A stretch of DNA of 64,000 bases, taken from contig NZ_NSKH01000023.1 of assembly GCF_003144095.1 (NCBI RefSeq), forward strand, positions 248,001-312,000. The letters run 5' to 3'. This document shows positions 1 through 64,000 of this stretch, piece after piece (the first letter of the stretch is position 1; each line of letters opens with the position of its first letter). Under the pieces are notes generated by a model, which searched no databases, was not told where the DNA came from, and saw nothing but the letters and a program-made list of their open reading frames with translations. Both the position numbers and the translations under genes were made by a program. This DNA is from Streptomyces sp. ICBB 8177. GTDB taxonomy: Bacteria; Actinomycetota; Actinomycetes; Streptomycetales; Streptomycetaceae.

Positions 1-389
1 ACATCGCGCCACCTCCGGGGGGCGTCGGCCGGCGAACGGTCCTTCGCGCGCATCGTGCGGCGCGGCTGTGATGGCGACGCTGGCGTCGTGCTGCGTGCTC
101 AACTGGGCGGGGTGATCTCGGACGTCGGCTCATTCGTCAGGGCGGCAGGCGGCAGCCGAGGTACTCGGTCAGTCCGACGTCCGGGTTCCGCTCGCACACT
201 GACCAGGTGAGGGCGGTCAACAGGCCGCTCTCACCCCGGGTCTTCGCTGTCTGCCGGGTCTGTCCGTTCAAGCTGTGCCCTGCAAGCCCGACCGGCCCGT
301 CGACGATCTTTCGCCTGACGAGGAAAAGCGCAGGCGTCGACCTGGGGGAACGCCTCGCTGCGCGTGTGGCGGCCGGATTCCAGGGGCCG
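1..389. other. Left edge, no gene recognised
   Basis: I see no convincing gene here. Short frames exist on both strands, but none shows a recognisable domain or a Shine-Dalgarno sequence. The stretch lies downstream of the broken transporter gene and may hold the tail of something outside the window. Confidence 0.4.
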
Positions 390-1493
390 TCATCCGGGGG
401 CGTCGGGCCGTTCGGAGTTCTCGGGGCTGTCGTCTGCCCGTATCGGCGGTCCCAGTGACCGACCGCCGCGGTGAGCCCAGGGGTCACCGAGGACGACCTG
501 GATGATGCCGGTGACGGGAATCGCCAGCAGGGCACCGAGGATCCCGGCGACTTCGGCGGCGATCAGGGTGGCCAGCAGCACGGTGAGGGGGTTGAGTTTC
601 ACCGTCCGGGACAGGATGACCGGTTGCAGGAGGTGGTTTTCGGCCTGCTGGTAGACGATGAAGAAGATGACGGCCCCGATGCCGGCCGGCAGGGAGTGGA
701 CGAACGCCACTGCGGAGGCGACGACAGCTCCTATGGTGGCTCCCACCAGGGGAATGAGGTCGGTCACGGCGACGAAGAGAGCCAGCAGGCCGGCGAACGG
801 CACTCCGGAAACCAGCAGGACGACGTAGGTCAGAAGCCCGCAGATGACGCTGATCAGCAAGTTCCCGGTCGGATAGCCGTTCACGGTACGGGCGCACGCG
901 GCTCCGACGCGGCGTATGCGGGCCGCGGGCGCCTCGTCCACGAAGGCCAGGGACCGGTCTATGGCCCTGGGGCCCTCCAACACCATCAGGTAGGCCAGCA
1001 CGAAGATGGTGAGAGCGCCTGCCGCGGTGCTCGCGGCACCACGGAGGAACTTCGCGACGGGCGTGCTCAGACCGGTGGCGAACGCGCGGATCTGCGCCTG
1101 ATGGTGCTGGACATACCGCAGGGCGTGTGTCCGCTCCAGCAGATTGCCGACTGGCCCGCGGCCGGCCTGGGCGTCCCTGATCATCGCGGGCAGGCGACCG
1201 GCGAACCGGCTTCCCTCCTGGGCCAGGGGGATGACGAACAGGGCGACCACCGCGCCGAGTGCCGCGGCCGCAGCCAGGAAGACCAGCAGGGCGGCCACCT
1301 ACCGTCGGCACCGGGGCGCCCGTCGCTGCAGCGTTTCGACCGCTGGATGAAGGGAGACGGCCAGGAACAACGCGATGACCGCCCAGATCAGGACCCGTCG
1401 AGCCTGGACCACCAGCTCAAGTGCGACGCAGGTGGCGAGCACCAAGCCGATGGTGGCGAGAATGGTTCGCACCGGAACCGGACGCGTCGCCAT
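390..1493 (-). pseudogene. AI-2E family (PerM-type) transporter interrupted by an in-frame TAG
   Basis: A polytopic membrane protein of the AI-2E exporter/PerM family (Pfam AI-2E_transport). Reading from the ATG at 1493, residues 1-64 hold the first helices (AVIALFLAVSLHP). The frame then meets TAG at 1299-1301 and continues with no frameshift from the next codon, GTG (VAALLVFLAAAAALG). It runs through the conserved core (LISVICGLLTYVVLL, VTDLIPLVGATIGAV, QQAENHLLQPVILSR) to a stop at 390. The total of 367 codon positions is normal for the family. As read, only a 64-residue N-terminal peptide, or a GTG-started 302-residue remainder, would be made. A base error or strain-specific nonsense mutation is as likely as real decay. 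Confidence 0.8.
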
Positions 1494-1661
1494 GGGCACC
1501 GGGTTCCCAGCCCCGGTCACGGGAAAACGAGCCCCGAGGTGGCTGCCGGGTCCGTCACGTCCTGGGCGCCGAGGCGTCCTGGGCACCGCCGCACCCCAGG
1601 TGCGGATCCCCCGGCCGAGTTGCAAGCTGATGCCGTGGGCCGTGACTGTCGAAGGAGTGTC

Positions 1662-1808
1662 ATGGGGGCGGTGGCCGCAGGCGCGATCTCCGGACCGCAG
1701 GTCCGGTGGGGGACAAAGCCGTCGGTCGCGGGCGTGACCGCGCCGGACCGGCTGGCGGCAGTCAGACGCGGCCGGCTGACGCATGCGACTGCAGGGTCCG
1801 CGCCGTGA
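1662..1808 (+). CDS. 48-residue peptide, diverged copy of the membrane peptide at 2514-2660
   Basis: The ATG follows a GAAGGAG ribosome binding site. The reading frame has exactly the same length (48 residues) as its counterpart at 2514-2660 and shares the start (MGAVAAGAISG against MVAVTAGVIAG) and the terminal TGA that overlaps the next GTG. The hydrophobic C-terminal half of the other copy is lost here: AGVTAPDRLAAVRRGRL replaces AGVIVAILLLPVTC. It can therefore no longer form that membrane helix and is probably a decaying duplicate. I do not recognise a function. Confidence 0.4.
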   Translation: MGAVAAGAISGPQVRWGTKPSVAGVTAPDRLAAVRRGRLTHATAGSAP

Positions 1809-2517
1809 CCGAGAACGCGCCGCGACCGACGACGACCGGCGCGCGGCGGCCCTGTCTGTTCGTGAATCCGCGCTCGGGCGGGTGGTCCTGATCGATGCTT
1901 CCCTCGCCGGGGAACCGGCGGCGCTCGCCCGACGCGCGGGGGAGACGGCGCGGATCTTTACACGGCCGCTTGTCGCCGAGGTGGCTGCGGAGAGCGGACT
2001 GCCCTTCGTGGTCGTTCCGGCGGGTACCCGCAACCACCTCGCGATGGCTCTCGGCCTGGACCGTGCCGATCCCCACGGCCGCGCTGGAGGCCCTGACGAA
2101 CGCCCGCTCGCCCGCGTACCCGAGATCCACGCGCAGCTCCACGCCGTCCGTCAGGGCCTCCAGCGCGGCCGAAGGGCCCTCACGGTCCAGACCGAGATCC
2201 ATCGCGAAGTGGTTGCAGGTGCCCACCGGAACGACGACGAAAGGCAGGCCGCTTTCCGCGGCCACCTCGGCGACAAGTGCCTGCGTGCCGTCTCCGCCGG
2301 CCACTCCCAGCAGATCCGCACCGTCATCCACCGCGGGTCGGGCGACAGCCGCCAGGTCCTGAGGCAGGGAATGATCGATCAGAAAGACCTGGGCCCCTAA
2401 CGCCCGGGCCCGGTCCGCGATCCGGAACCGGCTCGCTTTCCCTCCACCCGAACGCGGATTCACGATCAGATACGGCCGCCGCGCGCCGGTCGCAGGCCGT
2501 GACGCGTTCCCGGTCAC
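1762..2517 (-). pseudogene. Truncated diacylglycerol kinase-like (LCB5/DagK fold) gene
   Basis: Starting at GTG 2517, the protein reads VTGNASRPATGARRPYLIVNPRSGGGKASRF, then GVAGGDGTQALVAEVAAESGLPFVVVPVGTCNHFAMDLGLDR. These are the two hallmark blocks of the DAGK catalytic domain (VNPxSGGG and GGDGTxxxVA...PxGTxNxFA). Homology stops near GYAGERAFV at about 2100. Beyond that the frame reads the antisense of the opposing copy down to the stop at 1762. The C-terminal half of the fold is therefore missing, although the ATP-binding half looks intact. It is translationally coupled (GTGA overlap) to the 48-residue membrane peptide upstream. Intact relatives phosphorylate diacylglycerol or related lipids. 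Confidence 0.7.
1805..2096 (+). pseudogene. Degenerate diacylglycerol kinase-like gene fragment
   Basis: The frame starts at a GTG overlapping the preceding stop (GTGA) and encodes VTENAPRPTTTGARRPCLFVNPRSGG, which matches the N-terminus of the minus-strand kinase copy. It then hits a TGA and shifts to another frame (VVLIDASLAGEPAALARRA, then LVAEVAAESGLPFVVVPAGTRNHLAMALGLDR). Two segments are missing: the region after the glycine-rich VNPRSGGG motif, and the GGDGT ATP-binding motif that defines the DAGK catalytic domain. It is a nonfunctional copy. The plus-strand frame after 2096 runs into the opposing copy. Confidence 0.7.
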
Positions 2518-2735
2518 GGCACGTGCCCAGAAGCCAGGTGCAGCAGCCTGGCGCAGGTCACTGGCAACAGCAGGATCGCCACGATCACGCCTGCAGCCGG
2601 CCGGGTCGTCCGCCACGGGGCCGACGCACCGGCGATCACACCTGCGGTCACCGCCACCATGACACTCCTTCGACGGGTGTGGCCTACGGCACCAGCTTGC
2701 CGCTCAGCCTGAGCATCCGCACCTGGGCCGTATGT
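2147..2735 (-). repeat. Right arm of the large imperfect inverted duplication
   Basis: This is the minus-strand counterpart of 1598-2096. It is the better-preserved arm and keeps the full 48-residue membrane peptide and the kinase ATP-binding half, including GGDGT. It is about 90 bp longer than the left arm because of the deletions there. Confidence 0.7.
2514..2660 (-). CDS. Small membrane peptide (48 residues) coupled to the DAGK-like gene
   Basis: ATG at 2660 follows a GAAGGAG box. The product MVAVTAGVIAGASAPWRTT continues into a single hydrophobic segment (AGVIVAILLLPVTCARLL) and ends HLASGHVP. It looks like a one-helix membrane peptide. The stop codon overlaps the kinase start, so the two were translated together. 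I do not recognise the family. Its duplicated neighbour at 1662-1808 has kept the length and lost the helix. Confidence 0.55.
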   Translation of the reverse strand: MVAVTAGVIAGASAPWRTTRPAAGVIVAILLLPVTCARLLHLASGHVP

Positions 2736-2912
2736 GGTTGACAGGCCATCGCCGTTGAGGTTCATCACGCCCTGGCGCCCAGGCAGTACTGACTCCCAGG
2801 GTGTGTCCGGTGGGTTGCGCTGGTACACAGCCCTGTCATGCGGCCGTCGGTCGATATCTGGGTGGGCTGGGAGGAGGTGACTTGGGCGCCCGGCGCAGCG
2901 ACGTCGCAAGGA

Positions 2913-3113
2913 TCAGATGACGCTCACACCTGTGGCTTGGGGGCCCTTGGGGCCCTGGGTGACCTCGTACTCGACCCGCTGGCCCTCCTCCAAGCTGCGC
3001 TAGCCGGTTGCCAGGATCTCGGAGTAGTGGACGAAGAGATCGGGGCCGCTGTCCTGCTCGATGAAGCCGAAACCCTTGTCCGGGTGGAACCACTTGACGG
3101 TGCCCTGTGCCAC
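2913..3113 (-). pseudogene. CspA-type cold shock protein gene with an in-frame TAG
   Basis: The GTG at 3113, with AGGAG upstream, begins [21 protein letters not shown], followed by [13 protein letters not shown]. These carry the RNP1 (KGFGFI) and RNP2 (DLFVHY) motifs of the nucleic-acid-binding cold shock fold. The next codon, at 3000-3002, is TAG. Reading continues in the same frame as RSLEEGQRVEYEVTQGPKGPQATGVSVI and ends at TGA 2913. With the TAG counted as one residue the protein would be 66 residues, a normal CspA length. At this position relatives have Tyr or Phe, so a single TAC-to-TAG change explains it. As read, only a 37-residue piece lacking the last beta strands would be made. Confidence 0.85.
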
Positions 3114-3880
3114 GCCTTGCTCCTGCTGTGTCGTACCCGTGTCGGCGGCGCCATTGTCGCCTCACGCACCTGTCAGGCGAGCGGCCGACACGCCTGCTCT
3201 CCGGGACGGTTGCTCTGGGTCGTTCGTGAGCACGACGGACCGGATGACAGAGAACGGCAGGACTCCCGGCCAGCCCAGCAGCCGCACTCCAGCGGCCCCG
3301 GAGCCGGCCCGAATGTGCACTCCGGGGACCGCCGTCGCACACCACTTCTGACTGTCGTAAGTCACGGTTCATCATCGGTGTGGCCAGGGAGGGCGGCCGC
3401 ATTGACACTCCGTACTTCGCCCGGAGGAGCGGGCTCCGGGCGTCGTGGCCGAGGGCGGACGGGGCCTGGAAGCGCGCTGACGGCCGCCGACGATGGCGCT
3501 GCCGTGGGGGAGCGTGTGCGAGGTCTCCGTCCGTACCGCCACCGGAGACGTTCGTTGTTCCTGGCGAGATGATGCGCCCGGCTGACTCAGGGTGGCGCCC
3601 AGGCACACGCGCAGGCGGGTCTACACGATCCGGTGCAGAGCCGCGTTCGCTCGCCGGTCGCAGCGGGCTGTGTTCGTCGCCATCGCATCCGGATGCACGG
3701 CGCGCAAGGCGAAGACCGAGCCCGCGAACTCGCCGCTGCACTCCGCGCCGACCGCGAGCGGCGACGAGTTGCGCACTGCCGACGGTCCGGCGGCAGCGCA
3801 GGCGTATCACAACGGCCTGGCCGGCGGCGATCTTGCCGGCGAGGACCCATGCCAGGACAACGGCGTATGTTGGAGGTGGG
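3114..3880. other. Non-coding or unrecognised stretch between cold shock gene and VOC gene
   Basis: About 770 bp with only overlapping, low-complexity frames on both strands. None shows a domain I recognise. The ends of two minus-strand transcription units flank it, so it may contain the promoter of the cold shock gene and degraded sequence. Confidence 0.4.
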
Positions 3881-4777
3881 CTACGCGTCCGTCTTCGGTG
3901 CCGGCTTGGCGGCGCTGAGGACGGAGAAGCGCAGGGGGTTCCCGGAGGGATCGTGTGTGGTCAGGTGGGTCCCTGCACGCTGGTGCGGATGGTCGGCGGC
4001 GGTAAGCCGTTCGGCCAGTGCCTCGATCGCCTCCGGATCGGTCAGCCGCATGTCGACGCAGGTGAGCCGGGTGGTGTCGGGTCCTGCGGGCGTGCCTCCG
4101 TGCGGGCTGAACCGGTCGGTGAGGACGAGGAGACTGCGGTAGTCGCTCACGCCTACGCCGATGAACCCGTCTCCCAGGCGGGCGTAGATCTCCAGGCCCA
4201 GCAGGTCGCGGTAGAACGGTGTGGTGCGGGTGAGGGCGGCGTCGGTCGCCTTGAGTTGGACGTGTCCCATCTGTGTCCCGGCCGGCAGGGGTGCGGGCGT
4301 GCTCGCTCCGGGTTCGTCGAGAAGGTCCTGCACAGCGATCGAGGTGGAGACCACAATGGGCAGGCTCTCGTCGGTCCACTGCCATCGCTCCTGCGGGCAG
4401 GCCCAGGTCACCTCGATCGTGTGGCCGTCGGGATCGGTGACGTAGCACGACTGGCTCACGACGTGGTCGCGCGGGTCGACGTCGAGTCCCGCATCGAGGT
4501 GCCGCTGGGTGAAGCGGGCCACGTCCGCCCTGGCCGGCACCAGCGGCGCGAAGTGGCTGAGCCCGGGGCTGGAGGGTGGCGGCGCGACAGCCCCGGCTAC
4601 CTCGTGCAAGTCGACCAGCACCTGTCCTTCAACGCCCAGTTGTGCTCGCTGTGGTTGGCGATCGAGGAGGCGGAAGCCTGCGACCTGCGTGTAATAGCGC
4701 ACGCTGCGTGCCAGATCGGCCACCGTCAGCGTGACGGGTCCGAGGGTGAGTGTCCGGTCCATCCGGTAGTCGGTCAT
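3881..4777 (-). CDS. VOC family (CatE-like) ring-cleaving dioxygenase
   Basis: A 298-residue protein with two vicinal-oxygen-chelate modules. Module 1 begins LGPVTLTVADLARSVRYYTQVAGFRLLD and ends YVTDPDGHTIEVTW. Module 2 begins MGHVQLKATDAALTRTTPFYRDLLGLEI and ends LTTHDPSGNPLRFSVL. The layout matches CatE/YfiE-type extradiol dioxygenases that open catechol-like rings using Fe(II). Candidate metal ligands are the His of MGHVQL and the Glu of HTIEV, but I cannot model the site. The ATG at 4777 was chosen because module 1 starts directly after it. It is the last gene of a five-gene minus-strand cluster, so it may act on the product of the FAD monooxygenase upstream. A glyoxalase/bleomycin-resistance role is a less likely alternative. 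Confidence 0.8.
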   Translation of the reverse strand: MTDYRMDRTLTLGPVTLTVADLARSVRYYTQVAGFRLLDRQPQRAQLGVEGQVLVDLHEVAGAVAPPPSSPGLSHFAPLVPARADVARFTQRHLDAGLDVDPRDHVVSQSCYVTDPDGHTIEVTWACPQERWQWTDESLPIVVSTSIAVQDLLDEPGASTPAPLPAGTQMGHVQLKATDAALTRTTPFYRDLLGLEIYARLGDGFIGVGVSDYRSLLVLTDRFSPHGGTPAGPDTTRLTCVDMRLTDPEAIEALAERLTAADHPHQRAGTHLTTHDPSGNPLRFSVLSAAKPAPKTDA

Positions 4778-4953
4778 GGTCGACCTTTCATCCGTGCTGC
4801 GACTCGGCGGGAACCGAGCGGTGTGCGAGCCGCAGCGTGGCCGGTGTTGCGGCCCTGCTCGCAGCCAAAGCGCAGCCTTCACCGGCGTACCGGCGTGTGA
4901 AGTGGGCTGGGGGCCGGGACCGTCGTGTGAGAGGAGGTCGTGCGGGAAATCCT

Positions 4954-5535
4954 TCAGGAAGCCGGCGAGGCTGCGCTGCTGCGGGTGTAGGCGAGGGCGT
5001 TGCTCCAGGACAGGAGCTGGTCGAGCATTGCCGTCACAGCGGGGCCCTGGTGGTCGCTGGGGGTGAAGGTGGCGCCGAAGTCGGCGAAGTCGGTGCGCAG
5101 GTTCAAGGTGACGGTCGCGGAGACGTCCGCGAGCTTTAGGGCGCCCAGGACCGGGCGCAGGGCTTCGACGGCGCGCACGCCGCCGTCGAAGCCGTAGGAG
5201 ACAAAGCCGACGGCCTTGTTGTTCCACTCGGCGTGGACGCGGTCGAGGGCGTTCTTCAGGACGCCGGGGAAGGAGTGGTTGTACTCGGGGGTGACGAGCA
5301 CGTAGCCGTCGTAGGCGGCGACGGTCGTGGCCCACTGCCGGGTGTGCGGGTGGGTGTAGCGGCCCATGGCGGGCGGGAACGGTTCGTCGATCTGCGGCAG
5401 GTCGACCTGAGCGAGGTCGATCAGGTCGTAGTCGGCGTCCCCGCGCTTTCGGGCCTGTTCCAGGACCCACTGTGCGACGCGTCCGCCGGCACGTCCGGTG
5501 CGGGTGCTGCCGAGAATGATCGCGATCTTCGTCAT
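4954..5535 (-). CDS. NADPH-dependent FMN reductase
   Basis: A 193-residue flavodoxin-fold protein. It opens with MTKIAIILGSTRTGRAGGRVAQWV, the FMN-phosphate loop of the FMN_red family (GSTRxGR). It also carries the conserved VTPEYNHSFPGVLKNALD block that shields the isoalloxazine ring. It reduces flavin or quinone substrates with NADPH in the cytoplasm. ATG 5535 follows a purine-rich GGAGGCACG. It lies between the alpha/beta hydrolase (146 bp upstream) and the VOC dioxygenase, so supply of reduced flavin or quinone detoxification for this cluster is a reasonable inference. Confidence 0.85.
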   Translation of the reverse strand: MTKIAIILGSTRTGRAGGRVAQWVLEQARKRGDADYDLIDLAQVDLPQIDEPFPPAMGRYTHPHTRQWATTVAAYDGYVLVTPEYNHSFPGVLKNALDRVHAEWNNKAVGFVSYGFDGGVRAVEALRPVLGALKLADVSATVTLNLRTDFADFGATFTPSDHQGPAVTAMLDQLLSWSNALAYTRSSAASPAS

Positions 5536-5681
5536 CGTGCCTCCGGTGGATGAAGGGATGGTCGGTTCCCCGCCCCGCGCGGTCGGTGTGCGACGACCGC
5601 GCGTGATGAGTCCCACGGGCGCCCGCTTGCCGAGGGGCGATGCCGGCGCCGGCCGGCAGAGGGGGCACCAGGGGGCAGGGT

Positions 5682-6437
5682 TCAGCGGCCGGCGGCCGGG
5701 GCCCGGGGGGTGAGGAAGGAGTCCAGAGCGGTGAAGACCGTCTCGGGCTTCTCGCGGATGGGCAGGTGTCCTGCGCCGGGGATGAGTGCGAATCGCGCGT
5801 GGGGGAACTCCGCGGCGTAGGCGCGGCCGAAGTCGGGGGTGACGACTGTGTCGTCCGTGCCCCAGATCACCAGGACCGGGCAGGTGACGGTGGAAAGGCG
5901 GGGCAGCATGCCGGCGTCGCCCATGGCCGGGCCGGCGTAGGCGTGCATGGCGGCCATCGACTGCGCGGAGGGTCCGCCCTGCGGCGCTGCCGGTCCTGTG
6001 GCCGCCGGAGCCGGTGGCCCGGTGGGCACGGTGATCTGCTGGCCGGGTATGACGGGGCCGATGGCGTCCATGAGGACGAGCTTGGAGATCCGGCCCTCGC
6101 GGTCGTCCAGGACGGTCTGGGTGGCGACCCAGCCGCCGAAGGACGTGCCGATCACCGTCACGTCGCTCAGTGAGAGGTGGCCGAGCAGGTCCAGGTAGGC
6201 AGCGGCGAGTGCGGGCACGCAGTCCAGATCGTCAGGCCGTACGGTGCCCTCCCAGCCCGGATGGGTGGGCGCGATCACCCTGTGCTCCGGTGCGAGGTGG
6301 TCGATCAGGGGAGAGATGCTGGACGGGCCGGCGCCGCCGTGCAGGACGAGGATCGGGCTGCCGCTGGTGCCGGCCGCGCGCACGTCGAGGTCGAGGCCGG
6401 GCCGTACCGGAATGGTCCGCTGATGGGGTGCGGTCAT
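5682..6437 (-). CDS. Alpha/beta hydrolase
   Basis: A 251-residue alpha/beta hydrolase. An oxyanion-hole HGGAGPSS motif follows the first strand (residues about 33-40). The nucleophile elbow is GTSFGG (Ser near residue 98), with an acid candidate in VIWGTDDTV and the catalytic His in PGAGHLPIREKPE. The fold matches esterases or C-C hydrolases, and the substrate is not readable from the sequence. It starts 61 bp after the monooxygenase stop, which suggests co-transcription. A meta-cleavage-type hydrolase role beside an extradiol dioxygenase is attractive but inferred. Confidence 0.85.
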   Translation of the reverse strand: MTAPHQRTIPVRPGLDLDVRAAGTSGSPILVLHGGAGPSSISPLIDHLAPEHRVIAPTHPGWEGTVRPDDLDCVPALAAAYLDLLGHLSLSDVTVIGTSFGGWVATQTVLDDREGRISKLVLMDAIGPVIPGQQITVPTGPPAPAATGPAAPQGGPSAQSMAAMHAYAGPAMGDAGMLPRLSTVTCPVLVIWGTDDTVVTPDFGRAYAAEFPHARFALIPGAGHLPIREKPETVFTALDSFLTPRAPAAGR

Positions 6438-6498
6438 GAGGTGCTCCTGGATGCGGGGGGTTCGGTGGCTGAGGGCGCGGTGGCCGTCGGGACTGCCC

Positions 6499-7641
6499 TC
6501 ACCGGGCTGCCGGGCCGGAGGTGAAGAAGGCGACCATCTGCTCCAAGCCCTTCTCGCCGAACATCGTGTCCAGGTTGGCGGCGGACTCGGCGGCGGAGGC
6601 TTCGCTGCGCGGGAAGAGGGCCTCCTCGTACGCTGCCAGGGCGGCTTCGGCGTCGCCGGGGTGGGCGGCGACGGCCAGGGCGAGTTCGGCGCCGTCGAGC
6701 ATGGCGAGGTTGGCGCCCTCCCCGGCGAAGGGGGACATCAGGTGGGCGGCGTCACCGAGCAGCGTCACGCCCGGGACGCGGTCCCAGCGGTGCCCGACGG
6801 GCAGGGCGTGGATACGGCGCGGGGTGATCGTGTCCGCGTCGGCGACCAGGCCGCGCAGACCCTCGTCCCAGTCCTCGAAGTGGGCGAGGACCGCGGCCTT
6901 GGCGGCGGCCTGGTCGGTGAAGTCGACTGTGTCCAGCCAGCCTTCGTCGACCTTGAGCGCGGTGTAGACGTGGAGGCTGCCGTCGGTCTCCCGGTGCGCG
7001 AGGACACCGCGTTCGCCCCCGAGGGCGATGAAGAACCCGCCGCCGATGACCGCGGCGCTGCGCGGGTGGCGGCTGTCAGCGTCGAACAGGTCGGTCTCGA
7101 CGAAGGAGATGCCGGTGTAGGCGGGCCAGGCGCTGGAGACCAGCGGCCGGATCCGGGACCAGGCGCCGTCCGCGCCGATCAGGAGATCGGTGGTGATGGC
7201 CGAGCCGTCGGCGAACGTCACCTCATGACGGCCGTCGCCCAGCACGCGGGCCCCGGTGACCTTCCGGCCCCAGTGGATCGTGCTGTCGGGCAGGGAGCCC
7301 AGCAGCAGGTCACGCAGGACGCCGCGGTCCACCTCCGGCCGGCCGCCGGTGCCGTGGTCCTCCTCGTCCACGTGCACGGTGCCGTCGGGGCCGAGCAGGC
7401 GCATGGCCTGACCGCCCTCATGGACGATCTTGAGGAAGTCGTCATGCAGGCCGGCGGCGTGCAGGGCCTTCTGCCCGTTGCTCTCGTGGATGTCGAGCAT
7501 CCCGCCCTGGGTGCGGGCCGCCGCCGACGCCTCCAGCTCGAAGATCGCCGACTCGATGCCGTTGACGTGCAGGACGCGGGCGGCGGTCAGGCCGCCAAGA
7601 CCCGCACCGATGATCGCTATCGGGAAATGAGTGGTGTTCAT
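6499..7641 (-). CDS. FAD-dependent monooxygenase (TetX/PHBH type)
   Basis: A 380-residue group A flavoprotein hydroxylase. The N-terminal Rossmann dinucleotide motif is IAIIGAGLGGLTAARVL. The mid motif is LLIGADGAWSRIRP (DG motif), and the C-terminal FAD motif is VTLLGDAAHLMSPFAGEGANLAMLDG (GD motif). Family members hydroxylate aromatics or inactivate drugs such as tetracyclines using NAD(P)H and O2. ATG 7641 follows GGAGGCCCCC. The upstream region carries two adjacent palindromes (7776-7802) matching the one before the tetR gene, so the gene is probably repressed by that TetR. Its neighbours (FMN reductase, hydrolase, ring-cleavage enzyme) fit a small aromatic or xenobiotic degradation unit. 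Confidence 0.9.
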   Translation of the reverse strand: MNTTHFPIAIIGAGLGGLTAARVLHVNGIESAIFELEASAAARTQGGMLDIHESNGQKALHAAGLHDDFLKIVHEGGQAMRLLGPDGTVHVDEEDHGTGGRPEVDRGVLRDLLLGSLPDSTIHWGRKVTGARVLGDGRHEVTFADGSAITTDLLIGADGAWSRIRPLVSSAWPAYTGISFVETDLFDADSRHPRSAAVIGGGFFIALGGERGVLAHRETDGSLHVYTALKVDEGWLDTVDFTDQAAAKAAVLAHFEDWDEGLRGLVADADTITPRRIHALPVGHRWDRVPGVTLLGDAAHLMSPFAGEGANLAMLDGAELALAVAAHPGDAEAALAAYEEALFPRSEASAAESAANLDTMFGEKGLEQMVAFFTSGPAAR

Positions 7642-7775
7642 GGGGGCCTCCGAAAGCAGTAGGGGGAACACCTCGGTGTGCCGAGTCATCGCCGCCGACG
7701 CCCCAGGCCCCCTTTCGCAGGGGCGGCGTGCGCGACGGGGCGGCAAAGGATGCCGCGGCCACCCCCTCACCGTAC

Positions 7776-7802
7776 CGAACATGTTCGTTGCGAACAAGTT
7801 CG
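7776..7802. promoter_or_regulatory. Two tandem TetR-type operators before the FAD monooxygenase
   Basis: CGAACATGTTCG at 7776-7787 is a perfect 12-bp palindrome. CGAACAAGTTCG at 7791-7802 is a second copy with one change, centred 15 bp away. The first is identical to the palindrome next to the tetR start (8597-8608). This suggests that the cluster regulator binds cooperatively about 140 bp ahead of the monooxygenase start. Confidence 0.65.
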
Positions 7803-7887
7803 TCAATGCGGTCGCTGGGAGGCCGGCGAGGGCAACGTGCGTCTCCCAAGCCGCATCCGCCGCAGGGCGGGCCGCCCGGCCCCAGGC

Positions 7888-8583
7888 TCAGTCCACTGCG
7901 CCCGGAACGGGTGTGTGGGTGATGCCGTTGACGAGGACGTCGAAGCTCCAGCGGATCCTGTCCGGCACCGAGCCGCCGATCAGGGCGGGCATGTGCGCGG
8001 CGATCGCCGGATGCGTGGCGGGGTCCACGGCATGCAGGGCGCGCACGGTGGCGTCCCAGTCCTCCTCGGAGGCGGGGTCGTGCTCCCTCGTCGCGTGCTC
8101 GGCAGCGGTGGCGGTCGCGTCCTGGAGCAGTTTGTCCACCCCCCAGGCGACCTGCTCGCGGCCGGCGCCGCTCTGCGCGAGGAGGTCGAGGATGCGCTCC
8201 ACCAGGCGCAGGTAGTTCTCGCCGCTCGGGCGGGCGACGAGCGCGGCCCGGGCCAGCTGCGGGTGCTCGAACAGCACCTGGGTGTACGACGTCATGACGG
8301 CACGGAGCTGTTCGCGCCAGTCGCCACCGCCGTGCCGTCCGGTCAGGTCGACCTCGCCGAGCAGGGAATCCAGAACGGCCGCGTGCAGCTCGGCGGTGTT
8401 GGCCACGTAGACGTACAGCGACGCCGGGCCGGTGTCCAGCTCCTGCGCCAGGCGGCGCATCGTGACCTTCCCCAGCCCCTCCGATCGCATGATCCGCACG
8501 GCGGTGTCGACGATCCAGCGCCGGGACAGGGCGGGCTTCGCCGGACGCTCCCGGCGGCTGATCGGCTCTCTTCTCGCAGTCAT
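7888..8583 (-). CDS. TetR/AcrR family transcriptional regulator
   Basis: A 231-residue repressor. The N-terminal helix-turn-helix spans about residues 20-65 (IVDTAVRIMRSEGLGKVTMRRLAQELDTGPASLYVYVANTAEL). It resembles TetR-class regulators with a TetR_C-type ligand domain. ATG 8583 is used; a GTG at 8586 lies directly before it. The palindrome CGAACATGTTCG is 14 bp ahead of the start and recurs before the monooxygenase gene. Autoregulation and control of the adjacent oxidoreductase cluster are inferred from this shared site. Confidence 0.85.
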   Translation of the reverse strand: MTARREPISRRERPAKPALSRRWIVDTAVRIMRSEGLGKVTMRRLAQELDTGPASLYVYVANTAELHAAVLDSLLGEVDLTGRHGGGDWREQLRAVMTSYTQVLFEHPQLARAALVARPSGENYLRLVERILDLLAQSGAGREQVAWGVDKLLQDATATAAEHATREHDPASEEDWDATVRALHAVDPATHPAIAAHMPALIGGSVPDRIRWSFDVLVNGITHTPVPGAVD

Positions 8584-8596
8584 CACCCGATCGTAA

Positions 8597-8608
8597 CGAA
8601 CATGTTCG
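8597..8608. promoter_or_regulatory. Operator-like palindrome ahead of tetR
   Basis: CGAACATGTTCG, a perfect 12-bp palindrome, sits inside an extended near-symmetric GTAAC...GTTAC frame (8593-8614), 14 bp upstream of the tetR ATG. The identical core lies before the FAD monooxygenase. The two-base gap between GAAC and GTTC does not fit an actinobacterial LexA box, which has four. Confidence 0.65.
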
Positions 8609-8733
8609 AGTTACGGGGTCGCTCGGTTCACCTCGCCTCGACGGATGCTGCTCCGGGTATGCCCCGGCCCCGGGCGGGGTGTGGCTTCGGCCGGGGCTTG
8701 AGAGCGTGCGGAACAGGCCGCTCAGCTCAGTCG

Positions 8734-8739
8734 GCCGGT
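8734..8739. repeat. Target-site duplication, left copy (GCCGGT)
   Basis: GCCGGT directly abuts the outer end of the left 53-bp terminal inverted repeat. The same six bases in the same orientation abut the right end at 9604-9609. This is the direct repeat expected from transposition. Confidence 0.75.
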
Positions 8740-8792
8740 TGGCTTTGTTCACGAGAACGGACAGCGGATATTCACCACTTCGGGAGGCACCT
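8740..8792. repeat. Terminal inverted repeat, left (53 bp)
   Basis: Perfect inverted match to 9551-9603. The outer end is TGGCTTTGTTCAC and the inner end is GGGAGGCACCT. Confidence 0.9.
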
Positions 8793-8824
8793 GCGGCGGA
8801 GCCTGTTCGAGCGGCGTCCTAGCG

Positions 8825-8853
8825 GCCGGGCGCCACGCTCGGCGGCGCCCGGC
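8825..8853. terminator. Hairpin downstream of the element's gene
   Basis: The arms GCCGGGCGCC and GGCGCCCGGC are perfect 10-bp complements with a 9-nt loop. They lie 13 bp beyond the stop codon of the minus-strand gene inside the element. The position fits a factor-independent terminator, although no U tract follows, as is common in Streptomyces. Confidence 0.55.
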
Positions 8854-8866
8854 TGTCCGTCGGAGG

Positions 8867-9379
8867 TCAGACGGTGGGCGTCGCAAAGAGGTAGTGGGTC
8901 TTCTCCGTCTCGTTGCCTTGGTGGCTCCGGCCTACGAGCACCTGGCCTTCGGGCGCGCGGACGTCGTGATCCGGCTCCTCGGCAGTGACCCACTCGCCGT
9001 GCTGGAAGGACAGAGGATGCTCGGTGTCGTTGATGTGCACGGTGACCGGGGCCGACTGGTACTCCGTGGGGCCGTTCTCGTCGTCCTGGTGCCAGCGGCC
9101 CGTCAGAACGTGTCCCTCTTCAGCCTCGAACCGGGAGCTGCTCTCCGTCTGCGGCTCTGACCAGGAACCTGTACCTACGGTCGTGCGGTATTCCCCTTCG
9201 GGAGTCACAACAACCAGTGCAGCGTGGTGGTAGCAGGTACTGCCGTTCTCGTCCCCCTGGTGGGAGCGGCCAATCAGAACCCTCCCGTCCGGTACGACGT
9301 AGCGGGTGCCGTCCGACTCCTTGAAAGCCTCGCTGGTCTGCATGTCACGCACCTGGACACTCCAGCCCTCAGAGCCCAT
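8867..9379 (-). CDS. Unrecognised three-repeat protein (GRxHQxDENGxTxY repeats), cargo of the element
   Basis: A 170-residue, acidic, soluble protein with no signal peptide. It contains three internal repeats of about 45-50 residues. Each has the block VLxGRxHQxDENGxTxY: VLIGRSHQGDENGSTCY, VLTGRWHQDDENGPTEY and VLVGRSHQGNETEKTHY. Each repeat is preceded by an acidic or charged turn and followed by a short beta-rich stretch. The conserved His, Asp, Glu and Asn could bind a metal or sugar, or could simply be turn residues of a beta fold. ATG 9379 is chosen because of the strong GAGGAGG upstream. I do not recognise the family. It is the only gene in a transposon-like element, so it is cargo rather than transposition machinery. 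Confidence 0.8.
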   Translation of the reverse strand: MGSEGWSVQVRDMQTSEAFKESDGTRYVVPDGRVLIGRSHQGDENGSTCYHHAALVVVTPEGEYRTTVGTGSWSEPQTESSSRFEAEEGHVLTGRWHQDDENGPTEYQSAPVTVHINDTEHPLSFQHGEWVTAEEPDHDVRAPEGQVLVGRSHQGNETEKTHYLFATPTV

Positions 9380-9507
9380 CAGCAATCCTCCTCGCGTCAC
9401 GGGACCAGCCGACTGCCGGCAGGTCCCGGCACCATCTTCTTCGGGCGAGGACCTCGGTTCTCCGAGAAGATCAAAAGGTCACTCTGTCGGGGTGGGTTTT
9501 GGCCGGT

Positions 9508-10512
9508 TCAACGTCGGTGCCAGCTGGCTGTTCGAATCTTCGGGTCAGCCAGGTGCCTCCCGAAGTGGTGAATATCCGCTGTCCGTTCTCGTGAACAAAG
9601 CCAGCCGGTGGGCTCTGCCGCCTGGGGACGGGTTGCCGCCAGACTGGCGAGGAGCTTGAGGTGGTCTTCGGAGGTGCTGCCGGGTTCGGCGGTGTAAAGG
9701 CTCAGGTCGTGCACGGCTCGCTGGGATACGGGCAGGTCCACAGACTGGTAGGTCAGCTCCAGGAGACCGACCTCGGGGTGTTGCAGCCGTTTGATGCCCT
9801 CGTAGCGGATACGGACGTCGTGCGCGGCCCACAGCGTGCGGAAGTCGGAGCTGAGGGTGGACAGCTCACCGATCAGCTCGCGCAGGGCACGGTCATGCGG
9901 CTCACGCCCGGCCTCGGCGCGCAGCAGCGCGACGGTAGCGGCGGCGCCGGCGTCCCAGTCGACGAAGAAGTCCTGTGAACCGGCGTCGAGGAAGTGGTAG
10001 CGGGCGAAGTTGGCACGGCCGTGGCTGTGGGTGGTGGGGGTGTGGGTGGTGGGGCTGTCGAACATCGGCGCGTGCAAGGCCCGGGCCGACGCGTTGGTGG
10101 CGATGACGTCCAGTCGGCCGTTGCGCACGAAGGCGGCGGACATCGTGATGGAGTCGAGCAGCCACTGGATGCACGGTGGGGCTTCGACGTCCCTGCGGCG
10201 CGACGGTGTGCGGCGGGCGGGACGGGAGGCGCGGGCCAGGTCGAACAGGTAGGTGCGTTCGTCCTCGTCCAGTTGCAGAGCCTGGGCGACCGCGGTGAGG
10301 ACGTCTTCGGACACCCCGCTGATGTGGCCCTTTTCCAGGCGGGTGTACCACTCGGTGCTCACCCCGGCCAGCACGGCGACCTCCTCACGGCGCAGCCCGG
10401 GAACCCGGCGTCGACCGCTGGTGGGAAGCCCTGCCTGCTCCGGGGTGATCTTCGCGCGACGGCTGGCAAGAAAGTCCCGGATCTCCGCGCGGTGATCGTG
10501 TTGGTCGTCCAT
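9508..10512 (-). CDS. Xre-type regulator with MmyB-like ligand domain; C-terminus rewritten by the insertion
   Basis: The helix-turn-helix is at about residues 20-75 (PTSGRRRVPGLRREEVAVLAGVSTEWYTRLEKG). It is followed by the MmyB-like/PAS-type ligand domain (ATNASARALHAPMFD, ARYHFLD, DFFVDWD, LSSDFRTLWAAHDVR, HPEVGLLELTYQS). These regulators usually control an adjacent oxidoreductase. ATG 10512 was chosen because the family starts MDDxxxxRAEIRDFLxxRRAK. The natural end would be about AAEPTGRLS. The transposon-like element instead appends about 32 foreign residues (WLCSRER...ASWHRR) before a stop at 9508. The domain core is intact, so function may survive. Remains of a divergent alcohol dehydrogenase gene lie directly upstream. 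Confidence 0.85.
   Translation of the reverse strand: MDDQHDHRAEIRDFLASRRAKITPEQAGLPTSGRRRVPGLRREEVAVLAGVSTEWYTRLEKGHISGVSEDVLTAVAQALQLDEDERTYLFDLARASRPARRTPSRRRDVEAPPCIQWLLDSITMSAAFVRNGRLDVIATNASARALHAPMFDSPTTHTPTTHSHGRANFARYHFLDAGSQDFFVDWDAGAAATVALLRAEAGREPHDRALRELIGELSTLSSDFRTLWAAHDVRIRYEGIKRLQHPEVGLLELTYQSVDLPVSQRAVHDLSLYTAEPGSTSEDHLKLLASLAATRPQAAEPTGWLCSRERTADIHHFGRHLADPKIRTASWHRR
9551..9603. repeat. Terminal inverted repeat, right (53 bp)
   Basis: Perfect reverse complement of 8740-8792. On the minus strand its bases now encode the artificial C-terminus of the Xre regulator (WLCSRERTADIHHFGRHL). Confidence 0.9.
9604..9609. repeat. Target-site duplication, right copy (GCCGGT)
   Basis: Same orientation and sequence as 8734-8739. 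It lies in the last codons (Thr-Gly) of the original Xre gene. Confidence 0.75.
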
Positions 10513-10532
10513 GCGTTCCACGCTAGCCACCC

Positions 10533-10766
10533 CCCGCAGTACGAGGAGGCACCCGTCGGCTTCGGCAGCCTCTTCCGCCACAACATCCGGCTCGCCGGCG
10601 GCCCCGCACCCGTCCGCGCCTACATCGAGGAACTGATGCCCACCATCCTCGACGGCACCATGGAGCCGGGTAAGGTCTTCGACGCCACCACCACCTCGAC
10701 GGCGTCCCAGCCGGCTACCGGGACATGGCCGACCGCAAGAGCCTCAAAGTCCTCGTCAAGCCCTGA
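10533..10766 (+). pseudogene. C-terminal remnant of a zinc-dependent alcohol dehydrogenase
   Basis: The plus strand encodes PQYEEAPVGFGSLFRHNIRLAGG followed by PVRAYIEELMPTILDGTMEPGKVFDATTT. After a one-base deletion near 10690 it continues in another frame with DGVPAGYRDMADRKSLKVLVKP and TGA at 10764-10766. This is the characteristic tail of MDR-family alcohol dehydrogenases. The catalytic and zinc-binding domains are absent. It points away from the Xre gene, which often sits divergently to such oxidoreductases. The likely history is loss of the front of a regulator-controlled dehydrogenase. Confidence 0.75.
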
Positions 10767-10837
10767 ACCCGGGACAGGCGAGGGTGCGGCACGGCCCTCA
10801 CCCCCACCTGATACTCGAACCTTGACAGGCTTCCGGT

Positions 10838-11758
10838 GTGGATCTGACGTCCGATCAATCCGCAATCGCGGTAGAACGAAACGACTGTCTGAAATATGAA
10901 GCCCGGTCGGCAGTCCCTGCCGCACCCGCGGCGGAGATGCGCGACGGAGTACCACCGCCCGCTTCATCCTCGTGCCCGCACTCCGCGAGGAACTCGACGT
11001 CCCCGTCCCCGTCCCCGAGGACCGCGGACCAGGGACGCACCTGGAAGCAGGGACCGCCCGTCGAGGCGGCGCCGGCCGCCACGGCGGCCAAGCCGATCCG
11101 CATCGGGTACGCGCGCTGCTCTACCGCCCAGCAGGAGTCGCAGAGCCAGCTCGACGCTCTCCGGCCGCTCTGCAAGCGGATCTTCTCCGAGAAGATCAGC
11201 ACGTGCGTGAAGACCCGGCCGAAGCTTCAGGGGGCGCTGAGGCTGGCGTACGACATCAGGGAGGCCGCCCCCGACCAGGAGGTCATCCTCACCGCCCACT
11301 AGCTCAAGCGCCTGGCCCGCAACGCCGCCGAGCTGATGACGCTGTCCGGCTAGCAGGCCGCAGCCGTCCAGCTCGAACTCCTCACCGGCCCGCTCAGCGG
11401 CATCTACGACCCCAACGGCATGGGCGCGAGGTTCTTCGCCGTCCTGGCCGCCGCCGCCCAGATTGAGCGGAACCACATCCGCGAGAAGCCCCTCGAAGGC
11501 CAGCACGCCGCCGCGGCCAACGGCAACTACGGCGGGCGGCCGAAGGTCATCGACGACGACATGCTCCACTTCGCCCGTGCGTTGAAGAACCGCGGTGTCC
11601 CCGTCCCGGAGATCGCGAAAAAGCTGACCATCAAGACGGGTAAGAACGTGGGCCAGCATCCCTCGGTGGCCTCGGTCTACCGGGCCCTCGCTGAAGCGGA
11701 GGCGAGCGAGGCACCAGCGGGGACGGAGATCATCGCCCCGCGCCGGCCTCGGGCGTGA
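10838..11758 (+). pseudogene. Serine recombinase (resolvase/invertase) with two in-frame TAG codons
   Basis: From about 11092 the frame encodes KPIRIGYARCSTAQQESQSQLDAL with the catalytic Ser of the GYARCS motif. FSEKIS and DQEVILTAH follow, then TAG at 11300-11302. LKRLARNAAELMTLSG follows, then a second TAG at 11351-11353. QAAAVQLELLTGPLSGIYDPNGMGA and AQIERNHIREKPLEGQ follow, and the C-terminal part (GGRPKVIDDDML, PVPEIAKKLTIKTGKN, SVASVYRAL) ends at TGA 11758. No frameshift is needed across the whole length. The first TAG replaces the Glu usual in this family (TVHELKRL). The first 80 or so codons show no homology, and the natural start is probably near 11080. It is most simply a decayed mobile-element recombinase. 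Confidence 0.8.
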
Positions 11759-11761
11759 TCC

Positions 11762-11985
11762 GCGGGGAGGGTACGTGCCGTGTGCCAGGTAGTGCTGGCC
11801 GGCGCTTGTCAGGGCGACGCTCCACTGCCCGCTCTTCCGGGAGACCGTCACCAGGCCCCGGTTGTGGAGTGCCTGGCAGGTGGTCTTGTAGGAGCTGGTG
11901 TTCCCTACGCCTGCAGGGCACCCGGCTCCCACCCACTGCAACACCGACAGCTGCCGCTCATTGAACCTCTTTCATCCTGAATAGT
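11762..11985 (-). pseudogene. Fragment of a winged-helix-like protein next to the IS remnant
   Basis: The minus strand encodes FNERQLSVLQWVGAGCPAGVGNTSSYKTTCQALHNRGLVTVSRKSGQWSVALTSAGQHYLAHGTYPP. It looks like a helix-turn-helix/wing module (ALHNRGLVTVSRKSGQW...VALTSAGQHYL) seen at the N-terminus of some Streptomyces proteins. It has no start codon of its own, because it joins the IS3-type remnant at about 11985. It runs into the antisense of the recombinase after about 11762. I infer a broken accessory gene. Confidence 0.45.
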
Positions 11986-11986
11986 T

Positions 11987-12096
11987 GCAGGGACGCCGAA
12001 GTCGGCGGCGATCTGTTCCAGCGTGACGCCGGGCTCGCGGTTGCGCGCGACCCGCACGACGTCCTCGCGGAACTCCTTCGGATACGGCTTGGGCAC
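11987..12096 (-). mobile_element. IS3-family OrfA (transposase HTH) remnant
   Basis: ATG at 12096 begins MPKPYPKEFREDVVRVARNREPGVTLEQIAADFGV, the N-terminal helix-turn-helix of IS3-type OrfA transposases. Homology stops abruptly after about 36 residues, and no OrfB or inverted repeat is visible. It is the stub of an insertion sequence. Confidence 0.75.
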
Positions 12097-13098
12097 TGCA
12101 ACATCCTTCCAGGCCGCCTCTCAGCAAGCCAGGTCAGATGTCACCTATCCGTGCAGCAGTCCCGCTCGACCACGACCTGTACCAGTCAAGTGACGGCGGG
12201 CCATGCGGGGTGGCGCGTCGCTTCGGCACCGCGGTGGCAGGTTCTCATCAACGAGGTTGTGCGGCTGCATTATGCAGGCGCCGGGCCCGTGCGCTTCACA
12301 AGCCCGCGACAGGAGGACTTGCTGGCTGTCGGCGGGCATTCGCTCACGGCAGACGAGAAATAGGACCACAGGACTGGATACCTCCGTCCGGACCATGTCA
12401 ACGTACAACGTCCCGGAAAATACCAGGCCAGGATGTGCGGATGCTCCACTGCGGCCCAGGTTGCGAAATGCCTTGGAATCCTGCACCCGTGTGACTGCCT
12501 TGCTGGCAGGGCTCCTACTTGGGGAGGTCCGCCTGTCTGACCCCGCTATTCGATCCGCTCGCTTCACTGCACCCGCTCTTTATACCCGCGGCACGTCTGA
12601 ACGCCTGGTACAGCCAGGCAGCCGGCGACTACGGGACCCTTTCCGTCGGGCTGTACGTCTGCCTTTGCGTGGCTGGCCTGTTCGGCGAGGACCTGTTGCA
12701 ACCCGGCTATCGCAGCGTCAGTGCCGCCCTCGCATACTGTGCGGCACGTCTTGGCGCCGCAACACGGCAAGTGGCACTCGCCATCAGGACGAGCGACTCG
12801 CTGCCCGGAATCTCGACCGCCTCACCGATGACGGTCTGCTGGTGCTCGCCACGGACGGCGCGCACCTGGTTGCGCGTCGGCTGGCCCTGGCTGCGGCGGG
12901 CCTAAGCAGATGCCGCCTTCGTGATGCGGTGCGCAACATAGACGACGATCGCCGGTTAGCGAAACCGGCGATCGTGAGGTTCCTTGAGGACGTTCGCATG
13001 CGCGGCTGTGCTTGGTGGCGGAGCTGCAGCGAACTCAGCAGCCCGTGAAACGGAATGGCAGTGGTCTGGTGCTAGCCAGATGATCCGGCGCCCTGCTC
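12097..13098. other. 1-kb stretch without a recognisable gene upstream of the integrase
   Basis: Frames exist on the plus strand, for example about 12519-12905 and 12203-13048, but their translations show no domain, biased codon use or ribosome binding site that I trust. Base composition is less GC-rich than the flanking chromosome. The place where an excisionase or replication gene of an integrative element would sit is occupied by this material, suggesting loss or extreme divergence. Confidence 0.4.
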
Positions 13099-14328
13099 GT
13101 GCAGGTCCCCTTGAAGGAGAGTGAGTACCCCCTGTCCGTTCCGATCAAGAAGCTTTTACCCAACTCCAGGGGACAGGTGCGCTACCGGTTCGTAGTCGAC
13201 GTAGGCATCGACCCTGCCACCGGGAGGCGCAAACAGCTGACTCGTACGTTCGCCACTCTCAAGGAGGCGAAGGCTGAGTGCGCGCGCATCACCAACCGCC
13301 GCGAGGAAGGGACGTTCGTACCGCCCAACCAGATAAATGTAAATGAGTGGCTTGATCGGTGGCTGGCCATGAAGGCAGAGGATCTGGAAGAGACCACTAT
13401 TTACAACTATCGGGTTACCCTCGATCGAGTTCGGGGGAGGCTGGGGCGCATCCGGCTTCAAGAACTCACCGAGGAAGATGTAGAAAATTGGATGCACTGG
13501 GCGTTGAAGCATGGGCGGGTACGCGGTGACAAAGCAGGTACTCCGCTTGGAGTGACCAGCGTGGAGATGAGTCTCGCCCGATTGAAGGACGCCCTGAATC
13601 GAGCCGTTACGCGTCGGCTAGTAACCATGAATGTAGCCCAACATGTGACCATCCCACGTAGGGCACGTAAAGAAGAGCGAAAGAAGAAGCAGGAGGTGAA
13701 GCCGTGGAACGTGCAGGAGATTCAGACGTTCATTCACGGTGTCCGGACAGAACGGCTTTACGCTGCCCTCTTGCTGTCCCTCATGGGTCTATGCCCGGCT
13801 GAAGTCTGCGGACTCCGATGGGAAGACGTGGACTTGGAAGCCGCCACGATCACCATAGCCAACACGCGGACGATGATGGGAAATCGGTACGTTGTGGAGA
13901 AGGACACCAAGTCCCTGGCTGGGGAACGGGATCTTCCTTTGCCGGCACCGGTGCTGGCTGCCCTCAAGTCGTTCAGGGCTCTCCAAGCCAAGGAGAAGCT
14001 CGTCCTCGGTGAGGCTTACTCGGATTCCGGATACGTCGTGGTGCACGAGACCGGGGCAGCCTTCACGATCAAGCAGCTCCGCAGACGCGCTTACCGGCTC
14101 ATGGAGATCCTTGAACTCCGCAGAGTGCGCCTCTACGACGCTCGCTCCTCCTGCCTCACATACCTCGCCAACAAAGGCGTGCCGGATCACATCCTTGCCC
14201 GGTGGGCCGGACACACGAACGTCAAGACCACCAAGAAGTGGTACGTGAAGCCGGACGTGGAGGACCTCCGCGGAGCCGCCACAACGTGGGACGGCCTGCA
14301 CGGTGCTGCGACGGAGGGGCAAGCGTGA
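13099..14328 (+). CDS. Tyrosine recombinase/phage-type integrase
   Basis: A 409-residue integrase. It has an N-terminal arm-binding region (VPIKKLLPNSRGQVRYRFVVDVG, then an Arg/Lys-rich stretch), a SAM-like core-binding domain (INVNEWLDRWLAMKAEDLEETTIYNYRVTLDRV) and the catalytic domain. Catalytic residues are visible: box I Arg in AEVCGLRWEDVDLE, Lys in TKSLAGERDLPL, Arg in RLYDARSSCLTYLA, His in RWAGHTNVKTT and nucleophile Tyr in KKWYVKPD. The first His of the HxxR box is Tyr here (LYDAR). Codon 20 is TTA (13156-13158), read by the bldA tRNA in Streptomyces, so translation may be development-linked. The GTG at 13099 is the furthest start and uncertain. Third positions are less GC-biased than in neighbouring genes, consistent with horizontal origin. 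Confidence 0.9.
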   Translation: MQVPLKESEYPLSVPIKKLLPNSRGQVRYRFVVDVGIDPATGRRKQLTRTFATLKEAKAECARITNRREEGTFVPPNQINVNEWLDRWLAMKAEDLEETTIYNYRVTLDRVRGRLGRIRLQELTEEDVENWMHWALKHGRVRGDKAGTPLGVTSVEMSLARLKDALNRAVTRRLVTMNVAQHVTIPRRARKEERKKKQEVKPWNVQEIQTFIHGVRTERLYAALLLSLMGLCPAEVCGLRWEDVDLEAATITIANTRTMMGNRYVVEKDTKSLAGERDLPLPAPVLAALKSFRALQAKEKLVLGEAYSDSGYVVVHETGAAFTIKQLRRRAYRLMEILELRRVRLYDARSSCLTYLANKGVPDHILARWAGHTNVKTTKKWYVKPDVEDLRGAATTWDGLHGAATEGQA

Positions 14329-14820
14329 ATCAGGCGGCCTGCCGATTGAGGGACCTGCCCAGCGGTATGGCAGTCAAATCGAGGTGACCCGGAGGCCGGC
14401 TGCTGGTTGTGGGCCAGCGACGGCAACGGGGGAGGGGCGGCCAAGCTGCGGCCAACGTCTCCCCTCCTGCGAGGCAAGGCAGAGCTTGCCCGCTGTGTGG
14501 CGTTCGGGCTGTTCGTCGGTGAATCCCGGAAGGTTTTCAGGTGCGTCATGCCGACCTTGGGGACGGCACTACACGCTTTGCTGCAAACCAGACCGTCTGG
14601 AAGCCGTGCCGAGGGCGGGAAGCTGGGCGGCGCAGGGATTGGGAGGGTGCGCGAGCCGGGAGGACGCACTGTCCCCACGGTCAGGCGTGCACATCGAAGA
14701 AACCCGTACGTGGACCCATGAGGGTCTCGGCGGTGCCGGGCGTGCCGCGCCGCGAGGGTCACGAGCCGCCGGGTTCACCTGGCCGTGTGAGATTTCGTGA
14801 GACGTGAGAGGGTCTGGGGC
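14329..14820. other. Gap between integrase and pcaL; no att site identified
   Basis: About 490 bp. Integrases usually sit beside their attachment site, but I found no tRNA 3' end, no convincing direct repeat and no coding frame with a recognisable domain here. The part nearest pcaL probably holds its promoter. Confidence 0.4.
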
Positions 14821-16125
14821 GTGAGTGAGACACCACCGAACACCCTGCAATACCGCTTTGACGGGCCAGAAGACGCTCCGGTCCTGATCTTGGGTCCCTC
14901 ACTGGGTACCACCTGGCACATGTGGGACCGGCAGGTGCCCGAGTTGGCCGGGCAGTGGCGAGTCGTCCGCTTCGATCTGCCGGGGCACGGCGGTGCCCCG
15001 GCGGAACCGGCCGCGTCGGTGGGTGAGCTGGCCGAGCGGCTGCTCGCCACCCTCGACGAGCTGGGCGTCGAGCGGTTCGGCTACGCGGGCTGCTCGCTGG
15101 GCGGCGCCATCGGCGTCGAGCTGGCGCTGCGCCACCCGCACCGGGTCGCCTCGCTGGCGCTGGTCTCCGCCTCCGCCCGCTTCGACACCCCGGACGCCTG
15201 GCGGCAGCGCGGCGTCGTGGTGCGCTCCGGCGGGCTCGGCCAGATCGCGATGACCACCCCCGAGCAGTGGTTCACCCCCGCGTTCCGGGCCGCGCAGGCG
15301 GGCATCGTCGAGTGGTCCGTGCAGATGGTGCGCACCACCGACGCGGACTGCTACATCGCCGCCTGCGAGGCGCTCGCCACTTACGACGTACGCGCCGAGC
15401 TGGGCCGGATCGAGGTGCCGACGCTGGTCGTCGCGGGCGCCGAGGACCCCAGCACGCCACCGGCCGACGCCCGTGCGCTGGTCGCCGCGGTGCACGACGC
15501 CCGGCTCGCCGTGGTGCCCGGCGCCTCCCACCTGGCCCCGGTCGAACAGCCGAGGGCGGTCACCGACCTGGTCGTGCGGCACTTCACCGCCGCCTGGTCC
15601 GAGCGCCTCATGCCACCGTCGGCTCCGCCCCTGCGCACCGCCCCCGAGGCCGGCCCTGCGCACGCCGCGCCGTCCGCCACCGGGGCGCACGCCATGCCCC
15701 CGGACGCGCCCCCGGTGCCCGCCGCCCCCGCGCCCCCCGGCCGCCCGGACCCGTACGAGGACGGGATGCGGATCCGCCGCGAGGTGCTGGGCGACGCCCA
15801 CGTGGACCGGGCGAACGCCGCCGCCGACGACCTGACCGGCGACTTCCAGGAGTTCGTCACCCGCTACGCCTGGGGCGAGGTGTGGAACCGCCCCGGCCTG
15901 GACCGCAGGACCCGCAGCGTCGTCGCCCTGACCGCGCTGGTCGCCGGCGGCCACCTCAAGGAGCTGGCGTTCCACGTGCGCGCCGCGCTGCGCAACGGCC
16001 TCGCCCCGGCGGAGATCGGCGAGGTCCTCCTCCAGACCGCCGTCTACTGCGGCGTGCCCGCCGCCAACTCGGCGTTCGCCGTGGCCCAGCGGGTCATCGC
16101 GGAGGAGACGAGGCTGCCGGGCTGA
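14821..16125 (+). CDS. pcaL: 3-oxoadipate enol-lactonase / 4-carboxymuconolactone decarboxylase fusion
   Basis: A 434-residue bifunctional enzyme of the protocatechuate branch of the beta-ketoadipate pathway. Residues 1 to about 260 are an alpha/beta hydrolase (PcaD part) with nucleophile elbow GCSLGG, VAGAEDPSTPP and His in GASHLAPVEQP. A Pro/Ala-rich linker follows (PPSAPPLRTAPEAGP). Residues from about 315 form the carboxymuconolactone decarboxylase domain (PcaC part: FVTRYAWGEVWNRPGLDRRTRSVVALTALVAGG, then LLQTAVYCGVPAAN). The GTG at 14821 begins the conserved VSETPPNTLQYRFDG. An in-frame start at 14797 would add eight residues without a better ribosome site. The usual pca genes are not next to it here. 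Confidence 0.9.
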   Translation: MSETPPNTLQYRFDGPEDAPVLILGPSLGTTWHMWDRQVPELAGQWRVVRFDLPGHGGAPAEPAASVGELAERLLATLDELGVERFGYAGCSLGGAIGVELALRHPHRVASLALVSASARFDTPDAWRQRGVVVRSGGLGQIAMTTPEQWFTPAFRAAQAGIVEWSVQMVRTTDADCYIAACEALATYDVRAELGRIEVPTLVVAGAEDPSTPPADARALVAAVHDARLAVVPGASHLAPVEQPRAVTDLVVRHFTAAWSERLMPPSAPPLRTAPEAGPAHAAPSATGAHAMPPDAPPVPAAPAPPGRPDPYEDGMRIRREVLGDAHVDRANAAADDLTGDFQEFVTRYAWGEVWNRPGLDRRTRSVVALTALVAGGHLKELAFHVRAALRNGLAPAEIGEVLLQTAVYCGVPAANSAFAVAQRVIAEETRLPG

Positions 16126-16226
16126 CGGACCGCACGAGCGAGCGCCGGGAGGAGGCCGGGCGCCAGGGTGGTTGGCCGGGTACCGGGATCGCGCCGCACT
16201 GCCGGGCGGCCCGGCCCGGTGCCATC

Positions 16227-16880
16227 ATGGCTCGCATGAAGATGATCAAAAAGGGTCACGCCTGCGTCCGTCTGGAGAAGGAGGGCCGCGCGCTCGTCAT
16301 CGACCCGGGCGCGTTCACCGAACAGGACGCGGCGGCCGGTGCGGACGCGATCCTCGTCACCCACGAGCACCTCGACCACTTCGACGAGGGCAGGCTGCGT
16401 GCCGCGCTCGACGCCAACCCCGAGGCCAGGATCTGGACCCTGCGCAGCGTCGCCGACCAGGTCGCGGCGGCCTTCCCCGGCAGGGTGACCACGGTCGGCC
16501 ACGGCGACACGTTCACCGCCGCGGGCTTCGAGGTCCAGGTCCACGGCGAGCTGCACGCCGTCATCCACCCCGACATCCCCCGCATCACCAACGTCGGCTT
16601 CCTGGTGGACGGTTCCGTCTTCCATCCCGGGGACGCGCTGACCGTGCCCGACCAGTCCATCGAGACGCTGCTGCTGCCGGTGCACGCGCCGTGGAACAAG
16701 TTCTCCGAGGTCGCCGACTACGTGCGCGCCGTCTCCCCGACCCGGGCCTACGCCGTGCACGACGGGCTGCTCAACGACCTGGGCCTGTCGGTCTACGCCC
16801 GCAACCTCGGCCCCGGCGGCGTGACCACCGGCGCCGAGTACGCGCGGCTGCTGCCGGGCGAGAGCGCCCAGCTCGCCTGA
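16227..16880 (+). CDS. MBL-fold metallo-hydrolase
   Basis: A 217-residue metallo-beta-lactamase-fold hydrolase of the UlaG-like (lactamase_B_2/3) type. It carries the zinc-binding THEHLDHFDEG motif (HxHxDH) at about residues 46-56, a second His in GELHAVIH and Asp/His in FHPGDAL and LLPVHAPWNKF. The substrate cannot be read from sequence. ATG 16227 gives MARMKMIKKGHACVRLE; the ATG at 16236 is an equally good start. It is followed by the exonuclease III gene after 56 bp on the same strand. Confidence 0.85.
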   Translation: MARMKMIKKGHACVRLEKEGRALVIDPGAFTEQDAAAGADAILVTHEHLDHFDEGRLRAALDANPEARIWTLRSVADQVAAAFPGRVTTVGHGDTFTAAGFEVQVHGELHAVIHPDIPRITNVGFLVDGSVFHPGDALTVPDQSIETLLLPVHAPWNKFSEVADYVRAVSPTRAYAVHDGLLNDLGLSVYARNLGPGGVTTGAEYARLLPGESAQLA

Positions 16881-16936
16881 CGGGCGCCGGGCGGCGGGGG
16901 GCCGGGTTGTCGGTGGCGGGCGGTAGATTGCCAGGC

Positions 16937-17728
16937 ATGGCACTGCGCATCGCGACCTGGAACGTCAACTCGATCACCGCCCGGCTGCCCAGGCTGCTGG
17001 CCTGGCTGGAGAAGTCCGGCACGGACGTGCTGTGCCTCCAGGAGCTCAAGGTCGCCGAGGCGTCCTTCCCGTACGAGCCGCTGCGGGAGCTGGGCTACGA
17101 GGCCGCGGTCAACGCCTCCGGCCGGTGGAACGGCGTGGCCGTGCTCTCCCGGGTCGGGCTCGCCGACGTCACGGCGGGCCTGCCCGGCCAGCCCGGCTAC
17201 CCGGACGGAGAGGCGCCGGAGGCCCGGGCGCTGGCCGCCACCTGCGGCCCGGCCCGCGTCTGGTCCGTCTACGTGCCCAACGGCCGCGAGGTCGGGCACG
17301 ACCACTACGCGTACAAGCTGCGCTGGCTCCAGGCGCTGCGCGACGCGGTCGTCCAGGACGCGGCGGGCGAGCGGCCGTTCGCCGTGCTCGGCGACTACAA
17401 CATCGCGCCCACCGACGAGGACGTGTGGGACCGCGCCCGCTTCGAGGGACTGACCCACGTCACCGAGCCGGAACGGGCCGCGCTCGCCGCGCTGCGGGAC
17501 GCGGGCCTGAGCGACGTGGTGCCGCGCCCGCTCAAGTACGACCAGCCGTTCACCTACTGGGACTACCGCGAGCTGTGCTTCCCCAAGAACCGCGGCATGC
17601 GCATCGACCTGGTCTACGGCAACCAGCCGTTCGCCAAGGCCGTCACCGACGCGTTCGTGGACCGCGAGGAGCGCAAGGGCAAGGGCGCCTCCGACCACGC
17701 GCCGGTCGTGGTGGACCTGGAGGCCTGA
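16937..17728 (+). CDS. xthA: Exodeoxyribonuclease III
   Basis: A 263-residue AP endonuclease/3'-5' exonuclease of the EEP superfamily. All family blocks are present: RIATWNVNSITARLPRL (metal-binding Asn), LCLQELKV (catalytic Glu), VYVPNGREVGHDHYAYK (Tyr/His), GDYNIAPTDEDVWD (Asp and Asn) and GASDHAPVVVDL (catalytic Asp-His). It nicks DNA at abasic sites in base-excision repair. The length is typical. Confidence 0.93.
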   Translation: MALRIATWNVNSITARLPRLLAWLEKSGTDVLCLQELKVAEASFPYEPLRELGYEAAVNASGRWNGVAVLSRVGLADVTAGLPGQPGYPDGEAPEARALAATCGPARVWSVYVPNGREVGHDHYAYKLRWLQALRDAVVQDAAGERPFAVLGDYNIAPTDEDVWDRARFEGLTHVTEPERAALAALRDAGLSDVVPRPLKYDQPFTYWDYRELCFPKNRGMRIDLVYGNQPFAKAVTDAFVDREERKGKGASDHAPVVVDLEA

Positions 17729-17855
17729 GCCGCCGACGGCGCGCGAGCGTCCACCACGTCGAGGCCCGCCGCTTTACGGGCTGTACGCGGCCCGGCCGCA
17801 CGGCACGCAAGGTGTCGGCGCCGCGGGGCGGACCGGCCGCGTAGGCTCGCCGGTC

Positions 17856-18212
17856 ATGAGCACCAGCGCCGTCCCGCCCTTCGCCCTGCACGTCGCCGAC
17901 GCCGAACTGGCGCCGGACCCGCTCGACCCGGAGCAGATCGTCTCCGGCACCCCCGAGGTCACGAGCGCGGTGCTGTGGCGCTCGCCGGACGGCGCCGTGG
18001 AGCACGGCATCTGGCAGATCACCCCGGGCGTGGTGACCGACACCGAGGCGGACGAGCTGTTCACCGTGGTCAGCGGCAACGCCGCGATCGCCTTCGAGGA
18101 CGGCCGGGTGATCGAGGTCGGCCCCGGCGACGTCTGCGTGCTGCGCGAGGGCGACCGCACGACCTGGACGGTGCGCGAGACGCTGCGCAAGGTCTACACG
18201 GTCCGCGGCTGA
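17856..18212 (+). CDS. Cupin domain protein
   Basis: A 118-residue single-domain cupin (Cupin_3-like: HGIWQITPGVVTDTEADELFTVVSGNAAIAFEDGRVIEVGPGDVCVLREGDRTTWTVRETLRKVYTV). The metal-ligand positions of classical cupins are only partly kept: an acidic residue is present, while the His-X-His pair is not obvious. It may therefore be non-catalytic or belong to the (S)-ureidoglycine aminohydrolase-like branch. The start ATG matches the family's short N-terminus. No operon partner is evident. Confidence 0.8.
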   Translation: MSTSAVPPFALHVADAELAPDPLDPEQIVSGTPEVTSAVLWRSPDGAVEHGIWQITPGVVTDTEADELFTVVSGNAAIAFEDGRVIEVGPGDVCVLREGDRTTWTVRETLRKVYTVRG

Positions 18213-18411
18213 CCCGTCGCGCCAGGCGGCCGCGGCACGGTGCGTCCCGCGCGGGCCGGGCCTGGGCGGACGGCGGCACTCCCGAACTCGCCCAGATGTA
18301 CGCGGAGGTCGCCGAGGGGCACGGGACCGAGCGCCCCGCACCCCTCGGCTGACGAACCGGCGAGTTGGCGAGTCGGCGAACTGACGCCTTCACGCGCCCG
18401 CCGCGTCCGGC

Positions 18412-20163
18412 CTACCTCCCGCAGCCGCCGGGTACGAGGCTGCCGCGGTCCGAAGTGATCCAGCCGTGCGCGGCCCGCAGTGAACGCGTCCAGCACGCCC
18501 CGTCGTCCGTCGTGCCGTGGTAGCGCTCGGTCGAGGTGCCGTCCGCGGTCTGCACCACGCCGTCCTTCTTGGCCAGTTCACCGGTGGCCGTCAGACGGTC
18601 GTCGGTGGTGGCCGTGGTGCGCCACGCGCCGTACGCGCCGGCGCGCACGCTGTCGGTCAGCTCCCGGCCCTGCGTCACGGTGGCGGACAGCGCGTAGTTG
18701 TTGTCGTCCACGAGGGACGCCACGTCGCTGTCCACGTCGATGGGATACGACCAGGTGCTCCGCTCGGAGCGCCCCGTCCCCGCGCCCCGCGTGGTGACCG
18801 TGGTGGTGCCCGCGTCGCGCTGGCGGACCCGCTGGGACTGGCCGGTCGCCGAGACCACGTCGTCGTTGCTGTAGGTGTACGCCTGGCGGACGGTGGTGGT
18901 CACGCGGCCGTGCGAGGTGTCGACGTACCCGCTGATCGACCAGTCGCGGTGCGTGCCGACCGCCACGTCGGTGCCGCCGTCCGCCTGCCTGGTCTCCTTC
19001 GTGGTCACCGTCGGCGTCGCCGCCAGGGTGTCGGAGGTGACCGCGCCGCCGGTGTGCGCCCGGCCGTGGTCGGTGCCGAGGAAGAGCGAACCGCCCACCG
19101 TCCAGGTGTCGTCGGCGCCGTACGGGGTGAGCGTGAGGGTGTGCGCGCGGCCGTCCGCCAGGACGCCCGCGAACGGGGTGAGGTCCAGGTCGTAGGCGAG
19201 CGTGCGGAACTGGTCGATCGCCGGGACGGGACGCCACAGCGTGGGAACGATGCCGCCGGAGTAGACCACCGGGTACGGCTGCGCCAGCCCCGCCGGACGG
19301 CCGTCCACGCTGACCAGCACCTCGCGGTACGGGCCGCCGCCGCACAGGTAGTCGGGGGCGGTCGCCGCGAGGTCGTCCGGGACGTCGTCGAACCACTGCT
19401 CGTCGCAGCCGCCGCCGCGCGCGTACAACTCCAGCCTGGCGCTGGTCAGATCACGCGGGAAGGTCAGCGAACGGGACGCCGACTGCCCCTTGCCCAGCTG
19501 GAACCAGGGTTGCGCGCCGGGCGTGGGATCCGACACCGGCAGCACCTGGTCGGCGGTGCGGGCGGCCGGGTGGCGGGCGTCGGCCAGGTAGTAGGTGAAC
19601 GTGATCCGCATGTGGAAGACGCCGGTGTACGTGCTGTTGACAACGTTGCCCAGCTCGACCTGGAGCTGCTGCGGGTGGCGCAGCAGCGGGGTGAACTCGG
19701 TGATGTCCTTGTCCACGTTCCAGCTGATGCCCTTGTCGTCCGGCTCGGGCGTGCTGGTGCGGAAGATCTCCGCGCCGCCCAGCCAGACCCCGGCCAGCCG
19801 GTCGTACTGCCGGCCCTTGATGCTGCCCGACCAGTTCATGACCACCTTGGTCCACGGTCCCGCGCAGGCCGCGGGCGGGGTGACGGTGGTGGCGTAGGGC
19901 GGGTCGCTGATGGTGTTGCCGAAGTCGTGCCGCAGCACCGCCACCGTGCAGTGCCGGGTCGCCGGGCGGCTGACCGGCGGCGCCGCGCTGACCGGGTCCT
20001 GGTAGTCCACCTCGGGCCCCGACGCCGGGGACGCGGGGCTCGTGGCGGAGGTCGCCGGGGTGGCCGCGAGGGCGGGGGCCGCGGCGCCCCCGAGGGTCAA
20101 GGCCGCGGCGGCGGCCAGCGTGACGAGCCCGCGTGATCGCCGTATCCAGTGGTGCCGTGTCAT
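18412..20163 (-). CDS. Secreted peptide-N-glycanase A-like amidase (PNGase A)
   Basis: A 583-residue secreted protein. Residues 1-33 form a signal peptide (MTRHHWIRRSRGLVTLAAAAALTLGGAAAPALAA) with a twin basic region. The body matches the peptide-N4-(N-acetyl-beta-glucosaminyl)asparagine amidase A family: TVAVLRHDFGNTI, GPWTKVVMNWSGSIKGRQYDRLAGVWLGGAEIFRTSTPEP, PYREVLVSVDGRPAGLAQPYPVVYSGG and TPFAGVLADGRAHTLTLTP. Members strip N-glycans from glycoproteins outside the cell. Upstream at about 20177-20210 the sequence GATCATCG occurs twice, 24 bp apart, with two CTGATCA elements between and beside them. These may be an operator. Confidence 0.85.
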   Translation of the reverse strand: MTRHHWIRRSRGLVTLAAAAALTLGGAAAPALAATPATSATSPASPASGPEVDYQDPVSAAPPVSRPATRHCTVAVLRHDFGNTISDPPYATTVTPPAACAGPWTKVVMNWSGSIKGRQYDRLAGVWLGGAEIFRTSTPEPDDKGISWNVDKDITEFTPLLRHPQQLQVELGNVVNSTYTGVFHMRITFTYYLADARHPAARTADQVLPVSDPTPGAQPWFQLGKGQSASRSLTFPRDLTSARLELYARGGGCDEQWFDDVPDDLAATAPDYLCGGGPYREVLVSVDGRPAGLAQPYPVVYSGGIVPTLWRPVPAIDQFRTLAYDLDLTPFAGVLADGRAHTLTLTPYGADDTWTVGGSLFLGTDHGRAHTGGAVTSDTLAATPTVTTKETRQADGGTDVAVGTHRDWSISGYVDTSHGRVTTTVRQAYTYSNDDVVSATGQSQRVRQRDAGTTTVTTRGAGTGRSERSTWSYPIDVDSDVASLVDDNNYALSATVTQGRELTDSVRAGAYGAWRTTATTDDRLTATGELAKKDGVVQTADGTSTERYHGTTDDGACWTRSLRAAHGWITSDRGSLVPGGCGR

Positions 20164-20176
20164 CCGTTCCCCTCTT

Positions 20177-20210
20177 CAGATCATCGTCTGATCAAGGTTT
20201 CTGATCATCG
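20177..20210. promoter_or_regulatory. Repeated GATCATCG/CTGATCA elements ahead of the PNGase A gene
   Basis: GATCATCG at 20179-20186 and 20203-20210, with CTGATCA at 20188-20194 and 20201-20207. They lie 15-45 bp upstream of the secreted amidase start. Direct repeats in a promoter position suggest a regulator site, but no regulator is encoded next door. Confidence 0.3.
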
Positions 20211-20352
20211 GTCGGCTGTACGGTGCCGTAATCCCGAATCCCGGACAAGACCTGGTTCACGGCCATGGACGGCCCCGCGTGCACGGGATTGGGGCCGCGG
20301 GCGGGCATCATGGCGGAACAGGTCACGAACTGTCGCAGACCGGGAGATACAC

Positions 20353-20616
20353 ATGGAATCTCTGGAAAAGCTCCCCAACATCGGCGCGATCCTCGCCGAC
20401 CGGCTGCGGGGCGCCGGGGTGAGCGACGCGGAAGAGCTGCGGCGCCTCGGTGCCGCGGCGGCCTTCGCCAAGATCAGCGGGGAACTGCCGGAGGACGCGC
20501 GCAGTCACACGCTGTTCGCCCTCGAAGGTGCCATCCGCGGCACCCGGTGGACCTCGATCCCGCAGGACGAACGGGCCACGCTCGCCTCGCGGGTCTTCGA
20601 CCGCGGGGAGATCTGA
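20353..20616 (+). CDS. TfoX/Sxy C-terminal domain protein
   Basis: An 87-residue protein: MESLEKLPNIGAILADRLRGAGVSDAEELRRLGAAAAFAKI followed by LFALEGAIRGTRWTSIPQDERATLASRV. This is the helix-hairpin-helix-like TfoX_C domain, here without the N-terminal TfoX domain. In gammaproteobacteria TfoX/Sxy controls competence; stand-alone C-domains in Streptomyces have no established role. The first Met directly before the domain, preceded by GGGAGA, was taken as start. Confidence 0.85.
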   Translation: MESLEKLPNIGAILADRLRGAGVSDAEELRRLGAAAAFAKISGELPEDARSHTLFALEGAIRGTRWTSIPQDERATLASRVFDRGEI

Positions 20617-20699
20617 GGATTCTCGCGGACACGGCGGGTTGGCCCGGGCGGTGTGATCGCGTCGGGCCCGGCTCGCCGGCCTCCCCCGCGGCTCGTGTC

Positions 20700-20714
20700 A
20701 TTACCGCGAGTAAT
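20700..20714. promoter_or_regulatory. ATTAC-N5-GTAAT inverted repeat ahead of the ZIP transporter
   Basis: Perfect 5-bp arms (ATTAC/GTAAT) around CGCGA, about 90 bp upstream of the ZIP start in otherwise GC-rich DNA. It could be a metal-regulator operator. It does not resemble the Zur box I know from Streptomyces. Confidence 0.3.
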
Positions 20715-20802
20715 GGCAATCCGGCCCGCCCGCGCCGTCCGCCCGGCCCATACGGACCACCCCGGTGCGGCGGGCCGCGTGACCTGGCGGGATCATGACC
20801 CC

Positions 20803-21570
20803 ATGGCGGTACTGGTCGCGGTCGGCGCGTTCCTCATGACGGTGGTGGGCGGGGTGGTCGCCCACCGGATCGGCGACCGGCGCCACCTGGTCCTCGGCCT
20901 GGCCGCGGGGCTGATGCTCGGCGTGGTCGGGTTCGACCTGCTGCCCGAGGCGCTGGACGCGCAGCCGCGCGAGGTGTTCGGCGTGCCCGCCGCGCTGCTG
21001 ATGTTCGTCGTGGGATTCCTCGGCATCCACGTGATCGAGCGCTCGGTCGCCATCCACCGCGCCCACGAGGGCGAGTACGCGGCGCATTCCCACGGCCACG
21101 CGCGTTCCCACGGCCACAGCCACGGGGGCGGCTCCCAGGGACTGGGGCTGGCCGCCGCGTCCGCGCTGGTCGGGCACAGCGTGATGGACGGGTTCGCCAT
21201 CGGTGCCGCGTTCCAGGCGGGCTCCACGGTGGGCACGGTGGTCGCCATCGCCGTGATCGCCCACGACTTCGCCGACGGCTTCAACACGTACACGATCACC
21301 CGGCTGTACGGGAACGCCCGCCGCAGGGCCTTCGCACTGCTGGCCTGCGACGCGCTGGCGCCGGTCGCGGGCGCGGCGATCACGCTGGCGTTCACCATCC
21401 CGCAGGGCGTGCTCGGCCTCTACCTGGGCTTCTTCGCGGGATTCCTGTTCTACCTGGCCACCTCCGACATCCTGCCCGAGGCGCACAGCCCGCACCCGTC
21501 GCTGTCCACGCTGCTGTGCACGGTGGCCGGTACCGGCTTCATGTGGCTGGTCATCGGCCTGGCCGCCTGA
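20803..21570 (+). CDS. ZIP family metal transporter
   Basis: A 255-residue membrane protein with about eight hydrophobic segments. A His-rich loop (HSHGHARSHGHSHGGG, about residues 95-110) separates the third and fourth helices. The metal pathway signature is in ALVGHSVMDGFAIGAAF (HSxxDG) and VIAHDFADGFNTYT (HDxxDG). It moves Zn(II) or another divalent metal into the cytoplasm. GacA/GufA-type ZIPs in actinobacteria have this size. ATG 20803 places the first helix directly at the N-terminus. Confidence 0.88.
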   Translation: MAVLVAVGAFLMTVVGGVVAHRIGDRRHLVLGLAAGLMLGVVGFDLLPEALDAQPREVFGVPAALLMFVVGFLGIHVIERSVAIHRAHEGEYAAHSHGHARSHGHSHGGGSQGLGLAAASALVGHSVMDGFAIGAAFQAGSTVGTVVAIAVIAHDFADGFNTYTITRLYGNARRRAFALLACDALAPVAGAAITLAFTIPQGVLGLYLGFFAGFLFYLATSDILPEAHSPHPSLSTLLCTVAGTGFMWLVIGLAA

Positions 21571-21730
21571 GCGCGCCGGCCCGCGGCCTCTGCCCGATTC
21601 CGCTGGGTCCGCCGTCCGGCCTGTCACCGTACGAGACCTTCGTCGCATTTTCCGGTCGGGGCTGTCCGGGGCGCGGGTCGCTTTGCTACCACGGAAGGAG
21701 CCATCACCCCGCGACCCCGGAAGCGCCGCC

Positions 21731-21970
21731 ATGACCGAGCAGCAGCACGCCTTCGACATCGACCTGACCCGCGAGGAAGCGCGCCGCCAGGCCGAGGTCG
21801 TCGCCGCGCTCGGCGACGCCTGGGACCCGGCCGCGGTCCTGGACGGCGAGCGCGAGGCGTACCGGATGCTCTACTCCTCGCTGGACGAGGAGCAACTCGC
21901 CGTCTACCGGCGGCTGGAGGCAGCCGGCGTGCTGCCGCCGCTGGAGGGGTACGGGCATGCTGCCGATTGA
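21731..21970 (+). CDS. Small conserved actinomycete protein (DUF6400-like)
   Basis: A 79-residue acidic, helical protein (MTEQQHAFDIDLTREEARRQAEVVAALGDAWDPAAVLDGEREAYRMLYSSLDEEQLAVYRRLEAAGVLP). It resembles a family of short Streptomyces proteins that I recall as DUF6400, with no known role. It overlaps the start of the next small gene by 14 bp, so the two are probably translated together. Confidence 0.65.
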   Translation: MTEQQHAFDIDLTREEARRQAEVVAALGDAWDPAAVLDGEREAYRMLYSSLDEEQLAVYRRLEAAGVLPPLEGYGHAAD

Positions 21971-22175
21971 CCCCAGCGCCGACCTGGGCCGCCGGGCCTG
22001 GGTGCCGTGCCCGGGCTGCGCCGACCACCAGGACTGCGGGACCTGCGGCGCGGGCCGCACCTGCGCCGAGCACTGGCGCTACCTGCTGTCCAACAAAGGC
22101 CGCACCCTGCATCTGCAGTGCCCGAACTGCACCCACCTGTGGAGCCACGACTCGGGCTTCGGCGCGACCTCGTAG
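21957..22175 (+). CDS. Small Cys-rich putative zinc-ribbon protein
   Basis: A 72-residue protein with five CxxC-like positions: VPCPGCADHQDCGTCGAGRTCAEHW, then LQCPNCTHLWSHD. The C-terminal CPNC paired with CPGC suggests a zinc ribbon. The reading frame starts inside the end of the preceding small gene (ATG 21957). The function is unknown. Confidence 0.6.
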   Translation: MLPIDPSADLGRRAWVPCPGCADHQDCGTCGAGRTCAEHWRYLLSNKGRTLHLQCPNCTHLWSHDSGFGATS

Positions 22176-22245
22176 ACCCCGGCTCCCGGGGGCTCACCTC
22201 TCGGCGCCCTCGCCTCTTGGCGGCCGGCCACATCGGTCGGCGCCC

Positions 22246-24216
22246 TCACCGGTCGGCGTTCGCTTCCTGGAGCGCGGCGCCGAGGATCGCCGAGCCGGTC
22301 ATGTCCAGCGCCGGTTCGCTGGTCTGCCAGGAACGCACGTCGTCCACGTAGCGGCTGCCGTGCCCGGTGAAGGCGCTGTACGGGTCACCGCTCGCCGGGC
22401 AGTGGCGCATGCCGTCCTGGTAGTCGCCGAGTCCGCCGCTGAACTGACCCGAGCCGTTGGGCCCGTTGACCACCGCACCGGTGTCGACGGGGGCCGAGCC
22501 GTCGGTCGAACCCTTGAGGTTGCCGACCTGGTGCTGCATGCAGCGCGGGTAGTCGGTGCCCTCGCCGACCATGAAGCTCGCGCCCCACGCGTTGGCGCCC
22601 AGCAGCCAGTCCCGCTGCTCGGTGGCGAAGCCCGCGTAGCCGCGCCCGCCGCCCGCCTGCTCGTAGAGCGCCTCGGTGGTCAGGAAGCCGAAGGTGTGCG
22701 AGTCCACGTCGAAGTCGTCGTAGTCCCCGCCCGCGTGGAAGACGTCCGCGCCGGCCTTGGCGGCGGCCGACGAGACCTGCCGCCTGAGGTCCGCCAGGAG
22801 GTCGCCGGTGGTCACCGCGAGCCCGGACGGACGGCCCGCCGCCTCGATGGCCCTGATCAGGTCGGCGTGGGCGAGCGCCGAGGTGTCGTAGAGGTTGAAG
22901 GTGTCGCCCTTGTCGTGTGCGATGTAGTCCTTCGCCCAGGTGGCGGCGGCCTTCAGGTACGCGGACGGGTCGTGGCCGAGTGCGTGGGCGGCGAGCGCGA
23001 TCTCGGCGCCGCCGAACTCCATGTCGTCGTGCCATGTCGACTCCGGGTAGTACGCGTTCGGCAGTGCGGTGGTCAGCGGTGAGGGCGGGTTCGTGGTGTC
23101 CGCCATCGCGTAGAGCGAGGTCGCGGCGCGGTACTCGGCGGCGGCCCGCCTCGGGTCGGACGCGGCGTCCACCTGGGCGGCGAGCGCGAAGGCGGCGGAG
23201 ACCCGGCCGGCCAGGTTGGGGCTGATCCGTGCGCCGGGCGCGGCGGCGCGGAAGACCGGGCGGTGGGCGGCGGAGTAGCGGTCGGCGGACGAGGTGTCGC
23301 CGTCGTCCCTCTCCGGCAGCCGCCACAGGTCGTGGTCGCCCGTGAAGGTGCCCGCCGCGTTCCCCTCCCCGATGCCCACCTGGAGGTAGAGCGTCTTCGC
23401 CGACTGGTCCCACATCCTGTTCAGCCACTCCTCGCCGAAGTGCGCCTCCGCTTCCAGCGACGCGGGCGCCGCGCCGCCCAGCGCCCGCTGCGAGGCGAAC
23501 AGCAGCGCGTCGCCGAACGCGGTGGTGTGGGTGAACTTCAGGAAGTCGCCCGCGTCGAACCAGCCGCCCTCGACGTCGGCGGTCGCGCCCGCCTCGGTGA
23601 GGTCCTCGTCGGTGATGGTGTCCGAGCCACCGGAGGCGAAGTGCGGGTCGTCGTAGACGGTGGCCTTGGCGTCGTGGAGGTGCGAGGGCTCGCGGCCGAG
23701 GGCGCCGGGAATCACGTCGGAGCCGTCGCGCTGGTTCTGGAAGAACGTCACGCCGTCGGCCACCAGCTTGCCGTAGAGCCCCCCGGCGGCTTCGACGCGG
23801 AACGTGGGCGAGGTGGCCGGGGCGCCGCCGGTGAGCTGGACGCGGTAGGTGCCGGGCGTGCGCAGGGCGCTGAAGTCGACGGGGTAGACGTCCGGGTACG
23901 CCGCGTTCCACGATCCGCGGCTGCTCGTGCCGACGCTGCCCGACAGCACGGTCCGGCCCGCCGCGTCGAGTACGCGATAGCGCTCCCCGGACAGCTTGCC
24001 GGCGGCCATCACGTACGCCTGCTTGGTCTCGGTCGGCAGGAAGCCCACCTGGTCGACCCTGACGAACGCGGTCGTGGCGTGCGCGGTGGCGTGCGGCGCG
24101 CGGGCCGCCTGGGCCGGGACGGCGAGACCCGCGACGAGCAGGCCGCCCGTCGCGGCACCGGCGGCGAGAGCCGTTCGCCGTGCGCGCCTGCGGTGACGTG
24201 CCCGCGTGTCGTCCAC
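22246..24216 (-). CDS. Secreted glycoside hydrolase family 9 (cellulase-type) enzyme
   Basis: A 656-residue secreted enzyme. The signal peptide has a twin-arginine-like basic stretch and hydrophobic core (RRRARRTALAAGAATGGLLVAGLAVPAQA). An N-terminal Ig-like domain follows (AFVRVDQVGFLPTETKQAYVM, CelD_N type, about residues 45-130), then the (alpha/alpha)6 GH9 domain. Catalytic markers are GGWFDAGDFLKFTH (catalytic base Asp) near the domain start and SEPALDMTGSAILG (proton-donor Glu) near the C-terminus. No carbohydrate-binding module is visible. The GTG at 24216 follows GGAGG; upstream in-frame starts at 24228 and 24231 lack such a box. A perfect AGGAAAGTTTCCT palindrome precedes it. Confidence 0.9.
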   Translation of the reverse strand: MDDTRARHRRRARRTALAAGAATGGLLVAGLAVPAQAARAPHATAHATTAFVRVDQVGFLPTETKQAYVMAAGKLSGERYRVLDAAGRTVLSGSVGTSSRGSWNAAYPDVYPVDFSALRTPGTYRVQLTGGAPATSPTFRVEAAGGLYGKLVADGVTFFQNQRDGSDVIPGALGREPSHLHDAKATVYDDPHFASGGSDTITDEDLTEAGATADVEGGWFDAGDFLKFTHTTAFGDALLFASQRALGGAAPASLEAEAHFGEEWLNRMWDQSAKTLYLQVGIGEGNAAGTFTGDHDLWRLPERDDGDTSSADRYSAAHRPVFRAAAPGARISPNLAGRVSAAFALAAQVDAASDPRRAAAEYRAATSLYAMADTTNPPSPLTTALPNAYYPESTWHDDMEFGGAEIALAAHALGHDPSAYLKAAATWAKDYIAHDKGDTFNLYDTSALAHADLIRAIEAAGRPSGLAVTTGDLLADLRRQVSSAAAKAGADVFHAGGDYDDFDVDSHTFGFLTTEALYEQAGGGRGYAGFATEQRDWLLGANAWGASFMVGEGTDYPRCMQHQVGNLKGSTDGSAPVDTGAVVNGPNGSGQFSGGLGDYQDGMRHCPASGDPYSAFTGHGSRYVDDVRSWQTSEPALDMTGSAILGAALQEANADR

Positions 24217-24236
24217 CGTTGCCTCCACCAATCAAT

Positions 24237-24249
24237 AGGAAAGTTTCCT
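24237..24249. promoter_or_regulatory. AGGAAAGTTTCCT palindrome ahead of the GH9 gene
   Basis: A 13-bp palindrome (6-bp arms around a central G) about 20-33 bp upstream of the GH9 start. It is AT-richer than its surroundings. The position suits a repressor operator or core promoter overlap. It is not the CebR box (TGGGAGCGCTCCCA) of cellulose utilisation. Confidence 0.45.
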
Positions 24250-24345
24250 TACTTGGTGGGCTGGGACCGTAGTGCGGTACGCGGCGCGGGTCAAGAGCGC
24301 GTGCGCGGGGGCCGGGCAGCCCGCGCGCCCGGCCCCCGCGCGCCC

Positions 24346-27300
24346 TCACCCCGCCGCGTACACGTCCTCGACGTAACGGCCCTGCGCCACCAGGGAGTCG
24401 AGCCACGCGGCAGGGTCCCCGGCCCCCGGCGCGCACCGCGCGTACACCTGGGAGAACGCCTCCCGTACGCCCGGTGCCAGCCGGGCCGCGTCGCCGCAGA
24501 CGTAGACCACCGCGCCGGCCTCCAGCAACTCCCACACCTCGCGCGCCTCCGCGGCGACGCGGTGCTGGACGTAGCGCTGCCCGTCACGCGGCGCGTGCGA
24601 GAACGCCGGGCGCAGACCGACCGCTCCGCATGCCTCGGCCGCCCGCAGCTCGCCGTCGTGCAGCAGGTCGACGTCCGGGTGGTCGCAGCCGAAGTACAGC
24701 AGCGCGGGCGGGAGTTGGCCTCCGGCGGCGCGCAGCGCGACCCGGTCGGCGACGGCGCCGCGGAACGGCGCGAGGCCGGTGCCCGCCGCCACCATGATCG
24801 CGGGGACGTCGGTCCGGACGCGGAACGCCTCGCGGCACGACGCCACCCTCGCGTACACCGTCTCGCCCGGGCGCACCCGGTTCAGCCACGCGGACCCCGC
24901 GCCGGTGTACGTGCCCTCGCCCGACCGGTGCGGTGCCCGCAGCAGCGACACCATGAGGTCCACGTGGCGGGGCGAGCCGGCGGGGGAGGAGGAGATCGAG
25001 TAGTGGCGCGGACGCAGCGCGGGCAGCAGCTCCAGCACCGTCGCCCACTCCAGCGTGCCGACGAGCGCCGGGTGCCGCTCGATCAGGTCCAGCACGCTGT
25101 CCGGGCCGGGCCGGCGCTCCTTCAGGGCGAGCCGCTCGGGCGGGCACGGGTCGTGGTCGGCCAGGACGGCGATCTGCTCGGCGGTCGCCGGCGTCGCCAA
25201 CTCCAGGTGATGGGAGAGGAGTTCGCGGACCGGCAGCGGGCGGTCGACCGGCAGCGCGCCGCGCGAGGGGCGGCGCGGGTGGACGGAGAGCACCGCGTCC
25301 GGGTCGGCGCCGAGCAGGCGGGCGGCCCGCTCCACCTGCTCCGGGTCGTTGACCGGCAGGACGGCCAGGTGGTCGCCGGTCCGGTAGGTGACGCCCTCGG
25401 GCAGCGCGAGCCGGACGAACCGCTTGGAGCGGCCCAACGGGTGCGTCATGTCGACCAGTTCGCGGCACTCGACCACCGTCATGGGCACCACCTCGTGCCG
25501 CCGCGCCAGCGCGTCGAGCGGGCCGCCGGTCAGGACGGCGACCTCGTGCGCGGGACCGGAGGCGGTGCCACCCGCGTCGCCCGCGCTGTCGCGGTCGCCG
25601 TACCGGGCCAGCAGCGCGTGCCGCAGCGCGGTGGTGAACCGCCGCACCCCACCCGCCAGGTCGCCGCCCGCGTCCGCCTCGCCCCTGGGCAGCAGGCGTT
25701 CCCCGCCGAGGGCCGCCAGGCGGCCGTCCACGAGCGTGGGCACGCGCTGGTAGGTGGCGGCCCAGTTGCGGTCGCCGACGCCCAGCACCGCGTACCGCAC
25801 GCCGTCCGCCGAGGCGTTCTCGCCCTCCAGCCAGGAGACGAACGCGGCGGCCTCGTCCGTGGGCCGCCCGTTGTAGGAGGCGGCGACGATGACGACCGGG
25901 GAGGTGCGCGGCAGCGTGCCGTCCGCGTACGCGTCGAGCGGGGCCACGCCCACCTCGCACCCCAGCTCGGCGCCCAGGTCGGCCAGTTGACCGGCCAGTT
26001 CGCGGCAGGCGCCGAGGTTGGAGCCGTGCAGGACGGTCAGCGCGGTCCCCGGCATGACCCGCGTCGCCAGGGCGGCACTCCCGTCCGTCTCCGGCTCCCC
26101 GGTCCCGGTGCCCGGCTGCGGGGCCGTCGTGCGCTCGGTGCGCCGGGCGAGCTTCAGGGTGAAGCCCTCCGGCTTGAGGGTGAGCGTCTCGCGGATCCGC
26201 AGGTGGTAGCCGGTGTGGTCGAGGAAGCGGTAGCGGTGGATCAGCAGCCCGAGCAGCATCACCGCCTCGTGCAGTGCGAACTGCCGCCCGATGCAGGCGC
26301 GTTCACCGGTGCCGAACGGCTTGAAGGCGTGCGGGGGCAGCGCCGCCTCCCGCTCCGGCGCGAAGCGGTCCGGGTCGAACAACTCCGCGTTGTCGCCCCA
26401 CACCGGGTCGCGGTGCAGCATAGGCGTCAGCACGAACGCGGTGTCCCCGGCCCGCATCGGCAGCCTCCCGCCGCCCAGTTCGGTGTTCCGCCTGGCGGTG
26501 CGCCCGAAGACGGCGGCCGTCGGCCACAGCCGCAGTGCCTCGCACAGCACCTGTCGTACGTACGTCAGCCGCCCCACGTCCTCGAACGCGGGCCGCGGGT
26601 CGGCCGCGTCGCCCCACAACGCGTCCACCTCGTCGCGCGCCCGGCTCAGCACCGCCGGGTTCTTCAGCAGGTGGTACAGCGCGAAGGACAGCGCACCGGA
26701 CGTCGTCTCGTGGCCCGCGATGAGGAAGGTGATGACCTGGTTGCGGATGTTGGCCGGGTCCAGCGTCTCACCGGAGACCGGATGCGGTGCCTGGAGCATC
26801 AGCCCCAGCAGGTCGCCGGTGCCCGCCTCACCGCTCGCGCGCCGCGCGTCGATCACCTCGTCCACCACCCCGGCCAGGTAGTCCGCGTCCGCGCGGAACG
26901 CCGCGTCCTGCGCCGCGTGGTCCAGCCCGTCGTCCGGGCGGCGTGCCAGCAGGCCCTGGGAATGCGCGAGACAGCGCACCATCGCCGCGACGAACGGGTG
27001 CTCCTCGCTGCGCCCGAACGAGCCGAAGTCGTAGCCGAACCCGGCCAGCCCGATGGTGTCCAGCGTCATCCGCGTCATGTCCTCGGCCACCTCGACCGGG
27101 CGGCCGTCCGCCAGCGCCGCGTCCCAGGAGGCGATCAGGCGCCGGGCGACCCGTAGCATCGTGGGGTGGTAGGTGCGCAGGGAACCCATCGCGAAGGCGG
27201 GCAGCAGGATGTCGTGCGCCTTCGCCCAGTTGGGCTCGTCGTTGTACGCGGTGAACAGCCCGTCCCCGGCGAACTCCCTGACGTGTTCGAGCGCCGGGCC

Positions 27301-27510
27301 GACCGCCTTGGCGAACCGCTCCTCGTCGGCGAGCTCGTTCACCAGGTCCAGCGAGCAGGCGAAGAGCGCGTCACGCTCTCCGTACCGCCGCACGAACAGC
27401 GGCCCGTGCTCCCTGGCCAGTTCCATCGTCCGCTGGAGCGGACGTGTCCCCAGGCCCTCACGGGTCATGTCGGCCACCGGGATCGCGGTCCGGTCAGCAC
27501 TGCGCGTCAT
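24346..27510 (-). CDS. Self-sufficient cytochrome P450-reductase (CYP102/BM3 type)
   Basis: A 1054-residue natural fusion. The P450 domain (1 to about 465) has the I-helix oxygen motif FLIAGHETTSGAL, the K-helix ExxR in CEALRLWP, and the heme loop FGTGERACIGRQF with its Cys ligand. The FMN/flavodoxin domain begins TVLHGSNLGACRELAGQL (about 495). The FAD/NADPH reductase domain carries the FAD motif RHYSISSSP, the pyrophosphate/NADP motif AAGTGLAPFRG and the C-terminal VEDVYAAG. CYP102 enzymes hydroxylate fatty acids at sub-terminal positions. ATG 27510 precedes the conserved TREGLGTRPLQRTMEL region. A PAS-LuxR regulator is transcribed divergently across 155 bp, making it the likely controller. 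Confidence 0.93.
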   Translation of the reverse strand: MTRSADRTAIPVADMTREGLGTRPLQRTMELAREHGPLFVRRYGERDALFACSLDLVNELADEERFAKAVGPALEHVREFAGDGLFTAYNDEPNWAKAHDILLPAFAMGSLRTYHPTMLRVARRLIASWDAALADGRPVEVAEDMTRMTLDTIGLAGFGYDFGSFGRSEEHPFVAAMVRCLAHSQGLLARRPDDGLDHAAQDAAFRADADYLAGVVDEVIDARRASGEAGTGDLLGLMLQAPHPVSGETLDPANIRNQVITFLIAGHETTSGALSFALYHLLKNPAVLSRARDEVDALWGDAADPRPAFEDVGRLTYVRQVLCEALRLWPTAAVFGRTARRNTELGGGRLPMRAGDTAFVLTPMLHRDPVWGDNAELFDPDRFAPEREAALPPHAFKPFGTGERACIGRQFALHEAVMLLGLLIHRYRFLDHTGYHLRIRETLTLKPEGFTLKLARRTERTTAPQPGTGTGEPETDGSAALATRVMPGTALTVLHGSNLGACRELAGQLADLGAELGCEVGVAPLDAYADGTLPRTSPVVIVAASYNGRPTDEAAAFVSWLEGENASADGVRYAVLGVGDRNWAATYQRVPTLVDGRLAALGGERLLPRGEADAGGDLAGGVRRFTTALRHALLARYGDRDSAGDAGGTASGPAHEVAVLTGGPLDALARRHEVVPMTVVECRELVDMTHPLGRSKRFVRLALPEGVTYRTGDHLAVLPVNDPEQVERAARLLGADPDAVLSVHPRRPSRGALPVDRPLPVRELLSHHLELATPATAEQIAVLADHDPCPPERLALKERRPGPDSVLDLIERHPALVGTLEWATVLELLPALRPRHYSISSSPAGSPRHVDLMVSLLRAPHRSGEGTYTGAGSAWLNRVRPGETVYARVASCREAFRVRTDVPAIMVAAGTGLAPFRGAVADRVALRAAGGQLPPALLYFGCDHPDVDLLHDGELRAAEACGAVGLRPAFSHAPRDGQRYVQHRVAAEAREVWELLEAGAVVYVCGDAARLAPGVREAFSQVYARCAPGAGDPAAWLDSLVAQGRYVEDVYAAG

Positions 27511-27665
27511 GGGGGCTCCCTCCCTGGAGCGACGTGCTGATGGGTGACCAGCGATCCGCCGCCCCTTCCACGATGGCGAACGCCGGAAGCGCCCAGGACC
27601 CGGCGACTGCACGTTCGTGTAGTGGGCGGACACCCCCGGGGGCTGGACAGGACCTGTGCGATGTG

Positions 27666-28403
27666 ATGGGCGGGCCGGTGGCGGACGACGGGCGGGAGCC
27701 CCGAGCGGACGACGGCCGGGAGTCCGGACCGCACGACGCGGGCGGACGGGCCGCGCACTGGCGGCGGGAGGCGGCCGCCTGGCACAACCGCTTCATCATG
27801 CTGCTCGACCGCTCGCCGGTGCCGATCGCGATCGCCGACACCGAAGGCGTGGTCTCGGGCGTCAATCCGCCGTTCGCCGCGCTGTGGGGACTGCGGCCCG
27901 GGCAGCTGCGCGACCGCAGGCTGCTCGACCTGTTCGACCCGCAGGACCACGACCGGCTGTGGCGGCTGGCCGAGGCGCTGCGCACCGGCCGCCGCTCCCG
28001 CTACCCGCTGCGGGTGCGCTGGCAGGGCGCGGGCGGCGCGTGCGGCACCGGTCAGCTCACCGTGGAGCCGGTCGGGGGCGACACGCAGACCGCTCCGGCG
28101 CTGCTGGTGACGCTGCGCGAGGAGGAGCCGCCCCGCGCCTGCCTGGATCCGCCCCGCGGTGTGGAGCTGGGCGAACGGGAGGCGGCGGTGCTGGCGCTGG
28201 TGGCCTCAGGGGCCACCACGGCCGCGATCGCCCGCGCGCTGGACCTCACCGTGGACGGAGTCAACTACCACCTGGGCAGGCTCGCGCGCAGGCTCCAGGC
28301 GCCCAACCGGGCCGCCCTGGTCGCCCGCGCGTACGTCCTCGGCCTGCTGGAACCGGGCAGCTGGCCACCCCGGGCGCGGGTGCACGATCAGGAGCGGGAC
28401 TGA
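27666..28403 (+). CDS. PAS-LuxR family transcriptional regulator
   Basis: A 245-residue protein. After a disordered acidic N-terminus comes a PAS domain at about residues 40-150 (MLLDRSPVPIAIADTEGVVSGVNPPFAALWGLRPGQLRDRRLLDLFDPQD). A LuxR-type helix-turn-helix ends the protein (LGEREAAVLALVASGATTAAIARALDLTVDGVNYHLGRLARRLQAPNRAALVARAYVLGLL). It is divergent from the P450-reductase, so sensing a small hydrophobic or redox signal to control that gene is a reasonable inference. The ATG at 27666 was chosen; GTG 27663 is adjacent. Confidence 0.85.
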   Translation: MGGPVADDGREPRADDGRESGPHDAGGRAAHWRREAAAWHNRFIMLLDRSPVPIAIADTEGVVSGVNPPFAALWGLRPGQLRDRRLLDLFDPQDHDRLWRLAEALRTGRRSRYPLRVRWQGAGGACGTGQLTVEPVGGDTQTAPALLVTLREEEPPRACLDPPRGVELGEREAAVLALVASGATTAAIARALDLTVDGVNYHLGRLARRLQAPNRAALVARAYVLGLLEPGSWPPRARVHDQERD

Positions 28404-28476
28404 CGGCGCGTTGCGAGGAGGGTGGCCGGTGGGGCCCCGGCGCACAGGCGGTCGCGCCCCGGCACGCAGACGGAAA

Positions 28477-28508
28477 GGCGGCGGGCGCGTCGCCGTGCGC
28501 CCGCCGCC
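28477..28508. terminator. Bidirectional terminator hairpin
   Basis: Perfect 12-bp arms GGCGGCGGGCGC/GCGCCCGCCGCC with an 8-nt loop. It lies between the convergent PAS-LuxR gene and isochorismatase-type gene. Confidence 0.75.
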
Positions 28509-28534
28509 TCCGATGGGCCGTCGGCCCGTCCGGC

Positions 28535-29089
28535 TCAGCCCAGCAGCGCGATGATCGCGTCCGTGGTGTCGGTCTCGCCGAGGCGGGGGAGGATCTTCTC
28601 GACGCTGACCCGGTGGGTCTCCGGGTCGAGGTCGGTCACCGCGTCGGTCGCGACGGTGACGTTGTAGCCGTGCTCGTAGGCGGCACGCGCGGTGGACTCC
28701 ACGCCGATGCTGGTCGCGATGCCGGCGACGACCACCTGGGTCACCTCGCGCCTGCGCAGCTCATCGTCGAGGGCGGTGCCGTGGAACGCGCCCCAGGTCT
28801 GCTTGGTGACGGTGATGTCGTCCGGCTGCTGGTCCAGCTCCGGCACCAGGTCGGCCCAGTCGGCGGGCGGCTGACCGCCGGAGTGGGACCGCTCGGTGCG
28901 GCCCGGGGCGCCGCCGGTCACGTTGACCAGCACGACCGGCAGTCCGGCCTTGCGGAACGCGGCGGCGAGCCGCGCGCCGTTGCCCACGACCTGTGCGGCG
29001 GGCAGCGGCTGGACCGGGGCGCCGGCGATGCCCTTCTGGAGGTCCACGAGGACGAGCGCGGTACGGGGGTCGAGTTGCGTAGCGGGCAT
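28535..29089 (-). CDS. Isochorismatase-family cysteine hydrolase
   Basis: A 184-residue cysteine-hydrolase fold (RTALVLVDLQKGIAG with catalytic Asp; VTKQTWGAFHGTALDDELRRREVTQVVVAGIATSIGVESTARAAYEHGYNVTVATDAVTD). The position after the cis-peptide motif VVVAGIATSIGVES normally carries the nucleophilic Cys (GxxTxxCV). Here it reads IATSIGVES, with Ile where Cys would sit. It may therefore be catalytically altered, like isochorismate-type members that lack the Cys. A MarR regulator lies immediately upstream on the same strand, 61 bp away, so the two form a transcription unit. Confidence 0.85.
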   Translation of the reverse strand: MPATQLDPRTALVLVDLQKGIAGAPVQPLPAAQVVGNGARLAAAFRKAGLPVVLVNVTGGAPGRTERSHSGGQPPADWADLVPELDQQPDDITVTKQTWGAFHGTALDDELRRREVTQVVVAGIATSIGVESTARAAYEHGYNVTVATDAVTDLDPETHRVSVEKILPRLGETDTTDAIIALLG

Positions 29090-29150
29090 GGGTGCCGCCT
29101 TCTTTCCTGGGTGGTTCCGGCCTGTTTGCGGCCTGGGTGGTTCGGGAGCG

Positions 29151-29579
29151 TCAGGACTGAGCCAGCCGCCTCAGCAGGGCGACGGCCTCGGTCAGGGTGC
29201 GCTGCTGTGCCTCGGTCAGCTCGGTCTCGATGGCCTCGGTCAGCCAGCCGCGCTTGGCGTCCCGCGCCGAGGCGACGCACCGTGCGCCGGCCGCGGTGAG
29301 CGACACGACGACCTGACGGCCGTCCCCGGGATCGGGGCGGCGCTCGACCAGCCCCTGCTCCTCCAGCGCGGCGACGGTCAGGCGCATCGACTGGGGCCGC
29401 ACGCGTTCCGCCCGGGCCAGCGCCGCCGTCGTGGCGTCCCCTTCCGCGAGGCGGCCCAGCACGATGCGCTGTGACGGCGTGAGCCCGCCGTGCGGCGCGG
29501 CGGCCCGCATGCGCCGGCTGAGCTGCGCGACGGCGGTCGCCAGCTCGACGGCGGTACGTGAGGGATCCGGTTCAGGCAC
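29151..29579 (-). CDS. MarR family transcriptional regulator
   Basis: A 142-residue winged-helix repressor (GGLTPSQRIVLGRLAEGDATTAALARAERVRPQSMRLTVAALEEQGLVERRPDPGDGRQVVVSLTAAGARCV). The wing contains the typical DxRQ turn. The GTG at 29579 gives VPEPDPSRTAVE. A perfect 14-bp-arm palindrome starts 17 bp upstream, consistent with autorepression together with the downstream hydrolase gene. Confidence 0.88.
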   Translation of the reverse strand: MPEPDPSRTAVELATAVAQLSRRMRAAAPHGGLTPSQRIVLGRLAEGDATTAALARAERVRPQSMRLTVAALEEQGLVERRPDPGDGRQVVVSLTAAGARCVASARDAKRGWLTEAIETELTEAQQRTLTEAVALLRRLAQS

Positions 29580-29596
29580 TCCGGCACCGTAAGCGA

Positions 29597-29628
29597 TCGA
29601 CAGGCAGACTGCCAAGTCTGCCTGTCGA
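29597..29628. promoter_or_regulatory. MarR operator: perfect inverted repeat
   Basis: TCGACAGGCAGACT and its exact reverse complement are separated by GCCA, directly ahead of the marR start. At 14 bp per arm it is longer and more perfect than chance allows. It is the obvious site for the adjacent MarR dimer. Confidence 0.8.
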
Positions 29629-29780
29629 ACCCGCCCGCCGGTCCGGCCGTCCTCGGCGGGCGCCCGGTGGCCAGACGGCGGCCTCCGGCGATCGTGACCG
29701 GACGAAACGTGATCGTCTTCGTTGAGTAACGACCTACGTATTGCCACAGTGGGTGATGCGCTCTTACCGTCTTTCCCTCA

Positions 29781-29806
29781 GCGGGTTCTACGTGCGTAGA
29801 CCCCGC
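29781..29806. promoter_or_regulatory. Inverted repeat ahead of the pyrimidine/hydantoin operon
   Basis: GCGGGTTCTACG-TG-CGTAGACCCCGC: 12-bp arms with one mismatch, containing a perfect TCTACG/CGTAGA core, 27 bp before the first gene of the operon. It could be an operator or a 5' UTR hairpin. The sequence CTACGTA also occurs about 50 bp upstream (near 29733). Confidence 0.5.
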
Positions 29807-29832
29807 TTGACGTCGCGTCAGAGGAGCTGGTC

Positions 29833-30675
29833 ATGGCCACAGTCGTACGCGCCGCACTCGTCCAGGCCACCTGGACCGGTGACACCGAATCGATGATCGC
29901 CAAGCACGAGGAGCACGCCCGTGCGGCAGCCGCCCAGGGCGCGAAGATCATCGGGTTCCAGGAGGTCTTCAACGCCCCGTACTTCTGCCAGGTGCAGGAG
30001 CCGGAGCACTACCGCTGGGCCGAGCCGGTCCCGGACGGCCCCACCGTCCAGCGCATGCGGGCGCTGGCCCGGGAGACCGGCATGGTGATCGTCGTCCCGG
30101 TCTTCGAGATCGAGCAGTCCGGCTTCTACTACAACACCGCCGCCGTCATCGACGCCGACGGGACCGTGCTGGGCACCTACCGCAAGCACCACATCCCGCA
30201 GGTCAAGGGCTTCTGGGAGAAGTACTACTTCAAGCCCGGCAACCTCGGCTGGCCGGTCTTCGACACGGCCGTCGGCAAGGTCGGCGTCTACATCTGCTAC
30301 GACCGGCACTTTCCCGAGGGCTGGCGGGCGCTGGGCCTGGCCGGGGCGCAGATCGTCTACAACCCGTCCGCCACCTCGCGCGGTCTGTCCGCCTACCTGT
30401 GGCAGCTGGAGCAGCCCGCGGCGGCCGTCGCCAACGAGTACTTCGTCGCCGCGATCAACCGCGTCGGCCAGGAGGAGTACGGCGACAACGACTTCTACGG
30501 CACGTCGTACTTCGTCGACCCGCGCGGCCGGTTCGTGGGGGAGCCGGCCAGCGACACCAAGGAGGAACTGGTCGTGCGCGACCTCGACCTCGGGCTGATC
30601 GACGAGGTCAGGCAGCAGTGGGCGTTCTACCGGGACCGCCGTCCCGACGCCTACGGCGACCTCGTGGAGCCCTGA
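29833..30675 (+). CDS. Nitrilase-family amidohydrolase, probable beta-ureidopropionase
   Basis: A 280-residue carbon-nitrogen hydrolase with the catalytic triad visible: Glu in IIGFQEVFNAPYF, Lys in YRKHHIPQVKGFWEKYYF and Cys in VGVYICYDRHFPEGWRALGLAGAQIVYNPSA. The tail (NDFYGTSYFVDPRGRFVGEPAS...LIDEVRQQWAFYRDRRPDAYGDL) matches N-carbamoyl-beta-alanine / N-carbamoyl amino acid amidohydrolases. It would release beta-alanine, CO2 and ammonia in the last hydrolytic step of reductive pyrimidine breakdown. It is the first gene of a five-gene operon whose dihydropyrimidinase and aminotransferase support this role. An agmatine or putrescine amidase role is less likely in this context. Confidence 0.88.
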   Translation: MATVVRAALVQATWTGDTESMIAKHEEHARAAAAQGAKIIGFQEVFNAPYFCQVQEPEHYRWAEPVPDGPTVQRMRALARETGMVIVVPVFEIEQSGFYYNTAAVIDADGTVLGTYRKHHIPQVKGFWEKYYFKPGNLGWPVFDTAVGKVGVYICYDRHFPEGWRALGLAGAQIVYNPSATSRGLSAYLWQLEQPAAAVANEYFVAAINRVGQEEYGDNDFYGTSYFVDPRGRFVGEPASDTKEELVVRDLDLGLIDEVRQQWAFYRDRRPDAYGDLVEP

Positions 30676-30680
30676 TCGTT

Positions 30681-32015
30681 ATGGCAGCCATGACCGATCC
30701 CGCGCACTCCGCGCTCTTCGCCCGCCACCGCGCCGTCATGCCGGACTGGCTGGCCACCTACTACCGGCAGCCCATCGAGATCACCCATGGCGAGGGCCGC
30801 CGGGTCTGGGACGCCGAGGGACGCGAGTACCTCGACTTCTTCGGCGGCATCCTGACCACCATGACCGCGCACGCGCTGCCCGAGGTCACCAAGGCGGTCA
30901 GCGAGCAGGCGGGCCGCATCCTGCACAGCTCGACCCTCTACCTCAACCGCACCGCCGTCGAACTCGCCGAGCGCATCGCGGCGTTGTCCGGCATCCCCGA
31001 CGCCCGGGTCTTCTTCACCACCTCAGGCACCGAGGCCAACGACACCGCACTGCTGCTCGCCACGACCTTCCGCCGCTCCAACCAGATCGTGGCGCTGCGC
31101 AACAGCTACCACGGCCGCTCCTTCACCTCGATCGGGATCACCGGCAACTCCTCCTGGTCGCCGACGAGTCTGTCGCCGCTCCAGACCCTCTACGTGCACG
31201 GCGGCATCCGCAGCCGGGGCCCGTTCACACACCTGACGGACGCGCAGTTCATCGCGGCCTGCGTCGAGGACCTGCGCGACGTGCTCGGTCAGGCCAACGG
31301 CACCGTCGCCGCGCTGATCGCCGAACCGGTGCAGGGCGTCGGCGGGTTCACCTCGCCGCCGGACGGGCTGCTCGCGGCGTTCCGCGAGGTGCTGGCGGAA
31401 CGCGGCATCCTGTGGATCACCGACGAGGTGCAGACCGGCTGGGGCCGCACCGGCGACCACTTCTGGGGGTGGCAGGCGCACGCCGAGGCCGGACCACCGG
31501 ACATCCTCACCTTCGCCAAGGGCATCGGCAACGGCCTGTCCATGGGCGGCGTCGTCGCCCGGGCCGAGGTGATGAACTGCCTGGACGCCAACTCCATCTC
31601 CACCTTCGGCGGCAGCCCCGTCACCACCGCCGGCGCGCTCGCCAACCTCACCTATCTCGTCGACCACGACCTGCAGGGCAACGCCCGCCGCGTCGGCGGG
31701 CTGCTGCTCGCCAGGCTCCAGTCGATCGCCGCCGCCAGCCCGGTCGTGCGCGAGGTGCGCGGGCGCGGGCTGATGATCGGCGTCGAACTGGTCGAACCCG
31801 GCACCGGCGAGCCGTCGCCCGCGATCGCCACCGCGGTCCTGGAAGCCGCCCGCGAAGGCGGCCTGCTCATCGGCAAGGGCGGACGCGCCGGCAACGTCCT
31901 GCGGATCGCGCCGCCCCTGACGCTCACCGTCGCCGAGGCCGAACGCGGCGCCGCCGTCCTGGAAGGCGCGCTGCGCGAGGCCCATGCCGCCACCACGGAA
32001 GGACAGCGCGCATGA
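30681..32015 (+). CDS. Class III aminotransferase (beta-alanine/AGXT2-like)
   Basis: A 444-residue PLP enzyme. The substrate-binding N-terminus is LDFFGGILTTMTAHALPEVTKAV. The PLP phosphate loop is FFTTSGTEANDTALLLAT. The Asp pairing with the pyridine nitrogen is in LWITDEVQTGWGRTGDHFW, and the Schiff-base Lys is in DILTFAKGIGNGLSMGG. It resembles AGXT2/beta-alanine-pyruvate transaminases, so it would turn beta-alanine into malonate semialdehyde. It starts 5 bp after the upstream gene and overlaps the next by 4 bp (ATGA). Confidence 0.88.
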   Translation: MAAMTDPAHSALFARHRAVMPDWLATYYRQPIEITHGEGRRVWDAEGREYLDFFGGILTTMTAHALPEVTKAVSEQAGRILHSSTLYLNRTAVELAERIAALSGIPDARVFFTTSGTEANDTALLLATTFRRSNQIVALRNSYHGRSFTSIGITGNSSWSPTSLSPLQTLYVHGGIRSRGPFTHLTDAQFIAACVEDLRDVLGQANGTVAALIAEPVQGVGGFTSPPDGLLAAFREVLAERGILWITDEVQTGWGRTGDHFWGWQAHAEAGPPDILTFAKGIGNGLSMGGVVARAEVMNCLDANSISTFGGSPVTTAGALANLTYLVDHDLQGNARRVGGLLLARLQSIAAASPVVREVRGRGLMIGVELVEPGTGEPSPAIATAVLEAAREGGLLIGKGGRAGNVLRIAPPLTLTVAEAERGAAVLEGALREAHAATTEGQRA

Positions 32016-33412
32016 CCAGCACCCTCATCCGCGGCGGCCTGGTCGTCACCGCCGCCGAGGAGACCCACGCCGACGTCCTGGTCGACCACGGCCGTGTCGT
32101 CGCCCTGTTCGCCCGCGACACCGGAACCGACCTCACGCCCACCGCCGACCGCGTCATCGACGCCACCGGCAAGTACGTCATCCCGGGCGGCGTGGACGCA
32201 CACACCCACATGGAGATGCCGTTCGGCGGCACCTACGCCTCCGACACCTTCGAGACCGGCACCCGCGCCGCCGCCTGGGGCGGCACGACCACCATCGTGG
32301 ACTTCGCCATCCAGAGCGTCGGCAAGTCGCTGCGCGAAGGGCTCGACGCCTGGCACGGCAAGGCCGACGGCCGCTGCGCCATCGACTACGGCTTCCACAT
32401 GATCCTCGCGGACGTCAACGACCGCACCCTCAAGGAGATGGACACCCTCGTGGAGGAGGGCGTCACCTCCTTCAAGCTGTTCATGGCCTACCCCGGCGTC
32501 TTCTACAGCGACGACGGCAAGATCCTGCGCGCCATGCAACGCGCCGCCGTCAACGGCGGGTTGATCATGATGCACGCGGAGAACGGCATCGCCATCGACG
32601 TCCTGGTCGAACAGGCGCTGGCCGCCGGCAGGACCGACCCCCGCTACCACGGCGAGGTCCGCAAGGCGCTGCTGGAGGCCGAGGCGACGCATCGCGCCAT
32701 CCAGCTCTCCCGGGTCGCGGGCTCACCGCTCTACGTCGTCCACGTCTCCGCCACCGAGGCGGTCGAGGAACTGGCCCGCGCCCGCGACATGGGCCTCAAC
32801 GTCTTCGGCGAGACCTGCCCGCAGTACCTGTTCCTGTCCACCGACAACCTCGCCGAACCCGGCTTCGAGGGCGCCAAGTACGTCTGCTCCACCCCGCTGC
32901 GCCCCGTCGAGCACCAGGCGGCGCTGTGGCGGGGCCTGCGCACCAACGACCTGTCGGTGGTCTCCACCGACCACTGCCCGTTCTGCTTCACCGGGCAGAA
33001 GGACCTCGGCCGCGGCGACTTCTCCCGCATCCCCAACGGCCTGCCCGGCGTGGAGAACCGGATGGACCTGCTCCACCAGGCCGTGGTCGACGGCCACATC
33101 AGCCGCCGCCGCTGGATCGAGCTGGCCTGCGCCACGCCCGCCCGGATGTTCGGGCTGCATCCGCGCAAGGGCACCATCGCGCCGGGCGCGGACGCCGACA
33201 TCGTCGTCTACGACCCGCGCGCCGAGCAGGTGATCTCCGCCGAGACCCACCACATGAACGTCGACTACTCGGCGTACGAGGGCCGCCGGATCACCGGCCG
33301 GGTGGAGACGGTCCTGTCCCGGGGCGAACTCGTCATCGAAGGCCGCGAGTTCGTCGGCCGCGCGGGCCACGGCCAGTACCAGCCGCGCGGCACCTGTCAG
33401 TACCTGCTCTGA
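32012..33412 (+). CDS. Dihydropyrimidinase / D-hydantoinase
   Basis: A 466-residue cyclic amidohydrolase with a binuclear metal centre: HTH in GGVDAHTHMEMPFGG, carbamylated Lys in EEGVTSFKLFMAYPG, His residues in LIMMHAENG and LYVVHVSATEAV, and Asp in SVVSTDHCPFCF. The C-terminus has the usual PRKGTIAPGADADIVVYDP. It opens dihydrouracil, dihydrothymine or hydantoins to N-carbamoyl products for the nitrilase-type enzyme of the same operon. Its ATG overlaps the aminotransferase stop. Confidence 0.92.
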   Translation: MTSTLIRGGLVVTAAEETHADVLVDHGRVVALFARDTGTDLTPTADRVIDATGKYVIPGGVDAHTHMEMPFGGTYASDTFETGTRAAAWGGTTTIVDFAIQSVGKSLREGLDAWHGKADGRCAIDYGFHMILADVNDRTLKEMDTLVEEGVTSFKLFMAYPGVFYSDDGKILRAMQRAAVNGGLIMMHAENGIAIDVLVEQALAAGRTDPRYHGEVRKALLEAEATHRAIQLSRVAGSPLYVVHVSATEAVEELARARDMGLNVFGETCPQYLFLSTDNLAEPGFEGAKYVCSTPLRPVEHQAALWRGLRTNDLSVVSTDHCPFCFTGQKDLGRGDFSRIPNGLPGVENRMDLLHQAVVDGHISRRRWIELACATPARMFGLHPRKGTIAPGADADIVVYDPRAEQVISAETHHMNVDYSAYEGRRITGRVETVLSRGELVIEGREFVGRAGHGQYQPRGTCQYLL

Positions 33413-33422
33413 CCCCGTTCGC

Positions 33423-33450
33423 CGCCGCCCCGCGCGATCACGGGGTGGCG
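33423..33450. terminator. Intra-operon hairpin
   Basis: CGCCGCCCCG and CGGGGTGGCG form a 10-bp stem (one G-U pair) with an 8-nt loop in the 86-bp gap between hydantoinase and LLM oxidoreductase genes. It may attenuate or process the transcript. Confidence 0.4.
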
Positions 33451-33498
33451 GCGGCCGGTCCGAACCGCTGTGAAGGAACCAGAAAGTAGGGCCGACTG

Positions 33499-34518
33499 AT
33501 GGACTTCGGACTCGTCCTGCAGACCGATCCGCCCGCCTCAGCCGTCGTCGGACTCATGCGCCGCGCCGAACGCAACGGCTTCCGTTACGGCTGGACCTTC
33601 GACTCCGCCGTGCTGTGGCAGGAACCCTTCGTCATCTACAGCCGCATCCTGGAACACACCGAACGCCTCGTCGTCGGCCCGATGGTCACCAACCCCGGCA
33701 CCCGCAGCTGGGAGGTGACCGCCTCCACCTTCGCCACCCTCAACGACATGTACGGCAACCGCACCGTCTGCGGCATCGGCCGCGGCGACTCCGCCATGCG
33801 CGTCGCGGGCCGCAAGCCCAACACCCTCGCCCGGCTCGGCGAGGCCATCGGCGTCATCCGCGACCTCGCCGAGGGCCGCGAGGCCGAGGTCGACGGCAAC
33901 CCGGTGCGCATCCCGTGGGTCAAGGACGGCCGGCTGCCGGTCTGGATGGCCGCCTACGGGCCCAGGGCCCTGGCGCTCGCCGGGCGGACCGCGGACGGCT
34001 TCATCCTCCAGCTCGCCGACCCGTTCCTCACCGAGTGGATGGTCAAGGCGGTGCGCTCGGCAGCCGAGGAGGCCGGGCGCGACCCCGGCGAGGTGACGAT
34101 CTGCGTGGCCGCGCCCGCGTACGTCACCGACGGGAGCGACGCCGCGCTGGCGCACGCACGCGAACAGTGCCGCTGGTTCGGCGGGATGGTCGGCAACCAC
34201 GTCGCCGACCTGGTCGGCCGCTACGGCGAGCACTCCGGCATGGTCCCCGACGAGCTGACCGCGTACATCAAGGACCGCCAGGGGTACGACTACGCGCACC
34301 ACGGAAGGGCCGGCAACCCCGACACCGCGTTCGTGCCGGACGCCGTGGTCGACCGCTTCTGCCTGATCGGGCCGCCCGAGGCGCATCTCGAGAAGCTGCG
34401 GGCGCTGCGGGAGCTGGGCGTCGACCAGTTCGCGGTGTACGCCATGCACGACGCCCGCGAGGCGGTCGTCGACGCCTACGGCGAACACGTCATCCCGGCG
34501 CTGGGACAGGAGAGATGA
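33499..34518 (+). CDS. LLM-class F420-dependent oxidoreductase
   Basis: A 339-residue luciferase-like TIM-barrel protein (MDFGLVLQTDPPASAVVGLMRRAERNGFRYGWTFDS, RLVVGPMVTNPGTRSWEVTASTFATLNDMYGNRTVCGIGRGDSAMR, LPVWMAAYGPRALALAGRTADGFILQLADP). These features match bacterial LLM proteins annotated as F420-dependent, such as the TIGR03842-type group I recall. F420 use is a family prediction and is not visible here. Its position between the hydantoinase and the permease, in an operon with no classical dihydropyrimidine dehydrogenase, makes it a candidate for the redox step on a pyrimidine or hydantoin ring. Confidence 0.85.
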   Translation: MDFGLVLQTDPPASAVVGLMRRAERNGFRYGWTFDSAVLWQEPFVIYSRILEHTERLVVGPMVTNPGTRSWEVTASTFATLNDMYGNRTVCGIGRGDSAMRVAGRKPNTLARLGEAIGVIRDLAEGREAEVDGNPVRIPWVKDGRLPVWMAAYGPRALALAGRTADGFILQLADPFLTEWMVKAVRSAAEEAGRDPGEVTICVAAPAYVTDGSDAALAHAREQCRWFGGMVGNHVADLVGRYGEHSGMVPDELTAYIKDRQGYDYAHHGRAGNPDTAFVPDAVVDRFCLIGPPEAHLEKLRALRELGVDQFAVYAMHDAREAVVDAYGEHVIPALGQER

Positions 34519-36065
34519 CCACCGGGGCGGCACGCCCGCCCGCCGCCGCCGACGGGCCCCTGGAGCTGTCCGCGGCCGAACTGCCCGACGACGGCCGCTT
34601 CGCCAACGCCGACCTGCGCCCGGTGCCGCTCGCCGAACGGCACTGGACGACGTACAACTTCACCGCCCTGTGGGTCGGCATGGCCCACAACATCCCGTCC
34701 TGGACGCTGGCCTCCGGCCTGGTCGCGCTCGGCATGGACTGGAAGCAGTCGGTGCTGACCATCGCGCTGGCCAACGTGATCGTGCTGGTGCCGATGCTGC
34801 TGACCGGGCATGCCGGGCCCAAGTACGGCATACCCTTCCCCGTGCTGGCCCGGGCGTCGTTCGGGCTGCGCGGGGCGAACCTGCCGGCGCTGGTGCGGGC
34901 CGCCGTGGCCTGCGCCTGGTTCGGCATCCAGACGTGGATCGGCGGCGAGGGCATCTTCTTCCTGGCCGGCAAGCTCTTCGGCCACGGCTGGGCGAACGCA
35001 GGCGTCGTCGGCGGCTACCCGTGGACGCAGTGGCTGTCGTTCGGTGTCTTCTGGCTGATCGAACTCGCCGTCATCGCGCGGGGGATGGAGACGCTGCGGC
35101 GCTTCGAGAACTGGGCCGCGCCCTTCGTCCTCGTCGGCGCGATCGCGCTGCTGGTCTGGATCACCGTCAAGGCGGGCGGCCTCGGGCCGCTGCTCGACCA
35201 GCCGTCGAAGCTCGGCTGGGGCCACCGCTTCTGGCCGGTCTTCTTCCCCTCCCTGATGGGCATGATCGGCTTCTGGTCCACGCTGTCGCTCAACATCCCC
35301 GACTTCACCCGCTTCGGCGCGGGACAACGGGCGCAGGTGCGGGGGCAGTCACTGGGCCTGCCGACCACGATGACCGCCTTCGCGCTGCTGTCGGTGCTGG
35401 TCACCTCGGGTTCGCAGGCGGTCTACGGCAAGCCGGTGTGGGACCCGATCCAGCTCGCCTCCCACCTGTCGAACTGGGCGGGCGTGCTGTTCGCGCTGCT
35501 GACCGTGCTGATCGCCACCATCAGCTGCAACCTCGCGGCCAACGTCGTCTCGCCCGCCTACGACCTGTCCAACCTCGCGCCGCGGCTGTTCACCTTCCGG
35601 GGCGGCGCGCTGCTGACCGGGGTGGTGGGGGTCGTGATCTTCCCCTGGAAGCTGATCTCCTCGCCGCAGGTCTACATCTACACCTGGCTCGGCGTGGTCG
35701 GCGGCCTGCTCGGCACGGTCGCGGGTGTCCTGATCGCCGACTACTGGATCGTGCGCCGCACCCGCCTCGACCTCGCGGGCCTGTACCGCCAGGACGGCCC
35801 CTACTGGTACCGGGCGGGCTGGAACTGGCGGGCGGTGACCGCGTTCGCCGTCGGCGGCGTGCTGGCGGTCGGCGGCTCGTACTCCGCCCCCGGCAGCGGC
35901 CCGTTCCCGGCGCACGGCATGATCCCGTTCCTCAAACCCCTGGCGGACTACGGCTGGGCGGTCGGCCTGATCACGGCGCTGCTGCTGTACGCGGGACTCA
36001 TGCGGGCCTTCCCGCACGACCGCCGGGCCGCGGCGATCCCTTCCCCGACAGGCGCGACCGGGTGA
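34515..36065 (+). CDS. NCS1 family nucleobase/hydantoin:cation symporter
   Basis: A 516-residue transporter with about twelve hydrophobic segments. The NCS1 signature region is at the first helices ([69 protein letters not shown]), and [18 protein letters not shown] follows later. Relatives such as Mhp1 and PucI import hydantoins, allantoin, uracil or thiamine precursors with Na+ or H+. It overlaps the LLM gene by 4 bp and ends the operon, so it probably supplies the ring substrate. Confidence 0.9.
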
Positions 36066-36099
36066 CGCGGCGGGGCGTCGCGTCTGGCACGGTGGTGGC

Positions 36100-37521
36100 G
36101 TGGACAGGGACGCTACGGATGTGATCGTGATCGGGGCCGGGCCCAACGGGCTGACCGCCGCCGTGGAGCTGGCCCGGGCGGGGCTCGGCGTCGAGGTGTA
36201 CGAGGCGGCCGACGCGGTGGGCGGCGGGGCCCGCACCGAGGAGCTGACGCTGCCCGGCTTCCGGCACGACCCCTGCTCCACCGCGCACCCCTTCGGCGCG
36301 GGCTCCCCCGTCTTCAACCGCCTGCCGCTGCGCGAGCACGGCCTGGAGTGGGCGCACGCCGCACTGCCGATGGCGCACCCGTTCCCCGACGGCACCGCCG
36401 CCGTCCTGGCCCGCGACGTCGGCGAGACCGCCGCCTCGCTCGGGACGCGGGACGCGGGCGCCTACCGCAGGATGGTGGAGCCGTTCACCGGCCGCTGGGA
36501 CACGCTGGCGCGCGACGTGCTGCGGCCGCAGTGGGCGGGGCTGCCGCGCGATCCGCTGCTGTTCGCCCGCTTCGGGGCGGTCGGCGGGCTGCCGGTCGCC
36601 CTCCTCGCGCGGCGCTTCAGGGACGAGCGGGCGCGCGGCCTGCTCGCCGGCGCCGCCGCCCACCTGGTCGGACCGATGACCGGGCCGGTCACCGCGGGCG
36701 GCGCGCTCACCTTCCTGCTCGCCGGGCACGACGGCGGCTGGCCGTTCGCGCGCGGCGGCTCGCAGGCCATCTCCGACGCGCTGGCGAGCCTGCTGCGCGT
36801 CCACGGCGGCGTCGTGCGCACCGGCGTCACGGTCACCACGCTCGCCGACCTGCCGCCCGCGCGCGCCTACGTCTTCGACACCTCGCCGACCGCGCTCGCC
36901 CGGATCGCCGGCCTCGACCGCGCCTACCGGGGCTTCCGTTACGGGCCCGCCACGTTCAAGGTCGACTACGCGCTGGACGGCCCGGTGCCGTGGACCGCGC
37001 CGCAGGCCCGCCGCGCCGGGACCGTCCACCTCGGGCCGTCCTACGGCGAGATCGGCGCGGCGATGCGGGCGGTGACCCGGGGACGCGAGCCCGAGGTGCC
37101 GTTCGTGCTGACCGCGCAGCCCACGCTCGCCGACCCCGGCCGGGCGCCGGAGGGCAAGCACGTCTTCTACGCCTACTGCCACGTGCCCAACGGATGGCGC
37201 GGCGACGCCACCGCCGCCATCGAGCGGCAGATCGAGCGCTTCGCCCCCGGCTTCACCGACCGCGTCCTGGCCCGCGCGGTCAGCGGCCCCGCCCGGCTCG
37301 CGGCCCGCAACGCCAACTACGTGGGCGGCGACGCGCTGTGCGGCTCGACGGCCGGACTGCGCGCGGTGATCCGCCCCGCGCTGCGCAGGGTGCCGTACGC
37401 GACGAGCGACCCGGCGGTCTTCCTGTGCTCGCAGGCGACCCCGCCGGGCCCCGGGGTGCACGGGATGTGCGGCCACCACGCGGCGAAGGCGGTGCTCAAG
37501 GCGCTGGGGCGGTCGCGCTGA
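36100..37521 (+). CDS. FAD-dependent oxidoreductase, phytoene-desaturase-like
   Basis: A 473-residue flavoprotein with the N-terminal dinucleotide motif [42 protein letters not shown], and a C-terminal FAD-contact region ([26 protein letters not shown]). The layout matches the NAD(P)/FAD-dependent desaturase/isomerase group related to phytoene desaturase (CrtI/retinol saturase like). The substrate is unknown; no carotenoid genes are nearby. The GTG at 36100 lies 34 bp after the permease gene, so it may be read from the same transcript. Confidence 0.85.
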
Positions 37522-37675
37522 GGCCCCCGGGACGCTCATGGCGCGACGCGACCGTATTGTCCTTCTTGAGGGCGTCTTGCGGCGCTCGGGGCACGGTCCT
37601 AGCCTTACCCGTGACTTACCCGTCAGTAGCGTCCTCGGGGCGTCCGCGCGTCAGACCTCGGAAAGGGTTCCCGCC

Positions 37676-38176
37676 ATGGTGACCGGCGACCGCCCCGCGC
37701 ACGTCCCCGGAACCGGCCTGGACACGCTGGACCTCGGGACGCTGGAGCTGGCCCGCGTGGAGCCGGACGAGTTCGCCCGCATCGTCAAGGCGACCCCGGC
37801 CCGGCAGACCGCCCGGATCATGGCGGGGCCCCACCGCAGGCGCGTCCTGGACGAGCTGTTCCGGCGGATGGAGACGCTCTTTCGTCCGGACGCCGCCGGC
37901 GACCGCGACGCGCTGGTGCGCTGGCGGATCACCGGAGAGGGCGGCGCCGTCGACACGTACGAGACGCACATCGCCGACCGCCGCTGCGTGGTGACCGCGC
38001 ACGCCACCGACCGCACCCCCCGGCTGACCCTCACCATGGCCGCGCCCGAGTTGCTCAGGCTCGCCTCCGGCAACGCCTCGGGCCCCGCGCTGTACCTCGT
38101 GCGCAGGCTGAGGGCGCAGGGCGACCTGCGGCTCGCGGGCGGGCTGATGCACTACTTCGACCTGCCGAGGCCGTGA
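37676..38176 (+). CDS. SCP2-type sterol carrier domain protein
   Basis: A 166-residue protein. The C-terminal two thirds fits the SCP2 fold: RRRVLDELFRRMETLFRPDAAGDRDALVRWRITGEGGAVDTYETHIADRRCVVTAHATDRTPRLTLTMAAPELLRLASG, then ALYLVRRLRAQGDLRLAGGLMHYFD, the usual C-terminal helix-loop. These domains bind hydrophobic ligands. The start ATG is preceded by AAAGGG. Confidence 0.8.
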   Translation: MVTGDRPAHVPGTGLDTLDLGTLELARVEPDEFARIVKATPARQTARIMAGPHRRRVLDELFRRMETLFRPDAAGDRDALVRWRITGEGGAVDTYETHIADRRCVVTAHATDRTPRLTLTMAAPELLRLASGNASGPALYLVRRLRAQGDLRLAGGLMHYFDLPRP

Positions 38177-38279
38177 ACCGGCCGCGTCCGTCCGTCACTT
38201 GAGACGCACGGCCGCGGATCGTTTGGGGCGCGGGCGGCCGGGACAGATCCCTGCTGGCCCGACCGCGAGAGGACTGCCC

Positions 38280-40091
38280 TTGTTCACCACCCGGCCCACC
38301 CTCCAGGGCACGTTCGGCATGGTCTCCTCCACCCACTGGCTGGCCTCCCAGTCCGCCATGGCCGTGCTGGAGGACGACGGCAACGCCTTCGACGCGGCGG
38401 TCGCGGCGGCCTTCACCCTGCACGTCGTCGAGCCGCACCTGAACGGCCCCGCGGGCGAGGTGCCGATCATCCTCGCCCCGGCCGGCGGCCCGGTGCGGGT
38501 GCTGTGCGGCCAGGGCCCGGCCCCGGCCGCCGCCACCATCGCCCACTACACGGGCCTCGGACTCGAACTCGTCCCCGGCACGGGCCCGTTGGCGGCCGCC
38601 GTGCCCGGCGCGTTCGACGCCTGGCTGCTCCTGCTGCGCGACCACGGCACCAAGTCGCTGGCCGACGTGCTGAAGTACGCCATCGGCTACGCCGAACACG
38701 GCCACCCGGCGGTCGAACGGATCGGCGCCACCGTCGAGGCGGTGCGCGAGCTGTTCACCACCGAGTGGACGACGTCGGCCGAGCTGTACCTGCCGGGCGG
38801 GCGGGCCCCGGCGCCGGGCGCCCTGCTGCGCAACCCGGCCCTCGCCCGCACCTGGCGCCGCGTCGTCGCCGAGTCCGACGCCGCGGGCGGCAGCCGCGAG
38901 AACCGGCTGGACGCCGCCCGCGCGGTGTGGCGGGAAGGCTTCGTCGCCGAGGCGCTGGCCGCCTGGGCCGCCCGGCCCGCCACGGACACCTCGGGCGAAC
39001 GCCACGCGGGCGTCCTGACCGGCGACGACCTGGCCGCCTGGTCCGCGCACTACGAGGACCCGGTCACGTACGACTGGAACGGCTGGACCGTCGCCAAGGC
39101 GGGCCCGTGGAGCCAGGGCCCGGTCTTCCTCCAGCAACTCGCCCTCCTGCCTGACGAGTTGGGCACCGGCGAACTGTCCTACGGCAGCGGCGCGTACGTG
39201 CACACCGTGGTCGAGGGCGCCAAGCTCGCGTTCGCCGACCGCGAGGCGTGGTACGGCGACGCGGCCGACGTTCCGCTCGCCGACCTGCTCTCACCCGCCT
39301 ACAACGCCCGCCGCCGTGCCCTGGTCGGCGGCACCGCCTCCCTCGAACTGCGTCCCGGCCGGCCCGGCGGACGCACACCCTGGCTGGCCGCGCTCAGGCT
39401 CGCGCGGGCGGTGGGGCCCGACGCGACCGACACGGCGATGGCGGTTCCGGGCGCGGGGGAGCCGACCGTGGGCCCGGACGGCGCGACCCGCGGCGACACC
39501 TGCCACCTGGACGTGGTCGACCGGCACGGCAACATGGTCGCCGCGACCCCCAGCGGCGGCTGGCTCCAGTCCAGCCCCGTCGTACCCGAACTCGGCTTCC
39601 CGCTCGGCACCCGCCTCCAGATGACCTGGCTGGAGCCGGGCCTGCCCAGCTCGCTCACCCCGGGCCGCCGCCCGCGCACCACGCTCACGCCCTCGCTGGC
39701 ACTGCGCGACGGGCAGCCGGTGCTGGCGTTCGGCACGCCGGGCGGCGACCAGCAGGACCAGTGGAGTCTGAACTTCTTCCTCGGCGTCGCGCTGCGCGAA
39801 CGGGTCCGCGGCGGCCTCGATCTCCAGGGCGCGATCGACGCCCCGAACTGGCACACCAGTGCCTTCCCCGGCTCGTTCCACCCGCGCGCCACGCAGCCCG
39901 GCAGCCTCACCGTCGAGTCCCGGCTCGGCGAGCGGGCCGTCGCCGAGCTGCGGGCCCGCGGCCACCGCGTCACCGTCGCCGGGCCGTGGACCGAGGGCAG
40001 GCTGTGCGCGGTCGCCCGCGACCCGGAGACCGGCGTGCTGTCGGCGGGAGCCAACCCGAGGGGCGCGCAGGGGTACGCGGTCGGGCGCTGA
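38280..40091 (+). CDS. Gamma-glutamyltransferase family protein
   Basis: A 603-residue member of the Ntn-hydrolase gamma-glutamyltranspeptidase family. Key blocks are GMVSSTHWLASQSAMAVLEDDGNAFDAAVAAAFTLHVVEPHLNGPAGE, YGSGAYVHTVVEGAKLAFADREAWYGD, and the autoprocessing site RGDTCHLDVVDRHGNMVAATPSGGW with a Thr nucleophile candidate (Asp-Thr-Cys-His-Leu). RTTLTPSLALRDGQPVLAFGTPGGDQQDQW precedes the C-terminus. No signal peptide is evident, so it may act in the cytoplasm. The TTG at 38280 with GAGAGGA upstream is the best start; the in-frame extension to 38199 has no ribosome site. Confidence 0.85.
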   Translation: MFTTRPTLQGTFGMVSSTHWLASQSAMAVLEDDGNAFDAAVAAAFTLHVVEPHLNGPAGEVPIILAPAGGPVRVLCGQGPAPAAATIAHYTGLGLELVPGTGPLAAAVPGAFDAWLLLLRDHGTKSLADVLKYAIGYAEHGHPAVERIGATVEAVRELFTTEWTTSAELYLPGGRAPAPGALLRNPALARTWRRVVAESDAAGGSRENRLDAARAVWREGFVAEALAAWAARPATDTSGERHAGVLTGDDLAAWSAHYEDPVTYDWNGWTVAKAGPWSQGPVFLQQLALLPDELGTGELSYGSGAYVHTVVEGAKLAFADREAWYGDAADVPLADLLSPAYNARRRALVGGTASLELRPGRPGGRTPWLAALRLARAVGPDATDTAMAVPGAGEPTVGPDGATRGDTCHLDVVDRHGNMVAATPSGGWLQSSPVVPELGFPLGTRLQMTWLEPGLPSSLTPGRRPRTTLTPSLALRDGQPVLAFGTPGGDQQDQWSLNFFLGVALRERVRGGLDLQGAIDAPNWHTSAFPGSFHPRATQPGSLTVESRLGERAVAELRARGHRVTVAGPWTEGRLCAVARDPETGVLSAGANPRGAQGYAVGR

Positions 40092-40123
40092 CCGGTTTCA
40101 CTCGAGCGCGCGCCGTACCCGCC

Positions 40124-40531
40124 TCACGGCCCGGGCGCGTCCCGCCGCGCGGGCAGCCAGGTGGCCGAGACGGTGATCGTCGCCTGCCCGGACGCGCCGA
40201 CCACGCCCAGGGCCAGGTCCTCGCCGATCTGGAGGCCGAACTGCACGGCGATCTGCTGCGGCGGGTCGTCCCCCGCCGCCACCGCGTCGTGCACCGTGCG
40301 CAGCAGCGGCCCGAGTGGCCGCAGGACGTGCTCCAGCGCGTCCTGCTCCAGCGTCGCCACGACCTCGCCGGCGCGAGTGGCGATCTTCGAGCCGAGCACG
40401 CCTTCCGCGTGCGGCGGGACGGAGGCGGCGGCGTCGTGGTCCTGCGCGGGGTCGCGCACCGGCGCCAACTCCAGCCGTACGCGGGTGTTCTCGTCGAAGT
40501 GGATCTCGGCATACCGCGGCACGCGCCCCAT
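40124..40531 (-). CDS. CU044_2847 family protein (trypsin-co-occurring domain like)
   Basis: A 135-residue protein (MGRVPRYAEIHFDENTRVRLELAP, then GEVVATLEQDALEHVLRPLGPLLRTVHDAVAAGDDPPQQIAVQFGLQIGEDLALGVVGASGQATITVSATW). This is the pattern of the CU044_2847/TRYPCO1 family, often found near trypsin-like proteases in actinobacteria. No such protease is adjacent here. It faces the gamma-glutamyltransferase gene end-on with a 32-bp gap. The function is unknown. Confidence 0.75.
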   Translation of the reverse strand: MGRVPRYAEIHFDENTRVRLELAPVRDPAQDHDAAASVPPHAEGVLGSKIATRAGEVVATLEQDALEHVLRPLGPLLRTVHDAVAAGDDPPQQIAVQFGLQIGEDLALGVVGASGQATITVSATWLPARRDAPGP

Positions 40532-40637
40532 TGTGCCGGTCCGCGTCCGCCCTCGCGCCGGGTTCGCCGGCGGTCTCACCATCCGTCCACCCATGGGCAG
40601 CGGGGGCACCTGGCGGATAGGGTCCCTAGGGCGCGAC

Positions 40638-41867
40638 ATGGTCCATGGGAGTTGCAAGGTGGGAGAGATTCACGAGGAGCACGGCGAGCACCGGCGGGAC
40701 ACGGAGCACCGGGCGGACGGCGGCCGGGGCGCGCTGCCGCGCGTGCTGATCGCGGCCGACAAGTTCAAGGGCTCGCTCACCGCCGTCGAGGTCGCCGAAC
40801 ACGTCACCACGGGCCTGCGCCGGGCCCTGCCCGCCCTGCCGGTGGAGTCGCTGCCGGTCGCGGACGGCGGTGACGGCACCGTGGACGCCGCGGTCGCCGT
40901 GGGCTTCCAGCGCCGCGCGACGACCGTCACCGGACCGCTGGGCGAGCCGGTGACGGCGGCCTGGGCGCTGCGCGAGGACGTCGCCGTGGTCGAGATGGCA
41001 GAGGCCTCGGGCCTGCGCCACGTCACCCCGGACAGCCGTTCCGCGCTCGCCTCGTCCACGTACGGAACCGGCGAGCTGCTGCGGGCCGCGCTGGGCGCGG
41101 GCGCGCGCACCGTCGTGCTGGGCGTCGGCGGCAGTGCCTCCACCGACGGCGGCGCGGGCATGCTGGCCGCGCTGGGAGCCGTCTTCACCGGTGCCGACGG
41201 CCGCCCGGTGGGTCCTGGCGGCGGGGCGCTGGCCGGCCTGGAGCGGGCCGACCTCACGGGGCTCGACCCGCGGATCGCCGGGACCGCGTTCGTGCTCGCC
41301 AGCGACGTCGACAACCCGCTGCGCGGCCCCAAGGGCGCCCCCGCGGTGTACGGCCCGCAGAAGGGCGCCTCGCCGGACGACGTGGCCGCGCTGGACGCCG
41401 CGCTCGGGCGGTACGCGCAGGTGCTGGGCGCCGCCCTGGGCCCGCAGGCCGCCGAGGCCGCCGAGGCGCCGGGCGCGGGCGCGGCCGGCGGGATCGGCTA
41501 CGGCGCGCTGGTCGGTCTTGACGCGGTCTTCCGGCCCGGGGTCGAGGTCCTCTTCGAGCTGCTGGGGTTCGCCGAGGCGCTTGAGCGGGCGGACTTCGTG
41601 ATCACCGGTGAGGGCTCGCTCGACGCCCAGACGCTGCACGGCAAGGCCCCGGCGGGCGTGGCCCAGGCGGCCCGCGCCCGCGGCGTGGACGTGGTGGCCG
41701 TCTGCGGCCGCCTCGCGCTCCCCCCGGAGGCGCTGGGCGGCGCGGGCATCCGCCGTGCCTACGCCCTCACCGAGCTGGAGCCGGACCCGGCGCGCTGCAT
41801 GGCCGAGGCGGGCGCCCTCCTGGAGCGCCAGGCCGAACGGCTCGCCCGCGACTTCCTGGCGCCGTAG
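40638..41867 (+). CDS. Glycerate kinase
   Basis: A 409-residue protein. After a non-conserved N-terminus of about 37 residues comes the GlxK/GarK-type glycerate kinase fold: VLIAADKFKGSLTAVEVAEHV, LPVADGGDGTVDAAVA, SSTYGTGELLRAALGAGARTVVLGVGGSASTDGGAGMLAALG, LASDVDNPLRGPKGAPAVYGPQKGA and FVITGEGSLDAQTLHGKAPAGVA. It phosphorylates glycerate to 2- or 3-phosphoglycerate. ATG 40638 is the upstream start; GTG 40662 would shorten it by eight residues. Confidence 0.9.
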   Translation: MVHGSCKVGEIHEEHGEHRRDTEHRADGGRGALPRVLIAADKFKGSLTAVEVAEHVTTGLRRALPALPVESLPVADGGDGTVDAAVAVGFQRRATTVTGPLGEPVTAAWALREDVAVVEMAEASGLRHVTPDSRSALASSTYGTGELLRAALGAGARTVVLGVGGSASTDGGAGMLAALGAVFTGADGRPVGPGGGALAGLERADLTGLDPRIAGTAFVLASDVDNPLRGPKGAPAVYGPQKGASPDDVAALDAALGRYAQVLGAALGPQAAEAAEAPGAGAAGGIGYGALVGLDAVFRPGVEVLFELLGFAEALERADFVITGEGSLDAQTLHGKAPAGVAQAARARGVDVVAVCGRLALPPEALGGAGIRRAYALTELEPDPARCMAEAGALLERQAERLARDFLAP

Positions 41868-41915
41868 CGCCTTCGGCGACCGTCGCGGGCCGTAACGCCT
41901 TCGGCGACCGTCGCG
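41862..41915. repeat. 28-bp tandem duplication over the glycerate kinase stop codon
   Basis: GCCGTAGCGCCTTCGGCGAC and the following CGTCGCG are repeated 28 bp later with one change (GTAG to GTAA). The first copy contains the TAG stop of the kinase gene and the second lies in the 3' UTR. Confidence 0.7.
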
Positions 41916-41937
41916 CGTACAGAACGCGGCAGAACGC

Positions 41938-41972
41938 GTGAGGGCCCCGGGCGGATCGCCCGGGGCCCTCAC
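41938..41972. terminator. Strong bidirectional terminator
   Basis: Perfect 16-bp arms (GTGAGGGCCCCGGGCG and its complement) with a 3-nt loop, GAT, between the convergent glycerate kinase and pssA genes. Confidence 0.85.
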
Positions 41973-41995
41973 GCACGGTGTCGGCGTGCGGACGG

Positions 41996-42850
41996 TTACC
42001 GAAGCTGCGCGGCGCGTGCCTCGCGGCGGTTGCCGCGGATCGTGTTCACCCGGCGGATCGCGGCGAACAGCGGGATGCCCGCGGCCATCACCACCTGGAG
42101 CGCGGCACCGGCCTGGAGCAGGCGCTGCGCGCCGGGGGAGTCGGCGGCCCAGGCGGCCAGGCAGCCCATGCTGATGAAGATCCAGCACAGGGTGGCGACC
42201 GCCAGGCGGCCACGCGGCTTGGGGTACTCGACCCGGCTCACCATCAGCCACGCCACGCCCACGATGATCGCCAGCGTCGGCAGGAACGGCAGCTGGAGCA
42301 GGACCGCCGAGATGATCGTCAGCGCGCCCATCGGGGAGGGCATGCCCTGGAAGATGCCGTCCCGCACGGTCGTGCAGGAGAACCGGGCGAGCCGCAGCAC
42401 CACCGCGAGCACCACCACGATCGCGGCCACCGCCGAGACGTGCTGGTGGCCGTCGTTGGCGACCATGCCCCACACGACCACGAAGTACGCCGGGGCGAGC
42501 CCGAAGCTGATCAGGTCGGAGAGGTTGTCCAGCTCCGCCCCCATCGCCGAACTGCGCAGCTTGCGCGCGACCAGCCCGTCGAACAGGTCGAAGACCGAGG
42601 CCAGCAGCATCAGCATCACGGCGGTCGCCGCGCTGTGCCGGGTCATGCCGCCGTCGGTCCGGCCCATCAGGTGCGGGACCAGGACGCCGGTGGTGGTGAA
42701 GTACACCGCCATGAAACCGCAGGTCGCGTTGCCGAGTGTGAGGGTGTCCGCGATCGACAGCCGGGTGGACAGCGGCATGTCGTCCGCCGCGTCCTCCTCC
42801 AGCCCGCTGACCCAGGAGGCGGCTTGGGTGTCGGGATCAATCACGGTCAA
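41996..42850 (-). CDS. pssA: CDP-diacylglycerol-serine O-phosphatidyltransferase
   Basis: A 284-residue membrane enzyme that makes phosphatidylserine from CDP-diacylglycerol and serine. The CDP-alcohol phosphatidyltransferase signature is present: DLFDGLVARKLRSSAMGAELDNLSDLISF (DGxxAR...GxxLDxxxD). Hydrophobic helices follow (YFVVVWGMVA, AAIVVVLAVVLRLARF, TIISAVLLQLPFL). Its start overlaps the end of psd by 14 bp, so the two act as one unit giving phosphatidylethanolamine at the membrane. Confidence 0.92.
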   Translation of the reverse strand: MTVIDPDTQAASWVSGLEEDAADDMPLSTRLSIADTLTLGNATCGFMAVYFTTTGVLVPHLMGRTDGGMTRHSAATAVMLMLLASVFDLFDGLVARKLRSSAMGAELDNLSDLISFGLAPAYFVVVWGMVANDGHQHVSAVAAIVVVLAVVLRLARFSCTTVRDGIFQGMPSPMGALTIISAVLLQLPFLPTLAIIVGVAWLMVSRVEYPKPRGRLAVATLCWIFISMGCLAAWAADSPGAQRLLQAGAALQVVMAAGIPLFAAIRRVNTIRGNRREARAAQLR

Positions 42851-43484
42851 GGCGAGTCACCCCTGCCTGTGTGGGCTGGCCGACCTCGACGGCGGCCTCG
42901 ACACCTTCCGGCAGGTAGACGTCGACGCGGGAGCCGAAGCGGATCAGGCCGATCCGCTCGCCCTGCTCGACCTTGGTGCCGGCCGGCACGTAGGGGACGA
43001 TCCGCCGGGCGACCGCACCGGCGATCTGGACCATCTCGACGTCGCCCAGCTCGGTGTCGAAGTGCCAGACGACCCGCTCGTTGTTCTCGCTCTCCTTGTT
43101 GAACGCCGGAACGTACCCGCCGGGGATGTGCTCGACGGACGTCACGGTGCCCCCCAGGGGCGCCCGGTTGACGTGGACGTTCAGCGGGCTCATGAAGATC
43201 GCGACGCGGGTGCGCCCGTCCTTCCACGGCATGATGCTCTGCACCACGCCGTCGGCGGGGGAGATGACCCGGCCGTGAGCGATCTCACGTTCCGGGTCGC
43301 GGAAGAACCACAGCATGCCCGCCGCGAGGGCGGTGGTGGGGACGGCCACAGCCGCCCACCGTCCGGAGCGACGGGCTCGGGTCAGGCTGACCGCTGCGGC
43401 GGCGACGGTCGGGAGGAGCCACGGCGACGCTCCACGCGCGAGGCGGACCCGGCCGCGTTGTGCAGAGGATGGGCTGTGGGGCAT
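42837..43484 (-). CDS. psd: Phosphatidylserine decarboxylase
   Basis: A 215-residue PSD-type proenzyme. Conserved blocks are FFRDPEREIAHGRVISPADGVVQ, FMSPLNVHVNRAPLGGTV, GGYVPAFNKESENNERVVWHF and IGLIRFGSRVDVYLP. The Gly-Ser pair of the last block is the self-cleavage site that creates the pyruvoyl group. It converts phosphatidylserine to phosphatidylethanolamine. A hydrophobic pair of segments near the N-terminus anchors it to the membrane. Overlap with pssA indicates coupling. Confidence 0.92.
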   Translation of the reverse strand: MPHSPSSAQRGRVRLARGASPWLLPTVAAAAVSLTRARRSGRWAAVAVPTTALAAGMLWFFRDPEREIAHGRVISPADGVVQSIMPWKDGRTRVAIFMSPLNVHVNRAPLGGTVTSVEHIPGGYVPAFNKESENNERVVWHFDTELGDVEMVQIAGAVARRIVPYVPAGTKVEQGERIGLIRFGSRVDVYLPEGVEAAVEVGQPTQAGVTRLDRD

Positions 43485-43664
43485 GGATGACCTTCGTAGC
43501 GGAGGGTGCCGCGATGAGACATGGGGACGGCGGCTTTTCCCGATGGTATCGGTAGCGGCCAGCAACTCGGCAAGCTCAAGGGCGAGTCGATGGCCGCTCG
43601 ACCGATGACAGGGTGTGACTTTCCTTGCGGATGAAACCCCACAAAAACGGACATAACGCTCGGT

Positions 43665-44876
43665 CTAGCTCTGGATCCGGTACTCCTCGAGCAGCCGCCG
43701 CCCAATGATCATCTTCTGGATCTCAGCGGTTCCTTCACCGATCAGGAGCATCGGCGCCTCCCGGTACAGGCGCTCGATCTCGTACTCCTTGGAGAATCCG
43801 TAGCCGCCGTGGATGCGGAAGGCGTCCTCCACGACCTCCTTGCAGTACTCCGAGGCCAGGTACTTGGCCATGCCCGCTTCCAGGTCGTTGCGCTGGCCGG
43901 AGTCCTTCTTGCGGGCCGCGTTGATCATCATCTGATGCGCGGCCTCCACCTTGGTGGCCATCTCCGCCAGCTTGAACTGGATCGCCTGGTGCTGGGCGAT
44001 GGGCTTACCGAAGGTGTGCCGCTGCTGCGCGTACTCGACGCCCAACTCGAAGGCCCGGCGCGCCACACCGCACCCGCGCGCGGCGACGTTCACGCGCCCC
44101 ACTTCGACGCCGTCCATCATCTGGTAGAAGCCGCGGCCGCTGCGCCCGCCCAGTACGCGGTCGGCCGGCACCCGGACGTCCTCGAGCACCAACTCCGTGG
44201 TGTCGACGCCCTTGTAGCCCATCTTCTCGATCTTCCCCGGCACGGTCAGGCCCGCCACCTTGGCGTTGGGGCCGAAACCGGGCTCCTTCTCGATGAGGAA
44301 GGTGGTCATCGACTTGTGCGGCGCCGCGTCCTGCGGCTGCCCCTCGTCGGTGCGGCACAGCACCGCCACGAGGTTGGACGAACCGCCGTTGGTCAGCCAC
44401 ATCTTCTGGCCGTTGACCACGTAGTCGTCGCCGTCGCGCACGCCCTTGGTGCGGATCGCCGAGACGTCGGAACCGAGGCCCGGCTCCGACATCGAGAAGG
44501 CGCCGCGCACGTCACCGGTGGCCATCCGGGGCAGGAAGTGGTCCTTCTGCTCCTGGGTGCCGTGCTGCTTGAGCATGTAGGCCACGATGAAATGCGTGTT
44601 GATGATGCCCGACACGCTCATCCAGCCGCGCGAGATCTCCTCCACGCACAGCGCGTAGGTCAGCAGCGACTCCCCGAGGCCCCCGTATTCCTCGGGAATC
44701 ATCAGGCCGAACACGCCGAGTTCCTTCAGGCCCTCGACGATCTGCGTCGGGTATTCGTCGCGGTGTTCCAGTTCGGTGGCGACCGGGATGATCTCCTTGT
44801 CCACGAAGTCGCGGACGGTCTTGAGGATCTCCTGCTGGATCTCGGTCAGACCCTCGGTCTGCTGGAGGCGGCTCAT
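43665..44876 (-). CDS. Acyl-CoA dehydrogenase of the ethylmalonyl-CoA cluster (putative methylsuccinyl-CoA dehydrogenase)
   Basis: A 403-residue acyl-CoA dehydrogenase. FAD/substrate blocks are AFSMSEPGLGSDVSAIRTKGVRDGDDYVVNGQKMWLTNGG and the C-terminal RIHGGYGFSKEYEIERLYREAPMLLIGEGTAEIQKMIIGRRLL, where the Glu of LIGEGTAE is the catalytic-base candidate. It is the last gene of the ccr-meaA-MaoC unit, 4 bp after MaoC. By context it would oxidise (2S)-methylsuccinyl-CoA to mesaconyl-CoA. A general short/branched-chain role cannot be excluded by sequence alone. Confidence 0.85.
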   Translation of the reverse strand: MSRLQQTEGLTEIQQEILKTVRDFVDKEIIPVATELEHRDEYPTQIVEGLKELGVFGLMIPEEYGGLGESLLTYALCVEEISRGWMSVSGIINTHFIVAYMLKQHGTQEQKDHFLPRMATGDVRGAFSMSEPGLGSDVSAIRTKGVRDGDDYVVNGQKMWLTNGGSSNLVAVLCRTDEGQPQDAAPHKSMTTFLIEKEPGFGPNAKVAGLTVPGKIEKMGYKGVDTTELVLEDVRVPADRVLGGRSGRGFYQMMDGVEVGRVNVAARGCGVARRAFELGVEYAQQRHTFGKPIAQHQAIQFKLAEMATKVEAAHQMMINAARKKDSGQRNDLEAGMAKYLASEYCKEVVEDAFRIHGGYGFSKEYEIERLYREAPMLLIGEGTAEIQKMIIGRRLLEEYRIQS

Positions 44877-44880
44877 CGAC

Positions 44881-45393
44881 TTATCGCTCCTGCTCGGAGA
44901 GTTCCGGGCGGCCGGGCTGCTCGCCGCCGCGCTCCTTGGTGTACGTGGCGGTGGGAACCATGACCTTGCGGCGGAACACGCAGACCAGCGTGCCGTCCTG
45001 CTTGTAGCCCTTGGTCTCGACGAAGACGATGCCGCGGTCGTTCTTCGACCGCGACTCCCACTTGTCCAGCACGGTCGTCTCGCCGTAGACCGTGTCGCCG
45101 TGGAAGGTCGGCGCGACGTGCCGCAGCGACTCGATCTCCAGGTTGGCGATCGCCTTTCCGGAGACGTCCGGCACCGACATGCCCAGCAGCAACGAGTAGA
45201 TGTAGTTGCCCACCACGACGTTCTTGCCGAAATCCGTCGTCTTCTCGGCGTAGTTGGCGTCCATGTGCAGCGGGTGGTGGTTCATGGTGAGGAGGCAGAA
45301 GAGATGGTCGTCGTATTCCGTGACCGTCTTTCCCGGCCAGTGCTTGTAGACCGCACCGACCTCGAACTCCTCGTACGTGCGCCCGAACTGCAT
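44881..45393 (-). CDS. MaoC-family dehydratase (putative mesaconyl-CoA hydratase)
   Basis: A 170-residue hot-dog fold hydratase: FGRTYEEFEVGAVYKHWPGKTVTEYDDHLFCLLTMNHHPLHMDANYAEKTTDFGKNVVVGNYIYSLLLGMSVPDVSGKAIANLEIESLRHVAPTFHGDTVYGET. The R-hydratase active-site pair is the Asp/His of the DDHLFCLLTMNHHPLHMD region. It is placed 2 bp after meaA and 4 bp before the acyl-CoA dehydrogenase, so it would hydrate mesaconyl-CoA to methylmalyl-CoA in the ethylmalonyl-CoA pathway. Confidence 0.88.
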   Translation of the reverse strand: MQFGRTYEEFEVGAVYKHWPGKTVTEYDDHLFCLLTMNHHPLHMDANYAEKTTDFGKNVVVGNYIYSLLLGMSVPDVSGKAIANLEIESLRHVAPTFHGDTVYGETTVLDKWESRSKNDRGIVFVETKGYKQDGTLVCVFRRKVMVPTATYTKERGGEQPGRPELSEQER

Positions 45394-45395
45394 CG

Positions 45396-47393
45396 TCAGA
45401 CCTCCAGGTTGTGCGCGAGCCGGATCTCGTCCGCGATCCGCCCGATCATCTCGGTGATGCCGAAGTCCTTCGGCGTGAACACGGCGGCGACGCCCTGCGC
45501 CTTGAGCGCCTCGGCGTCGGCGGTGGGAATGATCCCACCGACGATGACCGGAACGTCGCTCACGCCGGCGCGCCGCAGCCGGCGCAGTACGTCCGGCACG
45601 AGTTCGCCGTGCGAACCGGACAGGATGGACAATCCGACGCAGTGCACGTCCTCCGCGACCGCCGCGGAGACGATCTGCTCGGGCGTGAGCCGGATCCCCT
45701 GGTACACGACCTCGAAACCGGCATCACGAGCGCGAACCGCGATCTGCTCGGCGCCGTTGGAGTGCCCGTCGAGCCCCGGCTTGCCCACCAGCAGCCGGAG
45801 TTTGCCGACGCCCAGCGCCTCGGCGGTGGCCGCGACCTTCGCCCGGACCTCGGCCAGCGGTGTGCCCTCCTCGGCGGCGACCGCGACCGGGGCGCCGCTG
45901 ACCCCGGTGGGGGCACGGAACTCGCCGAACACCTCCCGCAGCGCGAACGACCACTCGCCGGTGGTCACCCCGGCGCGGGCGCACTCCAAGGTGGCCTCCA
46001 TCAGGTTGGCGTCGCCGGCGGCGGTGTCCTTCAGCGCCTCCAGGGCCGCCTTGGCCCGCGCCTCGTCCCGCTCCGCCCGCCAGGTCTCCAGCGCCTCGAC
46101 CACCCGCGCCTCGTTGGCCGGGTCGACCGTCATGATGGCGGTGTCCAGATCGGCGGTGAGCGGACTGGGCTCGGTGGCCTGGAAGGAGTTGACGCCCACC
46201 ACCTTCTCCTCGCCCGACTCGATGCGCGCCCGCCGCAGCGCGTGCGAGGAGACCAGCTGCGACTTGAGGTAGCCCGACTCGACGGCCGGGATCGCGCCGC
46301 CCATCTCCTGCACCCGGTCCATCTCGGCGGACGCCTCGGCGACGATCTCCTCGACCTTCGCCTCGATCACGTGGCTGCCGCGGAAGATGTCCTCGTACTC
46401 CAGCAGGTCGCTCTCGTGCGCCAGGACCTGCTGGATGCGCAGGCTCCACTGCTGGTCCCAGGGCCTGGGCAGGCCCAGCGCCTCGTTCCAGGCGGGGAGC
46501 TGGACCGCGCGGGCGCGGGCGTCCTTGCCGAGGGTGACGGCCAGCATCTCCAGCACGATGCGCTGGACGTTGTTCTCCGGCTGCGCCTCGGTCAGGCCCA
46601 GGGAGTTGACCTGGACGCCGTAGCGGAAGCGCCGCTGCTTGGGGTCCTCGATCCCGTAACGCTCCCGGGTGACGCGGTCCCAGATGCGGGTGAACGCCCG
46701 CATCTTGCACATCTCCTCGACGAACCGCACGCCCGCGTTGACGAAGAACGAGATACGCGCGACCACGTCGCCCATCCGCTCCCGCGGCACCTGACCGCAG
46801 TCGCGCACCGCGTCCAGCACCGCGATCGCCGTGGACATCGCGTACGCGACCTCCTGCACCGGCGTGGCCCCGGCCTCCTGCAGGTGGTAGCTGCAGATGT
46901 TGATCGGGTTCCACTTGGGGATGCGGGCGACCGTGTAGGCGATCATGTCGGTCGTCAGCCGCAGCGACGGCCCCGGCGGGAAGACGTGCGTCCCGCGCGA
47001 GAGGTACTCCTTGACGATGTCGTTCTGCGTCGTGCCCTGGAGCCTGGAGACGTCCGCCCCCTGCTCCTCGGCGACCACCTCGTACAGCGCCAGCAGCCAC
47101 ATCGCGGTGGCGTTGATGGTCATCGAGGTGTTCATCTGCTCCAGCGGGATGTCCTGGAACAGCCGCCGCATGTCGCCGAGATGGGCGACCGGGACCCCGA
47201 CCCGGCCGACCTCGCCGCGGGCGAGGACGTGGTCGGGGTCGTAACCGGTCTGCGTCGGCAGGTCGAACGCGACGGACAGGCCGGTCTGGCCCTTGGCGAG
47301 ATTACGCCGGTACAGCTCGTTGGACGCCTCGGCGGTGGAGTGCCCGGCGTAGGTCCGCATCAGCCACGGACGATCCTTTTGACGCTCAGTCAT
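45396..47393 (-). CDS. meaA: Ethylmalonyl-CoA mutase (MeaA-type, B12-dependent)
   Basis: A 665-residue mutase with both modules in one chain. The TIM-barrel substrate domain begins DRPWLMRTYAGHSTAEASNELYRRNLAKGQTGLSVAFDLPTQTGYDPDH. The C-terminal cobalamin domain is KLRLLVGKPGLDGHSNGAEQIAVRARDAGFEVVYQGIRLTPEQIVSAAVAEDVHCVGLSILSGSH, with the DxHxxG cobalt-ligand motif. It converts ethylmalonyl-CoA to methylsuccinyl-CoA. ATG 47393 was chosen because MTERQKDRPW directly precedes the conserved start. The upstream ccr gene (55 bp gap) makes its substrate. Confidence 0.92.
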   Translation of the reverse strand: MTERQKDRPWLMRTYAGHSTAEASNELYRRNLAKGQTGLSVAFDLPTQTGYDPDHVLARGEVGRVGVPVAHLGDMRRLFQDIPLEQMNTSMTINATAMWLLALYEVVAEEQGADVSRLQGTTQNDIVKEYLSRGTHVFPPGPSLRLTTDMIAYTVARIPKWNPINICSYHLQEAGATPVQEVAYAMSTAIAVLDAVRDCGQVPRERMGDVVARISFFVNAGVRFVEEMCKMRAFTRIWDRVTRERYGIEDPKQRRFRYGVQVNSLGLTEAQPENNVQRIVLEMLAVTLGKDARARAVQLPAWNEALGLPRPWDQQWSLRIQQVLAHESDLLEYEDIFRGSHVIEAKVEEIVAEASAEMDRVQEMGGAIPAVESGYLKSQLVSSHALRRARIESGEEKVVGVNSFQATEPSPLTADLDTAIMTVDPANEARVVEALETWRAERDEARAKAALEALKDTAAGDANLMEATLECARAGVTTGEWSFALREVFGEFRAPTGVSGAPVAVAAEEGTPLAEVRAKVAATAEALGVGKLRLLVGKPGLDGHSNGAEQIAVRARDAGFEVVYQGIRLTPEQIVSAAVAEDVHCVGLSILSGSHGELVPDVLRRLRRAGVSDVPVIVGGIIPTADAEALKAQGVAAVFTPKDFGITEMIGRIADEIRLAHNLEV

Positions 47394-47448
47394 CGAAACA
47401 GCGCTCTCTTCGACGTGTCGTGACGTGTGCCTGCGTGCGCGCCGGCGC

Positions 47449-48786
47449 TCAGATGTCCCTGAAGCGGTTGATGGCGTCGATGTGCTTGGCGCGGGTCTCC
47501 TCGTCGCGCACGCCCATGCCCTCGCGCGGGGCGAGCGCCAGCACGCCGACCTTGCCCTGGTGCAGGTTGCGGTGGACGTCGAAGGCGGCCTGACCGGTCT
47601 CCTCCAGGCTGTAGGTCTTCGACAGCGTGGGGTGGATCTTGCCCTTGGCGATGAGGCGGTTGGCCTCCCACGCCTCGCGGTAGTTGGCGAAGTGCGAGCC
47701 GATGATGCGCTTGAGCGACATCCACAGGTAGCGGTTGTCGTACTCGTGCATGTAGCCCGAGGTCGAGGCGCAGGTGGTGATGGTGCCGCCCTTGCGGGTG
47801 ACGTAGACACTGGCGCCGAAGGTCTCGCGGCCGGGGTGCTCGAAGACGATGTCGATGTCCTCGCCGCCGGTCAGCTCGCGGATGCGCTTGCCGAAGCGCT
47901 TCCACTCCTTGGGGTCCTGGGTGTGCTCGTCCTTCCAGAACCTGTAGTCCTCGGCGTTGCGGTCGATGATCGCCTCGGCGCCCATCGACCGGCAGATCTC
48001 CGCCTTCTGCGGGCTGGAGACCACGCAGACCGGGTTGGCGCCGCCGGCCAGCGCGAACTGGGTGGCGTAGGAGCCCAGGCCGCCGGAGGCGCCCCAGATC
48101 AGCACGTTGTCGCCCTGCTTCATGCCGGCGCCGTTGCGGGAGACCAGCTGCCGGTAGGCGGTGGAGTTGACCAGGCCGGGGGCGGCGGCCTCCTCCCAGC
48201 TGAGGTGCCTGGGCTTGGGCATCAGCTGGTTGGACTTGACCAGCGCGATCTCGGCGAGACCGCCGAAGTTGGTCTCGAAGCCCCAGATGCGCTGCTCGGG
48301 GTCGAGCATGGTGTCGTTGTGGCCGTCCGCCGACTCCAGCTCCACCGACAGGCAGTGCGCGACGACCTCGTCACCGGGCTTCCAGGCGTTGACGCCGGGG
48401 CCGGTGCGCAGCACGACGCCCGCCAGGTCGGAGCCGATGACGTGGTACGGCAGGTCGTGACGCTTCGTCAGCGGCGACAGCTTCCCGTAGCGCTCCAGGA
48501 ACGCGAACGTGGAGACCGGCTCGAAGATGGACGTCCAGACCGAGTTGTAGTTGACCGAGGAGGCCATCACGGCCACCAGGGCCTCGCCCGGGCCGAGTTC
48601 GGGGACAGGCACGTCGTCCAGGTGCAGCGACTTGCGCGGGTCCTTCTCACGGGTGGCGAGCCCGTCGAACATCTCCGCCTCGTCCTTGTGGACGGTGACG
48701 GCGCGGTAGGACTCCGGCAGCGGCAGGGCCGCGAAGTCGGCGGAAGTGGTGTCGGGCGCGAGGATCGCGTCGAGGATCTCGTTCAC
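47449..48786 (-). CDS. ccr: Crotonyl-CoA carboxylase/reductase
   Basis: A 445-residue medium-chain reductase that turns crotonyl-CoA, CO2 and NADPH into ethylmalonyl-CoA. Typical ccr blocks are MASSVNYNSVWTSIFEP, DLPYHVIGSDLAGVVLRTGPGVNAWKPGDEVVAH, GDNVLIWGASGGLGSYATQFALAGGANPVCVVSS (NADPH) and EHPGRETFGASVYVTRKGGTITTCASTSGYMHEYDNRYLWMSLKRIIGSHFANYREAWEANRLI. The GTG at 48786 follows GGAGG and begins VNEILDAILAPD. It is the first gene of the unit and provides both assimilation through the ethylmalonyl-CoA pathway and extender units for polyketides. Confidence 0.93.
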   Translation of the reverse strand: MNEILDAILAPDTTSADFAALPLPESYRAVTVHKDEAEMFDGLATREKDPRKSLHLDDVPVPELGPGEALVAVMASSVNYNSVWTSIFEPVSTFAFLERYGKLSPLTKRHDLPYHVIGSDLAGVVLRTGPGVNAWKPGDEVVAHCLSVELESADGHNDTMLDPEQRIWGFETNFGGLAEIALVKSNQLMPKPRHLSWEEAAAPGLVNSTAYRQLVSRNGAGMKQGDNVLIWGASGGLGSYATQFALAGGANPVCVVSSPQKAEICRSMGAEAIIDRNAEDYRFWKDEHTQDPKEWKRFGKRIRELTGGEDIDIVFEHPGRETFGASVYVTRKGGTITTCASTSGYMHEYDNRYLWMSLKRIIGSHFANYREAWEANRLIAKGKIHPTLSKTYSLEETGQAAFDVHRNLHQGKVGVLALAPREGMGVRDEETRAKHIDAINRFRDI

Positions 48787-48800
48787 TGGGGCCTCCGGCG

Positions 48801-48820
48801 AAGCGTCTTCGGGGACGCTT
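48801..48820. promoter_or_regulatory. Hairpin in the ccr leader
   Basis: AAGCGTCTTCGGGGACGCTT has 7-bp arms and a 6-nt loop, just upstream of the GGAGG ribosome site of ccr. Positioned about 15 nt ahead of the start codon, it could modulate initiation. Confidence 0.4.
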
Positions 48821-49297
48821 GAGGGAACGCTGGGGTCTCGGGTGTGCCGTCGGTTCGGCGGGTACTGCGGTCCGTGGCTGTCGCACGGACAGGGCCGCGG
48901 AACGCAGGTGACGTACCGCGAACAAGAGCCTGTGACGCAGGCGTCCGGACGCTTGGGGACAGACGGTGTGCGAGGGATCGCCGCACGCCGCCCGTCCGGA
49001 CTGGGACAACCGTATGGCACGCGGTGCCAGCAGTAAAGACACTGCGTGCCATTAATTTTCGCCGAACGGGGCCCGGGCGCAACAGGGGGAGAGGGCGAAG
49101 GGATGCGCCAGGCTCCCGCGGCCGTGTGGGGGCGCCGGCGGCGGACCGTAGGAGGCTCGGTGGCCTCGTGGGTGGGTGGCGCGTGCCGGCCTGGTGAGCG
49201 CTGGTGGGGTCGTGCCTGGTCAGGGGCGGACGGGGCCACGCTCGCAGCCGCGCGGGGTGCGCCGAGCTGCGGCTGCGCCGAGGGGGAACGGGCGGGG
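48821..49297. other. Leader/promoter region of ccr
   Basis: About 480 bp without a recognisable gene between ccr and the minus-strand tetR gene. It contains a short AT-rich island (ATTAATTTTC, about 49050) unlike its surroundings and a second CGTCCGGACG palindrome near 48940. A promoter for the ccr unit is expected here. Confidence 0.45.
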
Positions 49298-50080
49298 TCA
49301 GCCCCTGCCCAGGGCCTTTTCCACCGCTCGCAGAACCTCCGCGGGGGAGGCGTCCGTCCGGGCCACCGCGACGACCACCTCACCCTCGCTCTCGGCGGTC
49401 CCTTCGACCGGTACGGGCACGGGCGCCGGGACCTGGCCGCGCGCGGAGCGCCCGATCCCCATCCCGGTGCCGAAGGTCTTGCGGATCACGTCGAACGCCC
49501 GGTTCAGCTGGGCCTCCACGTCGCCCTTGCCGCCCGCCCGCAGCCACCGCCTCAGCACGTGGTTGTGGGCCGCGACCACCGCCGAGGCAGCGACCTCCGC
49601 CAGCAGCGGGTCGTCGTCGCCCGGCTGATGCGCCGCCTCGTCGAAGTGGCCCAGCAGATACCGCGTGAACAGCCGGTCGTACCGGGCCACCGAAGCGATC
49701 TCGTGCTCCCGTAGCGCCGGCACGGAACGGGTCAGCCGGTAGCGCTCCACCGAGACCTCGGGGGACTCCGCGTACATCCGCAGCACCTCGGTGATGCCGC
49801 GGCACACGGTGTCCAGCGGGTGTTCGCCCGGCTCCGCGCTGTCCAGCACCGCCTGCACCCGCACCAGCGTGTCGTCGTGGTCGGGGAAGATCGCCTCTTC
49901 CTTGGAACGGAAGTGCCGGAAGAAGGTCCGGCGGGCCACCCCGGCCGCCCCGGCGATCTCGTCCACCGTGGTCGCCTCGTACCCCTGGGTGGTGAACAGC
50001 CGCATCGCTGCGGTGGCGAGATCCTGCCGCACGCGGTGCCGCTGTGCGGTGGTACGGGTGCTGGTGCGCGGCTGGGACAT
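49298..50080 (-). CDS. TetR family regulator, fatty-acid-metabolism type
   Basis: A 260-residue repressor. The HTH is at about residues 14-62 (RQDLATAAMRLFTTQGYEATTVDEIAGAAGVARRTFFRHFRSKEEAIF), of the type where RTFFRHF contacts DNA. It has a long ligand domain and a disordered Pro/Glu tail. It lies between ccr and the 3-hydroxyacyl-CoA dehydrogenase gene, so control of CoA-ester metabolism is inferred. The ATG at 50080 has almost no leader before it. Confidence 0.85.
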   Translation of the reverse strand: MSQPRTSTRTTAQRHRVRQDLATAAMRLFTTQGYEATTVDEIAGAAGVARRTFFRHFRSKEEAIFPDHDDTLVRVQAVLDSAEPGEHPLDTVCRGITEVLRMYAESPEVSVERYRLTRSVPALREHEIASVARYDRLFTRYLLGHFDEAAHQPGDDDPLLAEVAASAVVAAHNHVLRRWLRAGGKGDVEAQLNRAFDVIRKTFGTGMGIGRSARGQVPAPVPVPVEGTAESEGEVVVAVARTDASPAEVLRAVEKALGRG

Positions 50081-50228
50081 GCTGGGAACGTAACGCATTT
50101 CCCGAGCTGACGTCGGCGCCGTCCGTTTTCCGGTCCCCGCCGCCCCCTTCGCCGCCGGCCCCGCGGGCGGCGGTCCTCCCCGGCCGTGTGCCAGGCCGGG
50201 GAAGACCCCGTTCCAGCCCGAACCGTCG

Positions 50229-52037
50229 TCAGGCCCTGGCATATTCGCGGAAGCCGCGACCGCTCTTGCGGCCGAGGCAGCCCGCCGAGACCAGGTGCTC
50301 CAGCAACGGCGCCGGAGCCAGCCCCGGGTCGCGGAACTCCCGGTGCAGCACCCGCTCGATCGCCAGTGAGACGTCCAGGCCGACCACGTCGAGGAGTTCG
50401 AACGGGCCCATCGGGTAGCCGCCGCCCAGCTTCATCGCGGCGTCCACGTCGTCCACGCTCGCGTAATGCTCCTGGACCATCTTCACCGCGTTGTTCAGGT
50501 ACGGGAACAAGAGCGCGTTGACGATGAACCCGGCGCGGTCGCCGCAGTCCACCGGGTGCTTGCGGACGCGGGCGCAGACCTCGTGCACCGTGGCGCGCAC
50601 GTCGTCGGCGGTCAGGACGGTGCGGACCACCTCGACCAGCTTCATGGCAGGGGCCGGGTTGAAGAAGTGCATGCCGATGACGTCCTGCGGCCGCGAGGTG
50701 GCCGCCGCGATCTCCACCACGGGCAGCGAGGAGGTGGTGGTCGCCAGCACCGCGCCCGGCCTGCACACCTTGTCGAAGGCGGCGAACAGCTCCTGCTTGA
50801 GGCCGAGTTCCTCGGCGATCGCCTCCACCGCGAGGTCCACGTCGGCGAACGCGTCCAGCGTGCCGGACGGGGTGATCCTGGCCAGCGTGGCGTCCCGGTC
50901 CTCGGGCGAGAGCCTGCCCTTGTCGACCGACCGTTTCAGCGACTTGGCGATACGGGCGACGGCCGCCCGCGCCTTCTCCTCGCTGCGGGCCGCCAGCACC
51001 ACGGGGAAACCGGACTTGGCGAACACCTCCGCGATGCCGGTCGCCATCGTGCCCGACCCGGCCACCCCGACACTGCGCACCGCACGCCCGGCGGTCGCGC
51101 CCGAGGCGGCGTCCGGGGTGAGGGCGTCGGGCACCACGCTCTGGCCGCCCGGCCCGTCGTAGGTGTAGAAGCCGCGGCCCGCCTTCCGGCCGGTCAGCCC
51201 GGCGGCGGCCAGGTGGCCGAGGATCGGCGCGGGCGCGTGCAGGCGGTCGTGCGAGGCGGCGTACATCGCCTCCAGCACGGTACGGGCGGTGTCGATGCCG
51301 ATCAGGTCCAGCAACGCGAGCGGTCCCATCGGCAGACCGCAGCCGAGCCGCATCGCCGCGTCGATGTCCTCCCGGGTCGCGTAGCGCGCCTCGTACATCG
51401 CGGCGGCCTGGTTGAGGTAGCCGAACAGCAGCCCGTCCGCGATGAACCCGGGGCGGTCGCCGACCGGGACCGCCTCTTTGCCCAGCTCGGTCACCAGCTT
51501 GGTCACCGCCTGCGTGGCCTCCGGCCCGGTCAGCACGGTCGAGACCACCTCCACCAGTTTCATGGCCTGCGCGGGCGCGAAGAAGTGCAGGCCGAGGACG
51601 CGTTCGGGGCGGGTGGTCTCGGCGGCCAGCCGGGTCACCGACAGCGCGTTGGTGCCGGTGGCGAGGATCGCCTCGGGCCGCACGATGGCGTCGATCGCGG
51701 TGAAGACCTCGCGCTTGAGATCGTAGTTCTCCGGCACAACCTCGATGACCAGGTCCGCGTCGGCGGCGGCCTGCAGGTCGGCGAAGACGCGGAAGCGGGC
51801 GAGTGCCTCGGCCCGTTCGGCGGCGGTGATCCGCTCGCGTTCGACGGCGCGGGCGGTGGAGCGCTCCAGCGCGGCCACGGCGGCGGTCGCGGCGGGCTCG
51901 CTCGGCTCGATGCCGATCACCTCGTGGCCGGCGCGGACCAGGACCTCGGCGATGCCGGATCCCATCGTGCCGAGGCCGACGACGGCGATGACGTGCAAAG
52001 GGGAGCGCGAGAGGGAGGAAGCGGACGGACGGTCCAT
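50229..52037 (-). CDS. 3-hydroxyacyl-CoA dehydrogenase with two full modules
   Basis: A 602-residue protein made of two complete 3HCDH units in tandem. Module 1 (about 15-290) begins VIAVVGLGTMGSGIAEVLVRAGHEV, has LHFFAPAQAMKLVEVV and ends PLALLDLIGIDTARTVLEAMY. Module 2 (about 315-600) begins VGVAGSGTMATGIAEVFAKSGFPVV, has MHFFNPAPAMKLVEVV and ends PFELLDVVGLDVSLAIERVLH. Each has its own NAD-binding glycine motif and C-terminal dimer domain, so the chain mimics the usual dimer. It would oxidise (S)-3-hydroxybutyryl-CoA or make it in reverse for ccr. ATG 52037 was taken. Confidence 0.9.
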   Translation of the reverse strand: MDRPSASSLSRSPLHVIAVVGLGTMGSGIAEVLVRAGHEVIGIEPSEPAATAAVAALERSTARAVERERITAAERAEALARFRVFADLQAAADADLVIEVVPENYDLKREVFTAIDAIVRPEAILATGTNALSVTRLAAETTRPERVLGLHFFAPAQAMKLVEVVSTVLTGPEATQAVTKLVTELGKEAVPVGDRPGFIADGLLFGYLNQAAAMYEARYATREDIDAAMRLGCGLPMGPLALLDLIGIDTARTVLEAMYAASHDRLHAPAPILGHLAAAGLTGRKAGRGFYTYDGPGGQSVVPDALTPDAASGATAGRAVRSVGVAGSGTMATGIAEVFAKSGFPVVLAARSEEKARAAVARIAKSLKRSVDKGRLSPEDRDATLARITPSGTLDAFADVDLAVEAIAEELGLKQELFAAFDKVCRPGAVLATTTSSLPVVEIAAATSRPQDVIGMHFFNPAPAMKLVEVVRTVLTADDVRATVHEVCARVRKHPVDCGDRAGFIVNALLFPYLNNAVKMVQEHYASVDDVDAAMKLGGGYPMGPFELLDVVGLDVSLAIERVLHREFRDPGLAPAPLLEHLVSAGCLGRKSGRGFREYARA

Positions 52038-52134
52038 CGCGGAACTCCAGGGAGTGTGCCCCGACGAAAAGGGGGCGTGACGACTGAGGGGGTGCCGAGG
52101 GCGTAGCGACGTGCCCGTACGGCCAAGGAGTTGA

Positions 52135-52146
52135 ATGACCGGTCAT
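52135..52146. promoter_or_regulatory. ATGACCGGTCAT palindrome ahead of the hydroxyacyl-CoA dehydrogenase
   Basis: A perfect 12-bp palindrome about 100 bp upstream of the dehydrogenase start. The TGACCGGTCA core resembles operators of TetR-family fatty-acid regulators. The neighbouring tetR gene (49298-50080) is the obvious partner. Confidence 0.5.
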
Positions 52147-52237
52147 CGCGTGCACGTCACTGTGCGCGCGAGCCGGTGAAAGCGGCGGGCCCTGTCCCGG
52201 GGCCGCGCCAGGCGATGCCGAACCGACGAAATACCGC

Positions 52238-52393
52238 GTGGTGCTGGTGGTGCTGTGGTTCTTCGTTGCGTGGTGCTGGGTCGTGCTTCGGGTGGTGCTC
52301 TGGTGGTGCGGCGCACGGCGGCTGCGTCACCAGGCCGTCGTGCTCGGCGGGCCCGATCACCGCGGTCGGCGGATCACGGACTCGTCGGCTTGA
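52238..52393 (+). CDS. Possible small hydrophobic protein
   Basis: The frame reads VVLVVLWFFVAWCWVVLRVVLWWCGARRLRHQAVVLGGPDHRGRRITDSSA: one strong transmembrane segment followed by a basic tail. The DNA is a low-complexity run of GTG, CTG and TGG, which could give a hydrophobic frame by chance. No clear ribosome site precedes the tandem GTG codons. It is reported only because nothing else occupies this 300-bp gap. Confidence 0.25.
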   Translation: MVLVVLWFFVAWCWVVLRVVLWWCGARRLRHQAVVLGGPDHRGRRITDSSA

Positions 52394-52450
52394 GAGTAAC
52401 TCGCGGGTAACTTGATCGCCAGGGGAACGCGCATGTGATTTGGACCGCGT

Positions 52451-53530
52451 TCAGATGAGCGAAAGCTGCACCGGCTCGGCCTCGGGCTCGGGCGGGGGCG
52501 CGGGCCGCGGCGGTGGGCCGTCCTGCGGGATGCCGCGCGATCCGCCGCGCCGGGTCGGGCCCATGCCGAACTCGGCGGCGAACTCGTGAACCTGCCGGGT
52601 GATCCGTCGCTGGTACCACTTCGGCGCGTACGAACCACCCGCGTACATCGCCTCGTAGCGCCGCACCAGCCCCGGGTGGCGCTCGGCGAGCCAGGCGAAG
52701 TACCACTCGCGGGCGCCGGGTCGCAGGTGCAGCACGAGCGGTGTCACGGAGGTCGCGCCCGCCTCCGCGATCGCCCGCACCGTCTCGCGCAACCGTTCCG
52801 GCGCGTCGGACAGGAACGGCAGCACCGGCGCCATCAGCACCGAGCACGGTATGCCGTGCTCGGTCAGCGTCCGGCACACCTCCAGGCGCTTGTGCGGCGA
52901 GGGGGTGCCGCGTTCGACGTCGCGCCACAGCTCCCGGTCGGTGAAGCCGACCGAGACCGCGGTGGAGACGGAGGTGACCGCGGCTGCCTCCTCCAGCAAC
53001 GGCAGGTCGCGCAGGATCAGCGACCCCTTGGTGAGGATCGAGAACGGGTTCGCGAAGTCGCGCAGCGCGCAGATGATGCCGGGCATCAACTGGTAGCGGC
53101 CCTCGGCGCGTTGATAGCAGTCCACGTTGGTGCCCATCGCGACGTGCGCGCCCTGCCAGCGCGGCGCGGCGAGCTCGCGCCGCAGCAGCTCCGGCGCGTT
53201 GACCTTCACCACGATCTGCGAGTCGAAGTCGTGCCCGGTGTCGAGGTCCAGATAGCTGTGCGTCTTGCGGGCGAAGCAGTAGACACAGGCGTGGCTGCAT
53301 CCCCGGTACGGGTTGACGGTCCACTCGAACGCCATCCGCGAGGTGCCCGGGACCCGGTTGAGTATCGAGCGGGCCCGTATCTCGTGGAAGGTGATGCCAC
53401 GGAACTCGGGCGTGTCGAACGTACGGCTGACCAGGCCGGTTCCGAAGAGCGCCGGAGCGGCCCGACCTCCGCTCGCCGCCGGTCCCCCGCCCGCCGCTTG
53501 ATCGTCGTCGCCGAGGTTGTCCCATCGCAT
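52451..53530 (-). CDS. Rv2578c family radical SAM protein
   Basis: A 359-residue radical-SAM enzyme with the cluster motif CSHACVYC inside WTVNPYRGCSHACVYCFARKTHSYLDLDTGHDFDSQIVVK. This is the exact layout of the Rv2578c/SplB-related proteins. It continues VAMGTNVDCYQRAEGRY, GIICALRDFANPFSILTKGSLILRDLPLL and SVLMAPVLPFLSDAPERLRETV. The reaction is not established for this family. ATG 53530 precedes MRWDNLGDD. A near-palindrome lies 100 bp upstream. Confidence 0.9.
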   Translation of the reverse strand: MRWDNLGDDDQAAGGGPAASGGRAAPALFGTGLVSRTFDTPEFRGITFHEIRARSILNRVPGTSRMAFEWTVNPYRGCSHACVYCFARKTHSYLDLDTGHDFDSQIVVKVNAPELLRRELAAPRWQGAHVAMGTNVDCYQRAEGRYQLMPGIICALRDFANPFSILTKGSLILRDLPLLEEAAAVTSVSTAVSVGFTDRELWRDVERGTPSPHKRLEVCRTLTEHGIPCSVLMAPVLPFLSDAPERLRETVRAIAEAGATSVTPLVLHLRPGAREWYFAWLAERHPGLVRRYEAMYAGGSYAPKWYQRRITRQVHEFAAEFGMGPTRRGGSRGIPQDGPPPRPAPPPEPEAEPVQLSLI

Positions 53531-53626
53531 GCCGCTGCCGCCCTCCGCCGTGTTGGTCCCGTCCTGCCCGCGTTCCCCTCTTCGGCCCGCGTCCCGTCGG
53601 CGGCCCGTCCCTAGCATTAGAACACG

Positions 53627-53643
53627 CGAACGAATATTGTTCG
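53627..53643. promoter_or_regulatory. CGAAC-N7-GTTCG inverted repeat ahead of the radical SAM gene
   Basis: Perfect 5-bp arms around the AT-rich GAATATT, about 100 bp upstream of the start at 53530. It superficially recalls a LexA site, but the spacing between GAAC and GTTC is seven instead of four bases. Confidence 0.35.
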
Positions 53644-53797
53644 AGTAATTTTCGATTGCGGGTGGGTGGTGGCTGCCGGCCGGGTCCCCGATTTTGGGTG
53701 GGCGTGGCCGCGGTGGTTGGCTTGCCGTCAGCACAGGTGATCCCCGGGGAGTCGAACTCCGGGAGGCGATGCCTGGAAGAGACCGGAGGACGTACAG

Positions 53798-54241
53798 ATG
53801 GCGCAGGTCGAGGCCACCACCCAGCGAGTCGTCGCCGCCACCCCCGAGGCGGCGTTCGGCACCCTCGCGGACTACGCGCACGCCCGGCGGGAACTGCTGC
53901 CCGAGCAGTTCAGCGAGTACGAGGTGCGGGAGGGCGGCGCCGGGGCGGGCACCGTCGTGCACTGGAAGCTCCAGGCCACGAGCAAGCGGGTGCGTGACTG
54001 CCTGTTCGAGGTCAGCGAGCCGCAGCCGGGCCGTCTCGTGGAGAAGGACCGCAACTCCAGCATGGTGACCACCTGGACGGTGACCCCGGCCGGCGAGGGC
54101 AAGGCGAAGGTCGTCGTCGAGACCACCTGGGCCGGTGCGGGCGGCATCGGCGGCTTCTTCGAGAAGACCTTCGCCCCCAAGGGGCTCAACCGCATCCAGG
54201 ACGCGATCCTCGCCAACCTCGCGGCCCACGTGGAGAAGTAG
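53798..54241 (+). CDS. SRPBCC (START-like) family protein
   Basis: A 147-residue ligand-pocket protein of the polyketide_cyc2/SRPBCC fold (ATTQRVVAATPEAAFGTLADYAHARRELLPEQFSEYEVREGGAGAGTVVHWKLQATSKRVRDCLFEVSEPQPGRLVEKDRNSSMVTTWTVTPAGEGKAKVVVETTWAGAGGIGGFFEKTFAPKGLNRIQDAILANLAAHV). It is a stand-alone gene with a good GGAGG site; the ligand is unknown. Confidence 0.85.
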   Translation: MAQVEATTQRVVAATPEAAFGTLADYAHARRELLPEQFSEYEVREGGAGAGTVVHWKLQATSKRVRDCLFEVSEPQPGRLVEKDRNSSMVTTWTVTPAGEGKAKVVVETTWAGAGGIGGFFEKTFAPKGLNRIQDAILANLAAHVEK

Positions 54242-54570
54242 CCACCGCCGCCCGCCACTTACTGGCGGCTACCTGGCGCGACCTCCCGGCGGCTGCCCCG
54301 CGCGACCGTCCGTCGCCCACTCCGCCCGGCGAACTCGTCTCCCGTCGGCCTCCCGCGGCGGCCTCCGTCGCGGTCCCGTGTCCCGGGAGTGGACACCGCC
54401 CACCTGTCGCCCACCTCGGTTGGCCCAGTCGTCGCTTCACCGGATCGAGTGGATCTGCGGAGGGGTGGGGCGTGCGCCCGGCGCGCGCCCGCCCTTCCGA
54501 AAGCCCCTGATGGGGCGCCAGTTCCCGTGTATCGCAAGGGAGTTGGCGGACATTCCCGCATCCCCTCGCG
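54242..54570. other. Upstream region of the DHA2 exporter gene
   Basis: About 330 bp with no recognisable gene. It should hold the promoter of the downstream exporter. Confidence 0.35.
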
Positions 54571-57500
54571 GTGAAACGTCTCGCTTGCTCGCCGATGGTG
54601 CGTAATGCGAGAAAAGGGCGCGCGCAGCGGGCGGACGACTCGCGCGCGGGCGAACGGGCGGACGGCTCGCGCGTGGGCGGACGAGGGGAGCAGCAGGTGG
54701 GCGGGACCGCACTGGCCGGACTGACGGCCGGGGAACCTCCGGCGAACGGAGGATCGTCGGCACGCGCACAGCCGGTACGGGGTGCGGGGCCGTCGCCCGA
54801 GGCGGGCGCGTCCGCGTCCCCGTCCCCGTTCCCCGGGGCCGTCCCGGCCTCCGGTGCCGCACACGGAGCCACACCTGGTGCCGTCGCATCCGGCGGGCTC
54901 GGCTCGGCCGGGGTCTCCGGGCCGGCGGGCACGGTCACGGTCGAGATCGAGATCCCGGGCCCGTATGACGACCTCGCGAGGGCCGTGACTCCAACTGCCG
55001 ACACTGGGGGCGCCGTTGGCGAGGGGCTGCCTCGGAGTTCGGGTGAGGGTGCCGGCGCGGGAGGGTTCGCGAGTGGTACGGACGCGGGTGCCGGAGTGGG
55101 CGCGTTCGCGAAGGGTGCGGATGCGTTCGTTAAGGGTGCGGGTGCGGGCGCGCTCGTGACAGGTGCGAACGCGGACGCGTTGGTGAAAGGTGCAGACGCG
55201 GGCGCTTTCGCGAAGGGCGCGGGCGCGTTCGCCAAGGGTGCGGGTGCGGGTACGTTCGCGAAGAGTGCCGGGGACGTGGCCTCCTACGAGCGCGAGGAAG
55301 GCCCCGGCGACAGTGGTCCCTCGGCAGACCGGGGTGCGGGGCTCAGTCCGCGCCGGGTGCGCATGGTGTTCGTCGGGCTGCTGCTGGCCATGCTGCTCGC
55401 CGCCCTCGACCAGACCGTCGTCGCGACCGCGCTGCCGAAGATCGTGGGCGAACTGCACGGTCTGGACCGGATGTCGTGGGTGGTCACCTCCTACCTGCTG
55501 GCGTCGACCGTGGGGCTGCCGATCTACGGCAAGCTGGGCGACCTGTTCGGGCGCAAGCCCGTCTTCCAGTTCGCGATCGTCACCTTCGTCATCGGGTCCG
55601 CCCTCGCGGGCTGGTCGCACACCATGAACGAGCTGATCGTCTTCCGCGGCCTGCAGGGCGTCGGAGGCGGCGGCCTGATGATCGGCGTGCAGGCGATCAT
55701 CGCGGACGTCGTGCCCCCGCAGCGGCGCGGACGCTACCTGGGCGTGATCGGCGCCGCCTTCGGCCTGGCCTCCGTCGCCGGACCGCTGGTCGGCGGCTTC
55801 TTCACCGACCACGCCTCCTGGCGCTGGTGCTTCTACGTCAACGTGCCGTTCGGCGTGCTCACCCTCCTGGTGATCGCCGCCGTGCTGAGGCTGCCCGCCC
55901 CCGCCGTCCGGGCGCACTTCGACGTGCTGGGCGCGCTGCTGCTGACCTCGGCCTCGACCTGCCTGGTGCTGCTGACCAGTTGGGGCGGCACGCGCTACGC
56001 CTGGCGCTCGCACGTGATCCTCGGCCTGGGCGGCGGCGCGCTCGCCTCCACCCTGCTCTTCCTTCTGGTCGAGCGCTTCGCCGTACAACCGGTCATCCCG
56101 CTGCGGCTGTTCAGCGACCGCGTCTTCAACGTCTCCAACGTCATCGGCGTGGTGACCGGCGTCGCCCTCTTCGGCGCGGCCGGCTACCTTCCGACCTTCC
56201 TGCAGATGGCCGACGGCGTGTCGGCCACCGAATCCGGCCTGCTGATGCTGCCGATGACCGGCGGGGTGGTGGTCGCCTCCATCGCCTCCGGCAGACTCAT
56301 CGGGCGCACCGGCCACCTCAAGGTCTACTCGCTGCTGGGCTGCGCGCTGGCCGCCGCCGGCCTGTGGCTGCTGTCGGGCCTGACGGCACACACCGGGCGC
56401 CCGGTGTACAGCGTCTGGATGGCCGTCCTGGGTCTGGGCGTCGGCCTCACCCTGCCCGTCCTCCTGCTCGCGGTGCAGAACTCCGCCGCCCCCGACGACC
56501 TGGGCGTCGCGACGTCCGCCAACAACTACTTCCGGCAGATCGGCGGTTCGGTCGGCGCGGCCGTCTTCGGCACGCTGTTCGCCCGCCGCCTGACCGAACG
56601 CCTCGCCGCCGGCCTCCCGCACTCGGTGCGGCTGCCCAGTCCCGACTCCATCACTCCGCAGCTCGTGCGCGCCCTGCCCGCGCCGCTGCGCGACGCCTAC
56701 GTACGGGCGTACGCGGAGGCGATGCCGCACATCTTCCTCTACTTCGTGCCGCCCCTCGCCCTCGGCTTCCTGACCGCCTTCCTGTTCAAGGAGAAACCCC
56801 TGGTGACGACCCACGACGGCACGCCCGCGGACGCCTCCGCCAACGCCTACGTACCCCCGCAGACCCGCCCGGGCGGCGCGGCCGGCGTCGGCGTACCGGT
56901 GTGCGGCACCGTCCAGCACGCGGACGGCACCCGGGTGGCCCGGGCCGCCCTCACCCTCATCGATTCCTCCGGACGCCAGATCGGCCGCGGCGCGACCGGT
57001 GACGACGGCCGCTACGCACTGTCCACGCCGGGCAGCGGCAGCTACGTCCTGATCGCGGCGGCGGGCGGGCACCAGCCGCAGGCGGTGAGCCTCACCGTCG
57101 GGGACCGGCCCGTCGACCTGGACGTGGTGCTCGGCGGCGCGGGACGGCTGGCCGGGTCCGTGCTGACCGCCGACGGCACCCCTGTGCACGACGCCGTGGT
57201 CACCCTGACCGACGTGCGTGGCGAGGTCGTCGCCGGCGCCCGCAGCGATCGCGACGGCGCCTACGTGCTGACCGATCTGGTCGCGGGGGAGTACACGCTC
57301 GCCGCGAGCGCCCCTGCGTACCGGCCCGCCGCGCTCCCGGTGTCGGTGCAGGCGGCGCGCGAGACCCGGCAGGACGTCGAACTCGCGGGCGGAGCCGTCC
57401 TGCGCGGCACGGTGCGAGCCCCCGGCGGCCGTCCGGTCGAGGACGCCCGCGTGACGTTGCTGGACGCCGCGGGCAACGTCGTCGACTCCGTCACCACCGG

Positions 57501-57645
57501 CACGGACGGGGTGTTCCGCTTCGTCGACCTGGCCGCCGGCTCGTACACGGTGATCGCTGCGGGGTACCCACCGGTCGCCACCGTCCTTCAGGTGGCGGGC
57601 GGCGGCCGCACGGAACGCGACTTGCGGCTCGGTCACGAGGACTGA
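54571..57645 (+). CDS. DHA2-type MFS exporter with repetitive N-terminus and three C-terminal CarboxypepD_reg-like repeats
   Basis: The frame encodes 1024 residues. Residues 1 to about 262 are Ala/Gly-rich, probably disordered, and include seven heptad-like repeats ([34 protein letters not shown] and so on). The 14-helix drug/H+ antiporter core (about 263-745) starts [49 protein letters not shown] and includes [19 protein letters not shown] and [14 protein letters not shown]. Three beta-sandwich repeats of about 80 residues follow ([99 protein letters not shown]). Starts at 54571 (GTG) or 54595 (ATG) are possible. The true start could lie much further in, because related exporters have only 15-30 residues before helix 1. 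Confidence 0.85.
55093..55265 (+). repeat. Tandem repeats encoding (A/T)(F/L)(A/V)KGA(G/D) in the exporter N-terminus
   Basis: A 21- or 27-bp unit of the form GCG TTC GCG AAG GGT GCG (GGT) is repeated about seven times with changes. Units differ by insertion of Ala-Gly pairs. The repeat keeps frame throughout, as expected if it is translated. Confidence 0.7.
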
Positions 57646-57659
57646 TCCGCCCGGCCCCG

Positions 57660-57687
57660 GCGGGGCGGCGGCTGCCGTCCGCCCCGC
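57660..57687. terminator. Bidirectional terminator hairpin
   Basis: 9-bp arms GCGGGGCGG/CCGCCCCGC with a 10-nt loop between the convergent exporter gene and membrane-protein gene. Confidence 0.6.
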
Positions 57688-59333
57688 TAGGACCCGGACC
57701 GCGTCGGGCAGGGTGTGCCCCGGGGCAACTGGTAGCGGGCCCCGATCCGGAACAGGCCAGGGCCGGAGGCGTGCAACATCGTCCACTCCCCGTCCTGTTC
57801 CAGGCATCCGTGGCCCCCGCCGAGGACTCCGAGCCACGGCGACCAGGTGATCCGCACCAGCACAGAGCCGGCAGCGGGTACCCGCAACGACAGTTCGCTC
57901 TCGCCTGCCTGCACCACCTTGGACGGCGCGGCGGCCAACGGCACCGGGTCGGTCACCCGGTACACCCGCCAGTGCGGGTCCTGCCACACCTGCCGCAGCC
58001 AGGGCTGGCCCTCGGAGACCAGCCGCGCCTCGGCGACGGCGGCGTTGTCCGGCGTCGCGTCGGGCAGCACCACGTAGTTCACCGCCCAGCGCCGCAGCCA
58101 GTCGTGGTAGGACGCGGCGGTCAGCGTCCCGTTGTAGAACAGCGGGTTGCGCTCCACGTCGACCTGGCGGTTCCAGCCGCGCGCCAGGTCCACGTAGGGG
58201 GACAGGCCCGCCGACTCGAAATGGGTCTGCGCCGACACGATCTCCACGCGCCCCTGGCTCGCGTCCAGCCGCCGCAACTCGCCCTCCAGGGGCCGCGCGT
58301 ACGACGCCCATCCGGCGGCCGGGGCGGTCGCCAGCAAGTCCTGCACGGGCTTGAAGATCTGCCACACCGCGGCCACCGCGAAGGCCAGGTAGAGCGCGAG
58401 CACCTTCCTCGGCGCCAGGTGGCGGCGTCCCGCCGCTGCCGCCAGCAGCAGAGCCCCGGCGAACAGCAGTGCCAGCCGGACCACGTTGCTCCCGATCGGC
58501 GAGGGCACCGCGAGCGTGAGCGCCACCCCGAGGCAGTACGCCGCCGCCGCGATTCGCACCGGGCGCCACGACTTCGGTGCCCACAGCGCCAGCGGCAACG
58601 ACACCCCGATCGGCAGCAGCGCCCCCGCCAGCGAGAACGGCTGGACCCCGTAGAACGGGAAGAAAATCGTGGTGGCCGCCACCACCAGCACCGGCCCCGC
58701 CGCCATCGCGTAGGCGTCCTTGCGCCTGCCGGTGAAGAACAGCGCCGCCGCGACCACCTCGACGAAGAGCCCCGCCACCGGGCTCGACATGGTCGCCAGC
58801 GCCCCCAGCCCGGCCGCCGCCGCGCCGCGCCACGCCCTGCTGCCCCACGACTCGTAGGCGACCCAGACCGCAGCCAGCCCGAAGAACACGCCGACGGCGA
58901 ACGTCACCCGGCCCGAGGCGCTGTCGCACCACAGGGCGAACGCCCCCCACAGCGCCGGGACCATCGGGCGCCGGACCCCGGTGCGCACCAGCATGCGCGC
59001 GAAGATCGCGGCGGAGGCCGTCCCCACGATCACCGCGGTCGTGCGCACCCCGAGCGCCGCCATCAGATACGGGGTCAGCACGCTGTACGACACCGGATGC
59101 ATGCCGCCGTACCACGACAGGTTGTACGCGGAACCGGGGTTGCGGTCCGCGAACTCCGTCCATGCGTACTGCGCCGCCAGGTCGCCACCCTCGGTGGCCA
59201 GGAAGACCGCCCACACCACGTGCAGCACCGCCGCCAGCAGCACGGACGCCACGACCGGGTCGCGCAGCCAGGCCGCCACCGCCTGCCGACGCGGCGAGAA
59301 TACGGCGCGAGACGCCGGTTCGAGGGTGGTCAT
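57687..59333 (-). CDS. Polytopic membrane protein, GT-C glycosyltransferase-like
   Basis: A 548-residue protein with roughly ten to twelve hydrophobic helices in the first 340 residues (VVASVLLAAVLHVVWAVFLAT, VTFAVGVFFGLAAVWVAYESW, GLFVEVVAAALFF, VALTLAVPSPIGSNVVRLALLFAGALLLAAAAG). A soluble C-terminal domain of about 200 residues follows. This layout recalls GT-C type glycosyltransferases and related integral membrane proteins of actinobacteria. The acidic pair near the N-terminus (TEGGD, TEFADRN) could be the catalytic loop. The function is unproven. It is divergent from the methyltransferase gene. Confidence 0.7.
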   Translation of the reverse strand: MTTLEPASRAVFSPRRQAVAAWLRDPVVASVLLAAVLHVVWAVFLATEGGDLAAQYAWTEFADRNPGSAYNLSWYGGMHPVSYSVLTPYLMAALGVRTTAVIVGTASAAIFARMLVRTGVRRPMVPALWGAFALWCDSASGRVTFAVGVFFGLAAVWVAYESWGSRAWRGAAAAGLGALATMSSPVAGLFVEVVAAALFFTGRRKDAYAMAAGPVLVVAATTIFFPFYGVQPFSLAGALLPIGVSLPLALWAPKSWRPVRIAAAAYCLGVALTLAVPSPIGSNVVRLALLFAGALLLAAAAGRRHLAPRKVLALYLAFAVAAVWQIFKPVQDLLATAPAAGWASYARPLEGELRRLDASQGRVEIVSAQTHFESAGLSPYVDLARGWNRQVDVERNPLFYNGTLTAASYHDWLRRWAVNYVVLPDATPDNAAVAEARLVSEGQPWLRQVWQDPHWRVYRVTDPVPLAAAPSKVVQAGESELSLRVPAAGSVLVRITWSPWLGVLGGGHGCLEQDGEWTMLHASGPGLFRIGARYQLPRGTPCPTRSGS

Positions 59334-59565
59334 GGTGATTGCTCCCGGTCTTCCCCAGTTCTCCTACCGCGTACGGGACGCTAACACGCTGTTCGTCCCC
59401 CGCCCGGCAACAGGTGCCGCGCGCGGGCGTACGCCGATTTGCGCTTCGCGCTCCGCAGCCCGATGCGTCACCTCTACCGTGGTATTCGGCGCCACGGGTC
59501 TCGCGGCCGGGGCGAGGCGCCGACCGCGGCCGCGGTCCCGACAGGGGGAAGGGGTCCCCGGAACC

Positions 59566-60438
59566 ATGGAGCGTCGCCCGCCTGGGGAGCACTCCGCCCA
59601 GCCGGCCGGGCGCGTTCCGCTCGCCGTGGTCGTCGTGGACGGCGACGGCCCGGTCCTCCACTGGAACAGCGGCGCGCGCAGGCTGTTCGGCGTCGCTCGG
59701 GAAGAGGCCGTCGGCGCCGATTCCCCGGGAGTTCGCATGGCCGTGCCGGACCGCTGCAAGGAGGCGTGGGAGAGCTTCTGGAGGGAGACCGCGGTCCGGG
59801 ACTACGACGCGTCGCTGAGCGTCAAGTCCCACCTGGCACTCTTCGAGCCGTTCGTCGACGGCTCGAAGCCCGTGGTCGACCTCGGGTGCGGCAGCTGCGC
59901 CACGACGCGCTTCCTGGCGGAGCGGTTCGCACGTGCGGCCGGGGTGGACCTCTCCCGCGTCGTCGTCGAACACGCCCGGCGGGCCGACCCGTCCGGCACG
60001 GCGGAGTTCCGGCAGCTGAACGCCGCCGAGCCCGAGCAGGTCCGTGCCCTGCACGCGGAGTTGGGGGACGCCGACGTCCACCTGCGCGCGGTGATCCACC
60101 AGAGCGAACCTGCGGCGCGTCCCGCGATCGCCGCAGCCGTGGCCACGCCGGCCGGGCGGCGCGGCCGGGCCTTCATCGTGGAAGCGCTCGCGGTCGCCAA
60201 GACCGTGATCGCGGACGCGGTCCGGGACGCGGGTGGGCCCCCGCCGAAGATCGCCAGGGTCTTCGCGCACGGGCTCACGCCCGCGGAGACCGAGGACGAG
60301 ACCGTGCCCGAACTGCTGCAGGAGACCGGCCTTTCGGCGCTCGCGAGCGCGCGCGCTGACCTGGTGATGACGGAGTGCCGGGCGGACGGGTCGTCCAGGA
60401 CCGGCCTGCCGACCCAGTGGCTTGTGGCTGGTCGCTGA
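59566..60438 (+). CDS. Chimera of a PAS fragment and a class I SAM-dependent methyltransferase
   Basis: A 290-residue protein. Residues about 15-55 read RVPLAVVVVDGDGPVLHWNSGARRLFGVAREEAVGADSPG, the opening half of a PAS domain as seen in sensor/regulator proteins. From about residue 63 the chain is a methyltransferase: EAWESFWRETAVRDYDASLSVKSHLALFEPFVDGSKPVVDLGCGSCATTRFLAERFARAAGVDLSRVVVEHARR, with SAM motif I VDLGCGSCAT, then AVIHQSEPAARPAIAAAVATPAGRRGRAFIVE. The second half of the PAS domain is missing. The join is abrupt, so this looks like a recent fusion, or a methyltransferase whose start was replaced. The ATG at 59566 is supported by a nearby purine-rich stretch. Confidence 0.75.
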   Translation: MERRPPGEHSAQPAGRVPLAVVVVDGDGPVLHWNSGARRLFGVAREEAVGADSPGVRMAVPDRCKEAWESFWRETAVRDYDASLSVKSHLALFEPFVDGSKPVVDLGCGSCATTRFLAERFARAAGVDLSRVVVEHARRADPSGTAEFRQLNAAEPEQVRALHAELGDADVHLRAVIHQSEPAARPAIAAAVATPAGRRGRAFIVEALAVAKTVIADAVRDAGGPPPKIARVFAHGLTPAETEDETVPELLQETGLSALASARADLVMTECRADGSSRTGLPTQWLVAGR

Positions 60439-60481
60439 GAGTGAGTTCATGAAATCGAGTCTGTGAGCGAGGGGCGGATCG

Positions 60482-60541
60482 CACCAGGCCTGTGGATAAC
60501 TCTAGAGGTCTAGACCTCTAGAGTTATCCACAGGCCTGGTG
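60482..60541. repeat. Perfect 60-bp palindrome with two inverted DnaA-box-like sequences
   Basis: Both 30-bp arms match exactly with no loop and a central CTAG (60510-60513). Each arm carries TTATCCACA or its reverse complement: TGTGGATAA at 60491-60499 and TTATCCACA at 60524-60532. Outside these lie AGGCCT sites and inside them TCTAGA. It sits 31 bp before the M55 peptidase start and 43 bp after the methyltransferase stop. Confidence 0.9.
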
Positions 60542-60572
60542 TCCGTTCGGGCCGCCGCGTACCGTCCGAGCC

Positions 60573-61406
60573 ATGAAGATTCTGATCTCCGCCGACATGG
60601 AGGGCGCCACCGGCGTCACCTGGCCCGCTGACGTGCTGCCCGGCACCGAGCAGTGGCAGCGGTGCCGACGGATGTTCACCTCCGACGTGAACGCGGCCAT
60701 CGCCGGGTTCTTCGACGGGGGCGCGGACGAGGTCCTCGTCAACGAGGCCCACTGGACGATGCGCAACCTCCTCCTGGAGGAATTGGACGAGCGGGCCGTG
60801 ATGCTCACGGGGCGTCACAAAGCCCTGTCGATGGTCGAAGGCGTCCAGCACGGGGACGTCGACGGTGTCGCCTTCCTCGGCTACCACACCGGCGCGGGCA
60901 CCGAAGGCGTCCTGGCCCACACCTACCTCGCCAACTCGATCACCGGTGTCTGGGTCAACGGTGAGCCCGCGGGCGAGGGCAGACTCAACTCCCTGGTCGT
61001 CGCCGAGTACGGCGTCCCCGTCGTCCTGGTCACCGGTGACGACAGGACCGGACTCGACGCCAGGAGCTACGCACCGCGGGCACCGGCGGTCGCGGTCAAG
61101 GACTACGTGTCCCGCTACGCGGCCGTGTGCCGCCCGCCGGCCCGCACCGCGGCCGAGATCAGGGAAGCCGCGCGGCGCGGCGCCGAACTCGCCGTGCGAC
61201 ACGAGCCGGTCCAGGCCGGGCCGTTCACCGTCGAGGTGGAGTTCGACGCCTCCCACCTGGTCTGCGCGGCGACCGTCGTGCCCCTGGTGGAGCAGTGTGG
61301 CGAGCGGCGGGTGCGCTACACCACCGACACCATGTACGAAGGCATCCGCGCCTTCAAGGCCGTGACCACGCTGGTCTCTTCACACGTGGAGGAACACTAT
61401 GGCTGA
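60573..61406 (+). CDS. M55 family D-aminopeptidase
   Basis: A 277-residue zinc peptidase related to DppA of Bacillus. The N-terminal SxDMEG metal motif is present (MKILISADMEGATGVTWP). Further ligands are in ADEVLVNEAHWTMRNLL, DGVAFLGYHTGAGTEGVLAHTY and GEGRLNSLVVAEYGVPVVLVTGDD. DppA-type enzymes release D-Ala from D-amino-acid peptides such as cell-wall fragments. It starts 31 bp after the perfect palindrome and overlaps the next peptidase gene by 8 bp. Confidence 0.9.
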   Translation: MKILISADMEGATGVTWPADVLPGTEQWQRCRRMFTSDVNAAIAGFFDGGADEVLVNEAHWTMRNLLLEELDERAVMLTGRHKALSMVEGVQHGDVDGVAFLGYHTGAGTEGVLAHTYLANSITGVWVNGEPAGEGRLNSLVVAEYGVPVVLVTGDDRTGLDARSYAPRAPAVAVKDYVSRYAAVCRPPARTAAEIREAARRGAELAVRHEPVQAGPFTVEVEFDASHLVCAATVVPLVEQCGERRVRYTTDTMYEGIRAFKAVTTLVSSHVEEHYG

Positions 61407-62763
61407 GTCGACACTGGACCTGCCCCCGGCTCCGCCGCCGGGGCAGCAGGCCCTGGACGAAGTGGTCCGCTTCACCTCCGACCTCATCCGCATCGACACC
61501 ACCAACCGGGGCGGCGGCGACTGTGCCGAGCGGCCCGCCGCCGAGTACGTCGCCGAACGCCTCGCCGACGCCGGGATCGAACCGCGCGTCCTGGAGTCCG
61601 CGCCGGGCCGGGCCAACGTGGTGGCCCGTATCGAGGGCAGCGACCCCTCGGCCGGAGCCCTGCTGGTCCACGGTCATCTCGACGTGGTGCCCGCCGAGCC
61701 CGACGAGTGGAGCGTGCACCCCTTCTCCGGCGAGGTGCGCGACGGCGTGGTCTGGGGGCGCGGCGCCGTCGACATGAAGGACATGGACGCGATGGTGCTC
61801 GCCACCGTACGCGCCTGGGCCAGAGAAGGCCGCAGGCCGCGCCGGGACATCGTGCTGGCGTTCACCGCGGACGAGGAGGACAGCGCCGTCCACGGCTCCG
61901 GATTCCTCGCCGACCGGCACGCCGATCTGTTCGACGGCTGTGTCGAAGGCATCAGCGAGTCGGGCGCGTTCACCTTCCACACCGCATCCGGCCTGCGGCT
62001 CTACCCCGTCGCCGCCGGGGAGCGCGGCACCGCCTGGCTGAAGCTGACGGCCAAGGGCCGGGCCGGGCACGGCTCGAAGGTCAACCGGGAGAACGCCGTC
62101 AGCGCCCTGGCCGCCGCCGTCTCGCGGATCGGCGAACACCACTGGCCGGTCCGGCTCAGCGCGACCGTGCGAGCCGCGCTCGCCGAACTGGCCGCCCTGC
62201 ACGAGATCGACACCGACCTGGACGCGGCCTCGCCCGACGGTCTGGAACGCGCCGTCGAAGCCCTGCTGGAAGCACTCGGCCCGAGCGCGGCGCTGGTCGA
62301 GTCCACCGTCCGCAACAGCTCCAACCCGACGATGTTCTCCGCCGGTTACAAGCTCAACGTGATCCCGGGAGAGGCCACCGCCCACGTGGACGGCCGGATC
62401 GTGCCCGGCGGCGAGGAGGAGTTCACCGAGACCCTGGACCGCCTCACCGGGTCCCGGGTGGACTGGGAGTTCCATCACCGTGAGCGACCGCTCGAGGCGC
62501 CGATCGACTCACCGACGTTCGCCGCGATGCGGGAGGCGCTGGAGCACTTCGACCCCGGAGCCCACGTGGTGCCGTACTGCATGTCCGGAGGCACCGACGC
62601 CAAGCAGTTCGGGCGTCTGGGCATCACCGGATACGGATTCTCACCGCTGAAGCTGCCACCGGGATTCGACTACCAGGCGCTCTTCCACGGAGTCGACGAA
62701 CGTGTTCCGGTGGAGGCGCTGCACTTCGGAGTCCGGGTCCTCGACCGCTTCATGAGCCGGTAA
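61399..62763 (+). CDS. M20 family metallopeptidase
   Basis: A 454-residue M20 (ArgE/DapE/ACY1/CPG2) peptidase with the binuclear zinc motif: LLVHGHLDVVPAEPDEWSVHPFSGEVRDGVVWGRGAVDMKDMDAMV (HGHxDVVP and GRGxxDMK), the catalytic Glu region FTADEEDS, the acid SESGAF and the dimerisation/lid domain (GRAGHGSKVNRENAV). It cleaves short peptides or acylated amino acids. Translation is coupled to M55 upstream. Confidence 0.9.
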   Translation: MAESTLDLPPAPPPGQQALDEVVRFTSDLIRIDTTNRGGGDCAERPAAEYVAERLADAGIEPRVLESAPGRANVVARIEGSDPSAGALLVHGHLDVVPAEPDEWSVHPFSGEVRDGVVWGRGAVDMKDMDAMVLATVRAWAREGRRPRRDIVLAFTADEEDSAVHGSGFLADRHADLFDGCVEGISESGAFTFHTASGLRLYPVAAGERGTAWLKLTAKGRAGHGSKVNRENAVSALAAAVSRIGEHHWPVRLSATVRAALAELAALHEIDTDLDAASPDGLERAVEALLEALGPSAALVESTVRNSSNPTMFSAGYKLNVIPGEATAHVDGRIVPGGEEEFTETLDRLTGSRVDWEFHHRERPLEAPIDSPTFAAMREALEHFDPGAHVVPYCMSGGTDAKQFGRLGITGYGFSPLKLPPGFDYQALFHGVDERVPVEALHFGVRVLDRFMSR

Positions 62764-62811
62764 GCCAGCGACGCGAGAGCGCGCCGCCGCCAAGACAAGG
62801 AGCCAACTGCC

Positions 62812-64000
62812 ATGACCGCCCGAACCGCCCCCTACGGCGCCTGGGAGTCACCGATCGACGCGCTGACGGCGGCGTCTCACGACGGACGCCCGGAGCACCT
62901 CGGCATCGTCGGCGAGGACCTGTGGTGGACCGCGCCCCGCCCCGCGGAGGCAGGGCGCCGCACCCTCATGCGCCGCCGGTCGCAGGACGGCACCGAGCGG
63001 TCCGTGCTGCCCGCGCCGTGGAACGTGCGCACGCGTGTCATCGAGTACGGCGGCGTGCCCTGGGCCGCCGCGCCGCAAGGCCCTTCCCGCCAGAACCCGT
63101 TGATCGTCTTCGTGCACTTCGACGACCAGCGGCTCTACGGCTGGGAACCCGACGTGCCCGGTGCCGAGCCCCGGCCGCTGACGCCGGTGTCGGACATCGG
63201 CGGAGGACTGCGGTGGGCCGAGCCGCGGATCTCGCCGGGAGGCGACGAGGTGTGGTGCGTGCTGGAGGAGTTCACCGGTGAGGGCGCGAGCGACGTGCGG
63301 CGGGTCGTCGCTGCGGTGCCGCTGGACGGTTCGGCCGCCGAGGACCGCTCGCGGGTGCGCGAACTGAGCGGCGGCGAACACCGGTTCGTCACCACACCCC
63401 GGATCTCGCCGGACGGGCGGACGGCGGTGTGGATCGCCTGGGATCACCCGCGGATGCCGTGGGACGGCACGGAGTTGAAGATCGCGGAGGTGACGGACAC
63501 CGGGCTCGCCGGCATCCGCACGCTCATCGGCGGGCCGGACGAGTCGGTCGCGCAGGCCGAATGGACCGGCGACGGCGCGTTGCTCGCGGTCTCGGACCGC
63601 ACCGGGTGGTGGAATCTGTACCGCGTCGACCCGGTCAGCGGTCAGGCGGTCAACCTCTGTCCGCGCGAGGAGGAGTTCGCGGGGCCCGCGTGGCGTATCG
63701 GATCGCGCTGGTTCGCACCGCTGGACGGGGGACTGGTCGCCGTCCTGCACGGGCGCGGCGCACTGCGGCTCGGCATCCTCGACCCCGCCGACGGGGAGAT
63801 CACCGACGCCCCCGGCCCATGGAGCGAATGGGACGCGACCCTCGCCGCGGACGGGACCCGGATCACCGGCGTCGCGGCCACCGCGAGCACCGGCCACGAG
63901 ATCGTGGAGCTCGACACCCGCACCGGGCACTCCCGCGTCGTGGCCGCCGCACACCGGGACACCGTCGATCCGCACATGCTGCCCGACCCGGTGGCGCGCG
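62812..64000 (+). CDS. S9 family peptidase (prolyl oligopeptidase type), truncated by the window edge
   Basis: The frame is open from ATG 62812 to the end of the window (396 codons). Only the N-terminal beta-propeller is seen: repeated blade motifs such as RISPGGDEVWCVLEE, RISPDGRTAVWIAWDHPRMPWDGTELKIAEV, AEWTGDGALLAVSDRTGWWNLYRVDP and WDATLAADGTRITGVAA, typical of S9C acylaminoacyl-type peptidases. The catalytic Ser-Asp-His domain lies beyond the edge. An AAGGAG site precedes the start, 48 bp after M20, so the three peptidases form one operon. Confidence 0.88.
   Translation, partial: MTARTAPYGAWESPIDALTAASHDGRPEHLGIVGEDLWWTAPRPAEAGRRTLMRRRSQDGTERSVLPAPWNVRTRVIEYGGVPWAAAPQGPSRQNPLIVFVHFDDQRLYGWEPDVPGAEPRPLTPVSDIGGGLRWAEPRISPGGDEVWCVLEEFTGEGASDVRRVVAAVPLDGSAAEDRSRVRELSGGEHRFVTTPRISPDGRTAVWIAWDHPRMPWDGTELKIAEVTDTGLAGIRTLIGGPDESVAQAEWTGDGALLAVSDRTGWWNLYRVDPVSGQAVNLCPREEEFAGPAWRIGSRWFAPLDGGLVAVLHGRGALRLGILDPADGEITDAPGPWSEWDATLAADGTRITGVAATASTGHEIVELDTRTGHSRVVAAAHRDTVDPHMLPDPVAR

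Follow-up and report, generated by a model that had tools for sequence, protein, structure and literature searches.

The window analysed here is a stretch of 64,000 nucleotides from Streptomyces sp. ICBB 8177 (contig NZ_NSKH01000023.1). A gene for an Xre/MmyB-like regulator is broken in it by a mobile unit of 864 bp (window 8740–9603), which has a single copy of GCCGGT on each flank and one predominant gene inside. The features are as follows, by window position.

8734–8739, no strand: target site duplication, left copy (GCCGGT); identical to 9604–9609, and joining of the flanks gives the natural Xre stop
8740–8793, plus strand: left terminal inverted repeat, 54 bp, starting TGGCTTTGTTCACGAG; exact reverse complement of 9550–9603; family terminus conserved over ~51 bp
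8746–8766, plus strand: left end, direct repeat unit 1, putative IstA site L1; 23-bp offset peak in self-comparison of the terminus, as in element L259 (see below)
8769–8789, plus strand: left end, direct repeat unit 2, putative IstA site L2; same 23-bp offset
8867–9400, minus strand: passenger gene for a three-fold repeat protein of 177 aa (GTG start) or 170 aa (conserved ATG at 9379); open reading frame, with a 59% identical relative in cassette L152 having the same start; predicted all-beta
9508–10512, minus strand: Xre/MmyB-like regulator, broken at its extreme 3' end; PF17765 (MLTR_LBD) and PF13560 (HTH_31), translations, uninterrupted relatives
9550–9603, minus strand: right terminal inverted repeat, 54 bp; exact reverse complement of 8740–8793
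9554–9574, minus strand: right end, direct repeat unit 2; mirror of 8769–8789
9577–9597, minus strand: right end, direct repeat unit 1; mirror of 8746–8766
9604–9609, no strand: target site duplication, right copy (GCCGGT); matches the left copy, flank joining

The unit, its host gene and its passenger

The two termini are exact reverse complements of each other over 54 bp (TGGCTTTGTTCACGAGAACGGACAGCGGATATTCACCACTTCGGGAGGCACCTG). The transposon-like unit of 864 bp with perfect termini and GCCGGT duplication, as described in the initial annotation, is therefore confirmed, with the length of the termini corrected from 53 bp. The 59 bp at 98% reported by the repeat finder results from the palindromic CCGG within the flanking duplication. 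Both ends are of the IS21 type, i.e. bounded by TG/CA and containing two direct repeats 23 bp apart; the peak at the 23-bp offset is seen on self-comparison of the window end, of the family consensus and of both L259 ends. Conservation of the family terminus drops beyond approximately position 51. Some ends of other elements (L070, L071, L081, L113 and L143) have an additional repeat unit, the third and a weaker one, ~65–75 bp inside, which suggests more than two transposase sites there.

With the element in place the Xre reading frame is 334 aa long, its stop codon lies inside the element and the last ~31 aa are element-derived. When the flanks are joined and one duplication is kept, the protein is 306 aa long and ends in AAEPTGRLS followed by the stop. 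Ten Xre homologues in other genomes (66–76% amino acid identity) end near the same point and have no element. Removal of the unit thus restores the frame to a natural stop, as had been proposed; the uninterrupted form is that of homologous genes in relatives, as distinct from an empty site in the same strain. The recognised domains lie upstream of the insertion, and the regulator may therefore still work.

Regarding the passenger protein, a length of 170 aa is probable since its nearest cassette relative, in L152, starts at a methionine matching window position 9379. The structural model, predicted from a two-sequence alignment, consists of beta-rich repeats (mean pLDDT 81.5). The other relatives are chromosomal, 37–44% identical and probably secreted; they have probable signal peptides, which the window passenger seems to lack. 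No family match was found in Pfam, NCBIfam or PHROGs. The initial annotation had called this a previously unseen repeat protein; that holds for these family collections, but not for the relatives in L152 and on chromosomes. The fold search gave no PDB match at E ≤ 0.001; its sole significant match, and best viral one, was a phage 'binding domain' model (TM 0.73 by query length), a predicted resemblance which hints that the passenger may be a binding protein. Scone-E, the best hit in the search of solved structures (E 6e-4), was rejected, as no stretch was significant alone.

Two further features of the window were noticed by eye. Three overlapping open reading frames in different frames at 10838–11758 (plus strand) resemble a frameshifted serine recombinase (...IRIGYARCSTAQQESQSQLDAL...), and a 409-aa open reading frame at 13099–14328 (plus strand) resembles the tyrosine integrase of an integrative element.

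A family of cassettes with diverse cargoes

Among Streptomyces plasmids, 18 records have the same ends, and in most of them the paired ends enclose other genes. The terminus pattern has matches in 28 of 392 genomes of the order, while the reversed control pattern had no reported match in the same scan. Across 84,980 species genomes the pattern picks out 91 stretches, with Streptomyces predominating and the rest in Kitasatospora, Actinacidiphila, Streptacidiphilus, Streptantibioticus, Sphaerisporangium and Spongiactinospora. A search with a sequence model of the terminus, whose E-values are rough, finds ends at E ≤ 0.001 in 200 of 395 genomes of one family, presumably Streptomycetaceae. No match to the pattern was found in the viral contigs scanned. 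Fixation of the termini at one locus, which according to the initial annotation would refute its reading, is ruled out because the ends are found at many unrelated sites. The search that it had recommended yielded the parent type and other cargoes; empty sites were obtained only in the form of uninterrupted homologous genes.

End pairing and removal of duplicates gave 90 distinct elements of 747–4771 bp. Exact target duplications of 6–8 bp flank 41 of them (30 of 6 bp, 10 of 7 bp and one of 8 bp). The other 49 lack an exact duplication, which age, deletion, recombination or imprecise calling of the ends could account for. Of the 69 elements of an earlier set, 32 had duplications, as compared to 0.5 expected by flank shuffling (maximum 5 in 2000 shuffles). 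Chance is therefore not the explanation of the duplications, given this excess and the 41 of 90 in the larger set. Full-length elements 80–99% identical to each other all lie in unrelated flanks. Specifically, L085 and L100 are 98.8% identical over 3097 bp and have different duplications, GGCCGG and GCCCGT, respectively.

The 90 elements contain 124 predicted genes in about 58 gene clusters, both counts being approximate because gene prediction was simple and GC3-based. None of the elements has an internal match to IstA or IstB. Recognised cargoes include SUKH, SDR, aldo/keto reductase (AKR), MFS, methyltransferase, FKBP, PNPOx, glyoxalase-like, ricin-B-lectin-like and GNAT proteins, and some enzymes are paired with a regulator (TetR with SDR, TetR with AKR, Xre with a quinone reductase (Flavodoxin_2), MerR with MerB). 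Regulators, oxidoreductases, hydrolases and transporters make up the majority of the recognisable cargoes, and proteins of unknown function also occur. A MerR-type regulator together with a mercury-related gene is present in L123 (561–2397) and L235 (962–2312); MerR and MerB were confirmed by Pfam in L123, and the L235 genes were judged by eye. The commonest passenger is a protein of ~370 aa that contains CxxC motifs and matches no family. Whole or as a fragment, and several times frameshifted, it occurs in 14 cassettes (L010, L012, L015, L058, L060, L065–L068, L072, L079, L105, L161 and L164). This protein of the ~1.4-kb elements was considered as a new transposase and rejected: searches of Pfam, NCBIfam and PHROGs matched it to no transposase, and it is missing from other elements.

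Probable IS21-type parents and the proposed mode of movement

L259, a contig of 3518 bp from a sister species in the same genus, is bounded on each side by a family end, and between these ends it has genes for IstA (PF22483 Mu-transpos_C_2, rve), IstB (PF01695 IstB_IS21) and a leucine-rich repeat (LRR) protein. That the entire contig is one element suggests that the assembly was broken at a repeat. Close relatives of the L259 IstA are common on Streptomyces plasmids, and those examined have family ends immediately upstream of istA. Among the sample of IstA elements that was read, relatives at ~70–75% identity or less had no clear family ends by profile. Four complete IstA/IstB elements are flanked by duplications (CCTGCC, ACCATGA, AGGTGTT and GCCGCC). 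Autonomous elements with matching ends are L259, L276, L279, L300 and L302, where matching means the same design and ~75% identity, as opposed to identical sequence. The IstA/IstB ends compared are 62–77% identical to cassette ends, and the nearest to those of the window are ~75% identical, so the exact partner of the window subtype is not among the elements compared. The parent of cassettes of the window type is likely an IstA/IstB element of the IS21 family resembling L259. Two further observations concern such elements. L300 (NZ_CP129139.1, 4001 bp) is labelled a linear plasmid, contains a complete IstA/IstB element of 3123 bp with the duplication AGGTGTT, and may be an assembly fragment. 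L080 has a 94.5% identical IstB fragment (3945–4109) at ~250 bp from a cassette end, on its outer side.

Taken together, it is highly probable that the window unit represents an IS21-type transposable cassette which is non-autonomous, carries only a passenger and is moved by IstA/IstB from elsewhere. Such movement in trans was already assumed in the initial annotation, and it gains support from the lack of internal IstA/IstB and from IstA/IstB elements with the same end design. In the proposed mechanism, an autonomous IS21-family element elsewhere would supply IstA and the AAA+ ATPase IstB. Each end, a TG/CA-bounded terminus of ~51 bp with its two direct repeats 23 bp apart, would be of the kind that an IstA tetramer recognises. 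IstA/IstB would then synapse both ends and join them to the target, leaving duplications of 6–7 (rarely 8) bp. The ends alone would be required in cis, and the interior could therefore be any small gene unit. From the sequence we infer that the window cassette was mobilised in trans in this manner and that its insertion was recent.

The similarity to IS21 ends might instead be convergent, the mover being another TG/CA recombinase of the Tn7-, Tn552/Tni- or Mu-like kind. These families have TG/CA ends and repeated binding sites in common, and transposases with the Mu-type domain PF09299 are encoded in 14 of the 28 cassette-bearing genomes. When PF09299 was searched in these 28 genomes and the surroundings were scanned, the regions contained no family end, except those of an already known cassette in L203, and a Mu- or Tni-type mover was rejected. 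In L084, from Sphaerisporangium album, a TnsA-TnsB-TniB operon adjoins a family-like end. This operon belongs to an apparent Tn7-like element of ~5.4 kb (895–6346) with its own, different terminal repeats, while the adjacent end is part of a separate 237-bp mini-element (6374–6610) that has family-like ends and the duplication GGCGCG; the operon was accordingly discarded as the mover. Since elements encoding IstA/IstB bear ends of the family design and matching duplications, we regard another recombinase as very improbable.

It is somewhat easier to imagine, though still unlikely, that the unit is a relic, i.e. a mini-element which captured a gene once, is now fixed and has had no recent mobility. 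Its own genome contains one full copy and no close IstA (no match at E ≤ 1e-30), as a relic would predict; two weak solo ends are also present there, and their vicinity has no IstA/IstB match. Against this, neither the 54-bp ends nor the duplication has lost its exact match, and the insert is missing from relatives of the host gene. As for the cargo, the cassettes could have spread as defence or immunity units, the passenger being retained because it protects the host. The SUKH (SMI1/KNR4) family is known to include toxin-immunity proteins, and six elements form a cluster of this type. On the other hand, PADLOC models gave no match to ten unknown cargoes including the window passenger, metabolic or regulatory functions predominate among the cargoes that are recognisable, and cargo diversity counts against one common benefit. 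We therefore consider a protective role quite unlikely as the cause of the spread, and the 'selfish or defence-type cassette' of the initial annotation does not find support.

A broader interpretation, to which we give about an even chance, is that Streptomycetaceae share an economy of gene cassettes which IS21-type transposases keep in motion. The ~51-bp ends would serve as a generic container that many unrelated small operons have entered, in many cases a regulator together with the enzyme or transporter it controls. These would travel between chromosomes and linear plasmids, integron-like in effect but made by transposition. This offers a concrete, testable route by which small regulated operons (MerR with MerB, TetR with an oxidoreductase, TetR with MFS) may pass between chromosomes and linear plasmids. 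Such cassettes occur in about half the genomes sampled from a bacterial family known to produce antibiotics, and their cargoes have until now been annotated mostly as 'hypothetical protein' or as ordinary genes. Moreover, the IstA requirement for two repeats 23 bp apart predicts a minimal end.

Comparison with known systems

Passenger-only elements and passenger-bearing insertion sequences are established kinds of mobile DNA. The former, mobile insertion cassettes (MICs), were first described in Bacillus cereus with IS231 ends. Like them, the window unit is a passenger between insertion-sequence-like ends with a target duplication and no internal transposase, and its mobility needs an enzyme in trans. 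The qnrD mic element is another example (PMC3913671). Unlike these, cassettes of the Streptomyces type have IS21-type ends (two repeats 23 bp apart) and duplications of 6–8 bp, and they shuttle about 58 gene clusters across one bacterial family and beyond; passenger-only cassettes are otherwise known from few examples. In the open-access papers searched, neither an IS21-based passenger-only family nor such a system in Streptomyces is described, and an IS21 cassette system of this diversity appears to be undescribed within that literature.

For IS21 ends, a structural study reports a spacing of 23 bp between the direct repeats, a need for two complete ones, and a terminal CA (PMC10122671); duplications of 7–8 bp (PMC3281130) and an actinobacterial IS21 with 54-bp ends (PMC2516522) are on record. 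The window unit resembles IS21 in its TG/CA ends of ~50 bp, in the tandem repeats 23 bp apart and in duplication length, and autonomous relatives with such ends exist. It differs in lacking istA and istB, and its ends share ~75% identity with the nearest of the autonomous ends compared. As it encodes no IstA/IstB, the unit is IS21-derived in its ends rather than an IS21 insertion sequence; the cassettes are best described as mobile-insertion-cassette-like IS21 derivatives, because IstA/IstB elements share their end design and duplication length. Transporter insertion sequences (tIS) likewise combine insertion-sequence ends with passengers, and L259 (LRR gene) and L302 (HAD hydrolase) fit this class, but a tIS retains its own transposase, which the window unit lacks. 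Tn3-derived TIMEs and bacterial MITEs are also non-autonomous and mobilised in trans, although their end type and transposase are different and MITEs are usually gene-free. With integron gene cassettes the family shares interchangeable units of one to few genes; it appears to be set apart by many insertion sites with target duplications in place of attC and an integron integrase.
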